Shown here piece by piece: positions 1-64,000 of a stretch of DNA of 64,000 nucleotides. Position 1 is the stretch's first letter. The number at the start of each line of letters is the position of its first letter. Under the pieces are notes generated by a model. The model searched no databases. It was not told the origin of the DNA and saw only the letters and a program-made list of their open reading frames with translations. The DNA is taken from the NCBI RefSeq assembly GCF_028689295.1, contig NZ_JAQTWL010000003.1, forward strand, positions 60,569 through 124,568. Reading direction: 5' to 3'. The stretch comes from Rhodoferax sp. GTDB lineage: Bacteria > Pseudomonadota > Gammaproteobacteria > Burkholderiales > Burkholderiaceae_C. Position numbers and translations under genes: made by a program.

Positions 1-488
1 TCAACAGTGCCACCAACTGCGCCAGTTGCCACGTCGTTGGCGGCTCGGCGCCGGGCAAGGACGCCAACCATATTCCGACCACGGCCAACTGCAGCACCTG
101 CCACAAGAGCTACAGCAGCTGGACGCCGGCGAGCTTCCACGCCAACGTCTCGGTGCTGACGGGCTGCGCGACTTGCCATGCCACGGGCACCTTCGGTTTG
201 ACCGTCAAGCCCAACAACACGACCCATGCGGGCGTCACGGTGTGTGAAACCTGCCACAAATCGACGGGCAGCTGGTCGGGCGCCAAGGTCGATCACAGTG
301 TCTTCAACAGTGCCACCAACTGCGCCAGTTGCCACGTCGTTGGCGGCTCGGCGCCGGGCAAGGACGCCAACCATATTCCGACCACGGCCAACTGCAGCAC
401 CTGCCACAAGAGCTACAGCAGCTGGACGCCAGCCAAATTCCACGCCAACGTCTCGGTGCTGACGGGCTGCGCGACTTGCCATGCCACG
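1..488 (+). repeat. 303-bp direct repeat inside the cytochrome gene
   Basis: Bases 1-185 recur at 304-488 with four differences, all clustered near 128-134 and 431-437. The period of 303 bases is 101 codons, so the frame is kept. The shared part covers three CXXCH motifs; the fourth motif of each module (CETCH) lies in more diverged sequence. The left edge of the first copy is outside the window, so more copies may exist. Confidence 0.9.
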
Positions 489-1136
489 ACAGCCTATGGC
501 TTGACTGCCAAACCTAACACGCCAACGCACAGCGGTGTAACCGTGTGCGAAACCTGCCACAAGTCCACCAGCAGCTGGTCGAATGTCCAGTTTGCGCACT
601 CGCCTGCCAATGGAGTCGGCACCGGAACCTGTGATACCTGTCATAACGGCACAGCCGCCCTGGGCAAACCAAATTCGCATATTCCGGTCAACTCCAGTAT
701 CTCCAAGTGCGATTCTTGCCACAAATCGCAGGCCAGTTTCAGTACTTCCGTGACCATGAACCACACAGTGGTCAGCACAGTCACCTGCAAGTCGTGCCAC
801 AACGGCACTTACGTGTCGCAAGGCAACAACGGCGGCGCGCTGGCCAAGCCCGCCAACCATATTCCGGAGGCACAATTGCTGAACGGCGCTGCGATGGATT
901 GCAAATCATGCCATAGCAGTACCGCCTCCTGGAGTACCGAAAAAATGAATCACAACGCCAGCATGGGCAACGGCGCTGGTTGGTGCAAGTCCTGTCATGC
1001 AAGTGGCACCAGTTACCTTGGAGACATGGAGAAAAAATCGCTGACCCATGAGAAATCCGGCCAGACTGATTGCTCTACATCCAGTTGTCACAAGCCGTTA
1101 GGTAGCAAAGGTATCACCTACATCGAATGGGACTGA
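3..1136 (+). CDS. Multihaem c-type cytochrome, 5' end outside window
   Basis: The reading frame is open from the first bases, so the start and signal peptide lie upstream; 377 residues are visible. They contain 13 CXXCH haem motifs (CASCH, CSTCH, CATCH, CETCH, CDTCH, CDSCH, CKSCH types) and one final CX4CH motif (CSTSSCH). There is no other recognisable domain; spacers are rich in Ser, Thr, Ala and Asn with scattered His that could be distal ligands. Four haem motifs recur with a 101-residue period, and the DNA of that module is nearly identical between copies. Such proteins are exported, haem-loaded by the Ccm system and conduct electrons in the periplasm or across the outer membrane. The next gene, 60 bases on, encodes an outer membrane barrel, which suggests a shared conduit. 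Electron donor and acceptor cannot be read from sequence. Confidence 0.93.
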   Translation, partial: NSATNCASCHVVGGSAPGKDANHIPTTANCSTCHKSYSSWTPASFHANVSVLTGCATCHATGTFGLTVKPNNTTHAGVTVCETCHKSTGSWSGAKVDHSVFNSATNCASCHVVGGSAPGKDANHIPTTANCSTCHKSYSSWTPAKFHANVSVLTGCATCHATTAYGLTAKPNTPTHSGVTVCETCHKSTSSWSNVQFAHSPANGVGTGTCDTCHNGTAALGKPNSHIPVNSSISKCDSCHKSQASFSTSVTMNHTVVSTVTCKSCHNGTYVSQGNNGGALAKPANHIPEAQLLNGAAMDCKSCHSSTASWSTEKMNHNASMGNGAGWCKSCHASGTSYLGDMEKKSLTHEKSGQTDCSTSSCHKPLGSKGITYIEWD

Positions 1137-1196
1137 CCCCGCTGGCACTTACGATTCATGAGCACACACTAATTTATTGACCAACCACCACAAAAA

Positions 1197-3416
1197 ATGA
1201 TGAAAAATAATTATCTTTTGCTACCTGTTGCCGCCTGTCTGTGCGCCGGCTTTGTTTCCACTGCAAGCGCGCAATATCTGGAAGATGTCGAGTTCCGGCA
1301 AGAGGGCGCCAACGCGGTGCTGAACATTAAATTGGTGACGCCGGTCCAGTATTCCAGGTCAGTTGCGGCGCGTGCTTCGGATGTGGTGCAGGTGTTTTAT
1401 TCTGTTCTGCCAACCCGCAATCCAATCGCCAATATCAGCAGTGAGCGTCGGCTGGTCGGTGCAGAGAGTATTCCGTCGGTCATCATTTCAGACGAGGATG
1501 CGGACAATACCGCGCAGCTTAAATCGAGTCGGAAACTGGTGATACGTTTTGCCAGCCCCATCAAGTTCCGGGTGCGGGCTGGTCGCAATAACAGCAGCAT
1601 TGAGGTGGTGCTGGATGGCTTGGGGTCGTCGGTCAAGGCAGCGACTGCTGCAGCTACTACCTTGCGCGCCCGCCTTGCCAAAGCGCCTGAAAGTGCGCCA
1701 GTGGCGGCCGACAGAGCTGGTGCGCTGGCACCGGCCGAGGTCGAGGCTTCGGCTGCGGCGCTGCTGGGCACCGCGCAATCGGCGTTTGATGGGGGCAATT
1801 ACGCCGTGGCGATCGAGTCGCTAAACCAGCTCCTTAACCTGCCAACCAATGCATCATCGCGCCGGGCGCAAGAGCTGATCGGCTTGTCGCGTTTGAATAT
1901 GGGTGACAGCGCCCGGGCTGCCAGTGAATTTGATCTGTTCCTCAAACTCTATCCCGTCGGCAGTGATAGCGATCGCGTGCGCCAGTTGGCGGCGGCAGCG
2001 CCGACGATTGCCAAGTCGCCAACCCAGGACAAAAAGGTGGTGGAAGCGCACGCCAGCACCAGCGGCTCGGTGTCGATGTTTTACTATGGCGGCAAATCCG
2101 ATATCCGTACCCAGGAGTTCAAGGACTCGGTGTTGGGCGGGCTGCCCATTCTGGTCTCTGATTCCACACTGTCGGCTGACGACCAAAAACAATTGCAGAC
2201 AAACGTGGACTTGAACTGGCGTTATCGGGATGTCGACAAGGAAATGCGTTTTGTTTTTCGTGATGCCTTCGCCGCAGACTACATCAGGGACAGAAGTAGA
2301 AATCGTTTATCTGCGTTGTATTTTGACTACCGTTCATTGCTCAACGGGACCAGCATTCGCCTGGGCCGCCAGTCGCCCAATGGTGGTGGTGTGCTCTACC
2401 GTTTTGACGGTATCCAGGCCGGCTACGTCTTCAAGCCCAAGTGGAAAGTGAACGCCGTGATCGGTGTCCCCTCAGATACCTTGCTGGATACGCGTCGCAC
2501 CTTTTACGGCATGTCGGTGGATGCAGAAGCCCTGACCAAAGAACTCAGCGGCAGCACCTTTTTAATCCAGCAAATGATCGACGGCGAGGTCGATCGTCGC
2601 GGTATCGGGGCTGATCTGCGCTATTTCAAGGACGGTATTTCGGCGTCGGCGCAGCTTGACTATGACACGATCATCAATGGCCTCAATATCGCCTCGGTTC
2701 AGGGTACCTGGCAGGTAACTGAAGCGACTGTGATCAATGCGATGGCTGACCGCCGGACCACACCTATTCTGTCATTGGGCAATGTGTTGTTTTTCCAGAA
2801 TCCTGCCTTGTCAGTTCCAGCGCAGCGGATCAAGGATTTGCTCGGCACTGCCTCCATTGAGACCTTGCGCGAGCAAGTCAAGGGGCTCACGCCGTATCAG
2901 ATGCAGATGCACATCGGTGGCACAACGTCCTTGACGAAGAATTGGCAGGTCGGGGCCGACCTTGGAGTCGCCAGTGTGGAAGAGATCAAGCCAGTGGCTG
3001 ATCTGTTACCGAATGGCCAGGCCAGTACCGGCAATCTGTGGAATGCGGGTGTCCAGTTGATCGGTTCCAATTTGTACTCTTTGCGTGACACGCACGTGTT
3101 CAACCTTTCTTTGCTGGGTGGTCCAACTTACCACGGCACACTGCTTTCTTACAACAATCTCTCCAGTCTGGGTGAAAAGTGGCAACTTGAGCCCTCGCTG
3201 AAGTATTACACCCAAAGCAGCAACGAAGGTTCAAGCAACAATGTCTGGACCGCCGGCGCGCGCGCCGCCTACCGGGTTCGTCAGACAGTGTCGCTCGAAA
3301 CCGAATTGACCTACGAGCACGCCAATGCCAACAGCGCGCCGACCATGATTGGTCCTGGCGCCACGACCACGTCGTCACGGATGAATTACTACCTGGGCTT
3401 CCGGTACGACTTTTGA
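1197..3416 (+). CDS. Outer membrane beta-barrel protein with AMIN-like and TPR regions
   Basis: The 739-residue product starts with a clear Sec signal peptide, with likely cleavage after ASA at residue 25. Residues about 30-145 resemble an AMIN-like beta domain, often used for cell-wall or envelope anchoring. Residues about 180-270 look like a TPR pair. From about 285 to the end the chain alternates polar and hydrophobic residues like a transmembrane barrel and ends in aromatic YDF, the usual outer membrane C-terminal signal. It lies 60 bases after the multihaem cytochrome and just before a CcmI-like gene. By analogy with MtrB/PioB-type porins it could sheath a cytochrome across the outer membrane, but I see no sequence identity to those families and the N-terminal domains differ. 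No CXXCH is present. Confidence 0.75.
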   Translation: MMKNNYLLLPVAACLCAGFVSTASAQYLEDVEFRQEGANAVLNIKLVTPVQYSRSVAARASDVVQVFYSVLPTRNPIANISSERRLVGAESIPSVIISDEDADNTAQLKSSRKLVIRFASPIKFRVRAGRNNSSIEVVLDGLGSSVKAATAAATTLRARLAKAPESAPVAADRAGALAPAEVEASAAALLGTAQSAFDGGNYAVAIESLNQLLNLPTNASSRRAQELIGLSRLNMGDSARAASEFDLFLKLYPVGSDSDRVRQLAAAAPTIAKSPTQDKKVVEAHASTSGSVSMFYYGGKSDIRTQEFKDSVLGGLPILVSDSTLSADDQKQLQTNVDLNWRYRDVDKEMRFVFRDAFAADYIRDRSRNRLSALYFDYRSLLNGTSIRLGRQSPNGGGVLYRFDGIQAGYVFKPKWKVNAVIGVPSDTLLDTRRTFYGMSVDAEALTKELSGSTFLIQQMIDGEVDRRGIGADLRYFKDGISASAQLDYDTIINGLNIASVQGTWQVTEATVINAMADRRTTPILSLGNVLFFQNPALSVPAQRIKDLLGTASIETLREQVKGLTPYQMQMHIGGTTSLTKNWQVGADLGVASVEEIKPVADLLPNGQASTGNLWNAGVQLIGSNLYSLRDTHVFNLSLLGGPTYHGTLLSYNNLSSLGEKWQLEPSLKYYTQSSNEGSSNNVWTAGARAAYRVRQTVSLETELTYEHANANSAPTMIGPGATTTSSRMNYYLGFRYDF

Positions 3417-3419
3417 TCA

Positions 3420-4295
3420 ATGCATATGCCTCATCCTTCTGTTTCAAACACCGCTACCCTAATGGCTTCGCCTGATCCCAAATCGATCCTCCCGGCACGC
3501 CGTGTGCTGCCGTTGCTGGTGGCCGCGGCGGTCTTGGTGTGCGTAATAGCCTATGGCTGGACGCGTTACTCCGCCCAGCCAGCGTCCCCGGCTTCTTTCA
3601 GCCCAATCATGGTGCGTAGCATGCCAATAGCGGGTGCCGCGCCAGCGGCCAATCCGCACGCCGCCGACATCGACCAGATCGCCGCCATGACCGACAAGCT
3701 TGCAGCCAAGCTGAAAGAGCAGCCGAAAGACTCCGAGGGCTGGGCCATGCTGGCACGCACCTATGGTGTCCTGAAGCGTTTCCCGGAGGCAGTGATTGCC
3801 TATGAAAAAGCCATTGCTTTACGTGGTGATGACAATGTTTTGCGCTCCGATTACGCGCAGGCCCGCGCGCAGGCGGGGCTCCCCCCCGACAGCCGTGGTG
3901 TTGTCGTGGCGCAAGCTGTTGTCAAGCCGCAGATGGCGGCATCGACCGGGCAGACTGTGAGCGGCACTGTGGTACTGGCACCCGCGCTCATGAAGCAGGT
4001 CAATCCGGAAGACGTCGTATTTGTCTTTGCGCGTCCCTCCGAAGGATCACGCATGCCGCTGGCCCTGCTGCGCAGGCAGGTGAAAGACTTGCCCATTGTG
4101 TTTACGCTGGACGACAGCATGGCCATGTCGCCAGCATCGACCTTGTCCAAGGCGGGTCTCGTGGTGATTGGCGCGCGCATCAGCAAAAGCGGTCACGCGA
4201 TGCCTGAAAAAGGCGATTTGACCGGCCTGTCGGCTCCAGTGGCCGTGGGGGCAAAGGGCATGAAGATCGAAATCAATGAGGTTCTGATGCAGTAA
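3420..4295 (+). CDS. CcmI/CycH-like TPR protein, cytochrome c biogenesis type
   Basis: The 291-residue product has one membrane segment at about residues 28-46 (VLPLLVAAAVLVCVIAYGW). A TPR region follows at about 85-150, then a C-terminal domain at about 185-290 with the pattern known from CcmI/CycH (FVFARPSEGSRMPLA, FTLDDSMAMSP, GARISKSGHAMP). CcmI chaperones apocytochromes to the haem ligation complex. No other ccm gene is nearby; the gene sits three bases after the barrel gene and is followed at once by the flavoprotein gene. It may therefore be a chaperone dedicated to the adjacent multihaem protein. The start is uncertain: ATG at 3420, 3426 or 3462 are all possible and none has a strong ribosome binding site. 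Confidence 0.8.
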   Translation: MHMPHPSVSNTATLMASPDPKSILPARRVLPLLVAAAVLVCVIAYGWTRYSAQPASPASFSPIMVRSMPIAGAAPAANPHAADIDQIAAMTDKLAAKLKEQPKDSEGWAMLARTYGVLKRFPEAVIAYEKAIALRGDDNVLRSDYAQARAQAGLPPDSRGVVVAQAVVKPQMAASTGQTVSGTVVLAPALMKQVNPEDVVFVFARPSEGSRMPLALLRRQVKDLPIVFTLDDSMAMSPASTLSKAGLVVIGARISKSGHAMPEKGDLTGLSAPVAVGAKGMKIEINEVLMQ

Positions 4296-4297
4296 GC

Positions 4298-5635
4298 TTG
4301 AAGCCATTGCGGCGATTTTGCCGGACTGTCATATCAAGTTGCGTGAATTATCTTTATCTATACCTCGTCCCCTTGCTCCTCGTGCTGGCGCTTTACCTCA
4401 GGCGCCAGCGGCGCATTCATGGCGCACAGGCAGCCCAGTTGCACGAGTCCATTGCCAGCGGTTTGAGCGAACCTTCTTCACTGCATCCGGTGGTGGATCC
4501 ATCGCGATGCATGGGATCAGGTGCCTGCGCCAAAGCCTGCCCCGAGAAGGCGCTGGGCGTTGTCAATGGTCAGATGGCGTTGATCAACGCAGCCCACTGC
4601 ATCGGCCACGGCGCCTGCCTGGCGGCCTGTCCGGTGGATGCCATCAAGCTGGTCTTTGGCACAGAGAAACGCGGTGTTGATATTCCCAACATCAGCCCGG
4701 ATTTCGAGACCAATGTGCCCGGCATTTATATCGCGGGTGAACTCGGCGGCATGGGCCTGATCCGCAAAGCGGCAGAACAGGGTCGCCAGGCCATTGAGTC
4801 GATCCGTAAGAGCAAGTCCACAGGCATCGCCGATTTCGATGTGATTATTGTCGGCTGCGGACCCGCTGGCATCTCGGCCGGCCTGTCTGCGCTGGAGCAC
4901 AAGCTGCGCTACAAGATCCTTGAGCAAGAGGATTCCCTGGGGGGTTCGGTTTACCACTACCCGCGGCAAAAAATCACCATGACAGCGCCGGTGGAATTGG
5001 CGCTGGTGGGTAAAACCAAATTCAACGAAGTTCGAAAAGAAACACTGCTGGCGTTCTGGCTGGACGTGGTCAACACAACGGGCTTGCAAATCGATTTCTG
5101 CGAGCGTATGGAGTCGATCGACAAAGTGGGCGACGTCTTCGTGGTTCATACCGCCAAAGGCAGCCATACCACCCGAACCGTCTTGCTGTCGATGGGTCGC
5201 CGTGGCACGCCGCGCAAACTTGATGTGCCGGGCGAGGATTTGCCCAAAGTAATGTACAGGCTTGCGGATGCGGCACAGTTCAAGGGGCAGGCGGTGCTGG
5301 TGGTGGGCGGCGGCGACAGCGCCCTCGAAGCGGCGATCTCGTTATCAGAGCAAGCCGACACCGATGTCATTCTTTCTTACCGCAGTGGTGCATTTTCCCG
5401 TGTCAAGCAAAAAAACCGGGAGATGCTCGCGCAGCAGCAACTAACCGGGCGCTTGCGGGTCATGCTGAACTCCAGGGTGAAGCAGATTTCAGAAAAGGCG
5501 GTGGAGATCGAAATGGAAGGCCAGTCGCAGCAGCACCGCAACGATGCCGTCATCGTCTGCGCCGGTGGTTTGCTGCCCACCCCGCTGTTGCAGAAAATTG
5601 GCATTCGTTTTGACACCAAGTTTGGAAGCGCCTGA
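4298..5635 (+). CDS. Membrane-anchored ferredoxin / thioredoxin-reductase-like flavoprotein
   Basis: The 445-residue product has an N-terminal membrane helix at about residues 18-34. Two ferredoxin-like motifs follow at C71-C81 and C101-C111. Each lacks the usual second cysteine, replaced by Ser74 in the first and His104 in the second. Residues about 128-170 ([13 protein letters not shown]) resemble the stretch that normally closes the FAD domain at the C-terminus of pyridine-nucleotide oxidoreductases. A FAD Rossmann motif (GCGPAG, 186-191) and an NAD(P) motif (GGGDS, 337-341) come after it, and the chain ends without a second closing segment. There is no CXXC redox disulfide. It probably passes electrons between NAD(P)H or ferredoxin and the membrane or periplasmic cytochromes encoded upstream; direction is unknown. 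The start is TTG at 4298; GTG at 4343 is an alternative. Confidence 0.82.
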
Positions 5636-5705
5636 TGTGCGTGATGTCACAGCGCCCTTTGGAGGGGGCAAAATGCTGCCGTCGTCACTCATAGAACCAT
5701 TTCCC

Positions 5706-6515
5706 ATGACCACTGAACTCACTTCGCCTGTCGATGCGGTCGCTGCCGATGAGGTGCTTATGCAACCCGACGACTTCGACGCGCTCGACGCCATTCTGGA
5801 CGACCTGCGCAGCCGTTTCGACGAAACTCCGCAGTGGGAGTTTTGCGAGGGATTCATGGCGGCGCTGGTGTGCTGCCGCCGCGTCATCAGCCCGACCGAA
5901 TATTTCTCGGTGCTGCTGGACCTGGAGGACGATAGCGAAACGCCGCTGTTTGCCGACGAGGCCCAGTTCAAGCGCTTTTTTGACCTCTGGACGCGCCGCT
6001 GGAACGAGGTGGCCGCAGCCCTCAATGCCGACGTGGAATCGCTCGAAGACGAGCGCGCCTACCAGCCCGAGGTGATGGACATGCGCGGTGCCATTGCCAC
6101 CTTGCCTGACGAACAGCGCATGGAGATGGGGGACGTGCCAATTCCCTCGTTTGGCCAGATCTGGGCCATCGGCTTCATGTATGCCGTGGAAAGCTGGCCC
6201 GAAGAATGGTCACCGCCGCGTGACAGGGAGGCCGCCAAGGTGCTCGACGCCGCGCTGGAGTGCATCGTGGCTGTGGCCGAGGACGATACCGATCCACCCA
6301 GCGTGGCGGCCTTTGACGAAGACGGGCCGCCCACCATCAGTGAGCAGCGCCTCAACGACTTTGCCGATGCCATGTGGGCGGTGTACGACCTGTGCGAACT
6401 CTGGCGCCACATCGGTCCGCGCGTGGAGACCGTGCACGCCGGGGCCAAACCTGGCCGCAACGACCCCTGCCCCTGCGGCAGTGGCAAAAAATACAAGAAA
6501 TGCTGCGGCGCTTGA
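5706..6515 (+). CDS. UPF0149 (YecA/YgfB) protein with C-terminal SEC-C zinc motif
   Basis: The 269-residue acidic protein has a UPF0149-type helical domain over about residues 25-220, including [11 protein letters not shown] near the N-terminus. It ends in a SEC-C motif, [14 protein letters not shown], that would bind one zinc ion as in SecA tails. The molecular role of the family is not settled; SEC-C suggests contact with ribosomes, nucleic acid or protein export partners. The ATG at 5706 is chosen over an upstream in-frame ATG at 5544 because the latter would overlap the flavoprotein gene by about 90 bases and add Pro/Cys-rich sequence atypical of the family. It lies about 70 bases after the electron-transfer cluster and need not belong to it. 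Confidence 0.85.
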
Positions 6516-6558
6516 GCCATGCAGGTCATCGTGGGCGACGCGTGGCGATCCAGGCGGT

Positions 6559-7461
6559 TCAAGCTGTAAAAAATTGACGCAAATGGGCCGCCATCTCCTG
6601 CGGCAACTCTTCCGGTATGAAATGCCCGGCTTCCATGGCCTGGCCCGTGACCTGACCCGCGCACTGTGCTTGCCATAAATCGAGCGGCCTGAACAGGCGC
6701 TGCACCACGCCGCGCGCGCCCCAAAGCACCCGCGTGTCGCAGGCAATTTTTAGACCCTGCGCGCGGCTGGTGCGGTCATGTTCCAGGTCGATGTCGGCAC
6801 TGGCGCGGTAGTCTTCGCACATGGCGTGAATGGTCTCGCTCTGGATGAAGCATCGCTCGTATTCGGCCTGCGCCGCGGGTTCGATGTAGTCCATGCCGGT
6901 CGAACCCCAACCGCCCAGTTTGGCATGCAGATAGGCCAATGGGTTGCCGCCGATCATGAATTCTGGCAAGGGCTTCGGCTGGATCAGATGAAACCAGTGG
7001 TAGTAAGCCTTGGCAAACGCAAAGTCAGTGGCAGCGTACATGTCCAGGGTGGGCGCAATGTCGATCACGCAGAGTTTTTCTACCCGTGCGGCATGGTCCA
7101 CGGCCAGCCTGTGCGCCACCCGGCCGCCCCGGTCATGGCCGCATAAAAAGAAGCGATCCACGCCCAGCGCGTCCATTACCGCCACCATGTCCTGCGCCAT
7201 GGCGCGCTTGCTGTAGTTGCTGTGGTCGGGCAAGCCCGGCGCTTTGCTGGAGTCGCCGTAACCGCGAAGGTCTGGCAGCACCAGGTAATAGCCCTGTTGC
7301 AGTTGTTGCGCCACCCGGTGCCACATCACATGGCTTTGTGGAAAGCCGTGCAACAGCAACAGCGCCGGGCGGGAGCCGTGGGCGCCGCGCGAGACCCGGG
7401 CAAAAATGCGCGCGCCGTTGACCTCGAAATGGCGCGTTTCAAAATTTTCAAACCAGTTCAT
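6559..7461 (-). CDS. Alpha/beta hydrolase, fluoroacetate dehalogenase type
   Basis: The 300-residue alpha/beta hydrolase has the oxyanion region HGFPQ at 38-42 and the nucleophile elbow GHDRGGR with Asp110. Residues that define fluoroacetate dehalogenases are all present: Arg111 and Arg114 for the carboxylate, Asp134 as acid, His155-Trp156 for the halide pocket, a tyrosine near 218, and catalytic His280 in AGHFIPEE. These numbers match, or nearly match, those I recall for the characterised Rhodopseudomonas enzyme. The expected reaction is hydrolysis of haloacetate to glycolate and halide (EC 3.8.1.3). It is the last gene of a minus-strand run, 63 bases after argO. A haloalkane dehalogenase or epoxide hydrolase is less likely because of the paired arginines and HW motif. 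Confidence 0.85.
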   Translation of the reverse strand: MNWFENFETRHFEVNGARIFARVSRGAHGSRPALLLLHGFPQSHVMWHRVAQQLQQGYYLVLPDLRGYGDSSKAPGLPDHSNYSKRAMAQDMVAVMDALGVDRFFLCGHDRGGRVAHRLAVDHAARVEKLCVIDIAPTLDMYAATDFAFAKAYYHWFHLIQPKPLPEFMIGGNPLAYLHAKLGGWGSTGMDYIEPAAQAEYERCFIQSETIHAMCEDYRASADIDLEHDRTSRAQGLKIACDTRVLWGARGVVQRLFRPLDLWQAQCAGQVTGQAMEAGHFIPEELPQEMAAHLRQFFTA

Positions 7462-7524
7462 GGCAAAGCTCCAGTGACCCTATTCTTTTTTGCACCGCTC
7501 GGTGCCTCAGGCATGACTGTAACG

Positions 7525-8121
7525 TCATCCCGCCAGCAGCATCGCCGCCAGCGCGCCCATGGTCAGCGCAATCAGGCCGTCGAGCACGCGCCAGGCCAGC
7601 ACGGTGGCAAACAGCGGTGACAGATAGCGCGCGCCAAAGCCTAAAGCGGCAAACCAGCACAGGCTGGCGCTGACAGCACCGGCGCCAAAGATCCAGCGGC
7701 CGGGGTCGGGGCGCTGGTTGGCCAGGCTGCCCAGCAGCACCACGGTGTCGAGGTACACATGCGGATTCAGAAAGGTAAAGGCAAAGCACGCGGCCAGTGC
7801 GCTGGCCAGGGTGACACCAGCGCCAGCGTGCAGCAGCATGTGCTTGCCTTGCCAGGCGCGCCGTGCAGCCAGCACACCATATGCGGCCAAAAACAGGGCA
7901 CCGCCGTAGCGCGTGAGTGTCATCAGCACGTCGTTGCCGCGAATCAGCACGCCCGCCCCGCCAATGCCCGCCAGGATCAGCAGCGCGTCGGACAGCGCAC
8001 AAAACAGCACCAGGGGCAGTACATGCTGGCGCAAAATGCCCTGGCGCAACACATAGGCGTTTTGCGAGCCAATGGCCACGATCAGTGCCAGCCCGGTGGC
8101 AAAACCACTGGAAAAATCCAT
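7525..8121 (-). CDS. argO: LysE/ArgO family amino-acid exporter
   Basis: The 198-residue integral membrane protein has about six hydrophobic segments. It opens with the LysE-family pattern GLALIVAIGSQNAYVLRQG, and the conserved FLNPHVYLDT motif is near residue 118. Members export basic amino acids such as arginine or lysine and lower toxic internal levels. The gene ends 63 bases before the dehalogenase-like gene and begins two bases after the histidine kinase stop codon, so it is probably cotranscribed with the two-component pair. The exact substrate is inferred from family only. Confidence 0.85.
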   Translation of the reverse strand: MDFSSGFATGLALIVAIGSQNAYVLRQGILRQHVLPLVLFCALSDALLILAGIGGAGVLIRGNDVLMTLTRYGGALFLAAYGVLAARRAWQGKHMLLHAGAGVTLASALAACFAFTFLNPHVYLDTVVLLGSLANQRPDPGRWIFGAGAVSASLCWFAALGFGARYLSPLFATVLAWRVLDGLIALTMGALAAMLLAG

Positions 8122-8123
8122 GC

Positions 8124-9592
<1,469 letters not shown>

Positions 9593-9602
<10 letters not shown>

Positions 9603-10252
9603 AGTTTGGTCAGGGTGTAGCCAACGCCGCGCACCGTTTTGATGCTGGCCTCGCCAATTTTCTGCCGCAGGTTGTGGATGTGAACTTCAAGCACATTGCT
9701 GTCGCTGCCGCGATTTGGGCCGAACACCGACGCTTCGAGCAGGCTGCGTGAAATGACCTGCCCAGCACCTTCCATCAGCACCTTCAGCAGTTCGAACTCG
9801 CGGTTGGACAGGCTGAGCAATTGACCCCCTTGCGTGACCGCCTGAGTGTCCGAATCCAGGGTCAGCTTGCCGACGCTGATGCGGCCCACAAAGCCAGCCC
9901 GGCGAATCAGGGCGCGCAGGCGCGCCACCAGCTCTTCCACGTCGGTGGTTTTGACCAGAAAGTCGTCGGCGCCCGCGTCAAAGCACATCACCTTGTCGTG
10001 GGTGGTGTCGCGTGCGGTGAGCATCAACACCGGCAGCGTGCTGCCGCTGGCCCGGAGTTGCTTCAGCAGGGTCAGCCCGTTCAGGCCGGGCAGGGTGATG
10101 TCGAGCACCGCTGCGCGGAAAAAATCATGGATAAGCAAGTCATAGGCCGTTTGCCCGTCTGTCACCCACTGCGCGTCAAAACCGGCGCTGTTGAGGGCGG
10201 CCTGCAGACCCGCGCCCATCATCTCGTCATCTTCAACAATCAACAGCTTCAC
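9593..10252 (-). CDS. OmpR-family response regulator, partner of the adjacent kinase
   Basis: The 219-residue protein has a receiver domain with acidic pocket EDDE at 7-10, phosphoacceptor Asp51 in VLDITLPG, Thr in LMLTARD and the following conserved Lys. A winged-helix DNA-binding domain occupies about 125-215, with LSNREFELLKVL and RGVGYTL typical of the OmpR/PhoB class. It overlaps the kinase by 10 bases and pncC by 4 bases. It most resembles TctD/QseB regulators. Possible targets are the neighbouring exporter or a distant uptake system; I saw no binding-site repeats in the window that would settle this. Confidence 0.93.
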
Positions 10253-10770
10253 GACGGGGTTTTCCTCTGGATGAGTTCTGTCAGGCGGTTCAGCGCGTGT
10301 TGCGCGGTGGCTTGGCGCACGTCGGCGCGGTCGCCCGAAAAGTGCTGCAACTCACTGGTCACGCTGTCGGGGGTGGCCCAGGCGAGCCACACGGTGCCCA
10401 CCGGTTTTTCGGCAGTGCCGCCGCTGGGGCCGGCCACGCCGGTGACGGCGATGGTCACCTGCGCGCGCGAATGCGCCAGCGCGCCGGCGGCCATGGCGCG
10501 TGCCACGGCTTCGCTGACAGCACCATGCTGCTCGATCAGCTGGGCTTCGACGCCCAGCAGCTCGATTTTGGCGGCGTTGGAGTAAGTGACAAAGCCGCGC
10601 TCGAACCAGTGGCTGGATCCGGCCAGGTCGGTGCAGGTCGCCGCAATCAGACCGCCGGTACAGCTTTCGGCAGTGCAAAGCAGCCAGTGGTTGGCCAATA
10701 ACTCATCGGCCAGCCGGGCGGCGGCTGCGGGTGCCAAAGTTGCTGGACGCCAGGGGTTCATGGTCGCCAT
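10249..10770 (-). CDS. pncC: Nicotinamide-nucleotide amidohydrolase (CinA C-terminal type)
   Basis: The 173-residue protein is the stand-alone CinA C-terminal domain. It contains the AESCTGG motif bearing the catalytic serine, GFVTYSNAAK and TGVAGPSGG. It deamidates nicotinamide mononucleotide to nicotinate mononucleotide, recycling the by-product of NAD-dependent DNA ligase (EC 3.5.1.42). There is no N-terminal MoCF domain, as usual in betaproteobacteria. It lies four bases downstream of pgpA and overlaps the response regulator, which suggests a metabolic run continuing into the two-component genes. Confidence 0.92.
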   Translation of the reverse strand: MATMNPWRPATLAPAAAARLADELLANHWLLCTAESCTGGLIAATCTDLAGSSHWFERGFVTYSNAAKIELLGVEAQLIEQHGAVSEAVARAMAAGALAHSRAQVTIAVTGVAGPSGGTAEKPVGTVWLAWATPDSVTSELQHFSGDRADVRQATAQHALNRLTELIQRKTPS

Positions 10771-10774
10771 GGGA

Positions 10775-11356
10775 TCACCAGACCCGCCACAGTGCGATCA
10801 CCAGCAGGGTGCAAAAAGCGGCCACCAGATCGTCGAGCATGATGCCCCAGCCGGCCTTGCGCCAGGCTGCCGGGTCGGTGGCGGGGTCAACGTGGTGGTA
10901 GAACTGGTCGGCCCAGGCCACCGGGCCGGGTTTGACGGCATCGAAGAAGCGGAACAGCGCAAAGGCGGCCAGCTGGCCCCAAAAGCCGGTTGGGCTGACC
11001 AGCCACAGCACCAGCCAGAAGGCGGCAATTTCGTCCCAGACGATGCTGCCCGGGTCGAGCACGCGCATATGCCTGGCGGTGAGCGTGCAGACCCACCAGC
11101 CCGCCAGGACGCTGATGGTGATGAGCCAGCCCCATTGCGCGTCGGTGAGGCGGTGTTGCAGCAGCGCAAACAGCGCCCAGGCCCACAGCGTGCCCATGGT
11201 GCCGGGCGCTTTCGGGCTCAGCCCGGCGCCAAAGCCCAGTGCCATCACATGAGCGGGGTGCGCCATCATGAAGCTGCCCGTCGGGACTACCCTGGCGCTG
11301 GCGGCTTGGGCTGGTGCCGCTGCGCCAGGGTGCAAAACAGTCTCTTGATCAAGCAT
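10775..11356 (-). CDS. pgpA: Phosphatidylglycerophosphatase A
   Basis: The 193-residue membrane protein shows the PgpA pattern: GFGAGLSPKAPGTMGTLWAW near residue 41, DPGSIVWDE with the acidic metal-binding residues, and RFFDAVKPGPV. It removes phosphate from phosphatidylglycerol phosphate in phosphatidylglycerol synthesis (EC 3.1.3.27). The first 28 residues are not typical, so the ATG at about residue 30 (MMAHPAH) may be the true start. It lies between thiL and pncC, a common order in this group. Confidence 0.92.
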   Translation of the reverse strand: MLDQETVLHPGAAAPAQAASARVVPTGSFMMAHPAHVMALGFGAGLSPKAPGTMGTLWAWALFALLQHRLTDAQWGWLITISVLAGWWVCTLTARHMRVLDPGSIVWDEIAAFWLVLWLVSPTGFWGQLAAFALFRFFDAVKPGPVAWADQFYHHVDPATDPAAWRKAGWGIMLDDLVAAFCTLLVIALWRVW

Positions 11357-11392
11357 GGTCGGATTATCGAGCGTATGCAGGGGGAACCGGCG

Positions 11393-12358
11393 TCAGGCGA
11401 AGTGATCGAACGAGACGTAGTGGTTGGGCAACGACCGGCCCTGTGCGTCCAGCAGCCGCAGCCCGGCGGCGGCTTCGATCTGGCCAATGCAGCGCACGGG
11501 CGTCTGGCTGGCTTGGGCGGCTGCAGCCACGGCTGCTCTGAACCGGGTCGGGGCGGTGAACAGCAACTCGTAGTCGTCGCCGCCGCATAGCGCCAGGGTG
11601 CGCCATTGCTCCAGCGACACATGGACACCTGGCGGCTCTGCGGAGACTGCCTGATCAACCTGCACCGTGGCGCCCACCCCCGAGCCTTTCATGATATGAC
11701 CAAGGTCGCCGATCAGTCCATCGCTGACGTCAATCGCCGCGCTGGCGATGCCGCGCAAGGCCAGGCCCAGCGCCACGCGCGGCTTTGGGCTCTGCAGCCG
11801 CTCGCGTGCGGCCGACAGTACCGCGGCGGGAACGGTCAACTTGCCCTGCATCGCGTTCAATGCCAGCCGGGCATCGCCCAGTTTGCCGCTCACATACAGG
11901 TCGTCACCAGCCCTGGCGCCGCTGCGCAGCAGGGCCTGGGACTTGCCGTTGACCACTGGCACTTCGCCAAACACCGTGATGCAGATGTTGAGCGGCCCGG
12001 CGGTGGTGTCGCCGCCGATGAGTTCGCAGTCATGCGCGTCGGCCAGGGCGAACAGGCCCTGGGCAAAGGCCGCCAGCCAGGGTTCGTTGACCTCGGGCAG
12101 CGCCAGAGCCAGCGTGAACGCCAGCGGTCTGGCGCCACAGGCCGCCAGGTCGCTTAGGTTGACGGCCAGCGCCTTGTGGCCCAACTGGCACGGGTCGGTG
12201 TCGGCAAAAAAATGGCGGTCCTGCACCAGCATGTCGCAGGAAATGGCCAGTTGAGTGCCGGGCGCGGGTTGCAGAAGCGCGCAGTCGTCGCCCACGCCCA
12301 ACGCCGCCCGGCGCACCGGGCGCGTGAAGTAGCGCGCGATCAGATCGAATTCACCCAT
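11393..12358 (-). CDS. thiL: Thiamine-monophosphate kinase
   Basis: The 321-residue protein begins MGEFDLIARYF and has GVGDDCALL, the Mg/ATP-binding acidic cluster, GGDTTAGP and DVSDGLIGDLGH. These are characteristic of ThiL, which phosphorylates thiamine monophosphate to the active diphosphate (EC 2.7.4.16). It is about 36 bases upstream of pgpA on the same strand and about 30 bases after the frameshifted apaG. Length and motifs are normal for the family and no TPP riboswitch precedes it. Confidence 0.95.
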   Translation of the reverse strand: MGEFDLIARYFTRPVRRAALGVGDDCALLQPAPGTQLAISCDMLVQDRHFFADTDPCQLGHKALAVNLSDLAACGARPLAFTLALALPEVNEPWLAAFAQGLFALADAHDCELIGGDTTAGPLNICITVFGEVPVVNGKSQALLRSGARAGDDLYVSGKLGDARLALNAMQGKLTVPAAVLSAARERLQSPKPRVALGLALRGIASAAIDVSDGLIGDLGHIMKGSGVGATVQVDQAVSAEPPGVHVSLEQWRTLALCGGDDYELLFTAPTRFRAAVAAAAQASQTPVRCIGQIEAAAGLRLLDAQGRSLPNHYVSFDHFA

Positions 12359-12388
12359 GGCTCACACTTTTCTTGGGGGCGCTGGACG

Positions 12389-12791
12389 TCAATGCAGGGT
12401 GCGGGTTCCGCCGCTCTCGCTCAAGGCGTCGAGCACGAACATGGGCACATCCACGTCGAACTTTTCACCGTCTTCGGCCACGCAAAAAAAACTGCCGTGC
12501 ATGGTGCCGGTTGGCGTGCGCAGGCGCGTGCCGCTGGTGTACTCGAAGGCTTCGCCGGGTTGCAGCAGCGGCTGGTGCCCGACCACGCCAAGACCCTTGA
12601 CCTTTTCGTGGTGTCCCTGGGCATCGTTGATATTCCAGGTGCGGGCAATCAATTGCGCGGCCACCTGACCGCTGTTGCGGATGGTGACGGTGTAGGAAAA
12701 AAAAGTACTGGTCCTGCCCTGGCACCGACTGGTCAGCCAGATAGCGCGGTTGAACTTGAACCTGGAATTGGTAACGACGGGATGCGGTCAT
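12389..12791 (-). pseudogene. apaG: apaG with a one-base frameshift in an A8 run
   Basis: Two frames together encode a normal ApaG of about 133 residues. The N-terminal part starts at 12791 (MTASRRYQFQVQVQPRYL). The C-terminal part in a second frame continues through AAQLIARTWNINDAQG and ends at 12389. The join falls on eight A residues at 12697-12704 (eight T on the coding strand). Seven would restore the expected QYFFSYTVTIRNSG. The gene is otherwise intact, so this may be a sequencing indel in a homopolymer, a recent inactivation, or slippage-tolerant expression. ApaG is a small beta-sandwich (DUF525) protein whose role is not firmly defined. Confidence 0.85.
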
Positions 12792-12795
12792 GGTG

Positions 12796-13266
12796 CTAGG
12801 GTTTGAGGCCGTCGAGCGGCGGTAATTCGAGCTGGATCGATGCCGGCGCCGCCATGCCGGGCGCCAGGGCGGCACCCCGTGCCGAGACCGACTGCAGCAG
12901 CAGATCGTCACTCAAGTGGTCGCCCACTCTGTAGGGTTTGGCTTTTTCGCCGCCGATGGCGATCAGGGCGCTGCCACGCCCGCTGCTGCGACCCTGGGCA
13001 ATGACGCCTTCAAGCTTGTAATTGGCAGCGGCATTGACCGTCGGTGCCGCAGCACCTGCGTCGGCGGGCGAGGCGCTGGCGCCCAGCAACAGGGCCACCC
13101 GGGCCGTGTCGATGGGGCGTGGCTCGGACCTGACGCCGCTGGAAGGCGGCGCAGTGAGCGGCTCGGACCAGCGCAGACCCCAATAGACGACGCTGGCTGC
13201 GGCCAGAGCAGCCAATGCAAAGGTGCTCAGGCGCGCAGGCCAAATGGCACGATCAAGCATTGCCAT
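12796..13266 (-). CDS. GspC-like type II secretion protein, orphan
   Basis: The product is about 156 residues, with one N-terminal membrane helix ([19 protein letters not shown]). An alanine/proline-rich linker and a small periplasmic homology region follow ([34 protein letters not shown]), as in GspC/PilP-type proteins. GspC links the inner-membrane platform to the secretin. There is no C-terminal PDZ domain and no other gsp gene nearby. The start is placed at ATG 13266, overlapping moaC by 14 bases; ATG 13260 is equally possible. A longer frame from 13311 would overlap moaC more and is not favoured. Confidence 0.68.
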
Positions 13267-13765
13267 GGGGTGTTGTGTTCGGATTGATAAAACTGCCCGA
13301 TTTGCCGCCATGCTTCTCCAGCAGCGTGATATCGGTCATCACCATGCCGCGGTCCACCGCCTTGCACATGTCGTAAATGGTGAGCAGCGCGACCGACACC
13401 GCGGTGAGCGCTTCCATTTCCACCCCGGTGGGTCCCACCGTTTCGACAGTAGCCTGGCACAGGATGCTGGCGGCATGGCTCGGGCTGACGTGCAGCACCT
13501 TGAATTCAATGGCGACATGAGTCAGCGCCAGCGGGTGGCACAGGGGAATCAGGGCGCTGGTTTTCTTGGCCGCCATGATGCCGGCCACGCGGGCAATGCC
13601 CAGCACATCACCTTTTTTGGCGCTGCCGGCTTCGATAATGGCCAGCGTGGCGGGCTGCATCTCGATGCGCCCGCCGGCGATGCCAATGCGATGGCTGGCC
13701 GCTTTGGCCGCCACATCGACCATATGGGCCTGGCCCTGTTCGTCAAAATGGGTGAGGGTGCTCAT
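13253..13765 (-). CDS. moaC: Cyclic pyranopterin monophosphate synthase
   Basis: The 170-residue protein has the MoaC motifs [34 protein letters not shown] and [13 protein letters not shown]. Together with MoaA it makes the first cyclic pyranopterin of molybdenum cofactor synthesis (EC 4.6.1.17). It is the first gene of the minus-strand run ending at 6559 and is divergent from the M48 protease gene across about 128 bases. No other moa gene is in the window. Confidence 0.95.
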
Positions 13766-13893
13766 GACAAAAAATTAAGGGTGGGTGGTGAACTAAAGTC
13801 AGCGCGTCGGCTTCACCGAACCTTTACACACAGCTGGCATCATACGGTGGTCGTCTGATTTATTCTTTTGTAGGTGCACAAAATTTACCGCTC

Positions 13894-15501
13894 ATGTTGA
13901 TGGATCCATTCAAACCCAAGCTGAGGGCGGGCCTGATCGCAGCAGGGCGCGCAACGCTTTTTCTGGCCGCCATCGGGCTGGCCATGCCGGTCTCGTTGCA
14001 GGCGCAAGGCAGCTTGGCCAGCACGCTGCCCCTGCTCGGTGATGGCAGCGCCATGAGCGCCAGCGCCGAGCGCCGACTGGGCGACCGCATCGTCCGTGAA
14101 CTGTACCGAGATCCTGATTTTATCGACGACCCGGTGCTCTCCGACTATGTGCAGGGCATCTGGCTGCCGCTGCTGGCCGCCGCCCGTGCGCGTGGTGATC
14201 TGACGCCAGAGCTCGACGAGCGTTTTGCCTGGCGAATTGTGTTGGGGCGCGACCGCAGCGTCAACGCCTTTGCCCTGCCGGGCGGTTATTTTGGCGTGCA
14301 CTTGGGGCTGCTGGCCGTGGTGAGCAGCCGCGACGAACTGGCCTCGGTGCTGGGCCACGAGCTGAGCCACGTCACCCAGCGCCATATTTCGCGCCTGATC
14401 GCCAAGAACGAACAGCAAACCCCCTGGATGATCGGCGCCATGATTCTGGGCGCGCTTGCGGCCAGCAAAAGTCCGGAGGCCGGCAACGCCCTGATTGTCG
14501 GCGGGCAAGCGCTGTCAGCGCAAAGCCAGCTCAATTTTTCGCGCGACATGGAACGCGAGGCCGACCGCGTCGGCTTTGGCGTGATGACGCAGGCCGGTTT
14601 CGAGGCGCAGGGCTTTGTCGGCATGTTCGACAAGCTGCAGCAGGCCGCCCGGCTCAATGACACCGGCGCCTACCCCTATCTGCGCAGCCACCCGCTGACC
14701 ACCGAGCGCATCGCCGACATGCAGTCGCGCCTGCCGCTGGGCGCGCCGCACAGCGTCGAGGTGGCGCCAACCATGACGCACGCGATGCTGACGGCGCGCG
14801 CCCGGGTGCTGGCCAACCCGGGTGCCGACGCGCTGCGCGGCTGGCAGGCGCAGGCCGACGCACTGGCGAGCGCACCGACCGCGGCGCAGCAGGCGGGCGC
14901 GCTCTATGGCGCGGCCATGGCGGCCAGCCGATTGCGTGATGCGGCACAGGCGCGCAAACAGTTTGTGCGGCTCCAAAAAATGGTTGCGGATGACGCCGAG
15001 GCTGCCCGGCAAGCGCGCTGGCTTGGGGTGGAAATCGAACTGGCGGCACGCGACCGATCACGACCCCAGGTGCTGGCACTGGCCAGCAACGTGGGGTTGG
15101 ACCTGGTCAGGCCCGAGGCTGTGACAGCGCTGCGCCGCCCGGATTTGCTGTTGCAGGCCCAAATTGCCATGCAGGCCGGACAAGACGGCGTGATGGACAG
15201 CGCGGCGCAAAACCTGCAAGTGTGGCTGGTCAAGCAGCCGCAGGATACCCTGGCCTGGCAGTGGCTGGCGAGCATTTACGCCGCACAAAACCACCGCCTG
15301 CGGGCCTTGCGCGCCGAAGCCGAGGCGCGAATCGCGCAACTGGATTACGCGGGGGCGCTGGACCGGCTCAAATCTGCACAGGATCGGCTGCGTGCCACGG
15401 GGGTGGCAAATTCATCGGCGGATCACATCGACGCGTCGATCATCGACACGCGGCGCCGCCAGATCGAGGCCTTATTTAAGGAACAGGCGCTCGACAACTG
15501 A
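13894..15501 (+). CDS. Periplasmic M48 metalloprotease with TPR tail, BepA-like
   Basis: The 535-residue protein has an N-terminal signal segment (about 12-37, ending SLQAQG). The M48 zinc site is HELSH near residue 154, with the third ligand in MEREADRVG. A lid-like AxSQL region sits between them and a long TPR-like helical tail occupies about 300-535. This is the layout of BepA, which clears stalled outer membrane proteins and helps LptD assembly. It is preceded by a divergent spacer shared with moaC, and its 3' end overlaps the convergent small membrane gene by 30 bases. A second start at 13900 is possible. Confidence 0.88.
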   Translation: MLMDPFKPKLRAGLIAAGRATLFLAAIGLAMPVSLQAQGSLASTLPLLGDGSAMSASAERRLGDRIVRELYRDPDFIDDPVLSDYVQGIWLPLLAAARARGDLTPELDERFAWRIVLGRDRSVNAFALPGGYFGVHLGLLAVVSSRDELASVLGHELSHVTQRHISRLIAKNEQQTPWMIGAMILGALAASKSPEAGNALIVGGQALSAQSQLNFSRDMEREADRVGFGVMTQAGFEAQGFVGMFDKLQQAARLNDTGAYPYLRSHPLTTERIADMQSRLPLGAPHSVEVAPTMTHAMLTARARVLANPGADALRGWQAQADALASAPTAAQQAGALYGAAMAASRLRDAAQARKQFVRLQKMVADDAEAARQARWLGVEIELAARDRSRPQVLALASNVGLDLVRPEAVTALRRPDLLLQAQIAMQAGQDGVMDSAAQNLQVWLVKQPQDTLAWQWLASIYAAQNHRLRALRAEAEARIAQLDYAGALDRLKSAQDRLRATGVANSSADHIDASIIDTRRRQIEALFKEQALDN

Positions 15502-15822
15502 ATCGATGACCAGCCCCAGGGCAGAGTAGATCAGCGAGCCCCAGAGCGCGGCGAAAAAGTCGCGCACATAGAAGCCTTCGAGGATGCCTGCGGCAGACCA
15601 GAACATCAGGGCGTTGATGACAAACAAAAACAAGCCCAGCGTGACCAGCGTGACGGGCAGGGTCAGCACCACCAGCACCGGGCGCAGCACCATGTTGAAG
15701 AGGCCGATGACAAAGGCGGCGATCAGCGCCGCCCCCAGGCTGCTCACCACGACGCCGCTGTAAAGGTAGGCCACGCACAACAGGGCGGCTGCACAGAGCA
15801 GCCATTTCAGGATCAGTTTCAT
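15472..15822 (-). CDS. Small integral membrane protein, phage-holin-like superfamily IV
   Basis: The 116-residue protein is almost wholly hydrophobic, with four predicted membrane helices. Motifs such as GLFNMVLRPVLVVLTLPVTL and the NALMFW segment are typical of the 4-TMS holin-like family (YvlD-type). The name is historical; nothing here indicates a prophage. ATG at 15822 is chosen because upstream residues of the longer frame are basic and unlike the family. Its last 30 bases overlap the end of the M48 gene tail-to-tail, so both stop codons lie inside the partner gene. Confidence 0.82.
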   Translation of the reverse strand: MKLILKWLLCAAALLCVAYLYSGVVVSSLGAALIAAFVIGLFNMVLRPVLVVLTLPVTLVTLGLFLFVINALMFWSAAGILEGFYVRDFFAALWGSLIYSALGLVIDSVVERLFLK

Positions 15823-15847
15823 GGCGTGCAGCTTAGCACGTTGCGGC

Positions 15848-16555
15848 TCAAACCGGGGCGTTGGCGCTGAGCTGGCGCTTGCGCCACCAGCCGGCTGCCA
15901 GCACGCCGATGATGACCGCCGCATAGATCGCCCAGCGCACCGCCGTTTGCATGGTTTCAGCAGGCGATTCGTCGCCATCGAACAGCTCAGCGAGCAGTGG
16001 CTCGGACACGATCATCTTGGCGGCCGTCAGGGCCAGCACCGCCGCGCCGGCCTGGATGATGACGGGGAAGCGCTCCACCAGTTTCAGCACCACCGAGCTG
16101 CCAAACACCACAATCGGCACGCTGATCAGCAAGCCGATGATGACCAGGTCGAACGCGCCATGCGCGGCGCCGGCCACTCCCAGCACGTTATCGACCCCCA
16201 TCAGCGCGTCGGCCACCACGATGGTTTTCATGGCGCCCCAGAAAGTGCTGGCCATGGGGTTGCTGTGTTCGCCGCCGTCGTCATCGGCCAGCAGTTTGTA
16301 GGCAATCCACACCAGCCCCAGGCCGCCGACCAGCATCAGCCCCGGAATCTGCAGCAGCCAGACCACGCCGATGGTCATGATCGAGCGCACCACGATCGCG
16401 CCCACCGTGCCCCACATAATGGCTCTGGTTTTGAGGTGGGCCGGCAAATTGCGCGCCGCCAGCGCGATCACGATGGCGTTGTCGCCGGCCAGCACCAGGT
16501 CAATGAGCAAAATGGCCAGTAGCGCAGACCACCAGGCGGTAGAAAATAGTTCCAT
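15848..16555 (-). CDS. TerC-family membrane protein, probable Mn2+ exporter
   Basis: The 235-residue protein has about seven membrane helices. It carries the TerC acidic motifs LIDLVLAGDNAIVIALAARN near residue 18 and VVADALMGVDNVLGVAG near 113. TerC/Alx-type proteins export Mn2+ and protect metalloenzymes during export. An AAGGG ribosome binding site lies about seven bases before the ATG. The leader between 16556 and about 16780 contains a yybP-ykoY type riboswitch, which strongly supports manganese control. The gene ends 25 bases before the small membrane protein gene on the same strand. Confidence 0.92.
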   Translation of the reverse strand: MELFSTAWWSALLAILLIDLVLAGDNAIVIALAARNLPAHLKTRAIMWGTVGAIVVRSIMTIGVVWLLQIPGLMLVGGLGLVWIAYKLLADDDGGEHSNPMASTFWGAMKTIVVADALMGVDNVLGVAGAAHGAFDLVIIGLLISVPIVVFGSSVVLKLVERFPVIIQAGAAVLALTAAKMIVSEPLLAELFDGDESPAETMQTAVRWAIYAAVIIGVLAAGWWRKRQLSANAPV

Positions 16556-16657
16556 GGCAAACCCTTAAATGAATTTGAAATTTGCACCGGACACCACAAC
16601 GCATTCAGGATGGTTTCGAGGCCTCCTTCGCGCGCTGCACAGGCACCCGTGCACGGC

Positions 16658-16774
16658 GAAGGTCTTGCTCAATGTGCTGATCCCGGACGGGCTGGCACAT
16701 CGGGTGAACCGGGTTGCTGTCAGCAAGACAGCCTCCGTATTGACGATTCACCCTGGTGGGAACTACTCCCCTTC
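16658..16774 (-). promoter_or_regulatory. yybP-ykoY family Mn2+ riboswitch upstream of terC
   Basis: Read on the minus strand, the leader opens with GAAGGGGAGTAG (RNA 5' side near 16774) and closes with AAGACCTTC near 16658, the two conserved ends of the yybP-ykoY motif. GAAGG and CCTTC pair as P1. Between them are GC-rich helices. Downstream, GCGAAGG at 16624-16630 can pair with the same CCTTCGC, giving a mutually exclusive hairpin that could be the expression platform. The location before a TerC gene is classic for this Mn2+-sensing class. The boundaries are approximate. Confidence 0.8.
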
Positions 16775-16854
16775 AGAGGCGCATTATCTGCAAACCGGAA
16801 TTTTTCCTACAAGTGGTGGGGTTAATGCGGCGGCAGGGCTATGATGCGCGCCCT

Positions 16855-17280
16855 ATGACCGGCATCCACATCTCCGACATTGAAGCGGCCATCAACTTCT
16901 GGCGCGACAAGCTACCCTGCCGCGAGGGAGCAGCGCTGCCCGCACCCACACGTGCGCTGGCTGAAGTGTATGCGGTGATGGCCTTTGAGCGTCGCCATGA
17001 AATTGACCCGGTCACCCTGCCCGAAGTCGCCATGCAGGCCTGGCAGACCTGGTTCGAGAGCACGCCCGACACACCCTGCATAGCGATTTGCTCGACCAGC
17101 CAAGGCGACGACGTGTGCAAGGGCTGTGGCCGCAGCTTTGCCGAGGTGCAGTTCTGGACCGAGATGCAGCCGGTGCAAAAACGCGCCACTTGGCGCCGCA
17201 TCACCCAGGAAGGCACGGCCTGGCGTTTCAATAAATACGCCGAGCGCGCTGCCGAAAGACAAGCGACGCCCGGCGGGTAG
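16855..17280 (+). CDS. DUF3717 and DUF1289 domain protein
   Basis: The 141-residue protein has two short family regions. An N-terminal DUF3717 segment (ISDIEAAINFWRDKLP) is at residues 4-50. A DUF1289 segment at about 75-120 has the four-cysteine pattern C-x3-C...C-x2-C (PCIAICSTSQGDDVCKGCG), probably an iron- or zinc-binding knuckle. Function is unknown for both. The ATG at 16855 is used because upstream codons of the longer frame overlap the riboswitch region and have no homology. The gene faces away from terC. Confidence 0.8.
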   Translation: MTGIHISDIEAAINFWRDKLPCREGAALPAPTRALAEVYAVMAFERRHEIDPVTLPEVAMQAWQTWFESTPDTPCIAICSTSQGDDVCKGCGRSFAEVQFWTEMQPVQKRATWRRITQEGTAWRFNKYAERAAERQATPGG

Positions 17281-17294
17281 GGACAATCCTGATC

Positions 17295-17393
17295 AGTTGG
17301 GGTCAGAGCACGTCGCTTTCCGAGTGGTCTGACCCGCAAAGTCTCAGGCTTAGTTGGTGTCAGAGCACGTCGCTTTGCGAGTGGTCTGACCCG
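17295..17393. repeat. Pair of REP-like hairpins in direct repeat
   Basis: Two copies of a roughly 40-base element begin at 17295 and 17353. Each forms a hairpin: GGTCAGAGCAC (17301-17311) pairs with GTGGTCTGACC with one G-G mismatch, and the loop can extend by TCG/CGA pairs. The copies differ at three positions; copy two has a better inner stem (TCGC-TTT-GCGA). They lie between the DUF3717 gene and the convergent fabG. The look is that of REP sequences mobilised by RAYT transposases, though no RAYT gene is in the window. Confidence 0.75.
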
Positions 17394-17399
17394 CCATGT

Positions 17400-18146
17400 T
17401 CAGAGTGAAATGCCGCCCGAGACTTCGATCACTTCGCCGTTGATGTAGCTGGCCTCGTCGCTGGCCAAAAAGGCATAGACGTTGGCAATTTCCTCGGGCT
17501 TGCCCAGGCGGCGCAGGGCGACTTTTTCGCCCATTTTTGCCAGCACTTCAGCGGGCATGGCAGCCACCATCGGGGTTGTGATGAAGCCGGGGGCCACGGC
17601 GTTGGTGCGCACGCCCTTGGGGCCGAGCTCGCGGCTCCATGTCTTGGTGAAGCCGATCACGCCGAACTTGGTGGCGGCGTAGTTGGTCTGGCCAAAGTTG
17701 CCATACAGGCCGACCACCGAGCTGGCGTTCAGGATCACACCGCTGCCTTGGGCCACCATGCCGTCGGCCACCGCTTGCGAGCAGTGGAACACGCCGCGCA
17801 GGTTGACGTCGATGACCTTGTCAAATTGTTCGGCGGTCATTTTTTGCAGGCGCGCATCCTGGGTGATGCCGGCGTTGTTGACCAGCACGTCGATACGGCC
17901 GAACTTGGCCTTGACCTGGGCCACCACGGCATCGACCATGGCGCGCTGGGTCACGTCCATGACAAAACCTTCAGCCGTGGCACCCAGGGCGCGGCACTGG
18001 GCCACCGCTTCATCGACACCGGCCTGTTTGACGTCGCAGACGATGACGATGGCGCCTTCCTGAGCGAATTTGAGCGCGGTGGCCAGGCCGATGCCTTGAG
18101 CGGAACCGGTGATGATGGAAACTTTGTTGGAAAGACGTGCGGACAT
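17400..18146 (-). CDS. fabG: 3-oxoacyl-ACP reductase family SDR
   Basis: The 248-residue short-chain dehydrogenase has the cofactor motif TGSAQGIG at 14-21, NNAGI near 89 and catalytic Ser-Tyr-Lys in NASSV and YAATK, ending in EVSGGISL. Length and motifs fit FabG, which reduces 3-oxoacyl-ACP with NADPH in fatty acid elongation. It is not in a fab cluster, so it may instead serve a degradation or PHB-type pathway. It follows the REP-like pair on the minus strand. Confidence 0.85.
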
Positions 18147-18220
18147 GATGATTGAGTAAGTAGTGAAAGAAACAGGAGAATGGTATCCCCGTGATATTTC
18201 ACGAAGTTGACGCCCGTCAA

Positions 18221-18781
18221 CTACTTCCAGCTTATCGGTTCAATATCGACGTTGTGGGTGCCGTCACCGAGCATCAGCACGCCTTCCTGGATGGTGGCCT
18301 GCAGCGCCATGCTGCGCTGTGCCATCGGAATCAGCGCCTGGGCGGCGGCCGTGGGAATGCGCCAGACGCGCAGGTTCCTGGGGCGAGCCAGCTTGCTCTC
18401 CATGCCGCGCCACCAGACCTCGGCAGCCTGGCTAAAACAGTACAGCACCACGGCATCGGCCTTGCCGCAGGCTTTCAGCAGTGGCTTGTCCTCGGGTTGC
18501 CCCACCTCGATCCACAGTCGCGTTTGGCCGGTGAAGTCGCGCAGCCAGACATCGGGCTCGTCGGGGTCGCTTAAGCCCGCGCCAAAGGCCAGCACGCCAT
18601 CGCCACCACAGACACTTTGCAACTGGTGCGCCTGCAAGGCCAGCGCGCACAGCCGCACCATCATGCGCTCGTCGGTTTCGCTGGGGTGGCGCGCCAGCGT
18701 CAGCGCATGGTCGGCGTAGTAGCTGTGGTCAATGTCCGCAATTTGCAGGCTGGCCTTGAAGATGGTGGATTTGGTGGCCAT
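18221..18781 (-). CDS. yaeQ: YaeQ family protein
   Basis: The 186-residue protein carries the YaeQ pattern: [19 protein letters not shown] at the N-terminus, [13 protein letters not shown] near residue 32, [11 protein letters not shown], and [16 protein letters not shown]. YaeQ has a fold related to PD-(D/E)XK nucleases (the E-x-Q region), but its cellular role is not established. It lies 74 bases upstream of fabG on the same strand. Confidence 0.92.
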
Positions 18782-18800
18782 CAGACCAGGCCAAACGTGA

Positions 18801-18884
18801 GCGTGGTCCGGCGCCGGGCCGCCCCAAGCCGGACCAGCCCCCTTGGGGGGCAGCGAGGACGCAAAGTGCCGAGCGTGGGGGTCA
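18801..18884. repeat. GC-rich intergenic repeat-like element
   Basis: This spacer between yaeQ and purB contains the near-palindrome CCCCCTTGGGGGG at 18838-18850, flanked by GGGCCGCCCCAAG and GAGCGTGGGGGTC. I recall similar blocks as dispersed intergenic repeats in Comamonadaceae. It could act as a transcription terminator or a REP-type hairpin. No second copy was noticed in the window, so the repeat status rests on memory of the family. Confidence 0.45.
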
Positions 18885-18886
18885 TA

Positions 18887-20266
18887 TCAGACCCGGCGCG
18901 CCAGTTCGGCCGCCTTACCGACGTAGCTGGCCGGGGTCATGGCCAGCAGGCGCCCTTTTTCGGCCTCTGGCAGGTCCAGGCCGGCAATGAAGCCCTGCAT
19001 CAGTTCACGCGTCATGGCTTCGCCGCGGGTGAACTTCTTGAGTTGCTCGTAGGGCTGCGGCAGGCCAAAGCGGCGCATCACGGTTTGAATCGGCTCGGCC
19101 AGCACCTCCCAGGAACTGTCGAGGTCGGAGGCGATCGCGGTTTCGTTGATCTCGAGTTTGCCCAGACCGGCCGCCATCGACTGGTAGGCCAGCACGGCAT
19201 AGCCCAGCGCAACGCCCATGTTGCGCAGCACGGTGCTGTCGGTCAGGTCGCGCTGCCAGCGCGAAATCGGCAGCTTTTCCGACATGTGCCGCAGCAGCGC
19301 ATTGGCCAGCCCGAGGTTGCCCTCGGCGTTCTCGAAGTCGATCGGGTTGACCTTGTGCGGCATGGTGCTGGAGCCGACCTCGCCGTCGCGCAGACGCTGC
19401 TTGAAGTAGCCCAAAGAGACATAACCCCAGACATCACGCGACCAGTCGATCAGGATGGTGTTGGCGCGCGCCACCGCGTCAAACAGCTCGGCCATGTAGT
19501 CGTGCGGCTCAATCTGGATGCTGTAGGGCTGAAACGTCAGGCCCAGACCCAGCGGCTCGGGGGTCTCGATCACCTTGCGGCTGAAGTCTTCCCAGTCGAA
19601 GTCCGGCCAGGCCGACAGGTGGGCGTTGAAGTTGCCCACCGCACCGTTCATCTTGCCCATCAATTTGACGCAGGCAATCTTGTCGCGCGCCGCCACCAGG
19701 CGCACCACCACATTGGCAATTTCCTTGCCTACCGTGGTCGGGCTGGCGGTCTGGCCATGGGTGCGGCTGAGCATCGACACTTCAGCAAAGGCGTGCGCCA
19801 TGGTGCGCAGCTTGTCGATCACTTCGTCAAGTTTGGGCAGCAGCACCTGGTCGCGGCCGCTTTTGAGTTGCAGCGCCTGGCTGGTGTTGTTGATGTCTTC
19901 GCTGGTGCAGGCAAAGTGCACGAATTCCTGCGCCGCCACCAGTTCGGGCCGACCTTCGAATTTGGACTTGATCCAGTACTCGACCGCCTTGACATCGTGG
20001 TTGGTGGTTTTTTCGATGGTCTTGATGGCCTTGCCGTCAACTTCCGAGAAGTTTTTCGCCAGGCCCAGCAGGTAGGTTCGCGCGCCCGGCGACAACGGTT
20101 TGAATTCCTTGAAGCCGCAGTCGCTCAAGGCAATGAACCAGGCCACTTCGACCTGCACCCTTCGGTGCATGTAGCCCTGTTCGCTCATGGCGGGGCGCAA
20201 TTTGGCGAGTTTGGCTGCGTAGCGGCCGTCCAGCGGCGAGAGGGCAGAAATGGCGGAAGTAGTCAT
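18887..20266 (-). CDS. purB: Adenylosuccinate lyase
   Basis: The 459-residue protein has the fumarase/aspartase superfamily signature GSSTMPHKVNPI near residue 293, the SRTHGQTASPTTVGKE region and TSEDINNTSQAL. PurB cleaves adenylosuccinate to AMP and SAICAR to AICAR, both releasing fumarate (EC 4.3.2.2). ATG at 20266 (MTTSAISALSPLDGRY) is chosen; the longer frame from 20305 adds 13 atypical residues. It is divergent from the GST gene. Confidence 0.96.
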   Translation of the reverse strand: MTTSAISALSPLDGRYAAKLAKLRPAMSEQGYMHRRVQVEVAWFIALSDCGFKEFKPLSPGARTYLLGLAKNFSEVDGKAIKTIEKTTNHDVKAVEYWIKSKFEGRPELVAAQEFVHFACTSEDINNTSQALQLKSGRDQVLLPKLDEVIDKLRTMAHAFAEVSMLSRTHGQTASPTTVGKEIANVVVRLVAARDKIACVKLMGKMNGAVGNFNAHLSAWPDFDWEDFSRKVIETPEPLGLGLTFQPYSIQIEPHDYMAELFDAVARANTILIDWSRDVWGYVSLGYFKQRLRDGEVGSSTMPHKVNPIDFENAEGNLGLANALLRHMSEKLPISRWQRDLTDSTVLRNMGVALGYAVLAYQSMAAGLGKLEINETAIASDLDSSWEVLAEPIQTVMRRFGLPQPYEQLKKFTRGEAMTRELMQGFIAGLDLPEAEKGRLLAMTPASYVGKAAELARRV

Positions 20267-20425
20267 GCGCGGGATTGTAGGAGGATCAAAAACTTCAATT
20301 TGCAAGCAAGGCGTCAGTTGTCCGGCTTGCCCCGGCCCGGCTTGTGCTTGGTGCTGGATGGGTTCGCATCATTCAATCGGCATGTATAGAATCAGCCAAC
20401 AACATTTTTATTCCACCTCTGTCAC

Positions 20426-21046
20426 ATGCCCATGAAACTGATCGGATCCAACACCAGCCCCTATGTGCGCAAAGTACGCATCGTCATGTCCGAGAAAAAA
20501 CTGGACTACGACTATGTGCTGGAAAACGTGTGGTCGGCCAATACCAGCATCGCTGCCACCAGCCCGCTTGGCAAAGTGCCCTGCCTGGTGATGGAAGCTG
20601 GCGACGTGATCCATGACTCGCGCGTTATCGTGGAATACCTTGACACCCTGTCGCCGGTGGGCAAGCTCATTCCTGCGGTGGGGCGCGAGCGCGCCGAGGT
20701 CAAGACCTGGGAGGCCCTGGCCGATGGCATCCTGGATGCAGCCATTCTGGCGCGGCTCGAAGCCACTTGGGGCGGTCGCACTGACGCCCAGCGCTGCCAG
20801 TCATGGATTGACCGGCAGCTTGGCAAAGTCGATACCACCTTGCAGGCTATCAGCAGGGATTTGGGCGACAAGCCCTTTTGCGTGGGCATCCATTTGAGCC
20901 TGGCCGATGTCGCCGTGGGCGTGGCGCTGGGCTACCTTGACTTCCGCTTTCCCGAGTTGCCCTGGCGCGAGCAATATCCCAATCTGGTCAGGCTGCAGGA
21001 CAAGCTGATGCAGCGCGCCAGTTTTGTCGATACGCAGCCGGTCTGA
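20426..21046 (+). CDS. Glutathione S-transferase family protein
   Basis: The 206-residue protein has an N-terminal thioredoxin fold with the SNTSPYVRKVRI motif, where a serine or threonine near residue 10-11 would activate glutathione. The PCLV cis-proline, DSRVIVEYLD and a helical C-terminal domain (SLADVAVGVALGYLDFR) follow. It resembles the YibF-type GSTs. The substrate is unknown. ATG 20432 (MKLIGSN) may be the real start rather than 20426. Confidence 0.88.
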   Translation: MPMKLIGSNTSPYVRKVRIVMSEKKLDYDYVLENVWSANTSIAATSPLGKVPCLVMEAGDVIHDSRVIVEYLDTLSPVGKLIPAVGRERAEVKTWEALADGILDAAILARLEATWGGRTDAQRCQSWIDRQLGKVDTTLQAISRDLGDKPFCVGIHLSLADVAVGVALGYLDFRFPELPWREQYPNLVRLQDKLMQRASFVDTQPV

Positions 21047-21158
21047 ACCATCGGTCCGGGCGCAAGTGGTGGCGCTGAGGCGATTGGTCACGCGGCTTAC
21101 ATCGGTTTACATTTTCGACGGCCTTGAGCCCGTGGTCTGGCGTTACAGTTTGACCACC

Positions 21159-21371
21159 ATGGCAACACGCATCAAAACCAATTTCAAGACGGCTTACCAG
21201 TGTCGCCAGTGCGGCTCTACCTGCTACCAGCCGGTGATTGAACGTGCGCCCAACGGCGCACTGCTGCCCAATGGGCAATATCGTTGTACCGGATGTCACA
21301 CCAGATTCCTGAATGTGCAGTCCTGGTGGGCGCCACAGCCTGCGGCGGGCCGCCAGGCGCAGCCAGGCTAG
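21159..21371 (+). CDS. Small zinc-ribbon-like protein
   Basis: The 70-residue basic protein has two CxxC pairs (CRQC at about 14-17 and CTGC at about 42-45) plus an extra cysteine in GSTCYQP, a likely zinc ribbon. The start at ATG 21159 (MATRIKTNFKTAYQC) follows a weak ribosome binding region. It sits between the GST and hldC genes on the same strand. I do not recognise a named family; the compact metal-binding layout and absence of an overlapping gene support it being real. Confidence 0.55.
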   Translation: MATRIKTNFKTAYQCRQCGSTCYQPVIERAPNGALLPNGQYRCTGCHTRFLNVQSWWAPQPAAGRQAQPG

Positions 21372-21427
21372 GCCCCAGACCCTTCGCCCGGGTCGGTGGG
21401 TTCAAAAATGCCTGCTAGCATCCGGGG

Positions 21428-21949
21428 ATGCCTGAATACACATCTGCAACTGACCTGGATGCTGCCGGTGCTGCCCCCGAGCTGACGGCCAAACTCTGTT
21501 ATCCGCACGAGTTGCGGCGGCGGTTGGCCCTTTTGCCGCACCCGCTGGTTTTCACCAATGGCGTTTTCGACGTGCTGCACTGCGGTCATGTGGTGTATCT
21601 GGCGCAAGCCCGTGCACTGGGCGCCAGTCTGGTGGTCGCGCTCAACACCGACGCCTCGGCGCGGCGACTGGGTAAGGGGCCGGATCGGCCGCTGAACAAC
21701 GAAATGGACCGCGCCTATGTGATGGCGGCGCTGGTCAGCAGCAGTATGGTGACCTGGTTCGATGAGGACACGCCGCTTGAATTGATCGCCCAGGTGCGTC
21801 CCGACATTCTGGTCAAGGGCGGCGACTACGACATGGCGCGCTTGCCCGAGTCAAAGCTGGTGCAATCCTGGGGTGGCAAAGCGCTGGCGCTGCCCTTTGT
21901 CAAGGGCTATTCCACCACGGCGCTGGTGCAGAAAATCCGAAACACCTGA
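21428..21949 (+). CDS. rfaE2: D-glycero-beta-D-manno-heptose 1-phosphate adenylyltransferase
   Basis: The 173-residue cytidylyltransferase-fold protein has TNGVFDVLHCGHVVYL with the HxGH nucleotide motif near residues 51-54, NTDASARRLGKGPDRP and VKGGDY. It is the stand-alone second domain of HldE, making ADP-heptose for lipopolysaccharide inner core. The split form is usual in betaproteobacteria. A 25-residue N-terminal extension before YPHELRRRL may be partly untranslated. Confidence 0.93.
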   Translation: MPEYTSATDLDAAGAAPELTAKLCYPHELRRRLALLPHPLVFTNGVFDVLHCGHVVYLAQARALGASLVVALNTDASARRLGKGPDRPLNNEMDRAYVMAALVSSSMVTWFDEDTPLELIAQVRPDILVKGGDYDMARLPESKLVQSWGGKALALPFVKGYSTTALVQKIRNT

Positions 21950-21983
21950 GCAAACGGCGCCCGTCTGTTGGCTGGCGTCCGGC

Positions 21984-22445
21984 TTACTGTCGGTCAAATC
22001 GAAACTGGTCGTGGCAGCTTTTGCAGCTTGTCTGCACAGCCTCGACGCTGGTGCGAATGGCGGCCACATCGGCGCTGCCGGCCACTTGCACCAAGGCGTC
22101 GGTGGCGGCAAGGAATTTGTCTTGGGCCAGCTTGAATTCACCGGCCTGGCTCCAGACTTCGGGCTTGGCACGCGTCGGCGGGTAATTGCCATCGGCCGTG
22201 AAATAGGGCCAGGGCTGGCTTGCGAGCTCTTGCAACGCCTGAGCGCTAGCGACAAAGCTGGCCTTGACGTAGTCCTGCCGGTCGCGCGCCACCAAGCCCA
22301 TGGGTTCCAGCGCCTTGGTGAATTTCTTGAAAACGGCCTGGCGCTTGCTGACCAGTTGTTGCGGATGGGTGTCTTTGATGCGGTCGCTGCAGGCGCTCAG
22401 CAGGACGGTGGCGGCGACGAGCGCGATCAGGGGCATTTTTTGCAT
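21984..22445 (-). CDS. Cytochrome c' family protein with lipoprotein signal
   Basis: The 153-residue protein has a signal segment ending in a lipobox (TVLLSAC), so the mature N-terminus is probably a lipid-anchored cysteine. A four-helix region follows, and the single haem site CKSCHDQFR is nine residues from the C-terminus, the diagnostic position for cytochrome c'. These five-coordinate haems bind NO or CO and are linked to NO tolerance. The start is ATG 22445. It lies five bases downstream of glnE on the same strand. Confidence 0.85.
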   Translation of the reverse strand: MQKMPLIALVAATVLLSACSDRIKDTHPQQLVSKRQAVFKKFTKALEPMGLVARDRQDYVKASFVASAQALQELASQPWPYFTADGNYPPTRAKPEVWSQAGEFKLAQDKFLAATDALVQVAGSADVAAIRTSVEAVQTSCKSCHDQFRFDRQ

Positions 22446-22450
22446 GTGGA

Positions 22451-25171
22451 TCAGGTCTGGTCGTGTGAGGGGAAATCGCTGAAAACCGTGTGCCAAAGCG
22501 CCAGGATGGCATCGCGTTCGGCTTGCATGTCTTGCGCTGCAAGTTGGGTTGATGTTTCATTGAGTCGGGCATGGTGCTGCACCTGGCGCATGGCACGGTA
22601 GGCACTGGCGGCGCGGTGCCCCACGCCCGCGGGCAGCAGTCCCAGGATCTCGGCGCGTTCCAGCAGCGCGATGTTGCCGGCGTTGGCCATCAGTTCGGGG
22701 TGCGCGCCAGACTGCGATAGCACCAGGAACTGCATCACGAATTCAGCGTCGATCATACCGCCTGCGCTGTACTTGATGTCGAATTTGTCGCTGGCGACCG
22801 GTTGCGCGCTGGCCATGCGAGAGCGCATGGCGGCAATCTCGGCGCGCAAGCCGCTCGCATCGCGCGGTGCGGTGATGACGGCCTGGCGCACCGCATCAAA
22901 GCGCGCGCGCATGGCTGCGTCGCCCAGCACGCATCTCGCCCGCGTCATGGCCTGGTGTTCCCAGGTCCAGGCGGTGTTGGAGCCGCGTTGCTGCTGGTAA
23001 TTGGCGTAGGCGTCAAAGCTGGTGATCAGCAGGCCGGCGTTGCCATTGGGGCGCAGCGCGGTGTCGATTTCATACAGGTCACCTTCGCCGGTCTTGACCG
23101 TCAGCCAGTTGATGAGCTTGCGCACCAGCGCGGCATAGACCTCCGGGGCGTTGTCGTCGTTGTCGTCGAAGACAAACACCAGGTCCAGATCGCTGCCGTA
23201 GCCCAGTTCCTTGCCGCCCAGTTTGCCGTAGGCGATGATGCCGAAGCGGGGCTGCTCACGGTGCGCTTTTTTAAGGCGGCTCCAGCTCCAGCGGGTGGTC
23301 ACGCGCAGCACCGCATCGGCCAGCGCGCTCAGGTCATCGGCCACCTGTTCCACGGTAAGCTTGCCCTCCACGTCGCGCGCCAAGGTGCGAAACACCTCGG
23401 CGTGGTGGGCGCGGCGCAGCAGGTTGAGCAGGGTTTCTTCGTCGTCCTCGCCGGTGCCGGTCAGCGACGAGCGGCGGTGCTCCAGCTCGATCTCGAACTC
23501 CTGGGTGTTAAAGCGCTCCTCCATCATGGCGGGGCTCGCCAGCTCGTCGATGACGCCAGGATGAAGCAGCAAATAGCGCGCCGGCCAGCGCGCTGCTCCC
23601 AGCAATCGCAACAGCCGCTCGTGCACCTGTGGGCGCTCCAGCAGCAGGGCGAGATAGCTTTCGCGGCGCAGCAAGGGCTCCATCCAGTCCACCAGCCGCA
23701 CCGCAGCTTCTTCGGTGACGCGCTCCTCGTGCACCCACTGCGCGGTGCGCACCAGCAGGCGCTGCAGGCGCTCGCGGGCCTCGTCGCGCAGCGCCAGCAC
23801 GCGCGGATGCCGGCACCAGGCCTGCAGGCGCTGCCCGAAGACTTCGCCCAGCTGCGGCAACAGCTCTTCGATGGTCTGGGTGCCGTTGCCGGGCTTGCCG
23901 TTGTGACATCCCTTGCATTCAGGCTCGGGGCCGCCCAGCAGTTTGTCGAATTCCTGGGCCACCAACTCACGATGGGCGTCAAGCTGGCGCAGCAGTGTCT
24001 GAGACGAGGTAAAACCCATGGTCTGGGCGATCCAGTTCAGGTCATGGTCCTGGGTCGGCAGCACGTGGGTTTGCTGGTCGTCCAGGTACTGGATGCGGTG
24101 CTCGATCTGGCGCAAAAAGACGTAGGCCTGCGCCAGCGCCTGCGCAGTCTGCGCCGACATCAAATTGGCGCGCACCAGGCGCGGCAGCGCGCTCAGGGTG
24201 GGGCGCGTGCGCAGCTCGGGGAAATGGCCGGCGCGCACTACCTGCAGCAGTTGCACGGTGAACTCGATCTCGCGGATGCCGCCGCGTGAGAGCTTGACGT
24301 CGTTGGCGCGCTCGGGGTGGCCGGCACTTCGCTTGGCTGCGTGCTCGCGAATTTGCCGGTGCAGCACGCGCAGGGCATCGAACACGCTGTAGTCAAGGTA
24401 GCGCCGAAAGACAAAGGGCATGACGATCTTGCGCAGCGCATGGGTGGCGCCGCTGCTGACGCTGCCGAACGGCGCCACAACCCGGCTCTTGAGCCAGGCA
24501 AAGCGCTCCCACTCGCGGCCCTGCACATGCAGGTATTCCTCCAGCGCGTCGAGCGACACCGCCGCCGGTCCCGAATTACCGTTGGGGCGCAGGGCCAGAT
24601 CGACGCGGAACACAAAACCGTGCTCGGTGGTGTCGCCCACCAGCGCGTAAACGGCGCGCACCACCTTGCCGAAGTATTCATGGTTGGTGATGCAGCCGCG
24701 CCCCTGGGCATCACCCGCTGTCTCGCCGTCTTCGTCATAGACATAGATCAGGTCGATGTCGCTGGACACGTTGAGTTCGCGGGCGCCGAGCTTGCCCATG
24801 CCCACAATCCACAGTTGCGCCCGCTGCCCTTGCGCCGTCATGGGGGCGCCGTGCGTTTTGTCGAGTTCGGCCTGTGCCTGGGTCAGGGCGTGGTTGAGGG
24901 TGAACTCGGCCAGGTCGGTCATGGCCCGGGTCACCTGCGCCAGCGGCAACTGCTGTTCGCAGTCCAGGCACAGCAGGCGCTCGATGACCAGCTGGCGCGT
25001 GATGCGCAGCGCATTGGCCATGTTTTGCCCGTGGGCCAGCAGGGCTTCGAAGGTGGCCTGCAACTGCGCCGGGCCGGGCACGCCGCTCGCCAACAGGGGC
25101 AGTTCGGCCTCGTAACGGCGGCGCACGCGTTGGGCAAAGCGGGAGTGGGTGGCCAGGGAGGGTCGGGTCAT
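22451..25171 (-). CDS. glnE: Bifunctional glutamine synthetase adenylyltransferase / deadenylase
   Basis: The 906-residue protein has two nucleotidyltransferase domains. The N-terminal (deadenylylating) half carries NVSSDIDLIYVYDED and the C-terminal (adenylylating) half carries GYGSDLDLVFVFDDND, each with its metal-binding Asp-x-Asp pair. GlnE sets glutamine synthetase activity in response to PII and glutamine. It is slightly shorter than the E. coli enzyme but complete. The 5' end is only eight bases from the divergent yhdP start, so promoters must overlap coding sequence. Confidence 0.96.
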   Translation of the reverse strand: MTRPSLATHSRFAQRVRRRYEAELPLLASGVPGPAQLQATFEALLAHGQNMANALRITRQLVIERLLCLDCEQQLPLAQVTRAMTDLAEFTLNHALTQAQAELDKTHGAPMTAQGQRAQLWIVGMGKLGARELNVSSDIDLIYVYDEDGETAGDAQGRGCITNHEYFGKVVRAVYALVGDTTEHGFVFRVDLALRPNGNSGPAAVSLDALEEYLHVQGREWERFAWLKSRVVAPFGSVSSGATHALRKIVMPFVFRRYLDYSVFDALRVLHRQIREHAAKRSAGHPERANDVKLSRGGIREIEFTVQLLQVVRAGHFPELRTRPTLSALPRLVRANLMSAQTAQALAQAYVFLRQIEHRIQYLDDQQTHVLPTQDHDLNWIAQTMGFTSSQTLLRQLDAHRELVAQEFDKLLGGPEPECKGCHNGKPGNGTQTIEELLPQLGEVFGQRLQAWCRHPRVLALRDEARERLQRLLVRTAQWVHEERVTEEAAVRLVDWMEPLLRRESYLALLLERPQVHERLLRLLGAARWPARYLLLHPGVIDELASPAMMEERFNTQEFEIELEHRRSSLTGTGEDDEETLLNLLRRAHHAEVFRTLARDVEGKLTVEQVADDLSALADAVLRVTTRWSWSRLKKAHREQPRFGIIAYGKLGGKELGYGSDLDLVFVFDDNDDNAPEVYAALVRKLINWLTVKTGEGDLYEIDTALRPNGNAGLLITSFDAYANYQQQRGSNTAWTWEHQAMTRARCVLGDAAMRARFDAVRQAVITAPRDASGLRAEIAAMRSRMASAQPVASDKFDIKYSAGGMIDAEFVMQFLVLSQSGAHPELMANAGNIALLERAEILGLLPAGVGHRAASAYRAMRQVQHHARLNETSTQLAAQDMQAERDAILALWHTVFSDFPSHDQT

Positions 25172-25179
25172 AATTCTGC

Positions 25180-28100
25180 TTGAACAACTTTTATCGAATC
25201 AATGTGCCGCCCCTTCCCTCCAAACTGCTGAAAACCTGGACTGTCCTGACGCGCTGGCTATTGGCTGCGGTGGTCTTGGCCTGGTTGCTGCTGGCTCTGG
25301 CCTGGGGGGCGCTGCATTGGGTGATTGTGCCGCGAATCGCCGAATTTCGCCCGCAACTCGAAGCGCGGGCCACGCAGGCGCTGGGGGTAACGGTGCGGGT
25401 GGGGGCGGTGTCGGCCCAGTCCAACGGCATGGTGCCCTCCTTTGAATTGACCGATGTGGCCCTGCTCGATGCGCAGGGCAGGGTGGGTTTGAGTCTGCCG
25501 CGCATCCTGATTGCCGTGTCGCCGCGCTCCTTGTGGCGTTTGGGTTTTGAGCAGATATACCTGGACCAGCCCATACTCGACATCCGGCGTGCGCCAGACG
25601 GCAAGATCACCATCGGTGGGCTCGATTTCAACCCTGCCAGCCGGGCCGACCCGGCGGCGCTGGACTGGTTTTTTTCGCAGTTCGAGTTCGCCATTCACGA
25701 CGGCGCCCTGCGCTGGACCGACGAGCTGCGCATGGCCGAACCGGTGGTGCTGCAAAACGTGGCGGCGGTGGTGCGCAACCGGGGCCGAGAGCATGATGTG
25801 CGGCTGGACGCCACCCCACCCGAGTCCTGGGGCAGCACCTTCAGTTTGCAAGGGAGGTTTTTGCAACCCTTGCTGTCGCGCCGGCAAGGGCATTGGCAGG
25901 ACTGGGAGGGCCAGATTTACGCCGCGTTCGAGCGGGCTGACCTGTCGGAGCTGCGCCGTTACGTCCAGTTGGGGGTTGATTTGCGCCAGGGCAATGGCGC
26001 GTTGCGGGCTTGGGTGGACGTGGACCGGGGGCGCATCACCCAGGTGGTGGCTGATGTCGCCTTGTCCGAGGTCCGCGTTGTTTTGGGCGCTGATTTGCAG
26101 CCGCTGGCCTTGCATCAGCTACAGGGGCGCCTGGGTGGGCGCAAGCTGGCGGATGGCTTTGAGTTTTCCACCCAGGCGTTGACCTTCGACACGCAGGACG
26201 GCCTGCATTGGCCCGGCGGCAATGCCAGTCTGCAGCTGCAGCAGGCGCAAGCCGGACAGCTCGAGCGCGGCGAGTTCAAGGCCGACCGGCTGGATCTGGG
26301 CGCGCTGGCGCAAATTGTCAGCCGTCTGCCGCTCGATGACGCTACGCGCGACAAGCTGCGCGCGTACGCGCCAAAAGGTCAGGTGGATACGCTGCAGGCT
26401 AGTTGGCAGGGGTCCTGGCGCAAGCCGCAAAAATACGCCGCCAGGGGCCGACTGAGCCGGTTGGAGATCGCCGCCGTGGCCTCCACACCGGGCTTGAGTG
26501 GGCTCGATGTGGATTTTGATTTCAACCAGCAGGCGGGCCAGGCGCGGCTTGGCATGGCCGCTGGCAGCGTTGACCTGCCGAACATTTTTCAGCAGCCGGT
26601 GGTACCGGTTGATTCCTTGTCGGCCGAGGCCCGCTGGCAAATCAAGAGTGAGCGGATCGCGGTGCAACTGGACAAGGTCAAGTTTGCCAATGCCGACGCC
26701 GCAGGCGAAGCACAGATCAAGTGGCAAAGCGCCGACCCGGCCAAGTCGGCCTCCGGCGCGCGCTCATCCGGCGTGCTCGATCTGCAGGCCAATTTGAGCC
26801 GCGCCGATGGCAAGCAGGTGCACCGCTACCTGCCGCTCGTCATCGACCCCGCCGCGCGTGAATACGTGCGCGACGCGGTGCAGGAGGGGCGCGCCAGTTC
26901 GGTGCGCTTTCAGATCAAGGGCGACATTGATCAAATGCCCATGATCGACCCCAAAGAAGGCGCGTTCAAAATCACCGCGCAGGTCGAGGGCGCCCGGCTG
27001 GCCTATGTGCCGACGAGCTTGCAGGACAGCGGCGATTTGCCCTGGCCGGTGCTGACCGACCTGAGCGGCGAACTGGTGATCGACCGCATGCAATTGCAGG
27101 TCAACAAGGCGCGCGCCCGCTTGGGCGATGCCACGTCCCTGCAGGTGAGCCGGGTGGAGGCCCGGATTGCCGATTTGATGCAGACCCAGGTTGAAGTCGA
27201 TGCCGACTTCAAGGGGCCGCTGCCCGAACTCTTGGGGCTGGTCAACACCTCACCGCTGAGCCACATGCTGGGCCAGGCTTTGGTCAAGAGCGCGGTCATG
27301 GGCAATGCCGATTACAAGCTCAGGCTGATGTTGCCGATTGCCCGCATCGACCAGTCCAGCGTGCGCGGCAGCATCCTGCTTACCGGCAATGATGTGCGCA
27401 TCACGCCCGACAGCCCCAAGCTGACGCAGGCGCGCGGCAGGATCAACTTCACTGAAGCGGGGTTTTCCCTGAGCGGTGTGCAGGCGCGCATGCTGGGCGG
27501 CGACGCGCGGCTGGAGGGCGGCTGGCTGCTGGTGCCCGGGTCGCCCGGCGGCCGTGGCGCGCCAACGCTGATTCGCGCCAGCGGCAGCGCCTCGGCGGAG
27601 GGTTTGCGCCAAGCCGCTGAACTCGGCTTTGTGGCGCGGCTGGCGCGCCGCGCCAGCGGCAGCGCGGCCTACACCGCGACTCTCGGCTGGCGCCAAGGGG
27701 CTACCGAGCTGTTGGTCAACAGCAATCTGCAGGGGCTGGCCTTGAGTTTGCCGGCACCTTTGGGCAAAAGCGCCGAGGCCTTGCTGCCCTTGCGGCTGGA
27801 GACTGGCATGCTCGCTGATGCGCCAGCACCACTGCAAGACCGGGTTTCGCTGTCGCTTGCCAATCTGGTGCAGGTGATGTATGAGCGCGACGTGTCGCAA
27901 GCCGTGCCGCGCGTGCTGCGCGGCGCCATTGCAGTCGGGCTCGATGCGCAAGAGTCGGCGCCAATGCCCAGTGCTGGCGTCAGTGCCAATCTCAGGCTGC
28001 AAAATTTCAACGTGGATGCCTGGCGTGATGTCTTGGCGCAAACCGCAAACGACAACGTGACCGCGTCGTTGGTGGCCGATGGCAACGCGCTGTTGGTGTC

Positions 28101-29283
28101 TTATTTGCCCACCCAATTGGCAGTACGGTCGGAAGTGCTGACGTTTGGTGGTCGGCAGTTCAACCACATCGTGATGGGTGGTGGGCGTGAGGGCACGTTG
28201 TGGCGTGCCAATCTGGCCGCCAGCGAACTCAATGGCTATCTCGAGTATCGCCAATCCAATGAACAGGTCGGTGGCGGCGCTGAAGGGCGTGTCTACGCCC
28301 GTCTGGCACGCCTGACCCTTGCGCCAGGAGTGGAGGCAGATGTGGATGCGTTGCTGGACGCCCAGCCAACCAGCATTCCGGCGCTGGACATCGTGGTGGA
28401 CGACTTTGAATTACGCGGCAAGCACCTGGGTCGGCTGGAGGTTGAGGCTGTCAATCGCAGCCGCCTGTCGGCGCCGCGTGAGGCCGGCGTGCGCGAGTGG
28501 CACTTGAATAAATTTAACCTCGGTTTGCCGGAGGCCAGCTTGGTTGCCAGTGGCAACTGGGCCGCACTGACCATTCAGGCCCAGGATGCGGCCATGATGT
28601 CAGCGCAGAAAACCTCTGCGCCCCGGCGCACCGAGATGAACTTCGCCCTCGATATTGCCGACAGTGGCGCCTTGCTCGATCGCCTGGGTATGAAGAATGT
28701 GGTGCGCGGCGGGCGTGGCAAGCTCGAAGGCCAGGTGGCCTGGCTGGGCTCGCCTTTGACCCTTGACTACCCCTCGCTGAGCGGCTCGTTTACGGTCAAT
28801 GTGGCGTCCGGTCAGTTTCTCCAAGCCGAACCGGGCATTGCCAAATTGCTCGGGGTGCTGAGCCTGCAGGCATTGCCGCGTCGGCTGACGCTTGACTTCA
28901 GGGATGTCTTCAGCGAGGGCTTTTCGTTTGATTTCTTGCGCGGCGATGTGACGATTGAAAAAGGCATGGCACGGACCAACAACCTGCAGATGAAGGGGGT
29001 CAACGCGGCGGTTTTGATGGAGGGCAGTGCCGATATCGCCCGCGAGACGCAAGACATCAAGGTGGTGGTGATACCTGAGATCAGCTCGGGTACTGCGTCC
29101 TTGCTGTTGGCCACGGTGATCAACCCGGCGATCGGCCTGGGCACCTTTCTTGCGGAGTTGTTTTTGCGCCGACCGATGATCGAGTCCGCCACCCAGGAGT
29201 TTCATATTGACGGCTCCTGGGCCGACCCTCATATCACCAAGGTGTTGCGCACCAAGACCAATAACCCGGAGAAGCAACCATGA
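25180..29283 (+). CDS. yhdP: YhdP-family AsmA-like inner membrane protein
   Basis: The 1367-residue protein has one N-terminal membrane helix at about residues 22-44 and a very long periplasmic beta-rich region (DUF3971 and AsmA-like C-terminal parts) ending near GTFLAELFLRRPM. YhdP, TamB and YdbH form bridge-like conduits for phospholipid movement to the outer membrane. It begins a three-gene unit with nitrilase and mltA, joined by 4-base overlaps. The start is TTG 25180, eight bases from glnE; GTG 25204 is a possible alternative. Confidence 0.92.
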   Translation: MNNFYRINVPPLPSKLLKTWTVLTRWLLAAVVLAWLLLALAWGALHWVIVPRIAEFRPQLEARATQALGVTVRVGAVSAQSNGMVPSFELTDVALLDAQGRVGLSLPRILIAVSPRSLWRLGFEQIYLDQPILDIRRAPDGKITIGGLDFNPASRADPAALDWFFSQFEFAIHDGALRWTDELRMAEPVVLQNVAAVVRNRGREHDVRLDATPPESWGSTFSLQGRFLQPLLSRRQGHWQDWEGQIYAAFERADLSELRRYVQLGVDLRQGNGALRAWVDVDRGRITQVVADVALSEVRVVLGADLQPLALHQLQGRLGGRKLADGFEFSTQALTFDTQDGLHWPGGNASLQLQQAQAGQLERGEFKADRLDLGALAQIVSRLPLDDATRDKLRAYAPKGQVDTLQASWQGSWRKPQKYAARGRLSRLEIAAVASTPGLSGLDVDFDFNQQAGQARLGMAAGSVDLPNIFQQPVVPVDSLSAEARWQIKSERIAVQLDKVKFANADAAGEAQIKWQSADPAKSASGARSSGVLDLQANLSRADGKQVHRYLPLVIDPAAREYVRDAVQEGRASSVRFQIKGDIDQMPMIDPKEGAFKITAQVEGARLAYVPTSLQDSGDLPWPVLTDLSGELVIDRMQLQVNKARARLGDATSLQVSRVEARIADLMQTQVEVDADFKGPLPELLGLVNTSPLSHMLGQALVKSAVMGNADYKLRLMLPIARIDQSSVRGSILLTGNDVRITPDSPKLTQARGRINFTEAGFSLSGVQARMLGGDARLEGGWLLVPGSPGGRGAPTLIRASGSASAEGLRQAAELGFVARLARRASGSAAYTATLGWRQGATELLVNSNLQGLALSLPAPLGKSAEALLPLRLETGMLADAPAPLQDRVSLSLANLVQVMYERDVSQAVPRVLRGAIAVGLDAQESAPMPSAGVSANLRLQNFNVDAWRDVLAQTANDNVTASLVADGNALLVSYLPTQLAVRSEVLTFGGRQFNHIVMGGGREGTLWRANLAASELNGYLEYRQSNEQVGGGAEGRVYARLARLTLAPGVEADVDALLDAQPTSIPALDIVVDDFELRGKHLGRLEVEAVNRSRLSAPREAGVREWHLNKFNLGLPEASLVASGNWAALTIQAQDAAMMSAQKTSAPRRTEMNFALDIADSGALLDRLGMKNVVRGGRGKLEGQVAWLGSPLTLDYPSLSGSFTVNVASGQFLQAEPGIAKLLGVLSLQALPRRLTLDFRDVFSEGFSFDFLRGDVTIEKGMARTNNLQMKGVNAAVLMEGSADIARETQDIKVVVIPEISSGTASLLLATVINPAIGLGTFLAELFLRRPMIESATQEFHIDGSWADPHITKVLRTKTNNPEKQP

Positions 29284-30119
29284 AAGTCGCCGCCATTCAA
29301 ATGGTCTCGGGCATGGATTTGAGCGCCAACCTGGCGCAAGCCAGGCTGCTTTTGCAGGAAGCCGCGCAGGCCGGCGCCGAACTGGCCGTGCTGCCCGAAT
29401 ATTTTTGCCTGATGGGCCGCCACGACGCTGATAAATTGACGATCCAGGAGCCTTTTGGTCAAGGTCCGATCCAGCAGTTCCTGAGCGATATCGCCAGCGC
29501 GCTGGGCTTGTGGCTGGTGGGCGGCACCTTGCCTGTCAGTGCGCCGCCTTCTGCACCGGCCAGCGCGCCAGCGCCAGGCCGGGTGTTCAATAGTTCGCTG
29601 GTGTTTTCACCGGCAGGCCGGTGTGTGGTGCGCTACGACAAAATGCATTTGTTCCGGTTCGACAACGGCGTCGAGGCTTATGACGAGTCGCTGGTGCTTG
29701 TCGCCGGCCGCGAACCTGTCACCTTTGATCTGGCCTCCAAGGATGGCCACGACTGGCGCATCGGTCTGAGCGTGTGTTACGACCTGCGCTTTGCCGAGTT
29801 GTACCGGCATTACGCCAGGGCCGGCGCGCACCTGATGCTGGTGCCCAGCGCTTTCACCTACACCACCGGGCAAGACCATTGGGAGGTGCTGCTGCGCGCA
29901 CGCGCCATAGAAAACCTGTCGTATGTGGTGGCCGCTGCCCAGGGCGGCCTGCATGACAACCAGCGCCGCACCTGGGGCCACGCCATGCTGGTGGACCCCT
30001 GGGGCAAGGTGCTGGCCGAGCGCGCGACAGGGCCGGGCGTAGTGATGGCGGAATTGTTGTGGGATGTCATGACGCAGTGCCGCAGCCGTTTGCCGGCACT
30101 TGAGCACCGCTTGCTGTGA
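29280..30119 (+). CDS. Carbon-nitrogen hydrolase, Nit-type amidase
   Basis: The 279-residue nitrilase-superfamily enzyme has the catalytic triad Glu40 (AVLPEYF), Lys in RYDKMHLFRFD and Cys in SVCYDLRFAELYR. It is closest to the Nit1/Nit2 branch (omega-amidase or deaminated-glutathione amidase) and may repair metabolites. It overlaps yhdP and mltA by four bases each, so it is translationally coupled in an otherwise envelope-directed operon. Confidence 0.9.
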   Translation: MKVAAIQMVSGMDLSANLAQARLLLQEAAQAGAELAVLPEYFCLMGRHDADKLTIQEPFGQGPIQQFLSDIASALGLWLVGGTLPVSAPPSAPASAPAPGRVFNSSLVFSPAGRCVVRYDKMHLFRFDNGVEAYDESLVLVAGREPVTFDLASKDGHDWRIGLSVCYDLRFAELYRHYARAGAHLMLVPSAFTYTTGQDHWEVLLRARAIENLSYVVAAAQGGLHDNQRRTWGHAMLVDPWGKVLAERATGPGVVMAELLWDVMTQCRSRLPALEHRLL

Positions 30120-31303
30120 TGAACACATTCCCGTTTTTTCGGCGAATCCGGTCGACTTTGGCGGCCGTATTGGCCGCCGTGGTGGCGGCCTGTGGCACGC
30201 CGCCTGCGCCCGAGCAGATCGACGCGCCAGTGCCGTCTGACATGCAGCAGCCGACTGCGCCACTGGCCCAGCCTGGCGCCGCATCAACGCTTGATGCCAT
30301 TGTACGCGGCAACAGCCGGTGGCAACCCGTGGCGTGGTCCGAGCTGCCGGGTTTTAACAACGATGCGCTGTTCGAAGCCTGGAACGCCTGGCTCAAAAGC
30401 TGCGAGCGCCCGGGGCCGGTGTTTGCGCCCTTGTGCCCGGAGGTGCGCCGCCTGAGCATTGGCAGCGAGGCCGAGCAGCGCCAGTGGCTCATCGACCGGC
30501 TGCAGCCTTACCGCGTTGAACCCTTGCAGGGCAGCCCGACGGCGGGCTTGCTGACCGCTTATTTCGAGCCGGAGTTGCAGGGGCAACGCCTGCCCGGCCC
30601 GGGCTTCACCGTTCCGCTGTACCAGTTGCCCGCCAATCTGAAGGCGCGCCAACCCTGGTTTTCCCGGCAGGAAATCGACACCTTGGCAGCGGCGCAGGAG
30701 GCCTTGCGCGGTCGCGAAATCGTGTACCTGAGCGACCCGGTGCAGGCCATGCTGCTGCAAATCCAGGGCACGGGGCGCATCCGAGTGACCGAGCCCGACG
30801 GCAGCGTGCGCCGGGTGCGACTGGCCTACGCTGGTCATAACGGCCACCCCTACCAAAGCATTGGCGGCTGGCTGCTCAATCAGGGCGAACTGCGGGATGC
30901 CAGCTGGCCCGGCATCCAGGCTTGGCTCAAACAAAACCCGCAGCGGGTCAACGAGCTGATGTGGCGTAACCCGCGCGTGGTTTTTTTCAGGGAGGAGCGC
31001 CTGAGCGACTTCGACGCCGCCTTTGGCCCCAAAGGCGCGCAAGGTGTGCCGCTCACTCCCGGGCGCTCGATTGCGGTCGATCCACAGAGTATTCCCTATG
31101 GCACGCCGGTGTGGCTGGCCTCCGAGGGTCCGCAAATTGCCTTGTGGCGTCTGGTGCTGGCGCAAGACACCGGCGGCGCCATTCGCGGCGCCGTGCGGGC
31201 CGATTATTTTGCCGGCTGGGGCGAGGCGGCGGGTGAGTTGGCTGGGCGCCTCAAACAGCCGTTGCGCCTGTGGGTGCTGTGGCCCAAGGCACTGCCTTAT
31301 TAA
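30116..31303 (+). CDS. mltA: Membrane-bound lytic murein transglycosylase A
   Basis: The 395-residue lipoprotein has a lipobox (AAVVAAC) near residue 25. The MltA domain follows, with TAYFEPELQG, QIQGTGRI and the 3D region LAQDTGGAIRGAVRADYFAG bearing the catalytic aspartate. It cleaves peptidoglycan to 1,6-anhydro-muropeptides at the inner face of the outer membrane. It is the last gene of the yhdP operon and is followed by about 400 noncoding bases with strong hairpins. Confidence 0.94.
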   Translation: MMNTFPFFRRIRSTLAAVLAAVVAACGTPPAPEQIDAPVPSDMQQPTAPLAQPGAASTLDAIVRGNSRWQPVAWSELPGFNNDALFEAWNAWLKSCERPGPVFAPLCPEVRRLSIGSEAEQRQWLIDRLQPYRVEPLQGSPTAGLLTAYFEPELQGQRLPGPGFTVPLYQLPANLKARQPWFSRQEIDTLAAAQEALRGREIVYLSDPVQAMLLQIQGTGRIRVTEPDGSVRRVRLAYAGHNGHPYQSIGGWLLNQGELRDASWPGIQAWLKQNPQRVNELMWRNPRVVFFREERLSDFDAAFGPKGAQGVPLTPGRSIAVDPQSIPYGTPVWLASEGPQIALWRLVLAQDTGGAIRGAVRADYFAGWGEAAGELAGRLKQPLRLWVLWPKALPY

Positions 31304-31363
31304 ACTATTGATGCCGGCTGATTTGAAGAAGGTGCAAACTCTGAGCGGTTGAGCTTCGGAGCG

Positions 31364-31443
31364 GCATTGGGTGGGGTATTGGGGCACGCCTCAGACGCGC
31401 TGCGCTTTGCGACATCGGCGTGCCCCAATACCCCACCCAATGC
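31364..31443. repeat. Perfect 27-bp stem hairpin, shared-loop element copy 1
   Basis: Bases 31364-31390 are the exact reverse complement of 31417-31443, with a 26-base loop. The stem reads GCATTGGGTGGGGTATTGGG and onward. The loop region (31390-31418) matches, in reverse complement and with one difference, the loop of the second hairpin at 31555-31584. It lies after mltA; a terminator role is possible, but no T run follows. Confidence 0.85.
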
Positions 31444-31531
31444 GGGGCGTGCTGTGATTTGTCAGCATCCAATGGCCAATGCCGTCATGCTATCGGTTTC
31501 TTTGTTGTCAATTCAATCCAGACCGGTCCAG

Positions 31532-31607
31532 GCCAGGCGGGCCAAGGCAGGGGGCCGATGTCGCAAAGCGAAGCGCGTCTGAGACCCCCTGCCTTGGCCC
31601 GCCTGGC
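31532..31607. repeat. Perfect 23-bp stem hairpin, shared-loop element copy 2
   Basis: Bases 31532-31554 are the exact reverse complement of 31585-31607, with a 30-base loop. The stem (GCCAGGCGGGCCAAGGCAGG and onward) is unrelated to that of copy 1, but the loop is the inverted copy of the other loop. The 400-base gap 31304-31706 contains these two hairpins and no convincing gene. Confidence 0.85.
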
Positions 31608-31706
31608 GCAAACTCAAGCATGGCATTGATGCCCCCCCGACTTCACTTCCGGATCAATAATTCGTTTGAATCCCATAATTAAGAACCATGAATCGGAGAC
31701 TTGCCC

Positions 31707-34700
31707 ATGAATGCACCGTTACCCAAAACGGCCCAAGCGGCTTTGCAAACGGTCAGCCTGGACGATAAATACAGCCAGCCGCAGGGCCGGGCGTTCATGA
31801 GCGGCGTCCAGGCGCTGGTCCGCTTGCCCATGCTGCAGCGCCAGCGCGATGCCATGGCCGGCTTGAACACCGCCGGCTTCATCAGCGGCTACCGTGGCTC
31901 GCCGCTGGGCGGCTACGACCAGGCGCTGGTGGCGGCCAAAAAACACCTGGACGCGCATCACATCGTCTTTCAGCCCGGTGTCAATGAAGAGCTGGCGGCC
32001 ACCGCGGTGTGGGGCACGCAGCAGCTCGACCTGTACCCGCAGAGCAAAAAGTATGACGGCGTGTTCGGCATCTGGTACGGCAAGGGGCCGGGCGTGGACC
32101 GCAGTGCCGACGTCTTCAAGCACGCCAACATGGCCGGCACGGCACGGCATGGCGGCGTGGTGGCGGTGGCGGGTGACGACCATGTCAGCAAAAGCTCGAC
32201 CGCCGCGCACCAGAGCGACCACATCTTCAAGGCCTGCGGCCTGCCGGTGTTTTTCCCGTCCGACGTGCAGGGCATTCTGGACCTGGGGTTGCACGCCATC
32301 GCTCTGAGCCGCTACGCCGGCGTCTGGGCCGGCATGAAAACGATCCAGGAAGTGGTCGAGTCGAGCAGTCCGGTGGATGTCGGTGCGGACCGCGTCAAGA
32401 TCGTTCTGCCCGAGGACTTTGCCATGCCCGCTGGCGGTCTGCACATCCGCTGGCCCGACCCGGCGCTGGCGCAGGAAGCCCGCCTGATGGACTACAAGTG
32501 GTATGCCGCTGCGGCGTATGTGCGCGCCAACAAGCTCAACTACAACGTGTTCGCCAGTGCGCAAGACCGCTTTGGCATCATCGCCAGCGGCAAGGCTTTC
32601 AACGACACGCGCCAGGCGCTGCACGATCTGGGGCTTGACGAGGCCGCTTGCCGACAACTGGGCATTCGGCTGCACAAGGTCAACGTGGTGTGGCCGCTCG
32701 AAGCCAGCATCACACGCGACTTTGCGCTTGGCCTGCAAGAGATTCTGGTGGTCGAAGAAAAGCGCCAGATCATCGAGTACCAGCTGAAAGAAGAACTCTA
32801 CAACTGGCGCGCTGACGTGCGCCCCACCGTGGTCGGCAAGTTCGATGAATCGGGTGACGAGGGCGGTGGCGAGTGGAGTCGCCCCAACCCGATCGACAAC
32901 TGGTTACTGCGGGCCAAGGCCGACCTGAACCCGGCGCTGATTGCCAGGGCGATTGCCAAGCGGCTGAAAAAACTGGGTGTGCCAGACGGCGTGGCGGCCC
33001 GCATGGACGCGCATCTGGCCGTGCTTGACGCCATGTCGCGCGGCGCGCTGGACATCAAAACCGACGCCGGCGAGCGCACACCCTGGTTTTGCAGCGGCTG
33101 CCCGCACAACACCAGCACCCGCGTGCCAGAGGGATCGCGTGCGCTGGCCGGCATCGGCTGCCACTTCATGGCGCTGTGGATGGATCGGTCAACGAGCACC
33201 TTCAGCCAGATGGGCGGCGAGGGTGTGGCTTGGGTCGGGCAGCAACCGTTCACCACTGACAGTCATGTGTTTGCCAACCTCGGCGACGGCACCTACTTTC
33301 ACAGCGGCCTGCTGGCGATTCGCCAGAGCATTGCCGCCGGCGTCAACATCACTTACAAGATTCTGTACAACGACGCCGTTGCCATGACCGGCGGCCAGCG
33401 CGTGGGCGAGCGCCCCGAGGGCCACAGCGTGCTGCAAATCATGGCCAGCCTGCTGAGCGAGGGCGTGACCAAGCTGGTGATCGTGACCGACCATCCCGAG
33501 AAATACGCGGGCGCGGCGCTGGCGCCGGGTGTCACGGTGCAGCACCGCGACGAACTCGACAGCGTCCAGCGCGAGTTGCGCCAGATCAAGGGCACCACTG
33601 CGCTGATTTACGACCAGATGTGCGCCACCGAGAAACGCCGCAAGCGCAAGCGCGGCACACTGGCCGAGCCTGATGAGCGGGTGGTGATCAACGAAGCGGT
33701 GTGCGAGGGCTGCGGCGACTGCGGCGTGCAGTCCAACTGCCTCAGCATTGAGCCGCTGGAGACCGAATTCGGTCGCAAGCGCCGCATCAATCAGAGCACT
33801 TGCAACAAGGACTTTTCATGTGTCAAGGGCTTCTGCCCGAGCTTTGTCACGGTCAAGGGCGGGCGACTCCGGAAACCCACGAAGGATGCGCCGGACAACC
33901 TGGGCACGTTGCCGGCGTTGCCGGACCCGCTGCTGCCTGATCTGACATCAGCTTGGGGCATTGTGGTAGGCGGTGTCGGCGGCACCGGGGTCATCACCAT
34001 CGGCCAGTTACTGGGCATGGCGGCGCATCTCGAAGGCAAGGGCGTGGTGACGCAGGATGCCGGTGGCCTGGCGCAAAAGGGTGGCGCCACCTGGAGCTAC
34101 ATCCAGATCGCCGACCGCCAGGAAGCCATTTACACCAGCCGGGTCGATACCGCCAAGGCGGACCTGGTGGTCGGCTGCGATGCCATCGTGGCGGCCAGTC
34201 CAGCCACGCTGGCGGTGATGCAGTCCGGCCGCACCTATGTCGCGCTCAACAGCCACGCCACACCCACCGCCGCTTTTGTTCACGACCCGCAGTGGCAGTT
34301 TCCCGAGGGCGGCTGCGAGGCGGCCATAGCCGCCCATGTGGGTGCCCCCAAGCTGGGTGTGTTCGATGCCGAGCAGGTGGCTATCCACGCCCTGGGTGAC
34401 TCGATCTACACCAACCCGCTGTTGCTGGGATACGCCTGGCAAAAAGGTCGCGTGCCGCTGAGCCGCGCCGCCGTGCTGCGCGCTATGGAGCTCAACGGCG
34501 TGCAGGTGGCCAACAACCAGACGGCATTCGAGTGGGGGCGCCACTGCGCCCACGATTTGCCGACGGTGCTGGCGCTGTTCCAGACTGCACGGGTCATTGA
34601 GTTCGTCAAAAAGCCAGCGCTGGACGAACTGGTGGCGACCCGGATGGCGTTTTTGACGGCGTACCAGAACGCGGCTTATGCCGAGTCCTACCGGGTTTGG

Positions 34701-35273
34701 GTCGCGCGGGTGCAGCAGGTCGATGCGTCATGGGGCAAAACCGCCTTGAGCGAGGCGGTGGCGCGCAACCTGTTCAAGCTGATGGCCTGCAAGGACGAGT
34801 ACGAGGTCGCCAGGCTGCATGCCGACGGCAGCTTTGCAGCAAAAATTGCGCAGCAGTTCGAGGGCGATTACCAATTGCAGTTCCATCTGGCGCCGCCGCT
34901 ACTGGCCAAAACCGATGACCGGGGTGAACTGGTCAAGCAGCGCTATGGCCCGTGGATGATGACGGCCTTCAAATGGCTGGCGCGCCTCAAGGGTTTGCGC
35001 GGCACGGCGTTCGATGTGTTTGGCCGCACCGAAGAGCGGCGCCAGGAGCGCGCCTGGCTGGTGCGCTACCAGGCCATGGTGCAGGAAATTTGCCAGGTGT
35101 TGGATGCCGAGCCAAGCAGACAAGACGTGGCTCGCTATCAAAATGCCCTATTTTTGGCGCAAATACCGCAGGATATTCGTGGCTTTGGCCATGTCAAAGC
35201 GCGCCATTCTGCGCTCGCCATGGAAAAATGGCAGATGCTTCTGACCGAGTTCAGGGTGCCCTTGATACCCTGA
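31707..35273 (+). CDS. Indolepyruvate:ferredoxin oxidoreductase, fused alpha-beta
   Basis: The 1188-residue protein joins the parts of archaeal IorA and IorB. An N-terminal pyrimidine-binding domain has GVNEELAATAVWGTQQ. A TPP domain has GDGTYFHSGLLAIRQS followed by NDAVAMTGGQ. An iron-sulfur region has CEGCGDCGVQSNC and CNKDFSCVKGFC. A C-terminal gamma domain has GVGGTGVITIGQLLGM. It decarboxylates aryl-pyruvates, or similar 2-oxo acids from amino acid breakdown, and reduces ferredoxin (EC 1.2.7.8). The start ATG 31707 has GGAG nine bases upstream, better than TTG 31701. Confidence 0.93.
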   Translation: MNAPLPKTAQAALQTVSLDDKYSQPQGRAFMSGVQALVRLPMLQRQRDAMAGLNTAGFISGYRGSPLGGYDQALVAAKKHLDAHHIVFQPGVNEELAATAVWGTQQLDLYPQSKKYDGVFGIWYGKGPGVDRSADVFKHANMAGTARHGGVVAVAGDDHVSKSSTAAHQSDHIFKACGLPVFFPSDVQGILDLGLHAIALSRYAGVWAGMKTIQEVVESSSPVDVGADRVKIVLPEDFAMPAGGLHIRWPDPALAQEARLMDYKWYAAAAYVRANKLNYNVFASAQDRFGIIASGKAFNDTRQALHDLGLDEAACRQLGIRLHKVNVVWPLEASITRDFALGLQEILVVEEKRQIIEYQLKEELYNWRADVRPTVVGKFDESGDEGGGEWSRPNPIDNWLLRAKADLNPALIARAIAKRLKKLGVPDGVAARMDAHLAVLDAMSRGALDIKTDAGERTPWFCSGCPHNTSTRVPEGSRALAGIGCHFMALWMDRSTSTFSQMGGEGVAWVGQQPFTTDSHVFANLGDGTYFHSGLLAIRQSIAAGVNITYKILYNDAVAMTGGQRVGERPEGHSVLQIMASLLSEGVTKLVIVTDHPEKYAGAALAPGVTVQHRDELDSVQRELRQIKGTTALIYDQMCATEKRRKRKRGTLAEPDERVVINEAVCEGCGDCGVQSNCLSIEPLETEFGRKRRINQSTCNKDFSCVKGFCPSFVTVKGGRLRKPTKDAPDNLGTLPALPDPLLPDLTSAWGIVVGGVGGTGVITIGQLLGMAAHLEGKGVVTQDAGGLAQKGGATWSYIQIADRQEAIYTSRVDTAKADLVVGCDAIVAASPATLAVMQSGRTYVALNSHATPTAAFVHDPQWQFPEGGCEAAIAAHVGAPKLGVFDAEQVAIHALGDSIYTNPLLLGYAWQKGRVPLSRAAVLRAMELNGVQVANNQTAFEWGRHCAHDLPTVLALFQTARVIEFVKKPALDELVATRMAFLTAYQNAAYAESYRVWVARVQQVDASWGKTALSEAVARNLFKLMACKDEYEVARLHADGSFAAKIAQQFEGDYQLQFHLAPPLLAKTDDRGELVKQRYGPWMMTAFKWLARLKGLRGTAFDVFGRTEERRQERAWLVRYQAMVQEICQVLDAEPSRQDVARYQNALFLAQIPQDIRGFGHVKARHSALAMEKWQMLLTEFRVPLIP

Positions 35274-35381
35274 AATGACGCACTGGAGGCCCGCATACAA
35301 TGCCCAGTTGCCTGAAAGTTAGCTTTGGGTGCGCTTATTCAAGTCGTTTTGTTTTTATTTTTTATCTATTTGGAGTTTGCT

Positions 35382-35714
35382 GTGTTTATATCTTCTGCCA
35401 TTGCACAAACCGCCCCTGCCGCCGCCGCTGGCGGTGACTTGCAGTCTTCGCTCATGGGCATGTTGCCTTTGGTGCTGATGTTTGTGGTGCTCTATTTCGT
35501 GATGATTCGTCCGCAAATGAAGAAGGCCAAGGAACACAAAGCCATGATTGAAGCGCTGACCAAAGGGGACGAAGTCGCCACGGCTGGCGGTATTCTGGGC
35601 AAAGTGACCAAGCTGGGCGACAGCTTTATCGACATTGAAGTGGCTGCCGGCGTCGAGGTGCATCTGCAGCGTAGCGCGGTGGCGCAGGTCTTGCCCAAGG
35701 GCAGCATCAAGTAA
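35382..35714 (+). CDS. yajC: Preprotein translocase subunit YajC
   Basis: The 110-residue protein has an N-terminal hydrophobic segment and the YajC core LVLMFVVLYFVMIRPQMKKAKEH, with KGDEVATAGGILGKV in the cytoplasmic domain. It associates with SecDF. The GTG at 35382 is preferred over ATG 35325 because GGAG lies seven bases before it and the product then has the usual family length (VFISSAIAQ start). secD follows after about 60 bases. Confidence 0.93.
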   Translation: MFISSAIAQTAPAAAAGGDLQSSLMGMLPLVLMFVVLYFVMIRPQMKKAKEHKAMIEALTKGDEVATAGGILGKVTKLGDSFIDIEVAAGVEVHLQRSAVAQVLPKGSIK

Positions 35715-35773
35715 ATTGCCCTGGCGCTGGCCGAGGTGTCAGCATTTTGTAGTTTGATGTCATAAGGGCGATC

Positions 35774-37657
35774 ATGAATCGTTACCCGGTCTGGAAATAC
35801 GTGATCATCGTGATCGCGCTGGTGGTGGGGGGCTTGTACGCCTTGCCGAACTTTTTTGGCGAGTCGCCCGCCGTGCAGGTGTCGGCGGCCAAACCGCTGG
35901 TCAAGGTGGATGTGGGCACACTGACGCTGGTGGAGGCGACCCTCAAAACGGCCGGCATTACACCAGACATGGTGACGCTCGATGGCAATTCGATCAAGGT
36001 CCGCCTGCTCGATACCGACACCCAGCTCAAAACCAAGGACGCCATTCAGAAAGCCTTGATCCCGGATCCGGGCAATCCGGGTTTTGTTGTGGCTTTAAAC
36101 CTCTTGTCGCGCTCGCCGGTCTGGTTGTCCGGCCTGCATGCGTCACCAATGTACCTGGGCCTGGATTTGCGCGGCGGCGTGCACTTCATGCTGCAAGTCG
36201 ATATGCAGGCAGCACTGACCAAGCGCGCTGAATCTCTTTCCGGCGATGTGCGTACCAGTCTGCGCGAAAAAAATATTCGCCACAGTGGCATCAATCGCAA
36301 TGCGCAAACCATTGAGGTGCGTTTTCGCGATGCTGCCACGCTGGAAGCCGCCAAGGCGGTGTTCCTGGACCAGTTCACCGACTTGCAAACCGTAGAAGTT
36401 GCCGAGGGTGCAGAGTTCAAGCTCACCGCATCGATCAAGCCCGAGGCCGCGCGTCGCATCCAGGACCAGGCGCTCAAGCAAAACATCACCACGCTGCACA
36501 ATCGGATCAATGAGCTGGGCGTGGCTGAGCCCGTGATCCAGCAGCAGGGGCTCGACCGCATCGTGGTGCAGTTGCCGGGCGTGCAGGACACCGCCAAGGC
36601 CAAGGACATTCTGGGCCGCACCGCCACGCTTGAAGTGCGCATGGTCGATGAAAGCACCGAGGCGCGGGCCGCTGAGATTGGCAACGGTGTGGTGCCGTTT
36701 GGCTCCGAGCGCTATCTGGAGCGCAACGGCCAGCCCGTCATTGTCAAGAAACAGGTGATTCTGACTGGCGAAAACCTGACCGATGCGCAGCCCGGCTTCG
36801 ACAGCCAGACGCAGGAGCCCACAGTCAACCTGAACCTGGACGCCAAGGGCACGCGCATTTTCCGCGACGTGACACGTGAAAATGTCGGCAAGCGCATGGC
36901 CATTTTGCTGTTTGAAAAAGGCAAGGGCGAGGTCGTGACCGCGCCGGTGATCCGCACCGAAATCGGCGGCGGCCGGGTGCAGATTTCGGGTCGCATGACT
37001 ACCATGGAAGCAAACGACACGGCCCTGCTGCTGCGTGCTGGCTCCTTGGCCGCGCCGATGGAAATCATCGAGGAAACCACCATCGGCCCAAGCCTGGGCG
37101 CCGAGAACATTGCCAAGGGCTTCCAGAGCGTGGCCTGGGGTTTTCTGGCGGTGACCCTGTTCATGTGTGTGTATTACATGCTGTTTGGCGTGTTTTCCAG
37201 CGTGGCGCTGGCGTTCAACTTGCTGTTGCTGGTGGCGGTGCTGTCCATGTTGCAGGCCACCCTGACCTTGCCGGGCATGGCCGCCATGGCGCTGGTGCTG
37301 GGCATGGCGATCGATGCCAACGTGCTGATCAACGAGCGCATTCGCGAAGAATTGCGTGGTGGCGCTTCGGCGCAGGCCGCCATCCATACCGGTTATGACC
37401 GTGCTTGGGCCACGATTTTCGACTCCAACATCACCACCCTGATCGCGGGTCTGGCGCTGCTGGCCTTTGGTTCCGGCCCGGTGCGCGGCTTTGCCGTGGT
37501 GCACTGCCTGGGCATCATGACCAGCATGTTCTCGGGGGTGTTTTTCTCGCGCGGCTTGGTCAACTTCTGGTATGGCCGTCAAAACCGCCTGAAAACGGTG
37601 TCGATCGGAACCATCTGGCGTCCCGATGGCGGCACGGCCCTCAAGACCAACGAATAA
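35774..37657 (+). CDS. secD: Protein translocase subunit SecD
   Basis: The 627-residue protein has one N-terminal helix and a large periplasmic domain with LGLDLRGGVHFMLQVD and NRINELGVAEPVIQQQG. A C-terminal block of five helices contains GMAIDANVLINERIREEL, the conserved Asp in a membrane helix used for proton-coupled export. It works with SecF to pull exported proteins through SecYEG. It is the second of yajC-secD-secF. Confidence 0.96.
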   Translation: MNRYPVWKYVIIVIALVVGGLYALPNFFGESPAVQVSAAKPLVKVDVGTLTLVEATLKTAGITPDMVTLDGNSIKVRLLDTDTQLKTKDAIQKALIPDPGNPGFVVALNLLSRSPVWLSGLHASPMYLGLDLRGGVHFMLQVDMQAALTKRAESLSGDVRTSLREKNIRHSGINRNAQTIEVRFRDAATLEAAKAVFLDQFTDLQTVEVAEGAEFKLTASIKPEAARRIQDQALKQNITTLHNRINELGVAEPVIQQQGLDRIVVQLPGVQDTAKAKDILGRTATLEVRMVDESTEARAAEIGNGVVPFGSERYLERNGQPVIVKKQVILTGENLTDAQPGFDSQTQEPTVNLNLDAKGTRIFRDVTRENVGKRMAILLFEKGKGEVVTAPVIRTEIGGGRVQISGRMTTMEANDTALLLRAGSLAAPMEIIEETTIGPSLGAENIAKGFQSVAWGFLAVTLFMCVYYMLFGVFSSVALAFNLLLLVAVLSMLQATLTLPGMAAMALVLGMAIDANVLINERIREELRGGASAQAAIHTGYDRAWATIFDSNITTLIAGLALLAFGSGPVRGFAVVHCLGIMTSMFSGVFFSRGLVNFWYGRQNRLKTVSIGTIWRPDGGTALKTNE

Positions 37658-37671
37658 AACCGAAAGCGATC

Positions 37672-38628
37672 ATGGAATTTTTTCGAATCAAACGCGACAT
37701 TCCGTTCATGCGCCATGCGCTGGTGTTCAACATCATCTCTGGCCTGACCTTTCTGGCGGCGGTGTTCTTCCTGTTTTCGCGCGGACTGCACCTGTCGGTG
37801 GAATTTACCGGCGGCACTTTGCTGGAAGTGACTTATGCGCAACCGGCTGATCTGGGGGCGGTGCGTGGCTCCGTCGCCAGGCTCGGCTTTGCCGATGTGC
37901 AGGTGCAAAACTTTGGCACCGCGCGCGATGTGCTGATTCGCCTGCCGGCCCAGAAAGGTGTGAGCTCGGCGCAGCAAAGCACCCAGGTGATGTCGGCTTT
38001 GAAAGAGCTCGATGCCACAGCGACCATGCGCCGCACCGAATTTGTCGGGCCGCAGGTGGGCGACGAGCTGGCCGCCGACGGCCTCAAGGCGCTGGCTTTT
38101 GTGGTGGTCGGCATCATGATCTACCTGGCGGTGCGCTTCGAGTGGAAGTTTGCCGTGGCGGCCATCATCGCCAACATGCACGACGTGATCATCATTCTGG
38201 GGTTTTTTGCCTTCTTTCAGTGGGAGTTTTCGCTGCCGGTGCTGGCCGCCGTGCTGGCAGTACTTGGCTATTCGGTGAACGAGTCGGTGGTTATTTTTGA
38301 CCGGATCCGCGAGAACTTTCGCCGCTACCGCAAGATGAGCACGGTGGAAATCATCAACAACGCCATCACATCCACCATCAGCCGCACCATCATCACCCAT
38401 GGCTCCACGCAAATGATGGTGTTGTCGATGCTGCTGTTTGGCGGCGCCACGCTGCACTACTTTGCGCTGGCGCTGACGATCGGCATTTTGTTTGGCATTT
38501 ACTCGTCGGTGTTTGTGGCTGCCGCCATTGCCATGTGGCTGGGCATCCAGCGCGAAGATCTGGTCAAGGGTGGCGTGGCCAAAAAGGACCTGGATCCGAA
38601 TGACCCCAACGCGGGTGCCACCGTTTAG
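37672..38628 (+). CDS. secF: Protein translocase subunit SecF
   Basis: The 318-residue protein has the SecF order: a first helix (HALVFNIISGLTFLAAVFFLF without further extension), a small periplasmic domain with VEFTGGTLLEV, then five helices with YSVNESVVIFDRIRENFR. The start is ATG 37672, 14 bases after secD; an upstream frame inside secD is not used. It completes the SecDF proton-driven export motor. Confidence 0.95.
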   Translation: MEFFRIKRDIPFMRHALVFNIISGLTFLAAVFFLFSRGLHLSVEFTGGTLLEVTYAQPADLGAVRGSVARLGFADVQVQNFGTARDVLIRLPAQKGVSSAQQSTQVMSALKELDATATMRRTEFVGPQVGDELAADGLKALAFVVVGIMIYLAVRFEWKFAVAAIIANMHDVIIILGFFAFFQWEFSLPVLAAVLAVLGYSVNESVVIFDRIRENFRRYRKMSTVEIINNAITSTISRTIITHGSTQMMVLSMLLFGGATLHYFALALTIGILFGIYSSVFVAAAIAMWLGIQREDLVKGGVAKKDLDPNDPNAGATV

Positions 38629-38638
38629 AATTTCTTGC

Positions 38639-40900
38639 ATGGCCACTTTCCTTCCAGCGCAGAACAAGGCACAACTGGCGGAGCATATTCGTCAGCGGCT
38701 GGTCGATGAGGCGGTGCAGTCCATGGCTGCGTTGCTGGTGACGGTAGAACTACATTTGACAACTTTGTCAAGGGATGTTGCTTCTGTGGCAGCGCCGCAG
38801 TTGCTTCGTGAAACCTGGACTCTGTACCAAAATCAGGAAAAACTGTGGCTGGAGGGCACGGCCAAGGCCTGGCGGGCTGCTTTAAAGCCCGACGTACCAC
38901 GGCCATCCGGCTTGCCGTTGAGCACTACCCTGGAGTTGGTCAGTACCGAGACGGTCGAAAACCAGATTCTTGCCTCGCGCATTGCCTTGTCGGTGATGGA
39001 AGTCGCCGCCAGTGAAGTCAATGGTTTGCGCAAGCGGCTTAAATCACTGAATCCACAACAGGAATTGTCAGCACAAGACATCGTTCATCCCGAGGTTTTG
39101 GCGCTGGCCATGGTCGAGCAATGGGTCGCGTGTGGTTTGTCGCTTGAGTCATGGCAATTGATCAATTCGGTGGTGCAGCAGCATATCAACGCCGAGTGGC
39201 GCCAGATCTATGCGCGCTGCAATGCCGAATTGGTGGAGCAGGGCGTGATGCCCGTGATCGCGGCTGAAGCGCGAGCCCAGCCAAAACCGGCGGCGCGTTC
39301 TTATGGCCAGGCTGAACTGGCTGCTGCGCCCACTCAGGGCGCGCCTGACATACCCTCTCTGGGTGCGCCAGGCTGGCCTGTGTTGACAGGGGATAGCGCC
39401 CCGCAGGGCGACGCGCGCGAGATGGGCGTTCTGGACCGGGTGGGTCGCTTGATGACGAGCCTTGTTCCTGTTCAGAATTTTGCGGCGGCTTTCCGCTCTT
39501 CACCTTCGCAACGGCTGATGACCGCCTTGGCGCATCGTCCTTTGCCGGCTGAAGCCTGGGGCGGCGACAGTGCAGGGCAAGTGCTGCCTGAGGTTCTGGT
39601 ACAGCAGGTGGCTCAGATGGCCGGCGACTTGCAGCAGAAGTCGGTCGAGCTCAAAAAATTGGCGCAAAACGACAATGAAAAGGCCATCATTGAGCTCATT
39701 ACCTTGATGTTCCAGTCGATTTTGCAGGAAGACCGCATTCCGCCGGGCATCCGGGTCTGGTTTGCCAGGCTGCAAATGCCTGTTTTGAGCCTGGCTTTGA
39801 CCGATCCGAATTTCTTCAATCGGCAGGACCACCCGGCGCGTCTGTTGATCGATCACATGGGTTCCTGCGTGTTGGGTTTCGATGCCAGCGCCGTCAATAG
39901 CGACGATCTGGCGGCGGAAATCAAACGCGTGGTTCAGGTGATCGAGCAGTATCCGGAAGTGGGTGAGCGCGTTTACCAACGAGTTTACGAAGAGTTCAAA
40001 GAATTCCTAAAAAGCTTCCTGACGCAAAAAACCGCAATCCAGAAGGTCGTGGGCGTGGCACAGCAGGTCGAGCAAAAAGAAACCCTGGCCATTCAGTGCA
40101 CCATCGAGTTGCGTAATCAGATCAAAGAAATGCCTGTGCGTGACGGCATCCGGGATTTTTTATACAAAGTCTGGTCGGAGGTGATTGCTGTGGCCAGCAT
40201 GCGCCAGGGAGGCCAGCATGAGACAACCCTGGCGCTGAAGAAAACGGCCACTGATTTAATTTGGGCTGCCAGTGCCAAACCCGATCGGGCTGATCGTGCC
40301 CGAGTGATTGCTGACTTGCCCGTGTTGCTGCAATCTTTGCGCTACGGGATGAGTTTGCTGGCTTTGAGTGGGGCGGTCCAGGATGGCCATGTCAAGGTGA
40401 TCAGCGACATCCTGGCCGATGCGTTCATGTCCAAGACTCCCGCTATCGATTTGGAAGAAATCCAGGCCATGGCTGAACGACTTGCTCATTTGGAAGACTA
40501 TTTCAGCAACGATGGCGCCGAGGAATTGCCACTGGATGCCCAGAGCATCGAAGATTTGCTGGACATCGATACGTCCGACCTGGAGGTCGTGACCAGCGGC
40601 GGTACCGAGGCCAACCCGGTCATGATGGCTTGGGCGCAAAACCTGAGTCTGGGTGCCTGGTTCGCCCTGGATTTTCTGGGTCAATCCTTCCAGATACAGT
40701 ATGTGTGGCGCAGTCCGCTGGGTCATCTGCATCTCTTTTCCTCATTCGTCGGGCGCAGCTACCTCATTCAGACGACGCGGCTGGCAGCCTACCTGCAAGA
40801 CGGCATGCTGAGACCCCAGGAAGAAGTCTCATTGACGGTGCGCGCCACCTGTGATGCCATGGCCAAACTGGAAGCAAATCCCGCGCTCCTGCTGGCGTGA
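38639..40900 (+). CDS. DUF1631 family protein
   Basis: The 753-residue cytoplasmic, largely helical protein matches the DUF1631 pattern known in betaproteobacteria: a middle block with NDNEKAIIELITLMFQSI, PPGIRVWFARLQMPVL and HPARLLIDHMGSC, and a C-terminal beta-rich domain (YVWRSPLGHLHLFSSFVGRS). The C-terminal part resembles PilZ-like folds to my eye, which is inference. Function is unknown. ATG 38639 is ten bases after the secF stop; the longer frame from 38492 runs inside secF. Confidence 0.85.
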   Translation: MATFLPAQNKAQLAEHIRQRLVDEAVQSMAALLVTVELHLTTLSRDVASVAAPQLLRETWTLYQNQEKLWLEGTAKAWRAALKPDVPRPSGLPLSTTLELVSTETVENQILASRIALSVMEVAASEVNGLRKRLKSLNPQQELSAQDIVHPEVLALAMVEQWVACGLSLESWQLINSVVQQHINAEWRQIYARCNAELVEQGVMPVIAAEARAQPKPAARSYGQAELAAAPTQGAPDIPSLGAPGWPVLTGDSAPQGDAREMGVLDRVGRLMTSLVPVQNFAAAFRSSPSQRLMTALAHRPLPAEAWGGDSAGQVLPEVLVQQVAQMAGDLQQKSVELKKLAQNDNEKAIIELITLMFQSILQEDRIPPGIRVWFARLQMPVLSLALTDPNFFNRQDHPARLLIDHMGSCVLGFDASAVNSDDLAAEIKRVVQVIEQYPEVGERVYQRVYEEFKEFLKSFLTQKTAIQKVVGVAQQVEQKETLAIQCTIELRNQIKEMPVRDGIRDFLYKVWSEVIAVASMRQGGQHETTLALKKTATDLIWAASAKPDRADRARVIADLPVLLQSLRYGMSLLALSGAVQDGHVKVISDILADAFMSKTPAIDLEEIQAMAERLAHLEDYFSNDGAEELPLDAQSIEDLLDIDTSDLEVVTSGGTEANPVMMAWAQNLSLGAWFALDFLGQSFQIQYVWRSPLGHLHLFSSFVGRSYLIQTTRLAAYLQDGMLRPQEEVSLTVRATCDAMAKLEANPALLLA

Positions 40901-40942
40901 AACATGCACCTGTTCGCGCCGCTGTTTCTGGTCAGCCCGACT

Positions 40943-42142
40943 TCAGGCGTCAGACAGGCGTTGAAACAGGCCACCCGGCAAACGTGCCACCAAGCCATTG
41001 ATTTCCAGCGTCATCAATCGGGCCTGCAAATCTGCAGTGTTCAATTGGGTCCGCCCCTGCAAGGCGTCGAGTCTGACGGGATCGAAGCCGATGGCTTGCA
41101 GCAGCATGTGGTCGGCGTTGTCCGTACTCTCCATCATTTGCGGGCCGCCAGGATCAGCAGGGCAAGCAGTCGCAACGGACGGCGCGTGATAGCCCTGCAG
41201 TTCTTCCAGTACGTCTTGCGCCGATTCCACCAGTTTGGCGCCTTGTTTGATCAGCGCGTGGCAACCACGCGATTGCGCCGAGTGGATCGAGCCGGGAATG
41301 GCAAACACGTCCTTGCCCTGATCGGCGGTGAGCCTTGCGGTAATGAGCGAGCCCGATTGCAGGGCGGCTTCCACCACCAGCGTGCCGCGCGCGAGCCCGG
41401 CGATGAGACGGTTGCGCTTGGGAAAATTGGCATTCAAGGGCGGCGTTCCCAACGGGTATTCGCTCATTAACAGTCCGTGCTGCGCAATGCGGTGTGCCAA
41501 CCCGTGGTGAGCTTTGGGATATACCCGGTCCAGTCCGGTGCCGATCACGGCCAGCGTTAGCGCCTGGCCTGTGGCGCCCTCCGGCAAAGCCTCAAGGGCG
41601 CCTTCGTGGGCGGCACCGTCCACCCCCAAAGCCAAGCCGCTCACCACCGTCAGGCCGGATTGAACCAGCGCCTTGGCAAATTGCCTGGCATTGCGCGCAC
41701 CTTGCGGCGTGGGGTTGCGGCTGCCGACCACGGCCAGGCAGCGCCTTGAGGCGATCGGCCATGAGGCAACAGCGTCTGAAGCATTGTCATCTTCGAAGTG
41801 GGCGTTGCCCAGCAGGTACAGCATCAAGGGCGGGTCGTCGATGTCGAGCAGGGTTTGCGGGTAGCCGGCGTCGCCGAGCGTGACAATTTGGCGTTGGCAG
41901 CCATCAGGCTCGCTTTGACCAAGCCAATCCCAGGTGGTTTCCAGCAGCGCGGAGAGCGACCCGGGCTCGGCACACAAAGCCTGCGTCTGCACCGGAGTAG
42001 CCACTTGCCGCAAGGTGGAGGCGGGCTGCTCAAAAATGGCTTGTGGCAAGCCAAAAGTGACCAGCAGCTTGCGCGCCGTGACGTTGCCGATGCCCGGGCT
42101 CAGTGTCAGCCTCAGCCATGCCTTGAGTTCACCGCGTTCCAT
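40943..42142 (-). CDS. dprA: DNA processing protein DprA
   Basis: The 399-residue protein has the Rossmann-like DprA core: VVGSRNPTPQGARNAR near residue 137, SGLALGVDGAAHEGAL, VIGTGLDRVYP and SEYPLGTPP. An N-terminal helix-hairpin region (LSPGIGNVTARKLL) and a C-terminal winged-helix-like domain flank it. It binds incoming single-stranded DNA and loads RecA during transformation. It lies 21 bases after the LysM gene on the minus strand. Confidence 0.94.
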   Translation of the reverse strand: MERGELKAWLRLTLSPGIGNVTARKLLVTFGLPQAIFEQPASTLRQVATPVQTQALCAEPGSLSALLETTWDWLGQSEPDGCQRQIVTLGDAGYPQTLLDIDDPPLMLYLLGNAHFEDDNASDAVASWPIASRRCLAVVGSRNPTPQGARNARQFAKALVQSGLTVVSGLALGVDGAAHEGALEALPEGATGQALTLAVIGTGLDRVYPKAHHGLAHRIAQHGLLMSEYPLGTPPLNANFPKRNRLIAGLARGTLVVEAALQSGSLITARLTADQGKDVFAIPGSIHSAQSRGCHALIKQGAKLVESAQDVLEELQGYHAPSVATACPADPGGPQMMESTDNADHMLLQAIGFDPVRLDALQGRTQLNTADLQARLMTLEINGLVARLPGGLFQRLSDA

Positions 42143-42163
42143 GGCCGGCCAGGGCTGGCGATG

Positions 42164-43378
42164 TCAGAGCGGGTTGACCAGTCGATCACCCACCTTGACA
42201 CCGCTGGTGATGTCGAGCACCAGACCGTATGACACTTTCTCAAAAGTGCGAAACACCATCAATAAACCATTGCGCTCATCGGGCAATTTGATCATGGGCC
42301 GGTTGGCGTCGGTTTTGTCCACCAGGCGTATCCCGTCAGTCATGATGGCCAGCACATGGCCTGGCTCCAAGCCATCACGGCTGCCGCGATTGAGGCTCAC
42401 CACCTGGTTTTGGGCTGCATTGACCACCGCACTGCCGTAAATGGAGACAACCCGGGCGTCCATGACGCCCGTGGGGGCGTGGGGGACGTAGCTTTGCAGT
42501 TGCACCGGTGGCTCGGGCAGCAGGCGGTCGCCGACGCGAATTTCTTCCTTGGTGTCAATGATGTCGATGGTGGCTGGCACGATCTCGGTGCGGCTTTTGC
42601 CGTCGGCGTCCAGGCTGTCCTTGCTGCTTTCGCTACGCGCCAGCAAGGCTTTGCCAACGTATTGGGCTTCATAGCCCAGCACTTCGCCGCTGACAGGGTC
42701 TTTGAGCGGCGTGGCGTTGCGAAACACCCGGAAAGCCTGTTGTTTCTTGAGGGGGTCGTCCGTTAGTTCGGAGCCGGCGTTGCCGCGGGCATAGGCGCGG
42801 TCGCCGCGTGTCAGCAGCACCCGGTTGTCTTTCGCCGCCACGATCCGCGGTGCGGCGCTCAGACCCCGTTCATCGACGATCAGGGGTTCGGCCAGAAAGG
42901 GCTCGATCAGGCTGCTCTTGAGCGTCGGCAGGGCGCTGATTGCCAAATTTTCAATGCGTGTGCGTGGTGACACCCGCACCGTGGGCAGGTCGCCGCCCGG
43001 GCGCATGCTCAGGCGCGCCCGGCCGTCACTGGTGTCAAGATACAGCGTTTGCCCGGGGTAAATCAAATGCGGATTCTTGATGTCGGCCAGGTTCATGCCC
43101 CACAGTTCGGGCCAGCGCCAGGGCCTTTTCAGGAACATGCCGGAGATGTCCCACAGCGTATCGCCCGACTTCACCGTATAGCTTTGCGGTGCATTGGGGC
43201 TCAACTCGCTCAAGGCCACGCCGCTCTGGGCGACCTGGTTGGCGATGGCGCGCTGCTGCGCCGTGATCGGGAAATTTTGCGACATCACAGGGCCAGCCAG
43301 CAAGCTGCAGGCGAGCGCAGTCCAGGTCAATTGATTGGAAACAGTGTCAAAAAAAGTTTTGGCCATGGTGTTTTGCAT
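42164..43378 (-). CDS. LysM peptidoglycan-binding protein
   Basis: The 404-residue exported protein has a hydrophobic N-terminal signal (about 15-33, ending GPVMS). A LysM domain follows at about 66-115 (YTVKSGDTLWDISGMFLKRP...NPHLIYPGQTLYL). The 300-residue C-terminal part is beta-rich with GDRLLPEPP and GDRLVNP. It is the standard neighbour of dprA in betaproteobacteria and faces def across 118 bases. It likely holds the cell wall; the enzymatic role, if any, is unknown. ATG 43366 is an alternative start. Confidence 0.9.
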   Translation of the reverse strand: MQNTMAKTFFDTVSNQLTWTALACSLLAGPVMSQNFPITAQQRAIANQVAQSGVALSELSPNAPQSYTVKSGDTLWDISGMFLKRPWRWPELWGMNLADIKNPHLIYPGQTLYLDTSDGRARLSMRPGGDLPTVRVSPRTRIENLAISALPTLKSSLIEPFLAEPLIVDERGLSAAPRIVAAKDNRVLLTRGDRAYARGNAGSELTDDPLKKQQAFRVFRNATPLKDPVSGEVLGYEAQYVGKALLARSESSKDSLDADGKSRTEIVPATIDIIDTKEEIRVGDRLLPEPPVQLQSYVPHAPTGVMDARVVSIYGSAVVNAAQNQVVSLNRGSRDGLEPGHVLAIMTDGIRLVDKTDANRPMIKLPDERNGLLMVFRTFEKVSYGLVLDITSGVKVGDRLVNPL

Positions 43379-43496
43379 TTGATTAACTCACATGAGATTG
43401 TGCGCCCAAGCCCTTGCCGGGACAACGATTGTCCTGCGGGTAATGGACGCAGCATGGCAAAAATAGCGAAAATAACGACATCTTTAAAGTGACATC

Positions 43497-44006
43497 ATGG
43501 CGCTACTCCCCATTCTTTGCTATCCAGATCCCAAACTGCACACCGTGGCCAAACCTGTGGCCGCAGTGGACGCGCGCATCAAAACCCTGATTGCCGACAT
43601 GTTCGAGACCATGTACGAGGCCAAGGGCATTGGCCTGGCCGCCACCCAGGTCAATGTGCACGAGCGCCTGATTGTGATGGATATTTCCGAGGGCCGCGAT
43701 GTGCCTTTGGTGCTGATAAATCCCAAAATTCTGTGGGCCAGTCCCGAGATGCATTTGAATGAAGAGGGTTGTCTGTCGGTGCCCGGCATTTACGACGGCG
43801 TCCGGCGTCACGACGCGGTCAAGGTCGAGGCGCTCGATGGCGCGGGCGCGCCGCAGCTGATCGAGGCCGATGGCTTGCTGGCGGTGTGCATCCAGCACGA
43901 AATGGACCACCTGATGGGCAAAGTATTCGTCGAATATTTGTCGCCGCTCAAACGCAACCGCATCAAGACCAAGCTGCTCAAGGCGCAGCGCGAGGACCGC
44001 GCTTGA
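43497..44006 (+). CDS. def: Peptide deformylase
   Basis: The 169-residue enzyme has all three deformylase motifs: [18 protein letters not shown] (metal Cys) and QHEMDHLMG (metal His residues and catalytic Glu). It removes formyl from new protein N-termini (EC 3.5.1.88). It overlaps fmt by four bases, pairing addition and removal of the formyl group in one operon, and is divergent from the LysM-dprA pair. Confidence 0.97.
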
Positions 44007-44962
44007 AGCTGGTCTTTGCGGGCACGCCCGAGTTTGCCGCGGTGGCTTTGACGCATTTGCATGCGGCCGGCCATGACATCGTGCTGGTGTTGAGCCAGCC
44101 CGACCGGCCCGCCGGGCGCGGCATGAAGCTGCATCCATCTCCCGTCAAACAATTTGCGCTGGCGCATGGCATGTCCGTGGCGCAACCGCGCAGCCTGCGG
44201 CTGGACGGCAAATACCCTGACGATGCGCTGGCCGCCCGCCAGGCGCTTGAAGCGGCGCGGGCCGACGCCATGGTGGTGGCGGCTTACGGCCTGATCCTGC
44301 CCCAGTGGGTGCTGGACATGCCAAGGCTGGGTTGCTTCAATATTCACGCATCGCTGTTGCCGCGCTGGCGCGGTGCCGCCCCGATTCACCGCGCCATCGA
44401 GGCCGGCGATGCGGCAACCGGTGTCACCATCATGCAAATGGACGCCGGTCTGGACACTGGCGACATGCTGCTTTCGCAGTCACTGCCGATTTTGTCGTCT
44501 GACACCACGGGCAGCCTGCACAACCGCCTTGCCGAGTTGGGTGGACAACTGATGGTGCAGACGCTGGCGCGTGCTGTCGCTGGCCAGCTGCAAGCCGTGG
44601 CGCAACCGGCACATGGTGTCACTTACGCCAGCAAGATCGACAAGGCCGAGGCCGCGATCGACTGGTCGCAGCCGGCGCAAGGCATTGCCCGGCGGGTGCG
44701 CGCCTTCAATCCTTTTCCGGGTGCCAGCACCCAGTTTGCCGGTGAGACGCTCAAGATATGGGCGGTCGAGGTTGGTGCGGGCAGTCCATCAGCCGCACAA
44801 ACGCCGGGCCAGATCGTGGCGATCACAGCATCCGGTATCGCAGTCGCCGCACTTGATTCGATCGTCGTCATCACCGAACTGCAGCGCCCTGGCGGCAAAC
44901 GCCTCGCCAGTGCCGAGTTCCTGCGTGGTTGCCCCTTGCAAGTCGGACAGGTGCTGGCCTGA
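44003..44962 (+). CDS. fmt: Methionyl-tRNA formyltransferase
   Basis: The 319-residue protein starts at TTG 44003 inside the def stop (TTGA overlap), giving the expected [17 protein letters not shown]-terminus. Motifs include [14 protein letters not shown] near residue 114, [13 protein letters not shown] and a C-terminal OB-like domain with RAFNPFPG. It formylates initiator Met-tRNA with 10-formyl-THF (EC 2.1.2.9). A longer ATG frame from 43769 is an artefact within def. azlC overlaps its stop by one base. Confidence 0.95.
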
Positions 44963-45708
44963 TGCGTGGCCTGTTGGTTGATGCACGCAATTGGTGGCAG
45001 CACCCGGCGTTTGGCCGGGGACTGCGCGAGATGGCCGCGGTGTCGCCCGGCCTAGCTGCCTGGGGCTTGATGACGGGTGTGGCCATGGTCAAGTCGGGCA
45101 TGAGCACCTTCGAGGCGGTCGCCATGAGTTTGCTGGTGTTTGCCGGCAGCTCGCAACTGGCAGCCATGCCTCTCATGACGGCAGGCGCGCCGGTGTGGGT
45201 GATTCTGGCCACTGCTTTTTGCGTCAATTTGCGTTTTGTGGTGTTCAGCGCCCACATGCGTCCCTATCTGATGCACCTGCCGCTGCACTGGCGCCTGTTT
45301 CAGGGCTACCTGACCACCGACCTGAGCTATGTGCTGTTTACCAAGCACTACCACCATCCGTCAGAGCATGCCGCAGAGCGCCGCGAGCAGTTGGCTTTCC
45401 TCAGTGGCGGCAGCCTGTTCAACTGGGTGAGTTGGCAAGGAGCCAGCCTGATCGGCATCGCGCTGGCGAATGTGATTCCAACCCATTGGGGGCTGGCTTT
45501 TGCGGGCATCCTGGCGCTGCTGGGGATCGGTTGCTCGCTGGCTTCCAGCCATTTGCGACGCGTTGCCGCCGGGGTGGCGGGTATGGCCGCCGTGGCGGCG
45601 TATGCGCTGCCGCTCAAGCTCAACATTGTGGTGGCCATCGCCTGCGCGGTGGCGCTGTGCCTGATCCTTGAGGAAAGCTGGCCCAAAAGGCCGGGCGCGG
45701 CGGCATGA
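44962..45708 (+). CDS. azlC: AzlC family transporter subunit
   Basis: The 248-residue membrane protein has the AzlC core (GVAMVKSGMSTFEAVAMSLLV, FAGSSQLAAMPLM, NLRFVVFSAHMRPYL). AzlCD exports branched-chain amino acids or analogues. It starts at ATG 44962 overlapping the fmt stop (TGATG) and overlaps azlD by four bases, so the two subunits are coupled. Confidence 0.92.
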   Translation: MRGLLVDARNWWQHPAFGRGLREMAAVSPGLAAWGLMTGVAMVKSGMSTFEAVAMSLLVFAGSSQLAAMPLMTAGAPVWVILATAFCVNLRFVVFSAHMRPYLMHLPLHWRLFQGYLTTDLSYVLFTKHYHHPSEHAAERREQLAFLSGGSLFNWVSWQGASLIGIALANVIPTHWGLAFAGILALLGIGCSLASSHLRRVAAGVAGMAAVAAYALPLKLNIVVAIACAVALCLILEESWPKRPGAAA

Positions 45709-46067
45709 GCGGCCCCGACCTGAATGGCACCGACCTCTGGACGTTGGGCGTGATCGTGGGCCTGGCGCTGGTCACAGTCATCACGCGCTGTTTCTTTTTC
45801 ATGAGCAACCAGGCCTGGCATCTGCCGCACTGGGCACAGCGAGGCTTGCAATATGCGCCCATAGCGGCGCTGGCCGCGGTGGTGGCGCCCGAGGTGATCA
45901 TGACACAGGGCTCGCTGATCACGAGCTGTCAAGACGCGCGCATCTACGCCGCCCTGGTTGGCGCCGGCTATTTTTTCTGGCGCCGGGGACAGGGTCAGGC
46001 GGTGTTGGGCACTATTGTTTCTGGCATGGCGGTCTATCTGCCGCTGCACTTGGGGCTGGGTTGGTAG
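45705..46067 (+). CDS. azlD: AzlD family transporter subunit
   Basis: The 120-residue membrane protein has about four helices with the AzlD pattern ALVTVITRCFFFMSN and LAAVVAPEVIM. It is the small partner of AzlC. The ATG lies in the azlC stop overlap (ATGA), and the operon def-fmt-azlC-azlD probably ends here, 75 bases before pyk. Confidence 0.9.
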   Translation: MSGPDLNGTDLWTLGVIVGLALVTVITRCFFFMSNQAWHLPHWAQRGLQYAPIAALAAVVAPEVIMTQGSLITSCQDARIYAALVGAGYFFWRRGQGQAVLGTIVSGMAVYLPLHLGLGW

Positions 46068-46142
46068 GACGGGCGTTCTTGTTGCTGCCCTGTAACTTCG
46101 TTGTGTGAAAATCAAGAAACTAAATTACATGGAGATTCTTAT

Positions 46143-47573
46143 ATGCCACGTCGTGCGACCAAAATCGTTGCCACTTTAGGCCCCGCCTCCAGCGATCCCG
46201 CAATGCTGGAGCAGATGATTCGCGCCGGGGTCAATGTGATGCGCCTGAACTTCAGCCACGGCACGGCGCAAGACCATATCGAGCGGGCGCGCCTGGTGCG
46301 CGAGGCCGCCAGGCGGGCCGGGCGCGAGGTCGGCATCATGGCCGATTTGCAGGGTCCCAAGATCCGGATCGGGAAGTTTGCCGATGGCAAGGTGTTGCTG
46401 CAGCCGGGCCAGCCCTTCGTGCTGGATGCGGCGCGCACCGAACCGGGGGATATCCACGCCGTTGGCCTGGATTACAAGCCATTGCCGCGCGAAGTCAAGG
46501 CTGGCGATGTGCTGCTGCTCAACGACGGCCTGATCGTCATCGTGGTCGATGCGGTCAAGGGCGAGGCGATTCACACCACGGTCAAGCTCGGCGGCGTGCT
46601 CTCCAACAACAAGGGCATCAACAAACAGGGTGGCGGCTTGACGGCCCCGGCCCTGACCGCCAAGGACATGGAAGACATCCGCACCGCCATGAGTTTTCAT
46701 GCGGACTATGTGGCCGTGAGCTTTCCCAAAAATGCGACTGACATGGAAATGGCGCGCCAACTGTGCAATGTGGCGGCTGAGGACGGCCATCGTCCGGGCC
46801 TGATCGCCAAGATCGAGCGCGCCGAGGCGATTCCGCACCTCGAAGAAATTTTGCTGGCCAGCGACGGCATCATGGTGGCGCGCGGTGACCTGGCGGTGGA
46901 AGTGGGCAACGCCGTGGTCCCGGCCTTGCAAAAACGCATGATCAAGCTGGCGCGCGAGCACGACCGGGTGGTGATCACGGCCACGCAGATGATGGAGTCG
47001 ATGATCACCAACCCGGTGCCCACCCGTGCCGAGGTCAGCGATGTGGCCAACGCGGTGCTCGACGGCACCGATGCGGTGATGCTGTCAGCGGAAACGGCTG
47101 CCGGCAAATACCCGCTGGAGACGGTGATTGAAATGGCCAAGATCTGCCATGCGGCGGAAGGCGGGGAAATGTTCAAGCTCGAGGCTGACTTCAGCGGCAA
47201 AACGTTCACGCGGATCGACCAAACCATTGCCATGGGTGCCTTGTTCACCGCGCATCATCTGGGCGCCAAGGCCATTGTGGCGATGACCGACAGCGGCTCG
47301 ACCGCGCTCTGGATGAGCCGGCATCTGATCCAGGTGCCTATCTACGCCCTGACTTCCAAAGTTGCCACACAACGCAAAATGACGCTCTACCGCAACGTGC
47401 GCCCGCTGCTGATCGACACCAGCGCCGACCGCGATACCGCGCTGGCCGAATCCGAGAGCGACCTCAAGGCGCGCGGCATTGTGAAGACCGGTGACATCTA
47501 TGCCATCACCTGCGGCGAGCCAATGGGCTCGCCAGGCGGCACCAACATGCTCAAAATTTGCCGGGTGTCTTGA
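46143..47573 (+). CDS. pyk: Pyruvate kinase
   Basis: The 476-residue protein has RRATKIVATLGPASSD at the N-terminus, MRLNFSHG, IAKIERAEA, MVARGDLAVE and VITATQMMESM, all standard for the A domain. A C-terminal allosteric domain follows. It converts phosphoenolpyruvate and ADP to pyruvate and ATP (EC 2.7.1.40). ATG 46143 follows GGAG at a good distance; the longer frame from 46101 is not used. It is followed by fba. Confidence 0.97.
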   Translation: MPRRATKIVATLGPASSDPAMLEQMIRAGVNVMRLNFSHGTAQDHIERARLVREAARRAGREVGIMADLQGPKIRIGKFADGKVLLQPGQPFVLDAARTEPGDIHAVGLDYKPLPREVKAGDVLLLNDGLIVIVVDAVKGEAIHTTVKLGGVLSNNKGINKQGGGLTAPALTAKDMEDIRTAMSFHADYVAVSFPKNATDMEMARQLCNVAAEDGHRPGLIAKIERAEAIPHLEEILLASDGIMVARGDLAVEVGNAVVPALQKRMIKLAREHDRVVITATQMMESMITNPVPTRAEVSDVANAVLDGTDAVMLSAETAAGKYPLETVIEMAKICHAAEGGEMFKLEADFSGKTFTRIDQTIAMGALFTAHHLGAKAIVAMTDSGSTALWMSRHLIQVPIYALTSKVATQRKMTLYRNVRPLLIDTSADRDTALAESESDLKARGIVKTGDIYAITCGEPMGSPGGTNMLKICRVS

Positions 47574-47670
47574 ACCTGGCGGGGGCCGATGGTCATGCGC
47601 CCGGGCGCAGGTGCGTCGCTAGAATTGGCCTCAGTTATTACCTTGTTACCAAACTTTGGAGGACTTCACC

Positions 47671-48735
47671 ATGGCACTTGTTTCTATGCGCGAACTGCTG
47701 GACCATGCGGCGGCGAACGGCTACGGCATTCCGGCATTCAACGTCAACAACCTGGAGCAGGTGCAAGCCGTGATGTCGGCCGCCGACGAAGTCGGTGCGC
47801 CGGTCATCCTGCAAGCCAGCGCGGGCGCCCGCAAGTATGCCGGAGAGCCCTTCATCAAGCACCTGATTCTGGCCGCCATCGAGGCCTATCCGCACATTCC
47901 GCTGGTGATGCACCAAGACCACGGCCAGAGCCCGGACGTGTGCCAGGGCGCCATCAACCTGGGCTTCAGCTCGGTCATGATGGACGGCTCGCTGATGGCG
48001 GACGGCAAGACCATTGCCAGTTATGAGTACAACGCCGAGGTTACGCGCAAGGTGGTCGAAATGGCCCATGCCGTGGGCGTGACGGTAGAAGGCGAACTGG
48101 GCTGCCTGGGCTCTCTGGAAACCATGAAGGGCGACAAGGAAGACGGCCACGGCACCGACGCCACCATGACGCGCGAGCAAATGCTCACCGACCCCGAGCA
48201 GGCGGCCGACTTCGTCAAGCGCACCCAGCTAGACGCGCTGGCGATTGCCATCGGCACCAGCCACGGCGCCTACAAGTTCACGCGCAAGCCCACCGGCGAC
48301 ATTCTGGCCATCGACCGCGTGATGGAAATCAACCGCCGCCTGCCCAACACCCATTTGGTGATGCACGGCTCCAGCAGTGTGCCGCAGGAGTCGCTGACCC
48401 TTATCAACCAGTACGGCGGCAAGATGAAGGAAACCTACGGCGTGCCGGTGGAAGAAATCCAGAAAGCCATCAAATACGGTGTGCGCAAGATCAACATCGA
48501 CACAGACATCCGCTTGGCCATGACCGCCGCCGTGCGCAAGTTCATGGCCGAGAACCCCGAGAAATTCGACGCCCGCGACTGGCTCAAACCGGCCCGCGAG
48601 GCCGCCAAAGCCCTATGCAAGCAGCGCTATCTGCAGTTCGGCTGCGAAGGCCAAGGGGCAAAGATCAAAGGTTACAGCCTGATCGAAGTCGCCCGGCAAT
48701 ATGCTCGCGGCGAACTGGCGCAGGTTGTCAATTGA
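47671..48735 (+). CDS. fba: Fructose-bisphosphate aldolase, class II (Calvin-cycle subtype)
   Basis: The 354-residue zinc aldolase has [44 protein letters not shown] and [11 protein letters not shown]. The pattern is the subtype seen with Calvin-cycle and betaproteobacterial glycolysis genes. It splits or forms fructose 1,6-bisphosphate (EC 4.1.2.13). The start is ATG 47671 with GGAGGA eight bases upstream. Next to pyk, it supports glycolysis and gluconeogenesis. Confidence 0.96.
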
Positions 48736-48769
48736 GTTTTTGCTGATCAAGACTGCGTTGGGGTTGAGT

Positions 48770-48906
48770 CGGCAGGGGCGGGGCAGACGCCGGGCGCCCA
48801 GCATCTGCCCCACCTCGCCTTGCGCTGCTGACAGATTTGGCATGCGCACGGCAAAGATGGCAAAGACGTTTTTGGCGAGGTTAATTCCAAGGGTTACGAT
48901 AGCCAT
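48770..48906 (-). pseudogene. IS110-family transposase relic (N-terminal stub)
   Basis: From ATG 48906 the minus strand encodes MAIVTLGINLAKNVFAI, the typical first residues of IS110 transposases including the first acidic-region Asp changed to Asn (usual GIDLAKN). After about 17 residues similarity stops and the rest does not look like a transposase. The leader with a Shine-Dalgarno-like GGGAGGGG is kept. This is a decayed insertion that may have brought or truncated the next ORF. Confidence 0.6.
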
Positions 48907-48952
48907 GATTTCCCCTCCCAGGTGAGTTGATGAAGAGTTTTGTCTCTCTATC

Positions 48953-49279
48953 TTGGCACTCATTTACGCTCGACAGTACGCAGCGCGAGGCGAGGAGCTA
49001 CGGCAGACCTATGGCCTAACAGACGAAAGCCCGCTGCGGTCGCGCGATCTTCGACATGCGATAGAGCACTTTGACGAGCGGCTGGACGAGGCTCAGGGAC
49101 AAGGCTATGGCTATGGCTATGGCTATGGCTATGGCTATGGCTATGGCTATGGCTATGGCTATGGCTATGGCTATGGCTATGGCTATGGCTTGTATGGCTC
49201 AAAATTTGGGCGCAAAATGATTGAGCAAAACAAGAAACAACCCATTTCCAATGCGCTCCAAAAGTTTCTCAATCGTTGA
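48953..49279 (+). CDS. Short ORF with Gly-Tyr repeat from a hexanucleotide microsatellite
   Basis: The 108-residue ORF (TTG start, uncertain) has a normal-looking first half ([20 protein letters not shown] and [12 protein letters not shown], helical and charged). About 14 Gly-Tyr dipeptides follow, then a basic tail. The first half resembles a piece of a larger protein, perhaps truncated by the IS110 relic just upstream. No function is recognised. The 3' end overlaps possible starts of the following GGDEF gene. Confidence 0.45.
49103..49186. repeat. (GGCTAT)14 hexanucleotide microsatellite
   Basis: There are fourteen perfect copies of GGCTAT followed by a partial one. The unit is a multiple of three, so copy-number change would lengthen or shorten a Gly-Tyr tract (plus strand) or a His-Ser tract (minus strand) without shifting frame. 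It lies about 65-165 bases before the starts possible for the GGDEF gene and so could also change spacing to a promoter. Confidence 0.95.
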
Positions 49280-52200
49280 GTTTGTGATCAACCAGGCCGC
49301 GACGGGAAAGCATCTCAGGCTACAGCCGTCACTCTGGCGAACGCTAACCATGGTTTGGCGGGCTTCGGCAATGGCTGTAACACTCTGGCTCGCTGGCGCC
49401 GTCATGGCGCATGCGTCAGCACCTGCCGATCAGGTCCGATCAATGGAACAAGCGTCAGCCACCAATGCACTTGCACCTCGGACCTTGGTGGTTGGCAGCG
49501 AACAAGACTATCCACCATTCGCCACAGGAATTACAGACACCACCGCTGGCGGTTTTACCGTGGACCTATGGACGGTCGTGGCACAGGCAGCCGGCTTAAA
49601 TTACACCTTGCGCGTGCTGCCTTTTCATCAGCTTCTGAAGGAGTTCAGGGAAGGACACATTGATGTCCTGATCAACCTTGCGATCTCGGACGAGCGCCGC
49701 CAATTTGCCGACTTCAGCATTCCCCATGTCACGGTTCACGGGGCTATCTTTGTGCGCGACGACCAGACCAACATCCGATCGGAGGCCGACCTTGCCGGTA
49801 AATCCATCCTCGTCCTGAACGCAGACTTGGCCCAGGACTACGCGGTGGCCAATGGTTGGGGCCCACAACTGGTCACCGTGGACACCGCTGCGGAAGGCCT
49901 TCGGCTACTGGCGGCCGGACGCCATGACGCCATGCTGTTGAGTCAACTCACCGGTTTGCAAACGCTGCACACATTGGCACTTAAGAACATCAAGCCGCTG
50001 CCCATAAAAGCAGGCTTTGCGCAAAAATTTGCCTTTGCAACGCATCGTGGCCAAGTCGATCTTTTGGCCAAGATCAATGAAGAGCTGGCTGTCACAAAAG
50101 CCAGTGGTGGTTATGACACCTTGTATGAAAAATGGTTTGGTAACTACGAGGTCAAGGAGCTGGGGCTACAAGACTGGCTGAAATACATCAGCCCGGTCAT
50201 CATTCTGTTGCTCGCGTGGGTGGGTTATCTGGCCTACCGACGACAGGTTGAGCGCAATTTGGCGGCCGCCGCCATCGCCGAATCACGGGATCTGCTGCTG
50301 GCCATCATTGATGCGGTGCCGGTAAGAGTTTTCTGGAAAGACCGCGATCTGCGTTACCTCGGCTGCAATGCCGCCTTTGCCCATGACGCCGGTATGCCGA
50401 CCCCTGGCGAGGTCATCGGCAAAGACGACTTCCACATGGGTTGGGCCGAACAAGCCGAGCTGTACCGTGCCGACGATCACCTGGTCATGGAATCGGGCAC
50501 GGCCAGGCTTTCCTATGATGAACCGCAAACAGCACCCAGTGGCAAGAACATCTGGTTACGCACCTCCAAGGTGCCGCTCAAAAACGGGCGCAATGAGGTG
50601 GTCGGCGTGTTGGGCCTTTACGAGGACATCACGGAACGCAAACAGGCGGAAGACAATCTGAAAGAAAGCGAAGATTTTAAGAATGTCATTTTGAATTCTA
50701 TCGACGCCGAGATCGCGGTGCTTGACCATGAGGGGGGCATTCTCGCAGTCAATGACCCTTGGCGGCGTTTTGCTCTGGACAATGGAAACGAGCCTGGCAA
50801 ACCGGATCCGTCGATCGAAATAGGTGCAAACTATCTGTCGGTTTGCGAGGCCGTGACTGGTCCGGAGTCGTCCGAAGTGAAATTGATCATTGCAGGCATC
50901 CAATCCGTACTGCGGCGGCAGTCGCCTCGCTACAGTCTGGAATACCCCTGTCACGCACCGACGCAAATGCGTTGGTTCAGTATGGTGGTTTCACCTATAG
51001 GGCGGGGTGTGGATGCCGGGGTGGTGATTACGCACATGAATATCACCGATCGCATTCTGGCAGAGCAGGAAAAGGCATTGGCACTGAGTCGCCTTCAGAA
51101 GCTTGCCAGTCGCGTGCCCGGACTGCTTTACCAATACCGATTGCGCCCGGATGGCAGTTCATGTTTTCCGTACGCCAGTGAAGCCATTCGGGAGATTTAT
51201 CAGGTCAGTCCGGATGAGGTACTCGAGGATGCGTCCCGTGTTTTTACCAAACTTCATCCGGACGACCTTGGCATTGTGGTGTCTTCGATCCAAATATCAG
51301 CCAGGGAACTCAGCCCCTGGAAGCAGGAATACCGTGTAAAAGCTGACGACGGTACGGTGCGTTGGGTTTTAGGCAACGCCGTGCCTGAGCGCGAAACCGA
51401 TGGTTCCACGTTATGGCACGGCTTCATAAGCGATATCACGGATCGAATCCGCAGCGCTGAAAAAATCGCCACCCTGATGCGCGAACAGAAGGCCATCCTG
51501 AATAACGAACTCCTGGGCATCATCACCGTCAGGGACCGAAAAATCATCTGGGCCAACACCGGCCTTGAAAAGATGCTCGGCTACGCACCAGGGGAGCTCA
51601 TCGGGGCCTCGACCCGTCAGATTTACCTCAACGACGACGACTATCTGGCATTCGGGGCTGTCGCCTATCCTGTCATCGATCGTGGGGAGGTGTACCGCAC
51701 ACGCTCCGAATACGTGCGCAAGGATGGTCTCGGTATTTGGGTGGATGTGAGCGGGGAAATATTGAATCGGGCCACCGGAGATTCGCTTTGGGTGTTCAAC
51801 GACATCACCCAACGCATGATGGCGGAAAGTCGCTTGATTCAGAGTGAAGCCAAGATCAAGGGGATCCTTGAAGGTGCTGCGGATGCCATATTCATCGCAG
51901 ACAAAGAGGGGAAACTCCAATACGCGAACAGCCAGGCCGTGAACATGCTTGGCTACCGTTTTGACGAATTGATGGGCTTGTCCATCCATGACGTCATCTT
52001 GAAAGCGGATTGGCCACAAACAAGCATCTACTTTGGCCTGCTGATATCCACGGGTTCATTACGTGGCGAGTTTCGGCTCCGATGCAAGACGGGTGAAGTC
52101 ATTCCGGTTGACTTCAACGGCTCGGTGCTGCCTGACGGCAGCGTCTTTGGTTCATGCCGTGACATCTCCGAGCGCAAGAAGACGGAGCGACTGCTTCATG

Positions 52201-53150
52201 AGAGCGAATCGCGCCTGAAAACCATTATCGAGAATGAACCGGAATGTATCAAGGTCGTAAATGCACAGGGGCTGTTGATTCAGATGAACCCTGCTGGCCT
52301 GAAGATGATCGAGGCGAGTTCTTTCGCCCAAGTCAAGGACATCCCTGTGCTGAACATCATTGCCCCCGAATTCCGCCAAGCCTATGCCGACATGCACCAG
52401 CGAGTGCTTGCGGGTGAATCTTTGCTGATGGAGTTTGAGGTGATCGGCCTAACAGGAAGGCGGCACTGGCTGGAAACACATGCAGTCCCAATGCAAATGC
52501 AGGGCGAGACAGTGCAGTTGGCGGTCACCCGTGACATCAGCACACGCAAGTTAATGGAAGCGCAAGTTCACCAACTTGCATTTCACGATGCACTCACCAA
52601 TTTGCCCAACCGCAGATTGCTGCACGATCGCTTGAGTCAGGTGCTGTTAGCCAGCAAGCGCAGTGGCTGTTATGCGGCGCTGATGTTTTTGGATCTGGAC
52701 AATTTCAAACCGCTCAATGATGCCCACGGGCATGAGGCGGGAGACTTGTTGCTGATTGAGGTGGCGCGGCGTTTGACTGATTGTGTGCGGGAAAGCGACA
52801 CAATTGCGCGCTACGGTGGCGACGAGTTTGTGGTGATGCTCAGTGAACTGGCTTTTGACCAGGCCACTTCGGTGTCTCAGGCGTTGGGAGTTGCTGAGAA
52901 AATTCGGAATACCTTGTCAAAGGTTTATCAATTGAACACTTCCGAGGATGGTCATGCGGTGGTCGAGCACCATTGCACAGCAAGCATCGGCTTGGTGGTG
53001 TTCGTAAGTCATGACATCAGCCAGGACGAAATCCTGAAACGGGCAGATCAGGCCATGTACAGTGCCAAAGACGCGGGACGAAATTCAGTTTTCCTGTTCG
53101 AGGTTGACAGTGGTCAACCGAAGCCGGTCATGGAACGCACTGACCATTGA
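49251..53150 (+). CDS. Periplasmic-sensor multi-PAS diguanylate cyclase
   Basis: The product is about 1299 residues. A signal-like segment ([18 protein letters not shown]) precedes a periplasmic SBP_bac_3-type ligand domain (about 225 residues from [12 protein letters not shown] to YEKWFGNYE). A membrane helix ([17 protein letters not shown]), five to six PAS/PAC units and a C-terminal GGDEF domain with RYGGDEF intact follow. It should make cyclic di-GMP in response to a small periplasmic ligand and cytoplasmic PAS signals. No EAL domain is present. The start is uncertain: TTG 49221, ATG 49251 or ATG 49350, the last placing the signal peptide right at the N-terminus. Confidence 0.88.
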
Positions 53151-53385
53151 TATTTCACAATGGCATCCCGGCCATTTTCCAACCTGCCAACGATTGCCGG
53201 GCATTTCTGGTACGACCCTGGCAGTCAATCCCGCTGGGCGAGTGAGACTACACCGATGATGCCGCTTTGCAGGTCACATTCGATTTCAGGCGGTGCGAGG
53301 GAGAGACCTTCTGCGCCACCAGTGCCAGCCCCTCAGAAAGCTGGCGAGTCTGCTTCCGAGTCTATGCGCCTTGCATTTCATTATT
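53151..53385. other. Noncoding gap before the brnTA relic
   Basis: No convincing gene is seen. Short frames here lack family motifs and ribosome binding sites. Base composition is lower in GC than the flanking core genes, in keeping with an accessory stretch. Confidence 0.5.
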
Positions 53386-53397
53386 TTGTAGATACAA
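53386..53397. promoter_or_regulatory. TTGTAGATACAA palindrome, possible BrnA operator
   Basis: This perfect 12-base inverted repeat ends six bases before the brnT ATG. BrnA antitoxins repress their own promoter through a palindromic site near the brnT start, so this is the likely operator. It overlaps an AT-rich stretch (TTATTTTG) that may hold the -10 region. The assignment is by position and symmetry only. Confidence 0.45.
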
Positions 53398-53403
53398 CAA
53401 GGC

Positions 53404-53685
53404 ATGCTCAGACGGGACGAACCAAAGCGCAAACTGAACATCAAGAATCACCGGCTTGACTTCGTTGGATGCGATGCAACCTGGGACCACTTCACGGTGA
53501 TCCGCGAAGACGAGCGACAAGGCTATGGCGAGTAATGCCTGGTTTGCCTCAGTCTTTTTGCGACAGACGTGGTCGTGATGGTTTACACCGAGCGCCCGCA
53601 AGGGCCTCGCGTGATATCACCGCGAAAGGCAGAAAAACATGAAGCTCGCCACTATCGCCAAGTTGCCAAAGAAAACCTTGGCTAG
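53404..53685 (+). pseudogene. brnT: brnT toxin pseudogene, internal stop
   Basis: Frame +1 from ATG 53404 reads a BrnT protein of about 93 residues: RDEPKRKLNIKNHRLDF, DERQGYGE, then TAA at 53533-53535, and onward VVVMVYTERPQGPRVISPRK and KHEARHY to TAG 53685. BrnT is a RelE-like ribonuclease toxin. The stop replaces the position usually held by Gln or a similar residue after YGE, consistent with one CAA-to-TAA change. The normal first Trp (WDE) is Arg here. Confidence 0.8.
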
Positions 53686-53830
53686 GGCCAACGACCCGGG
53701 CAATCCAGCGTGGACTGAGGACATGCTGGGTGCGCCGGTTCTCAAACGCGGGCGTGGGACGCAGGTCACTCCCACGAAGGTGCTGACCTCTGTTTTGCTT
53801 TACGAATCCTTAGTGCTTCTGGAGACTCGG
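53639..53830 (+). pseudogene. brnA: brnA antitoxin fragment
   Basis: ATG 53639 overlaps the end of brnT, as is normal for the pair. The start matches BrnA (NDPGNPAWTEDMLGAPVLKRGRG, then TPTKV) but the ribbon-helix-helix part that should follow (usually TTIRL...GWQTR) is lost after about residue 52. The convergent IPTL-CTERM gene begins to overlap here, so the antitoxin's C-terminus has been deleted. Confidence 0.7.
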
Positions 53831-53837
53831 GGCGCGA

Positions 53838-54776
53838 TTAGCGCTGCGTCCGACGCCGCATCCTGGCCACACCCATCAGCGCCATCAATGCACTCAATGC
53901 AAGTATTCCCCATTCGGAAATGGTTGGAATTGAATGAGGAACCGCCGGCGCAGCGTCTCCGATGAAGACCAGATCATGAACCAGATTGCTCTCCGTCGAT
54001 CCGACCAGCACGCGAACGCCTGATACAGGATTGATCGTATAGATGCTTTTGTCGCTATTTTCGTTGTCGTAGCTGCCAAAAATAACGCCATCAGATCGCA
54101 CGCCTAGCCCCATGTAACAGGAACTATCGGCGAGCGCCACGTTCGTGATGACGGCGGCGGTTGCGGGATTCAACGTCTGAATCACGCCGGGGTTGTCCCA
54201 GCATGGTGTGAAATACAGAGTTCCGTTTGGCGCAAAGGCCAGTCCACCGTTCGAATTGCCCAATGTCTCATCACGCCCGATCACGGTCACCTGAGCAGTG
54301 GTTGTGTCAATCGTGAGCAGGTACCCGCCAACCGATGAGTCATTCAGGATTCCACAGCGCGGTGACGTACCCTGATTTCCCAAAATTCCAAAAAGCACGT
54401 CAGTGCCGGGCTGGAAGCTCAAGTCCCCGATATAACAGTCGTTACCGCCGGCCGTCTGGAGACGCCCAACGTCGGCGATCAGCGCTCCGGTGGTCGGATT
54501 GATCTCAAGGAGCCGCGGACCGTTTGGGCCACCAGCACTACCAGACACCGCAAATACCTTGCCCTGCGAGTTGGCAGACACTCCCGTCAGGCCCGCTCCC
54601 TCCAAGGGAGTGGCGAGCACGGTCACAGCAGCAGTTGCGGGGTCGATTGACACCACCGCGCCCGGCGACGAAGAGCCCTCTCCGCCGCCATTAACACCTA
54701 ACAATGTTTGTTGCGCCATTGACGAGAAGCTCGAAATCGCCAAGACGACAGTAAATAAATAGTTGATGAGTTTCAT
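53838..54776 (-). CDS. IPTL-CTERM surface protein, beta-propeller-like
   Basis: The 312-residue protein has a signal peptide (LFTVVLAISSFSSMAQ). Repeated beta segments with INPTTGAL, IDPATAAVT and INPVSGVRV follow at roughly 45-50 residue spacing, like a DUF4394/propeller fold. The C-terminal sorting tail is IPTISEWG, a hydrophobic helix and RMRRRTQR. IPTL-CTERM proteins are processed by an exosortase-like enzyme (XrtH class) and exported to the surface; no such enzyme is in the window. The start is ATG 54776 with GGA upstream. Its 3' end abuts the brnA relic. Confidence 0.85.
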   Translation of the reverse strand: MKLINYLFTVVLAISSFSSMAQQTLLGVNGGGEGSSSPGAVVSIDPATAAVTVLATPLEGAGLTGVSANSQGKVFAVSGSAGGPNGPRLLEINPTTGALIADVGRLQTAGGNDCYIGDLSFQPGTDVLFGILGNQGTSPRCGILNDSSVGGYLLTIDTTTAQVTVIGRDETLGNSNGGLAFAPNGTLYFTPCWDNPGVIQTLNPATAAVITNVALADSSCYMGLGVRSDGVIFGSYDNENSDKSIYTINPVSGVRVLVGSTESNLVHDLVFIGDAAPAVPHSIPTISEWGILALSALMALMGVARMRRRTQR

Positions 54777-54985
54777 GTAGATTCCAAAAAATTTCACCGA
54801 ATTTACACGAGAACTTAAGTTTTGAATATAGGGTTTTACGGATGGCGTCCGGCTATTTCGATATCAATGCCCTGTAAAGCCACTGAAAATGAGCCGACCT
54901 GCTCGTCGTTGACCGCTTCTGACCTTGAATTCAACGCTGAAGGCTGTTGTGTGGGCAATGAAGTTGGCCGGCCTGAAGCGGCCGT

Positions 54986-55606
54986 TCAATGTGGCTTTAA
55001 GCAATGACAGTAAACGAAGTGTTGAACCGAGCCCCAAGGGGTTTTGTGTTCTTCGCTCATGTGTTCAAGCAGCTCAAACGAAGGCCCGAACTCTTGGTGA
55101 AGCTGGCCAGGCGCGTAGCGTGCCACTGGCAGCCCACTGCATTGCTCAGGGCCATCGGGCGCGAAGGTCGCAACGATCACATGTCCGCCGGGTTTCACCG
55201 ACTTCATGACCTGCTGAACATACGCGGCGCGGTCAGCTGGGTCGGTTAAAAAGTGGAAAACGGCGCGGTCATGCCAAATGTCATACGTTTGGTCTGGCAG
55301 ATTTGCAACACAAATATCCCCTGAAATCCATGTAACGCTGTCCCCTTGGGTGCCCAGCCGATTGTGAGCAACATCCAAGGCACTTGCCGACAAATCCAAC
55401 ACGGATATGTTCTTGAAGCCGTTGCGCAACAGATCATCAACCAGTGTCGATGCACCGCCACCGACATCAATCATGTTGGCGTCCAACGGTGTTCCAACCG
55501 AACGGATGAGTTCAAGTGACCGCGTTGCGTGCTCCTGAAACCAGCTCACCGCATCCGGCTGCTTGGTCTGGTAAACCTTTTCCCAGTGCTCTTTGGCGCT
55601 CTGCAT
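54986..55606 (-). CDS. Class I SAM-dependent methyltransferase
   Basis: The 206-residue protein has AdoMet-binding motif I (MIDVGGGASTLVDDLL), a motif II acidic residue (VLDLS), and YDIWHDRAVFHFL with KPGGHVIVATFAPDGP. It opens HWEKVYQTKQPDAVSWFQ, typical of small TehB/thiopurine-like methyltransferases. The substrate is unknown. The start ATG 55606 has GGAG six bases upstream. It has about 209 bases of empty sequence before the IPTL gene and looks like a recent addition beside trxC. Confidence 0.85.
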   Translation of the reverse strand: MQSAKEHWEKVYQTKQPDAVSWFQEHATRSLELIRSVGTPLDANMIDVGGGASTLVDDLLRNGFKNISVLDLSASALDVAHNRLGTQGDSVTWISGDICVANLPDQTYDIWHDRAVFHFLTDPADRAAYVQQVMKSVKPGGHVIVATFAPDGPEQCSGLPVARYAPGQLHQEFGPSFELLEHMSEEHKTPWGSVQHFVYCHCLKPH

Positions 55607-55770
55607 TGTTTGTCTCCATGCCTTGGACATTGACTAAACACAAATGGTAATCCCAAAACGAAATGGTAAGCCGCAAAAGCTGTCTCATGGGGCTGTCCAG
55701 CTCAGCCTGCTCAACAGTTTGGGCGATGGCGTCAAGAAATGAAGCCGCCCCCGGAGAGCTGGGCCCTGCT

Positions 55771-56214
55771 TCAAGTACGCGGCATATGCTGCTGCGCCCA
55801 GCGCACGATGTCGGCCGCGCCCATGGCGCCGGCCTGGCGCGCCACCTCGCGCCCGCCGACAAACAGGGCCAGCGTGGGAATGCTGCGAATGTTGAAACGG
55901 GCGCCCAAATTTTGCTCGGCCTCGGTGTCCACCTTGGCCAGACGAACCGCCGGCTCCAACTGGGCGGCTGCCTGCTCAAACGCCGGTGCCATCTGGCGGC
56001 AGGGGCCGCACCAGGGCGCCCAAAAATCAACCAGCACCGGGATCTGGTTGCGCTGGATGTGGCGTGCAAAGCTGGCTTCGTCGAGCATCACCGGATGCGC
56101 GGTAAACAGCGGTTTGTGGCAGTTGCCGCAATCTGGCGCGCTGCCCAGATTGGCGCGGCCGACGCGGTTGGTGGTGTGACAGTGAGGGCAAACAATGTGC
56201 AGGGAGTCAGTCAT
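55771..56214 (-). CDS. trxC: Thioredoxin 2
   Basis: The 147-residue protein has the N-terminal zinc ribbon of TrxC (CPHC near residue 9 and CGNC near 29) and a thioredoxin domain with WCGPC and the cis-proline segment RSIPTL. Trx2 reduces disulfides under oxidative stress and is often OxyR-controlled. The start is ATG 56214 with AAGGA upstream; the longer frame from 56262 is not used. DUF2905 lies 57 bases upstream. Confidence 0.95.
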   Translation of the reverse strand: MTDSLHIVCPHCHTTNRVGRANLGSAPDCGNCHKPLFTAHPVMLDEASFARHIQRNQIPVLVDFWAPWCGPCRQMAPAFEQAAAQLEPAVRLAKVDTEAEQNLGARFNIRSIPTLALFVGGREVARQAGAMGAADIVRWAQQHMPRT

Positions 56215-56271
56215 GGCAAATCCTTTCAGGTCTTCAGATGGCCGCACCTGGCAGGAATTCAAGCACCGGAC

Positions 56272-56466
56272 TCAAACGAATTTGGCAATGGCCGCCGCCA
56301 CCATGCTCAAAATGATGGTGGTGGTGAGCGGGACGAAAAATTCCCTGCCAAAAACCTTGAAGCGAAAGTCACCCGGCAGCCTGCCAAAGCCCAGGCGCTG
56401 CAGCCAGGGTGTGAGTCCGTTGAGCAGCACCAGGGCCAGAAAGACAACAATGAGCCAGCGGAACAT
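56272..56466 (-). CDS. DUF2905 small membrane protein
   Basis: The 64-residue protein has two hydrophobic helices around the conserved LPGDFRF segment (LGFGRLPGDFRFKVFGREFF), which defines DUF2905. Function is unknown. It sits between the MidA-type gene and trxC on the same strand. Confidence 0.88.
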   Translation of the reverse strand: MFRWLIVVFLALVLLNGLTPWLQRLGFGRLPGDFRFKVFGREFFVPLTTTIILSMVAAAIAKFV

Positions 56467-56490
56467 GTTTTATGCCTTGATTAAGGGGTA

Positions 56491-57633
56491 TCAGAGGGTG
56501 TGTGTTTTGTCGCCATGCGCAAAACCCAGCGCCTGCCAAGGCTCGCCCTGGTAGAAGCCGATCACCTTGAAAAGTTCGCCCATTTCGTGCTCCATGATCA
56601 GTTTTTGCGCCATCACCCGGGTCGGCAGGTCAGCGCTTTCCATCTGCTGCAGCAAGCCGCAGTTCATCAAAAAGCGGCCCTGGTTGCAGTAGCCCAGCAC
56701 GCCCAGGCCGGCCTCGTTGCCCGCCAGCGCGATGCCGGTAAAGTTGACGTGGGCGGTGATGTCTTTCTGGCCGACAAGGGCCAGCGGGTCGGTGTCCATC
56801 TGGTGCGCCTGGTGGCACATCACGGTGCCCATGTGGCGCTGTGGGTGGTAGTACTCGGCCGCCGGAAAACCGTAGTCGATCAGAAAGACCGCGCCGCGCG
56901 CGAGTTTGCTGCCGAGGGTGCGAACAAAGGATTCGCCTTGCGGGTGGATTTCGGTCAGGTAGTCGTGCGCGCCTTCGGGCGCCAGCGGCGGGCGCAGATC
57001 GGTGGGCCGGTCGAACCACGCAAAAGTGGGCGTGCCGTCGCTGTCCGCCGCGCCCAGCACCACGCCGCGCTCATGCCAAACGCCGTTCACCCGCGCCAGC
57101 AATTTGACCGGCATGGCGTCGAGCACCTCATTGCCCAGCACCACGCCATGCAAGTCGTCGGGCAGCGCATCGACCCAGCGCACCTGCCCGGCAAAGGCGG
57201 CCAGCGTGGCTTGCTGGCGCGCCCGCAGGCTGCTGGATATATCGACGATGGTGTAGCGCGGCAAGGGCTTGCCCTGGGCCTGCAGGGCCTGCAAAATCTG
57301 CAGCGCCAGCGCGCCCGAGCCGGCGCCAAACTCCCACACCTCCTGCGTTCCCGTCACTTCCAGCGCCTGCGCCACCTGCAGTGCCAGAGTCCAGCCGAAC
57401 AACGGCGTGATGCCGGGCGAGGTCACAAAGTCGCTGCCCGCCACGCGCGTGCCGTCCTGCACGGCGTAGGGCAAGGCGCCGAATTGGCTACTGCCATGGG
57501 CGTAGTAACCCAGGCCGGGGGTGTACAGCGCTTGGTCCATGAAGACATCGAAGCCGATCCAGCCGCCGGCCGCACAAATCGCCCCGGCGATGTGGCGCGC
57601 GAGCTCGCTCGTTAAACTGTGGGGACTTGTCAT
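56491..57633 (-). CDS. SAM-dependent methyltransferase, MidA/NDUFAF7-like (COG1565)
   Basis: The 380-residue protein has the COG1565 pattern: IGFDVFMDQALYTPGLGYY, SDFVTSPGITPLFGW, WEFGAGSGALALQIL, VLGNEVLDAMPVKL and VFLIDYGFPAAEYYHPQR. Mitochondrial members methylate an arginine of a complex I subunit; bacterial roles are not settled. It starts 19 bases from the divergent FolM-like gene. Its end is close to DUF2905. Confidence 0.92.
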   Translation of the reverse strand: MTSPHSLTSELARHIAGAICAAGGWIGFDVFMDQALYTPGLGYYAHGSSQFGALPYAVQDGTRVAGSDFVTSPGITPLFGWTLALQVAQALEVTGTQEVWEFGAGSGALALQILQALQAQGKPLPRYTIVDISSSLRARQQATLAAFAGQVRWVDALPDDLHGVVLGNEVLDAMPVKLLARVNGVWHERGVVLGAADSDGTPTFAWFDRPTDLRPPLAPEGAHDYLTEIHPQGESFVRTLGSKLARGAVFLIDYGFPAAEYYHPQRHMGTVMCHQAHQMDTDPLALVGQKDITAHVNFTGIALAGNEAGLGVLGYCNQGRFLMNCGLLQQMESADLPTRVMAQKLIMEHEMGELFKVIGFYQGEPWQALGFAHGDKTHTL

Positions 57634-57652
57634 AGCCTGGAATTGTCCCCGA

Positions 57653-58447
57653 ATGTCTCACCCTGTCACGTCACCCCTGTTCCCAGCACCCAAGCAGCGT
57701 ACCGTTTTGGTCACCGGCGCGGCCAAACGACTAGGCCGCGAGATCGCCCTGGCACTGGCCCGCGCGGGCTGGCGGGTGGCCGTGCATTACCGCGATTCGG
57801 TCGAGGATGCGCGCAAAACGGTCGCCGATTGCGCCAGGCTGGCTGGGGCCAGCGCCTCTTTTCGCGCCAACCTGGCCAATGAAACGGCGGTACGCAACCT
57901 GCTGCCCAGGGTGGTGGAAGAACTCGGCCATGTCGATGCCATCGTCAACAGTGCGTCCACTTTTGAGCACGACACCCCCGAAACCTTCAGCTTTGCCGCC
58001 ATGGAAAAGCACATGCGCGCCAACACGGGGGCCGCCATTTTGCTGAGCCAGGCGCTGCACGCACACCTGCAAACACGCCCCGAGGCCGAGGGCGCGGTGG
58101 TGAACCTGCTCGATCAAAAGCTGTGGAACCCCAACCCCGACTTCATCAGCTACACGCTGTCCAAGGCCGCGCTGGAGTCAGCCAACACCATGCTGGCGCT
58201 GGCGCTGGCGCCGCGGGTGCGGGTGGTGGGCGTGGCCCCAGGCCTGACGCTGACCAGCCACATGCTGACGCCGGAAAAATTCGAGGCGCTGCACAAACTG
58301 TCGCCGCTGGGCCGCTCCTCGACGGCTGCGGACGTGGCGGCCACCGTGGCCTTTGCCCTGGAAAACCAGTCCATCACCGGCACCACGCTGCTGGTCGATG
58401 GCGGCCAGCACCTGATGAAATTCGAGCGCGATTTTTCGCTGCTGTGA
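57653..58447 (+). CDS. Pteridine reductase-like SDR (FolM/PTR1 type)
   Basis: The 264-residue SDR has TGAAKRLG instead of the usual TGxxxGxG. This TGxxxRxG variant marks NADPH-dependent pteridine reductases (PTR1, FolM). Catalytic YTLSK is present, and the end is GTTLLVDGGQHLM. It should reduce dihydromonapterin or dihydrofolate. folB is 78 bases downstream on the same strand, which supports a pterin role. The start ATG 57653 is used; the longer frame from 57521 runs antisense into the MidA gene. Confidence 0.88.
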   Translation: MSHPVTSPLFPAPKQRTVLVTGAAKRLGREIALALARAGWRVAVHYRDSVEDARKTVADCARLAGASASFRANLANETAVRNLLPRVVEELGHVDAIVNSASTFEHDTPETFSFAAMEKHMRANTGAAILLSQALHAHLQTRPEAEGAVVNLLDQKLWNPNPDFISYTLSKAALESANTMLALALAPRVRVVGVAPGLTLTSHMLTPEKFEALHKLSPLGRSSTAADVAATVAFALENQSITGTTLLVDGGQHLMKFERDFSLL

Positions 58448-58525
58448 TTTCCAGGCTTGCTGCCCAACTTGATCCTGCCATTCGCGCTGTATCTCAATTT
58501 TCGACTCATTTCTGCCAGACTGTTC

Positions 58526-58927
58526 ATGACAACTCTTACGTACACCTCATCCCACATGCTGGGCCAGCAAACCCTGACGCTGACCGGCCTGCGTTTCGAC
58601 GCCAATTTGGGCATCCTGGAAACCGAAAAAACCGCGCCGCAACCGATCCAGGTCGATGCCGAACTGAGCCTGGGACACCAGCCGCTGCTGCCTGCGGACG
58701 ACGACATCATGCACGTGCTGGACTACCGCAAGGTGCGCAAGATCATCATCGACGAATGCACCGCGGAGCACGTCAACCTGCTCGAGACGCTGATCGGCAA
58801 GCTGGCCAACCGGCTCATGCAGTTGCCCAACGTCAAGGGTGTGCGCGTCAAGATTGCCAAGCTGGAGATTTTTGCCGATTGCGAAGTTGCCATCCGGGTC
58901 GAAACCGGCCAGTGGAACAAGGATTGA
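58526..58927 (+). CDS. folB: Dihydroneopterin aldolase
   Basis: The 133-residue protein has [30 protein letters not shown] and [16 protein letters not shown], the FolB aldolase/epimerase pattern. It converts dihydroneopterin to 6-hydroxymethyl-dihydropterin in folate synthesis (EC 4.1.2.25). The start is ATG 58526 ([11 protein letters not shown]). It lies between the FolM-like gene and ttcA. Confidence 0.92.
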
Positions 58928-58931
58928 CGCC

Positions 58932-59855
58932 ATGAATGCCCTCTGGACAGAAAGCGAAGCCCAGGATGCCCCGGCGCCGCGCGAGCCGAAAATCGAGCGA
59001 GAAATCCATAAGCTCGAAAAACGCCTGTGCCGCCAGGTCGGCCAAGCCATCATTGACTTCAACATGATCGAGGAAGGCGACCGTGTCATGGTGTGCGTGA
59101 GCGGCGGCAAGGACAGCTACGGACTGCTCGACATCCTGCTTAAATTGCAAAAGCGCGCGCCGATCAATTTCGAGATCATTGCCGTCAACCTCGACCAGAA
59201 ACAACCCGGCTTTCCGGCGCATATCCTGCCCGAATACCTGGCCAAACTGGGCATTGAATACCACATTGAGACGCAGGACACCTACAGCATCGTCAAGAAA
59301 GTGGTGCCCGAGGGCAAGACCATGTGCAGCCTGTGCAGCCGTCTGCGGCGCGGCATTTTGTACCGGGTGGCCGACGAGCTCAAGATCACCAAAATTGCCC
59401 TTGGCCACCACCGCGACGACATGCTGGCGACCTTCTTTCTCAACATGTTTTTTGGCGGCAAGCTCAAGGGCATGCCACCCAAATTGGTGAGCGACGACGG
59501 CGGCCACATCGTGATCCGGCCGCTGGCCAATGTGGCAGAGAAAGACCTCACAAGATGGGCCGCGCACCGCCAGTTCCCGATCATTCCGTGCAGCCTGTGC
59601 GGCAGCCAGGAAAACCTGCAGCGTCAGCTTATTGGCCAGATGCTGCGGGACTGGGAAAAACAGTACCCGGGGCGCACCGAGACCATGTTCACCGCGCTGC
59701 AAAACGTGGTGCCCTCGCATTTGATGGATGTCAATCGCTACGACTTCAAAAACATCAAAATCACGGGACAGGCCGATGTTGACGGCGACAAGGTCTTCGA
59801 CGAGGAAGATTTTCCGCTGCCCGGCGTGGCGGGTGTGCAGGTGATGCAGTTCTGA
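58932..59855 (+). CDS. ttcA: tRNA 2-thiocytidine synthetase TtcA
   Basis: The 307-residue PP-loop ATPase has [14 protein letters not shown] near residue 55 and the CxxC pairs [10 protein letters not shown] and CSLCGSQ used for the 4Fe-4S cluster and sulfur transfer. It thiolates cytidine 32 of certain tRNAs. ATG 58932 is four bases after the folB stop codon, so the two are coupled. Confidence 0.95.
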
Positions 59856-60123
59856 GCTGGAGAAAAATCATGACTTTGGTGCTCGGCAAAGTGGGTCTCA
59901 GGCGCCAGAATAATGCCCCATTGACTGTGCATGTCACGGCTGTGGAGCGACAGGAAAACAAGGTCAATCAAGGCGGTGTGGGCATCGGCTGGGGAATGGG
60001 CTGGGTGTTTGGCAGCGGTGCCATCAGCGTCGGCAGCCGGGGTGGGTTGTTTCCGGTTAATCAGTTGAGGACAGAGCTGGCTCACTGCGTGTAGCTGCGG
60101 TCTGTCCCGCAAAATATCAGACT
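59856..60123. other. Gap after ttcA with an unproven small ORF
   Basis: The stretch has one small plus frame at 59870-60094 (74 residues, Gly-rich, with GGAG before its ATG) and nothing else convincing. No family is recognised for it. Hairpins here are weak. It is better treated as intergenic unless homologues with conserved protein sequence are found. Confidence 0.4.
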
Positions 60124-60762
60124 ATGCAACTCACCCGCATCATCGCCATCCGCCATGGTGAAACCGCCTGGAACGTGGACACCCGCCTGCAGGGGCATCT
60201 GGACATTGCGCTCAATCCCAAAGGCCTCTGGCAGGCGGCGCAAGTTGCGCGCGCGCTGGCCGACGAGCCCGTTGACGCCATTTATGCCAGCGACCTGCTG
60301 CGCGCCTGGCATACCGCCAGAGCCATTGCGCAAACCACGGCGGCGCCCCTGGTTGCTAGCCAGAATTTGCGCGAACGCAGCTTTGGCAGCTTTGAAGGCA
60401 GCACCTACGCTGAGCTTGAATCCCGCTGGCCCGAAGACGCGCTGCGCTGGCGCAAGCGTGAGCCCGACTGGGCGCCGCCCGGAGGCGAATCGCTGCTGGC
60501 CCTGCGCGAGCGCATCACTGCCACCGTGGACGCCCTGGCCCGGCAGCACGTTGGCGGCCAGGTGGTGCTGGTGGCGCACGGCGGCGTTCTGGATGTGCTG
60601 TACCGGCTGGCCACCGGTCAGGAGCTGCAGGCCCCACGCAGCTGGCATCTGGGAAATGCCGCCATCAACCGCCTGCTCTGGACCACCGAGGGCCTGACGC
60701 TGGTGGGTTGGGGCGATACCCGCCACCTGGAGGAAGCCACGCTGGACGAGGGCAGCGCCTGA
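60124..60762 (+). CDS. Histidine phosphatase (phosphoglycerate-mutase-like)
   Basis: The 212-residue protein has the phosphohistidine RHGET motif at 10-14, AIRHGETAWN, RTARAI (here WHTARAI), LRERSFGSFEG and VAHGG. It is in the GpmB/CobC branch; without the loop of true mutases it likely acts as a phosphatase, substrate unknown. It lies 66 bases before thrH on the same strand. Confidence 0.9.
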   Translation: MQLTRIIAIRHGETAWNVDTRLQGHLDIALNPKGLWQAAQVARALADEPVDAIYASDLLRAWHTARAIAQTTAAPLVASQNLRERSFGSFEGSTYAELESRWPEDALRWRKREPDWAPPGGESLLALRERITATVDALARQHVGGQVVLVAHGGVLDVLYRLATGQELQAPRSWHLGNAAINRLLWTTEGLTLVGWGDTRHLEEATLDEGSA

Positions 60763-60828
60763 GGCGCTGGGCACCGCTCTTTCACGTTAACATGCCCGCC
60801 ATTGGTTACCAATTTACGGAGAATTTCA

Positions 60829-61434
60829 GTGCAGCTTGTTTGTCTTGACCTCGAAGGTGTTCTTGTTCCCGAAATCTGGATCGAATTTGCCAAGCGCACC
60901 GGCATCCCGGAGCTTTCGCGCACCACCCGTGACGAGCCCGACTACGACAAGCTGATGACCTATCGGCTGGCGTTGCTCAAGACCCACCAGCTCGGCCTGC
61001 CTGACATTCAAAAAGTGATCTCGGACATGGGGCCGATGGCCGGAGCGCGCGACTTTCTGGATGCGCTGCGGCGTGACTACCAGGTCATCATCCTGTCGGA
61101 CACCTTTTACGAGTTCGCCATGCCGCTGATGGCGCAACTCAACATGCCGGTGCTGTTTTGCCACAAGCTCGAAGCCGACGCCGATGGTTTTCTGGTGAAC
61201 TACCACCTGCGCATGCCGAACCAGAAAAAGGAAGCGGTGCAGCGTTTCCGCGAGTTGCAGTTCAAAGTGATCGCCGCTGGCGACTCCTACAACGACACGG
61301 CCATGCTGGCCGAGGCCAACGCCGGCATTTTGTTTCATCCGCCACAAAACGTGATCGACGAGTTCCCGCAGTTTCCGGTGACGCTGAACTATGCCGAGCT
61401 GCGCGCCGAGATCGACCGGGCGGCAAGGCGCTAA
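60829..61434 (+). CDS. thrH: Phosphoserine phosphatase / homoserine phosphotransferase ThrH
   Basis: The 201-residue HAD protein starts at GTG 60829 (MQLVCLDLEGVLVPEIW, with GGAG upstream). DLEG is the ThrH-type nucleophile motif; LSDTFYEF and AAGDSYNDTAMLAEA give the remaining HAD motifs. ThrH dephosphorylates phosphoserine and can move phosphate to homoserine. It may cover the serine-pathway step in place of a classic SerB. Confidence 0.92.
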   Translation: MQLVCLDLEGVLVPEIWIEFAKRTGIPELSRTTRDEPDYDKLMTYRLALLKTHQLGLPDIQKVISDMGPMAGARDFLDALRRDYQVIILSDTFYEFAMPLMAQLNMPVLFCHKLEADADGFLVNYHLRMPNQKKEAVQRFRELQFKVIAAGDSYNDTAMLAEANAGILFHPPQNVIDEFPQFPVTLNYAELRAEIDRAARR

Positions 61435-61451
61435 CTGCTGGCCGTCGAACG

Positions 61452-62042
61452 CTAATCGGCCTCGAATTGGCCCGCATTCCGACCTTTGAAAGGCGCGTAA
61501 AACGCTTTGATTTGCTGCATGTCGGCTTCTAAATTACCCGTTGGCACAAACACCGGCCCCAGGCCGCTGAGCTTGCGCTGGTAGTCCATGTAGGCCATCA
61601 CGATCGGCACCTGCGCGGTGACGGCAATGTGATAGAAGCCGGTTTTCCAGTAGCGTGTTTTGCTGCGTGTGCCCTCGGGCGGCACGATCAGTTGCAGCGC
61701 GCCGTCTGCGGCCTGAATGGCCTGCGCCGACGCCAGCACCAGGTTGTTGCTCTTGCTGCGGTCCACTGCAATGCCGCCCAGCCAGCGCATCAGCGGCCCG
61801 TACGGAAAGCGGAACAAGCTGGCCTTGCCGATCCAGTAGATGTTCAGGCGCAGCGCAAAGGCCACCATCAGGGTATAGGGCAGGTCCCAGTTGCTGGTGT
61901 GGGGTGCGGCAATCAGCACGCTTTTTTGCGCCTGCGCGGGCAAGGCGCCCTGTACTTGCCAGCCTGCCAGTTTGAGGTAAGCCACGGACAGCGTGCGCAG
62001 CAAGGTGTTGACGACGGGGGTGGAGAAAACAGTTCGGTGCAT
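61452..62042 (-). CDS. 1-acyl-glycerol-phosphate acyltransferase-like protein
   Basis: The 196-residue protein has the PlsC-superfamily block HTSNWD (HX4D) near residue 53, GGIAVDRSKSNN, PPEGTRSKTRYWKTGFYHIA and a hydrophobic N-terminal part. This short form resembles acyltransferases in phospholipid or glycolipid remodelling. ATG 62042 is chosen over 62093. It converges with thrH. Confidence 0.88.
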   Translation of the reverse strand: MHRTVFSTPVVNTLLRTLSVAYLKLAGWQVQGALPAQAQKSVLIAAPHTSNWDLPYTLMVAFALRLNIYWIGKASLFRFPYGPLMRWLGGIAVDRSKSNNLVLASAQAIQAADGALQLIVPPEGTRSKTRYWKTGFYHIAVTAQVPIVMAYMDYQRKLSGLGPVFVPTGNLEADMQQIKAFYAPFKGRNAGQFEAD

Positions 62043-62116
62043 GGCTGAAACGGTGGCGTTGGATACGTCCAGCAGCCAACAAGCAGGCACCAAACGGCGG
62101 CGATCAAGGGTGCAAA

Positions 62117-63364
62117 TTATGGCGCATCGGGTGGCGCCAGATCCATCGCCGTTTGCACGGCGGCCATCGGCTGCGGCGCTTTGTGCTTGAGCCAGTCCAG
62201 GTGCTCAGCCGCCGTCATCAGCGAGCCCACGCGCACGCCCAGCAGCCGCAGGCGCTGCTGCAGGGGCGCCCGCTTGAGGCACAGCCCGGCATGGTGGCGA
62301 ATCGTGGCTGCATCAAAGGTGTAGTCGGGCAGCGTCATGTCGCGCGTGACGCTTTTGAAGTTGTCATAGCGCAGCTTGATGCCAATGGTTTTACCCACAT
62401 AGCCCTGGCGCACCAGGTCTTGCGCCACCTGCGCGCACAGCCGGGTGAAGATGGCGCCCAACTCGGCCTTGTCACGCACCGCGTGCAGGTCGCGCTCGAA
62501 GGTGGTTTCACGGCTGATGGACACCGGCGCGCTCTCCAGCACCACGGGGCGGGGGTCAATGCCGTGCGCGGCGTCGAACATCCAGGCACCGGTTTTCTGG
62601 CCGAAGTGGTCGATCAACCAGCCCACATCCTGTTGTGCCAGCTCGCCGATGGTGCGGATGCCGAGCTGTTGCAATTTTTCATCCGCCCTGGGACCAATGC
62701 CGTTGATCTTGCGGCACGCCAGCGGCCAGATTTTGGCCTGTAAATCGTTTTCGAAAACGATGGCGATGCCGTTTGGCTTGTTGAACTCGCTGGCCATCTT
62801 GGCCAGCAGCTTGTTGGGCGCTACACCCACCGAGCAGGTCAGCCCGGTGGCGTCAAAAATGCTTTTCTGGATCAGCCTCGCCAGCACGCGACCACCTTCG
62901 CGCTGGCCCCCCGGCACCTGCGTGAAGTCGATGTACACCTCGTCAATGCCGCGGTCTTCCATTAGCGGCGCAATCTCCTGGATGATGGTTTTGAACGCAT
63001 GTGAGTAGTGCCGGTAGGCGGCAAAGTCCACCGGCAGCAAAATCGCATCGGGGCAAAGTTTGGCGGCTTTCATCAGCCCCATGGCCGAGCCCACGCCAAA
63101 CTGGCGCGCCGCATAGGTGGCCGTGGTAATCACGCCGCGCCCGCTGTAGCCTTGCAGCCGTGGGAACTCAGCGAGCGGAATGTGGTGCGGCGCCCGCTCG
63201 CCCTGGGCCGCTTTCAGGTCTTCATCCTGCGGCCTGCGCCCGCCACCGATCACGACCGGCAAGCCCTTGAGTTGCGGGTAGCGCAGCAGTTCCACGGATG
63301 CGTAAAAGGCATCCATGTCCAGATGCGCAATGCGGCGGAGGGTGGCAGGCCTGGGAGTGCTCAT
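62117..63364 (-). CDS. dinB: DNA polymerase IV (DinB)
   Basis: The 415-residue Y-family polymerase has HLDMDAFYASVELLRYP, the catalytic DEVYIDFT region (acidic DE retained), KLLAKMASEFNKPNG and GIGPRADEKLQQLGI (helix-hairpin-helix). It does error-prone bypass synthesis. ATG 63364 (MSTPRPATL) is preferred. An insertion near residues 44-60 (RRPQDEDLKAAQGER) is somewhat unusual in length for the finger region. Confidence 0.92.
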   Translation of the reverse strand: MSTPRPATLRRIAHLDMDAFYASVELLRYPQLKGLPVVIGGGRRPQDEDLKAAQGERAPHHIPLAEFPRLQGYSGRGVITTATYAARQFGVGSAMGLMKAAKLCPDAILLPVDFAAYRHYSHAFKTIIQEIAPLMEDRGIDEVYIDFTQVPGGQREGGRVLARLIQKSIFDATGLTCSVGVAPNKLLAKMASEFNKPNGIAIVFENDLQAKIWPLACRKINGIGPRADEKLQQLGIRTIGELAQQDVGWLIDHFGQKTGAWMFDAAHGIDPRPVVLESAPVSISRETTFERDLHAVRDKAELGAIFTRLCAQVAQDLVRQGYVGKTIGIKLRYDNFKSVTRDMTLPDYTFDAATIRHHAGLCLKRAPLQQRLRLLGVRVGSLMTAAEHLDWLKHKAPQPMAAVQTAMDLAPPDAP

Positions 63365-63539
63365 GTTGATACTATTTTCGCGGCAAGTGGGTTCGGGCTG
63401 AACCAGCCGCTGCAATGTGGCATAAAGTGGCGCGGCTGCTTGCGTATATCGTGCGCCAAGTCAAAAAATTGCGCTCCAATCAGGGTAAGCTCTGCGCTAT
63501 TGCTTCATCAGCTCGGATTAATTGTCAATAGGTGGTTTC

Positions 63540-64000
63540 ATGGATAAGCATTTTTTGAGTTCTTTGTTTTCGCCCGCCGTGATCGTGGTGTTTGCGGGCA
63601 AGCCGGAAGATGTCGCTTCACTCACGCCGCAGGCGCGCGCGCTGCACCAAGCCATCACGGACCAACGCTTTTCTGGTCAACTGCTTTTTCTGGACATTCA
63701 TGCCAGTGGCACTCTGGCCGACCTGGCCGCTGTCCATGCCGACCTGGCCATCATTGCCTTGCCAGCCGCCGAAGTGGCCGCCGCTTTGGAACTGGCCGGA
63801 CGCATCAAATGCCGTTCCGCCCTGGTGATTTCCTCCGGCATCGATGCCGCGCTGGCAGCCGAGCTTCACAAAATGGCCACCCGCGATGGCATTTACCTGC
63901 TGGGCCCCAACAGCCTGGGCTTTCAGCGGCCGCACCTGCAGCTCAACGCCAGTGTGGCGGGGGACTTGGCAACGCCCGGGCCGCTGGCGCTGATATCGCA
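63540..64000 (+). CDS. NDP-forming acyl-CoA synthetase / CoA-binding protein, 3' end cut
   Basis: The frame from ATG 63540 stays open to the window end (153 residues). It begins MDKHFLSSLFSPAVIVVFAG and contains LALPAAEVAAALELAG-like CoA-binding repeats and LLGPNSLGFQRP, LNASVAG, the CoA-binding domain of ADP-forming acetyl-CoA synthetases and of Pat-type acetyltransferases. In relatives a GNAT domain often follows. Which type this is cannot be told here. Confidence 0.75.
   Translation, partial: MDKHFLSSLFSPAVIVVFAGKPEDVASLTPQARALHQAITDQRFSGQLLFLDIHASGTLADLAAVHADLAIIALPAAEVAAALELAGRIKCRSALVISSGIDAALAAELHKMATRDGIYLLGPNSLGFQRPHLQLNASVAGDLATPGPLALIS

Follow-up and report, generated by a model that had tools for sequence, protein, structure and literature searches.

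A membrane-anchored flavoprotein as a recurrent partner of the PCC3 porin-cytochrome conduit, described from a Rhodoferax locus

We find that a flavoprotein, encoded at the left end of the analysed Rhodoferax sp. stretch (64,000 nucleotides, in the following called the window), occurs almost one-to-one with the porin-cytochrome conduit PCC3 in three draws of genomes, much as the preliminary description of this DNA had proposed when it spoke of a dedicated flavoprotein partner. Judging from sequence comparisons, the partnership is well supported, the locus itself almost certainly encodes a PCC3 conduit, and the flavoprotein is very likely a working part of it. The PCC3 papers that we searched do not mention the flavoprotein, and as a PCC3 partner it appears to be new relative to them. 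Such a near-constant partner of the NAD(P)H type offers a concrete, testable link from PCC3 to metabolism; it suggests that the four-gene model of PCC3 is incomplete and that cell metabolism and cell surface are linked via the flavoprotein.

The gene set and its assignment to PCC3

Four adjacent same-strand genes had been described at positions 3..5635, and the ORF listing contains all of them: a cytochrome, a porin, a CcmI-like protein and the flavoprotein. However, the set is incomplete. Examining the genome contig (L003) upstream, we see six genes on one strand, of which the four form the downstream part. Upstream of a 100-N assembly gap (L003:5470-5569, the last N adjoining the first base of the window) there are, all on the + strand, the first half of the cytochrome, a 24-CXXCH cytochrome and an inner-membrane protein (IMP) of 323 aa. 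The features are the following (window position = L003 position minus 5569):

L003:1620-2591, outside the window, + strand: IMP, 323 aa, with WX3HX13H twice and SGXXG
L003:2608-4533, outside the window, + strand: periplasmic-type cytochrome, 24 CXXCH in 641 aa
1..1136 (ORF 3-1136; starts at L003:4530, broken by the gap), + strand: extracellular-type multihaem cytochrome, Pfam cytochrome c7/c3, paired CXXCH
1197..3416, + strand: putative PCC3 porin (outer-membrane barrel), 739 aa, with an N-terminal part, a TPR region and a barrel-like C-terminal part
3420..4295, + strand: CcmI/CycH-like cytochrome c maturation protein, TPR and Ig_CycH domains
4343..5635, + strand: membrane-anchored (predicted) Fe-S/FAD/NAD(P) flavoprotein, 430 aa from GTG 4343, Fer4 motifs and Pyr_redox_3

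A scan for promoters and terminators gave signals no higher than those in shuffles.

PCC3 was defined by He et al. 2017 (PMC5566968) as a porin, extracellular and periplasmic cytochromes and an IMP of about 300 aa, which has five TM helices, SGXXG in TM4 and WX3HX13H in TM3 and TM5; in Gallionellaceae, the periplasmic cytochromes have 21, 24 or 27 CXXCH (PMC10734462). The system occurs in many freshwater and sediment bacteria (PMC5566968, PMC10734462). It is described as functionally unverified in PMC12442390, and our literature searches found no experiment on its function. In our locus, the porin gene lies beside multihaem cytochrome genes, and the periplasmic-type cytochrome has 24 CXXCH in 641 aa, that is, 27 aa per haem. 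A frameshift at its end was considered and ruled out, since many homologues likewise stop shortly past the last CXXCH. By motif count, the extracellular-type cytochrome has 11 CXXCH before the gap and 13 in the window; it contains near-identical repeated blocks and is predicted to be located at the surface. Hydropathy and motif searches give five hydrophobic segments for the IMP, with WX3HX13H in segments 3 and 5 and SGXXG in segment 4. The residues of these motifs are invariant in nine homologues, and the aligned IMPs have five segments in eight cases out of nine and six in one. No Pfam family scored over its cut-off for the IMP, and its profile had no match among PDB sequences at E 1. Searching plasmids with the IMP of our locus at E 1e-10 returned no PCC3 IMP; the divergent IMP of Emticicia is plasmid-borne. 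It is probably this upstream protein, outside the window, that forms the membrane-crossing piece.

The conduit itself is not new, because the genes of the window together with those upstream fit the published sequence definition of PCC3. Thus, of the undescribed outer-membrane electron conduit proposed earlier, the candidate conduit is retained, whereas the claim of novelty has to be given up (PMC5566968).

The barrel of the porin is recognised by sequence only. The start of the protein looks by eye like a signal peptide, 133 positions show strand-like alternation (mean 67 and maximum 124 in 200 shuffles), and 17 of the 21 homologues end in F or Y. The "AMIN-like" part formerly assigned to it could not be recovered, as the 21 porins gave no Pfam match to AMIN at E 0.01; SPOR matched three of them. 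We asked whether the protein could be a polysaccharide or protein secretion porin that adjoins the cytochromes by coincidence. TPR domains are found in secretion porins too, and there are weak matches to LamB in 3/21 and to Alginate_exp in 1/21 porins. Nevertheless, we regard this as extremely improbable: the window protein matches no Pfam porin family over its cut-off, its homologues adjoin PCC3 genes in the family neighbourhoods and the 80 named loci (see next section), and its gene neighbours include the diagnostic IMP and large multihaem cytochromes, as in published PCC3 (PMC5566968).

Co-occurrence of the flavoprotein with PCC3

We counted the genes in three draws of 200, 321 (class draw) and 398 genomes; note that the draws overlap, that the genomes are related and that our own genome is part of each count. 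Among the 200 genomes, the flavoprotein was found in all 14 porin genomes and in one genome without a porin match. The class draw contains 37 genomes which share IMP and flavoprotein, one genome having each of the two alone, and among the 398 both are found in the same six. A Fisher test was applied to the co-occurrence counts. Furthermore, the five genomes of the class draw with two flavoproteins carry two IMPs as well. A failure of the families to co-occur elsewhere had been named beforehand as an argument against the set; they do co-occur in other genomes.

Flavoproteins were listed at E <= 1e-60 in the family search and at E <= 1e-100 in the class search; in a phylum search at 1e-50 the E values leave a gap between 6e-184 and 5e-64. 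Left out of the counts were a porin match in G097 (E 1.1e-4, query residues 147-258), weak IMP matches in G310, G365, G538, G846, G848 and G890, and partial flavoprotein matches in G337, G518, G631 and G716.

The gene order was compared as well. In the class draw, 33 of 43 flavoprotein genes are divergent to an IMP gene of their own contig, and in 31 cases the two lie no more than 1.8 kb apart; in our locus the distance is 7.3 kb. Eleven of the 13 family neighbourhoods contain the flavoprotein. Of the other two, G173 has it next to a second IMP and cytochrome, and G199 carries it on a different contig, where 16 kb of sequence gave no match to PCC3. We then took 80 named loci, selected by the flavoprotein alone, and scanned them for IMP, porin, cytochrome and CcmI with thresholds of our own choice. 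A PCC3 core gene is present in 69 of them (53 with an IMP, 16 with a porin match), and the other 11 end within 6.3 kb upstream. In Emticicia (Bacteroidota) the flavoprotein lies inside the cluster, the order being ccsA, IMP, flavoprotein, genes with 23 and 40 CXXCH and an OMP-like gene. IMP and flavoprotein together serve as a marker pair by which the system can be recognised in another phylum too. A mirror-tree comparison over 52 loci gave r = 0.82, which none of 999 permutations reached, but the relatedness of the species can by itself produce such a value, so we do not count it as proof.

The CcmI-like protein has both domains of the CcmI/CycH family over their Pfam cut-offs, namely Ig_CycH (2.4e-33, 114.6 bits, cut-off 27) and TPR_CcmH_CycH (1.4e-11, 44.9 bits, cut-off 42). 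It would help with haem loading onto the PCC3 cytochromes. All 13 family neighbourhoods have a CcmI match, which in three of them covers just the N-terminal and TPR part; of the 80 named loci, 32 have one. The gene is a frequent, not a constant, companion of the set, and the dedicated Ccm chaperone suggested earlier holds in the family neighbourhoods and not generally. A seemingly recurrent NapC/CymA gene in the loci was discarded: the cluster behind it, with members from 19 loci, consists on visual inspection mostly of ccmB, and a NapC-type signature was seen in only 3/80.

Role of the flavoprotein and direction of electron flow

The flavoprotein matches Pyr_redox_3 (Pfam, 4.9e-41) and has Fer4 motifs. 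Its ORF opens at TTG 4298 and ends at 5635; GTG 4343 is the likelier start, because in homologues, L031 and L032 among them, the protein starts with MNY at the residue aligned to this codon. One of the two ferredoxin-type motifs has an invariant His at the usual Cys position. According to the domain order in the alignment, the fold is of the thioredoxin reductase (TrxR) type and circularly permuted; a literature search on such a permuted fold found nothing relevant. A clear hydrophobic segment is present in 36 of 40 homologues, and in 39 of 40 the net charge is higher behind the segment than in front of it; the topology predicted from this is a membrane-anchored protein which faces the cytoplasm. 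The FAD and NAD(P) domains align with YpdA (154.1 bits, NCBIfam cut-off 339.9) and with PDB 7a7b (E 5.3e-41). Where Bdr has GGGPCG, the Cys of which we take to be the active site, the family has GxGPAG, with a nearly invariant Ala 175, and CXXC is absent from the window flavoprotein, so that neither the active-site Cys of YpdA/Bdr nor the CXXC of thioredoxin reductase is found. We infer the cofactors, NADPH as the donor and the contact with the IMP; NADPH use is based on conserved arginines and the similarity to Bdr/TrxR.

Potentially, the flavoprotein could be a maturation factor, which gives reductant for haem attachment to the extremely haem-rich cytochromes of PCC3 (together with CcmI/Ccm or CcsA) instead of respiratory electrons. 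Its fold is thioredoxin-reductase-like, its gene directly follows CcmI in the window, in G130 it comes after a run of Ccm genes (CcmI among them) that sits between porin and flavoprotein, and ccsA heads the Emticicia cluster. However, the missing CXXC and the GxGPAG motif argue against this role, as do the 32 CcmI matches against 69 loci with a PCC3 core gene and the divergent orientation to the IMP in 33/43 cases, and we consider it improbable.

For the whole route, a chain from NADPH through flavoprotein, IMP and PCC3 conduit to an outside acceptor, we see the chances as slightly better than even. NADPH would reduce the FAD of the flavoprotein, from which electrons would move over the two Fe-S clusters of ferredoxin type and on to a pair of b-haems in the five-helix IMP. 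These would carry them across the inner membrane to the 24-haem periplasmic cytochrome, and at the porin they would pass the outer membrane to the extracellular cytochrome and finally to a metal oxide, a humic substance, a partner cell or an electrode. If NADPH drives it, electrons would reach the cell surface independently of quinone.

As to the direction, we lean slightly towards a net outward flow. NAD(P)H-level donors and the membrane potential both favour it. In the opposite reading, Fe(II) or a solid donor feeds PCC3, and the electrons reach the quinone pool through the IMP; the flavoprotein would then either reduce NAD(P)+, at an energetic cost, with electrons supplied by the IMP or by quinol, or tune the redox state of the IMP. 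Reducing NAD(P)+ with periplasmic electrons is uphill in redox terms and works against the membrane potential. Furthermore, the hosts of the flavoprotein include Emticicia, Rubrivivax and Methylotenera, which are not known to be iron oxidisers, whereas Gallionella records among the 80 loci agree with inward flow. So does Sideroxydans CL21, where the copy-2 IMP of PCC3 is up in cells capable of iron oxidation. Fe(II) oxidisers are where PCC3 was found, and He et al. modelled the flow as inward, to quinone (PMC5566968). On the other hand, both PCC3 clusters of S. lithotrophicus ES-1 are down on Fe(II) (PMC8788666), which counts for outward and against inward flow. Taken together, we find the inward reading rather unlikely.

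With outward flow, IMP and flavoprotein would resemble an NADPH oxidase or ferric reductase that is split in two and has its electron sink outside the cell. That PCC3 as a whole is a split transmembrane NADPH oxidase, made of a permuted flavoprotein with a His-ligated Fe-S cluster, a two-b-haem IMP and a periplasm-spanning haem wire, is a tentative idea that we rate below the route itself, possibly with flavin-based bifurcation between Fe-S clusters and b-haems. If true, it would mean NADPH-driven, quinone-independent extracellular electron transfer in Pseudomonadota and Bacteroidota.

Comparison with known systems

The MtrCAB, MtoAB and PioAB systems are alike in their proposed action, a cytochrome acting through an outer-membrane barrel, but the set described here has larger cytochromes and a different inner-membrane part. 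Membership in Mtr/Mto was ruled out: against TIGR03508 (MtrA-type, DmsE-family decahaem; cut-off 192.2 bits) the own-genome search gave a best score of 49.7 bits and the window cytochrome 68.5 bits, and no MtrB-type family was among the NCBIfam matches of the barrel at E 0.1.

He et al. compared the HX13H pairs of the PCC3 IMP with the ferric reductase domain (FRD; PMC5566968). NADPH oxidase/ferric reductase has in common with our set two such pairs and a proposed flavin/NAD(P) protein on the cytoplasmic side; here, however, the flavoprotein is separate and TrxR-type. Of the membrane domain only the histidine pattern is shared; the IMP has no match over cut-off to FRD/NADPH oxidase membrane domains in Pfam or PDB sequences. 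With YpdA/Bdr and thioredoxin reductase, the flavoprotein shares the aligned FAD and NAD(P) domains, but it is circularly permuted, lacks CXXC and adds a membrane anchor and Fer4 motifs.

In G518 and G631, a related flavoprotein directly precedes an HX13H membrane protein and a 10-CXXCH cytochrome, and we recognised no porin in the stretches read; beside such porin-less MHC-IMP pairs, "another redox protein" has been noted (PMC5566968). The flavin/NAD(P) domain of the G518 and G631 proteins is related to ours (32% identity for G518), but the proteins differ in having about 815 aa, the usual domain order, two cNMP-binding matches and a C-terminal Fer4.

Finally, the locus has the same porin, many-haem repeat-bearing cytochromes and IMP as published PCC3. 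While the published system has four components, and the main text of He et al. lacks the terms FAD, flavo, ferredoxin and CcmH (PMC5566968), we see the flavoprotein as a near-constant and CcmI as a frequent further partner.

Genes of the conduit

The four open reading frames of the preliminary description are real and lie on one strand of the window. They are listed below, as named by domain search, with two further genes found upstream in locus L003 (whose positions minus 5569 give window coordinates).

Genes of the conduit region, in window coordinates
About -3949 to -2978 (L003:1620-2591), forward strand: inner-membrane protein (IMP), 323 aa
About -2961 to -1036 (L003:2608-4533), forward strand: cytochrome with 24 CXXCH, 641 aa, 27 residues per haem
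3-1136, forward strand: multihaem cytochrome
1197-3416, forward strand: TPR and barrel-like protein
3420-4295, forward strand: CcmI-like protein
4298-5635 (likelier start GTG 4343), forward strand: ferredoxin-motif FAD/NAD(P) protein (flavoprotein)

The window begins directly after a 100-N assembly gap within the cytochrome gene. Extending upstream, as had been suggested for the rest of this gene and for extra cytochromes, yielded 11 further CXXCH of the cytochrome on the far side of the gap, the 24-CXXCH cytochrome and the IMP, all on one strand. The IMP has five hydrophobic segments, with WX3HX13H in the third and the fifth and SGXXG in the fourth, and the residues of these motifs are invariant across nine aligned homologues.

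The 1197-3416 protein is predicted to be a barrel from the C-terminal F or Y (17 of 21 porin homologues), a strand-like alternation (133 positions, where 200 shuffles average 67 and reach at most 124) and weak barrel matches among the homologues. Its earlier AMIN label is unsupported, with AMIN in none of the 21 homologues (E 0.01). A SPOR domain match is seen in 3 of the 21 aligned porins, seemingly located after the N-terminal part and before the TPR region.

The features of these genes are those by which porin-cytochrome c complex 3 (PCC3) is defined in the relevant passages of He et al. (PMC5566968). Since they match this sequence definition, the conduit is, judged by its sequence, a member of PCC3 and not the undescribed system that had been proposed. 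Passages of PMC10734462, PMC12442390, PMC8788666, PMC12016527 and PMC13386937 handle PCC3 as a predicted complex, and those that list its parts name the porin, two cytochromes and the IMP.

Co-occurrence of the flavoprotein with PCC3

A search of other genomes finds the flavoprotein together with the porin or the IMP in three draws, each figure including the window's own genome. In the family draw (200 genomes), with one weak match set aside, 14 genomes have the porin; all of them also have the flavoprotein, as does one genome of 290 contigs without a porin match (G019). The class draw (321 genomes) has the IMP in 38, leaving out two weak matches, the flavoprotein in 38 and both in 37; the exceptions are G389 (IMP only) and G376 (flavoprotein only). 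In the phylum draw (398 genomes) both occur in the same 6, leaving out four weak-IMP and four partial-flavoprotein genomes. Fisher p-values for porin or IMP vs flavoprotein are 1e-20 (family), 3e-46 (class) and 2e-13 (phylum), which are not independent trials, given the overlap between the draws and the relatedness of the genomes.

Five class-draw genomes each carry two flavoproteins and two IMPs. Among the 43 flavoprotein genes of this draw, 33 have an IMP in divergent orientation on their contig (31 of these within 1.8 kb), 2 share the strand of the IMP, 2 are convergent with it and 6 are without an IMP match on their contig. We also analysed 80 named loci, the best 80 of 561 flavoprotein relatives, chosen by the flavoprotein alone. 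These hold the IMP in 53 (42 divergent, 11 same-strand), an ORF with at least seven CXXCH in 54 and the porin in 42; at least one of the three is present in 69, and in the other 11 the sequence ends at most 6.3 kb upstream of the flavoprotein. The support for a partnership between the flavoprotein and PCC3 is strong.

A partial flavoprotein match with one TGA lies in a one-contig genome (G233:C1:2217463-2218326). Outside the phylum, the only plasmid record to match the flavoprotein at a threshold of E 1e-60 comes from Emticicia oligotrophica (45.5% identity).

L133 (NC_018749.1, plasmid pEMTOL02) 9941-21739, Bacteroidota: PCC3-like cluster that opens with a CcsA gene and includes the flavoprotein

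Its order, on one strand, is ccsA, IMP, flavoprotein, 23-CXXCH cytochrome, 40-CXXCH cytochrome and a protein that is OMP-like by eye; the IMP scores 117 bits against the IMP profile and has the HX13H pairs and SGXXG. A record titled as a Nitrospinaceae MAG (L121), assigned to another phylum but possibly a binning error, holds the flavoprotein, the IMP and multihaem cytochromes.

Maturation genes and related clusters

The proposed dedicated Ccm chaperone is not constant: CcmI-like tblastn matches occur in 13 of 13 neighbourhoods within the family (confined to the N-terminal and TPR part in L034, L035 and L036), but in 32 of the 80 loci described above. In G130 a run of Ccm genes separates the porin from the flavoprotein; G155 and G042 are similar, by ORFs only. 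Apart from this locus, the window's genome carries a Ccm operon on contig C22 (CcmF by TIGR00353, other genes by eye), whose CcmI has a TPR match and no Ig_CycH at E 1e-5. Given this run, the CcmI distribution and the separate operon, the window CcmI probably represents either a remnant or a specialised copy of a module for cytochrome maturation that is often found alongside PCC3.

Other multihaem cytochromes of this genome (ORFs with 9, 8 and 6 CXXCH) and, near the Ccm operon, a NapC/CymA-like gene (by eye) lie on C22 (L135 1395-16486 and L052 14282-15759). On C14 (L134 5845-11830) a 7-CXXCH ORF is followed by Fe-S and aldehyde-oxidoreductase-like ORFs, named by eye.

Related clusters have no recognised porin.

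L137 7977-13031, L139 6941-13026 and L138 2768-8029: protein of about 815 aa (flavin, cNMP-binding and Fer4) and 10-CXXCH cytochrome

In G518 and G631 this flavoprotein relative, with two cNMP-binding matches, immediately precedes an HX13H membrane protein and the cytochrome; in G716 relative and cytochrome are near one another, and in G337 the 18 kb read hold no cytochrome of this type. The pairing of flavoprotein relative and membrane protein in clusters where no porin was recognised supports electron exchange between these two kinds of protein. The HX13H protein is present in L137 and L139; the L137 cytochrome has an FHA-like N-terminus (Yop-YscD_cpl match), and L139 contains a TPR gene of CcmI type as well.

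Flavoprotein structure, electron route and comparison with published PCC3

Of 40 flavoprotein homologues, 36 show a clear hydrophobic segment near the N-terminus, and in 39 the charge is more positive after than before it, so that the body is predicted to be cytoplasmic. In both ferredoxin-type motifs the second cysteine is mostly missing: all 40 have His at position 89, while at position 59 Ser (27 homologues) is commoner than Cys (8), Ala (3) and Gly (2). In the FAD domain the C-terminal part precedes the N-terminal part. Once they are swapped, the thioredoxin-reductase match covers positions 2-297 of the 300 in the profile instead of 2-208, with a modest gain in score (77.8 to 83.7 bits); the moved piece by itself matches weakly (E 0.006). 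With a distant relative that has the usual domain order, the alignment falls into two blocks whose positions are exchanged (E 2e-38 and 5e-10). Swap test and alignment support a circular permutation. A search for CXXC in the flavoprotein gave none. The arginines after the NAD(P) motif are invariant, and we take them to resemble those of NADPH-specific reductases.

In the most likely working route, electrons would pass from NADPH to the FAD and, through the Fe-S of the flavoprotein, to the b-haems of the IMP, and then by the periplasmic 24-haem cytochrome to the cell surface. We lean slightly towards outward flow, which NAD(P)H donors and the membrane potential favour. In the passages bearing on direction, PCC3 of Sideroxydans lithotrophicus ES-1 is down on Fe(II) (PMC8788666), which we count for outward flow; against it we count that the IMP of one PCC3 copy of Sideroxydans CL21 is up when iron oxidation is possible (PMC12442390) and that the published model is inward (PMC5566968).

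A link between flavoprotein and PCC3 was not found in the main texts of PMC5566968, PMC13386937, PMC12442390, PMC12016527 and PMC10734462, in a wider literature search, or in PMC8788666 as searched for "FAD-dependent" and CcmH. Fig. 6 of He et al. (PMC5566968) may draw the gene unnamed. Compared with published PCC3, the conduit type is already known, while the flavoprotein is apparently an unreported component, one that alters how PCC3 can be tested.
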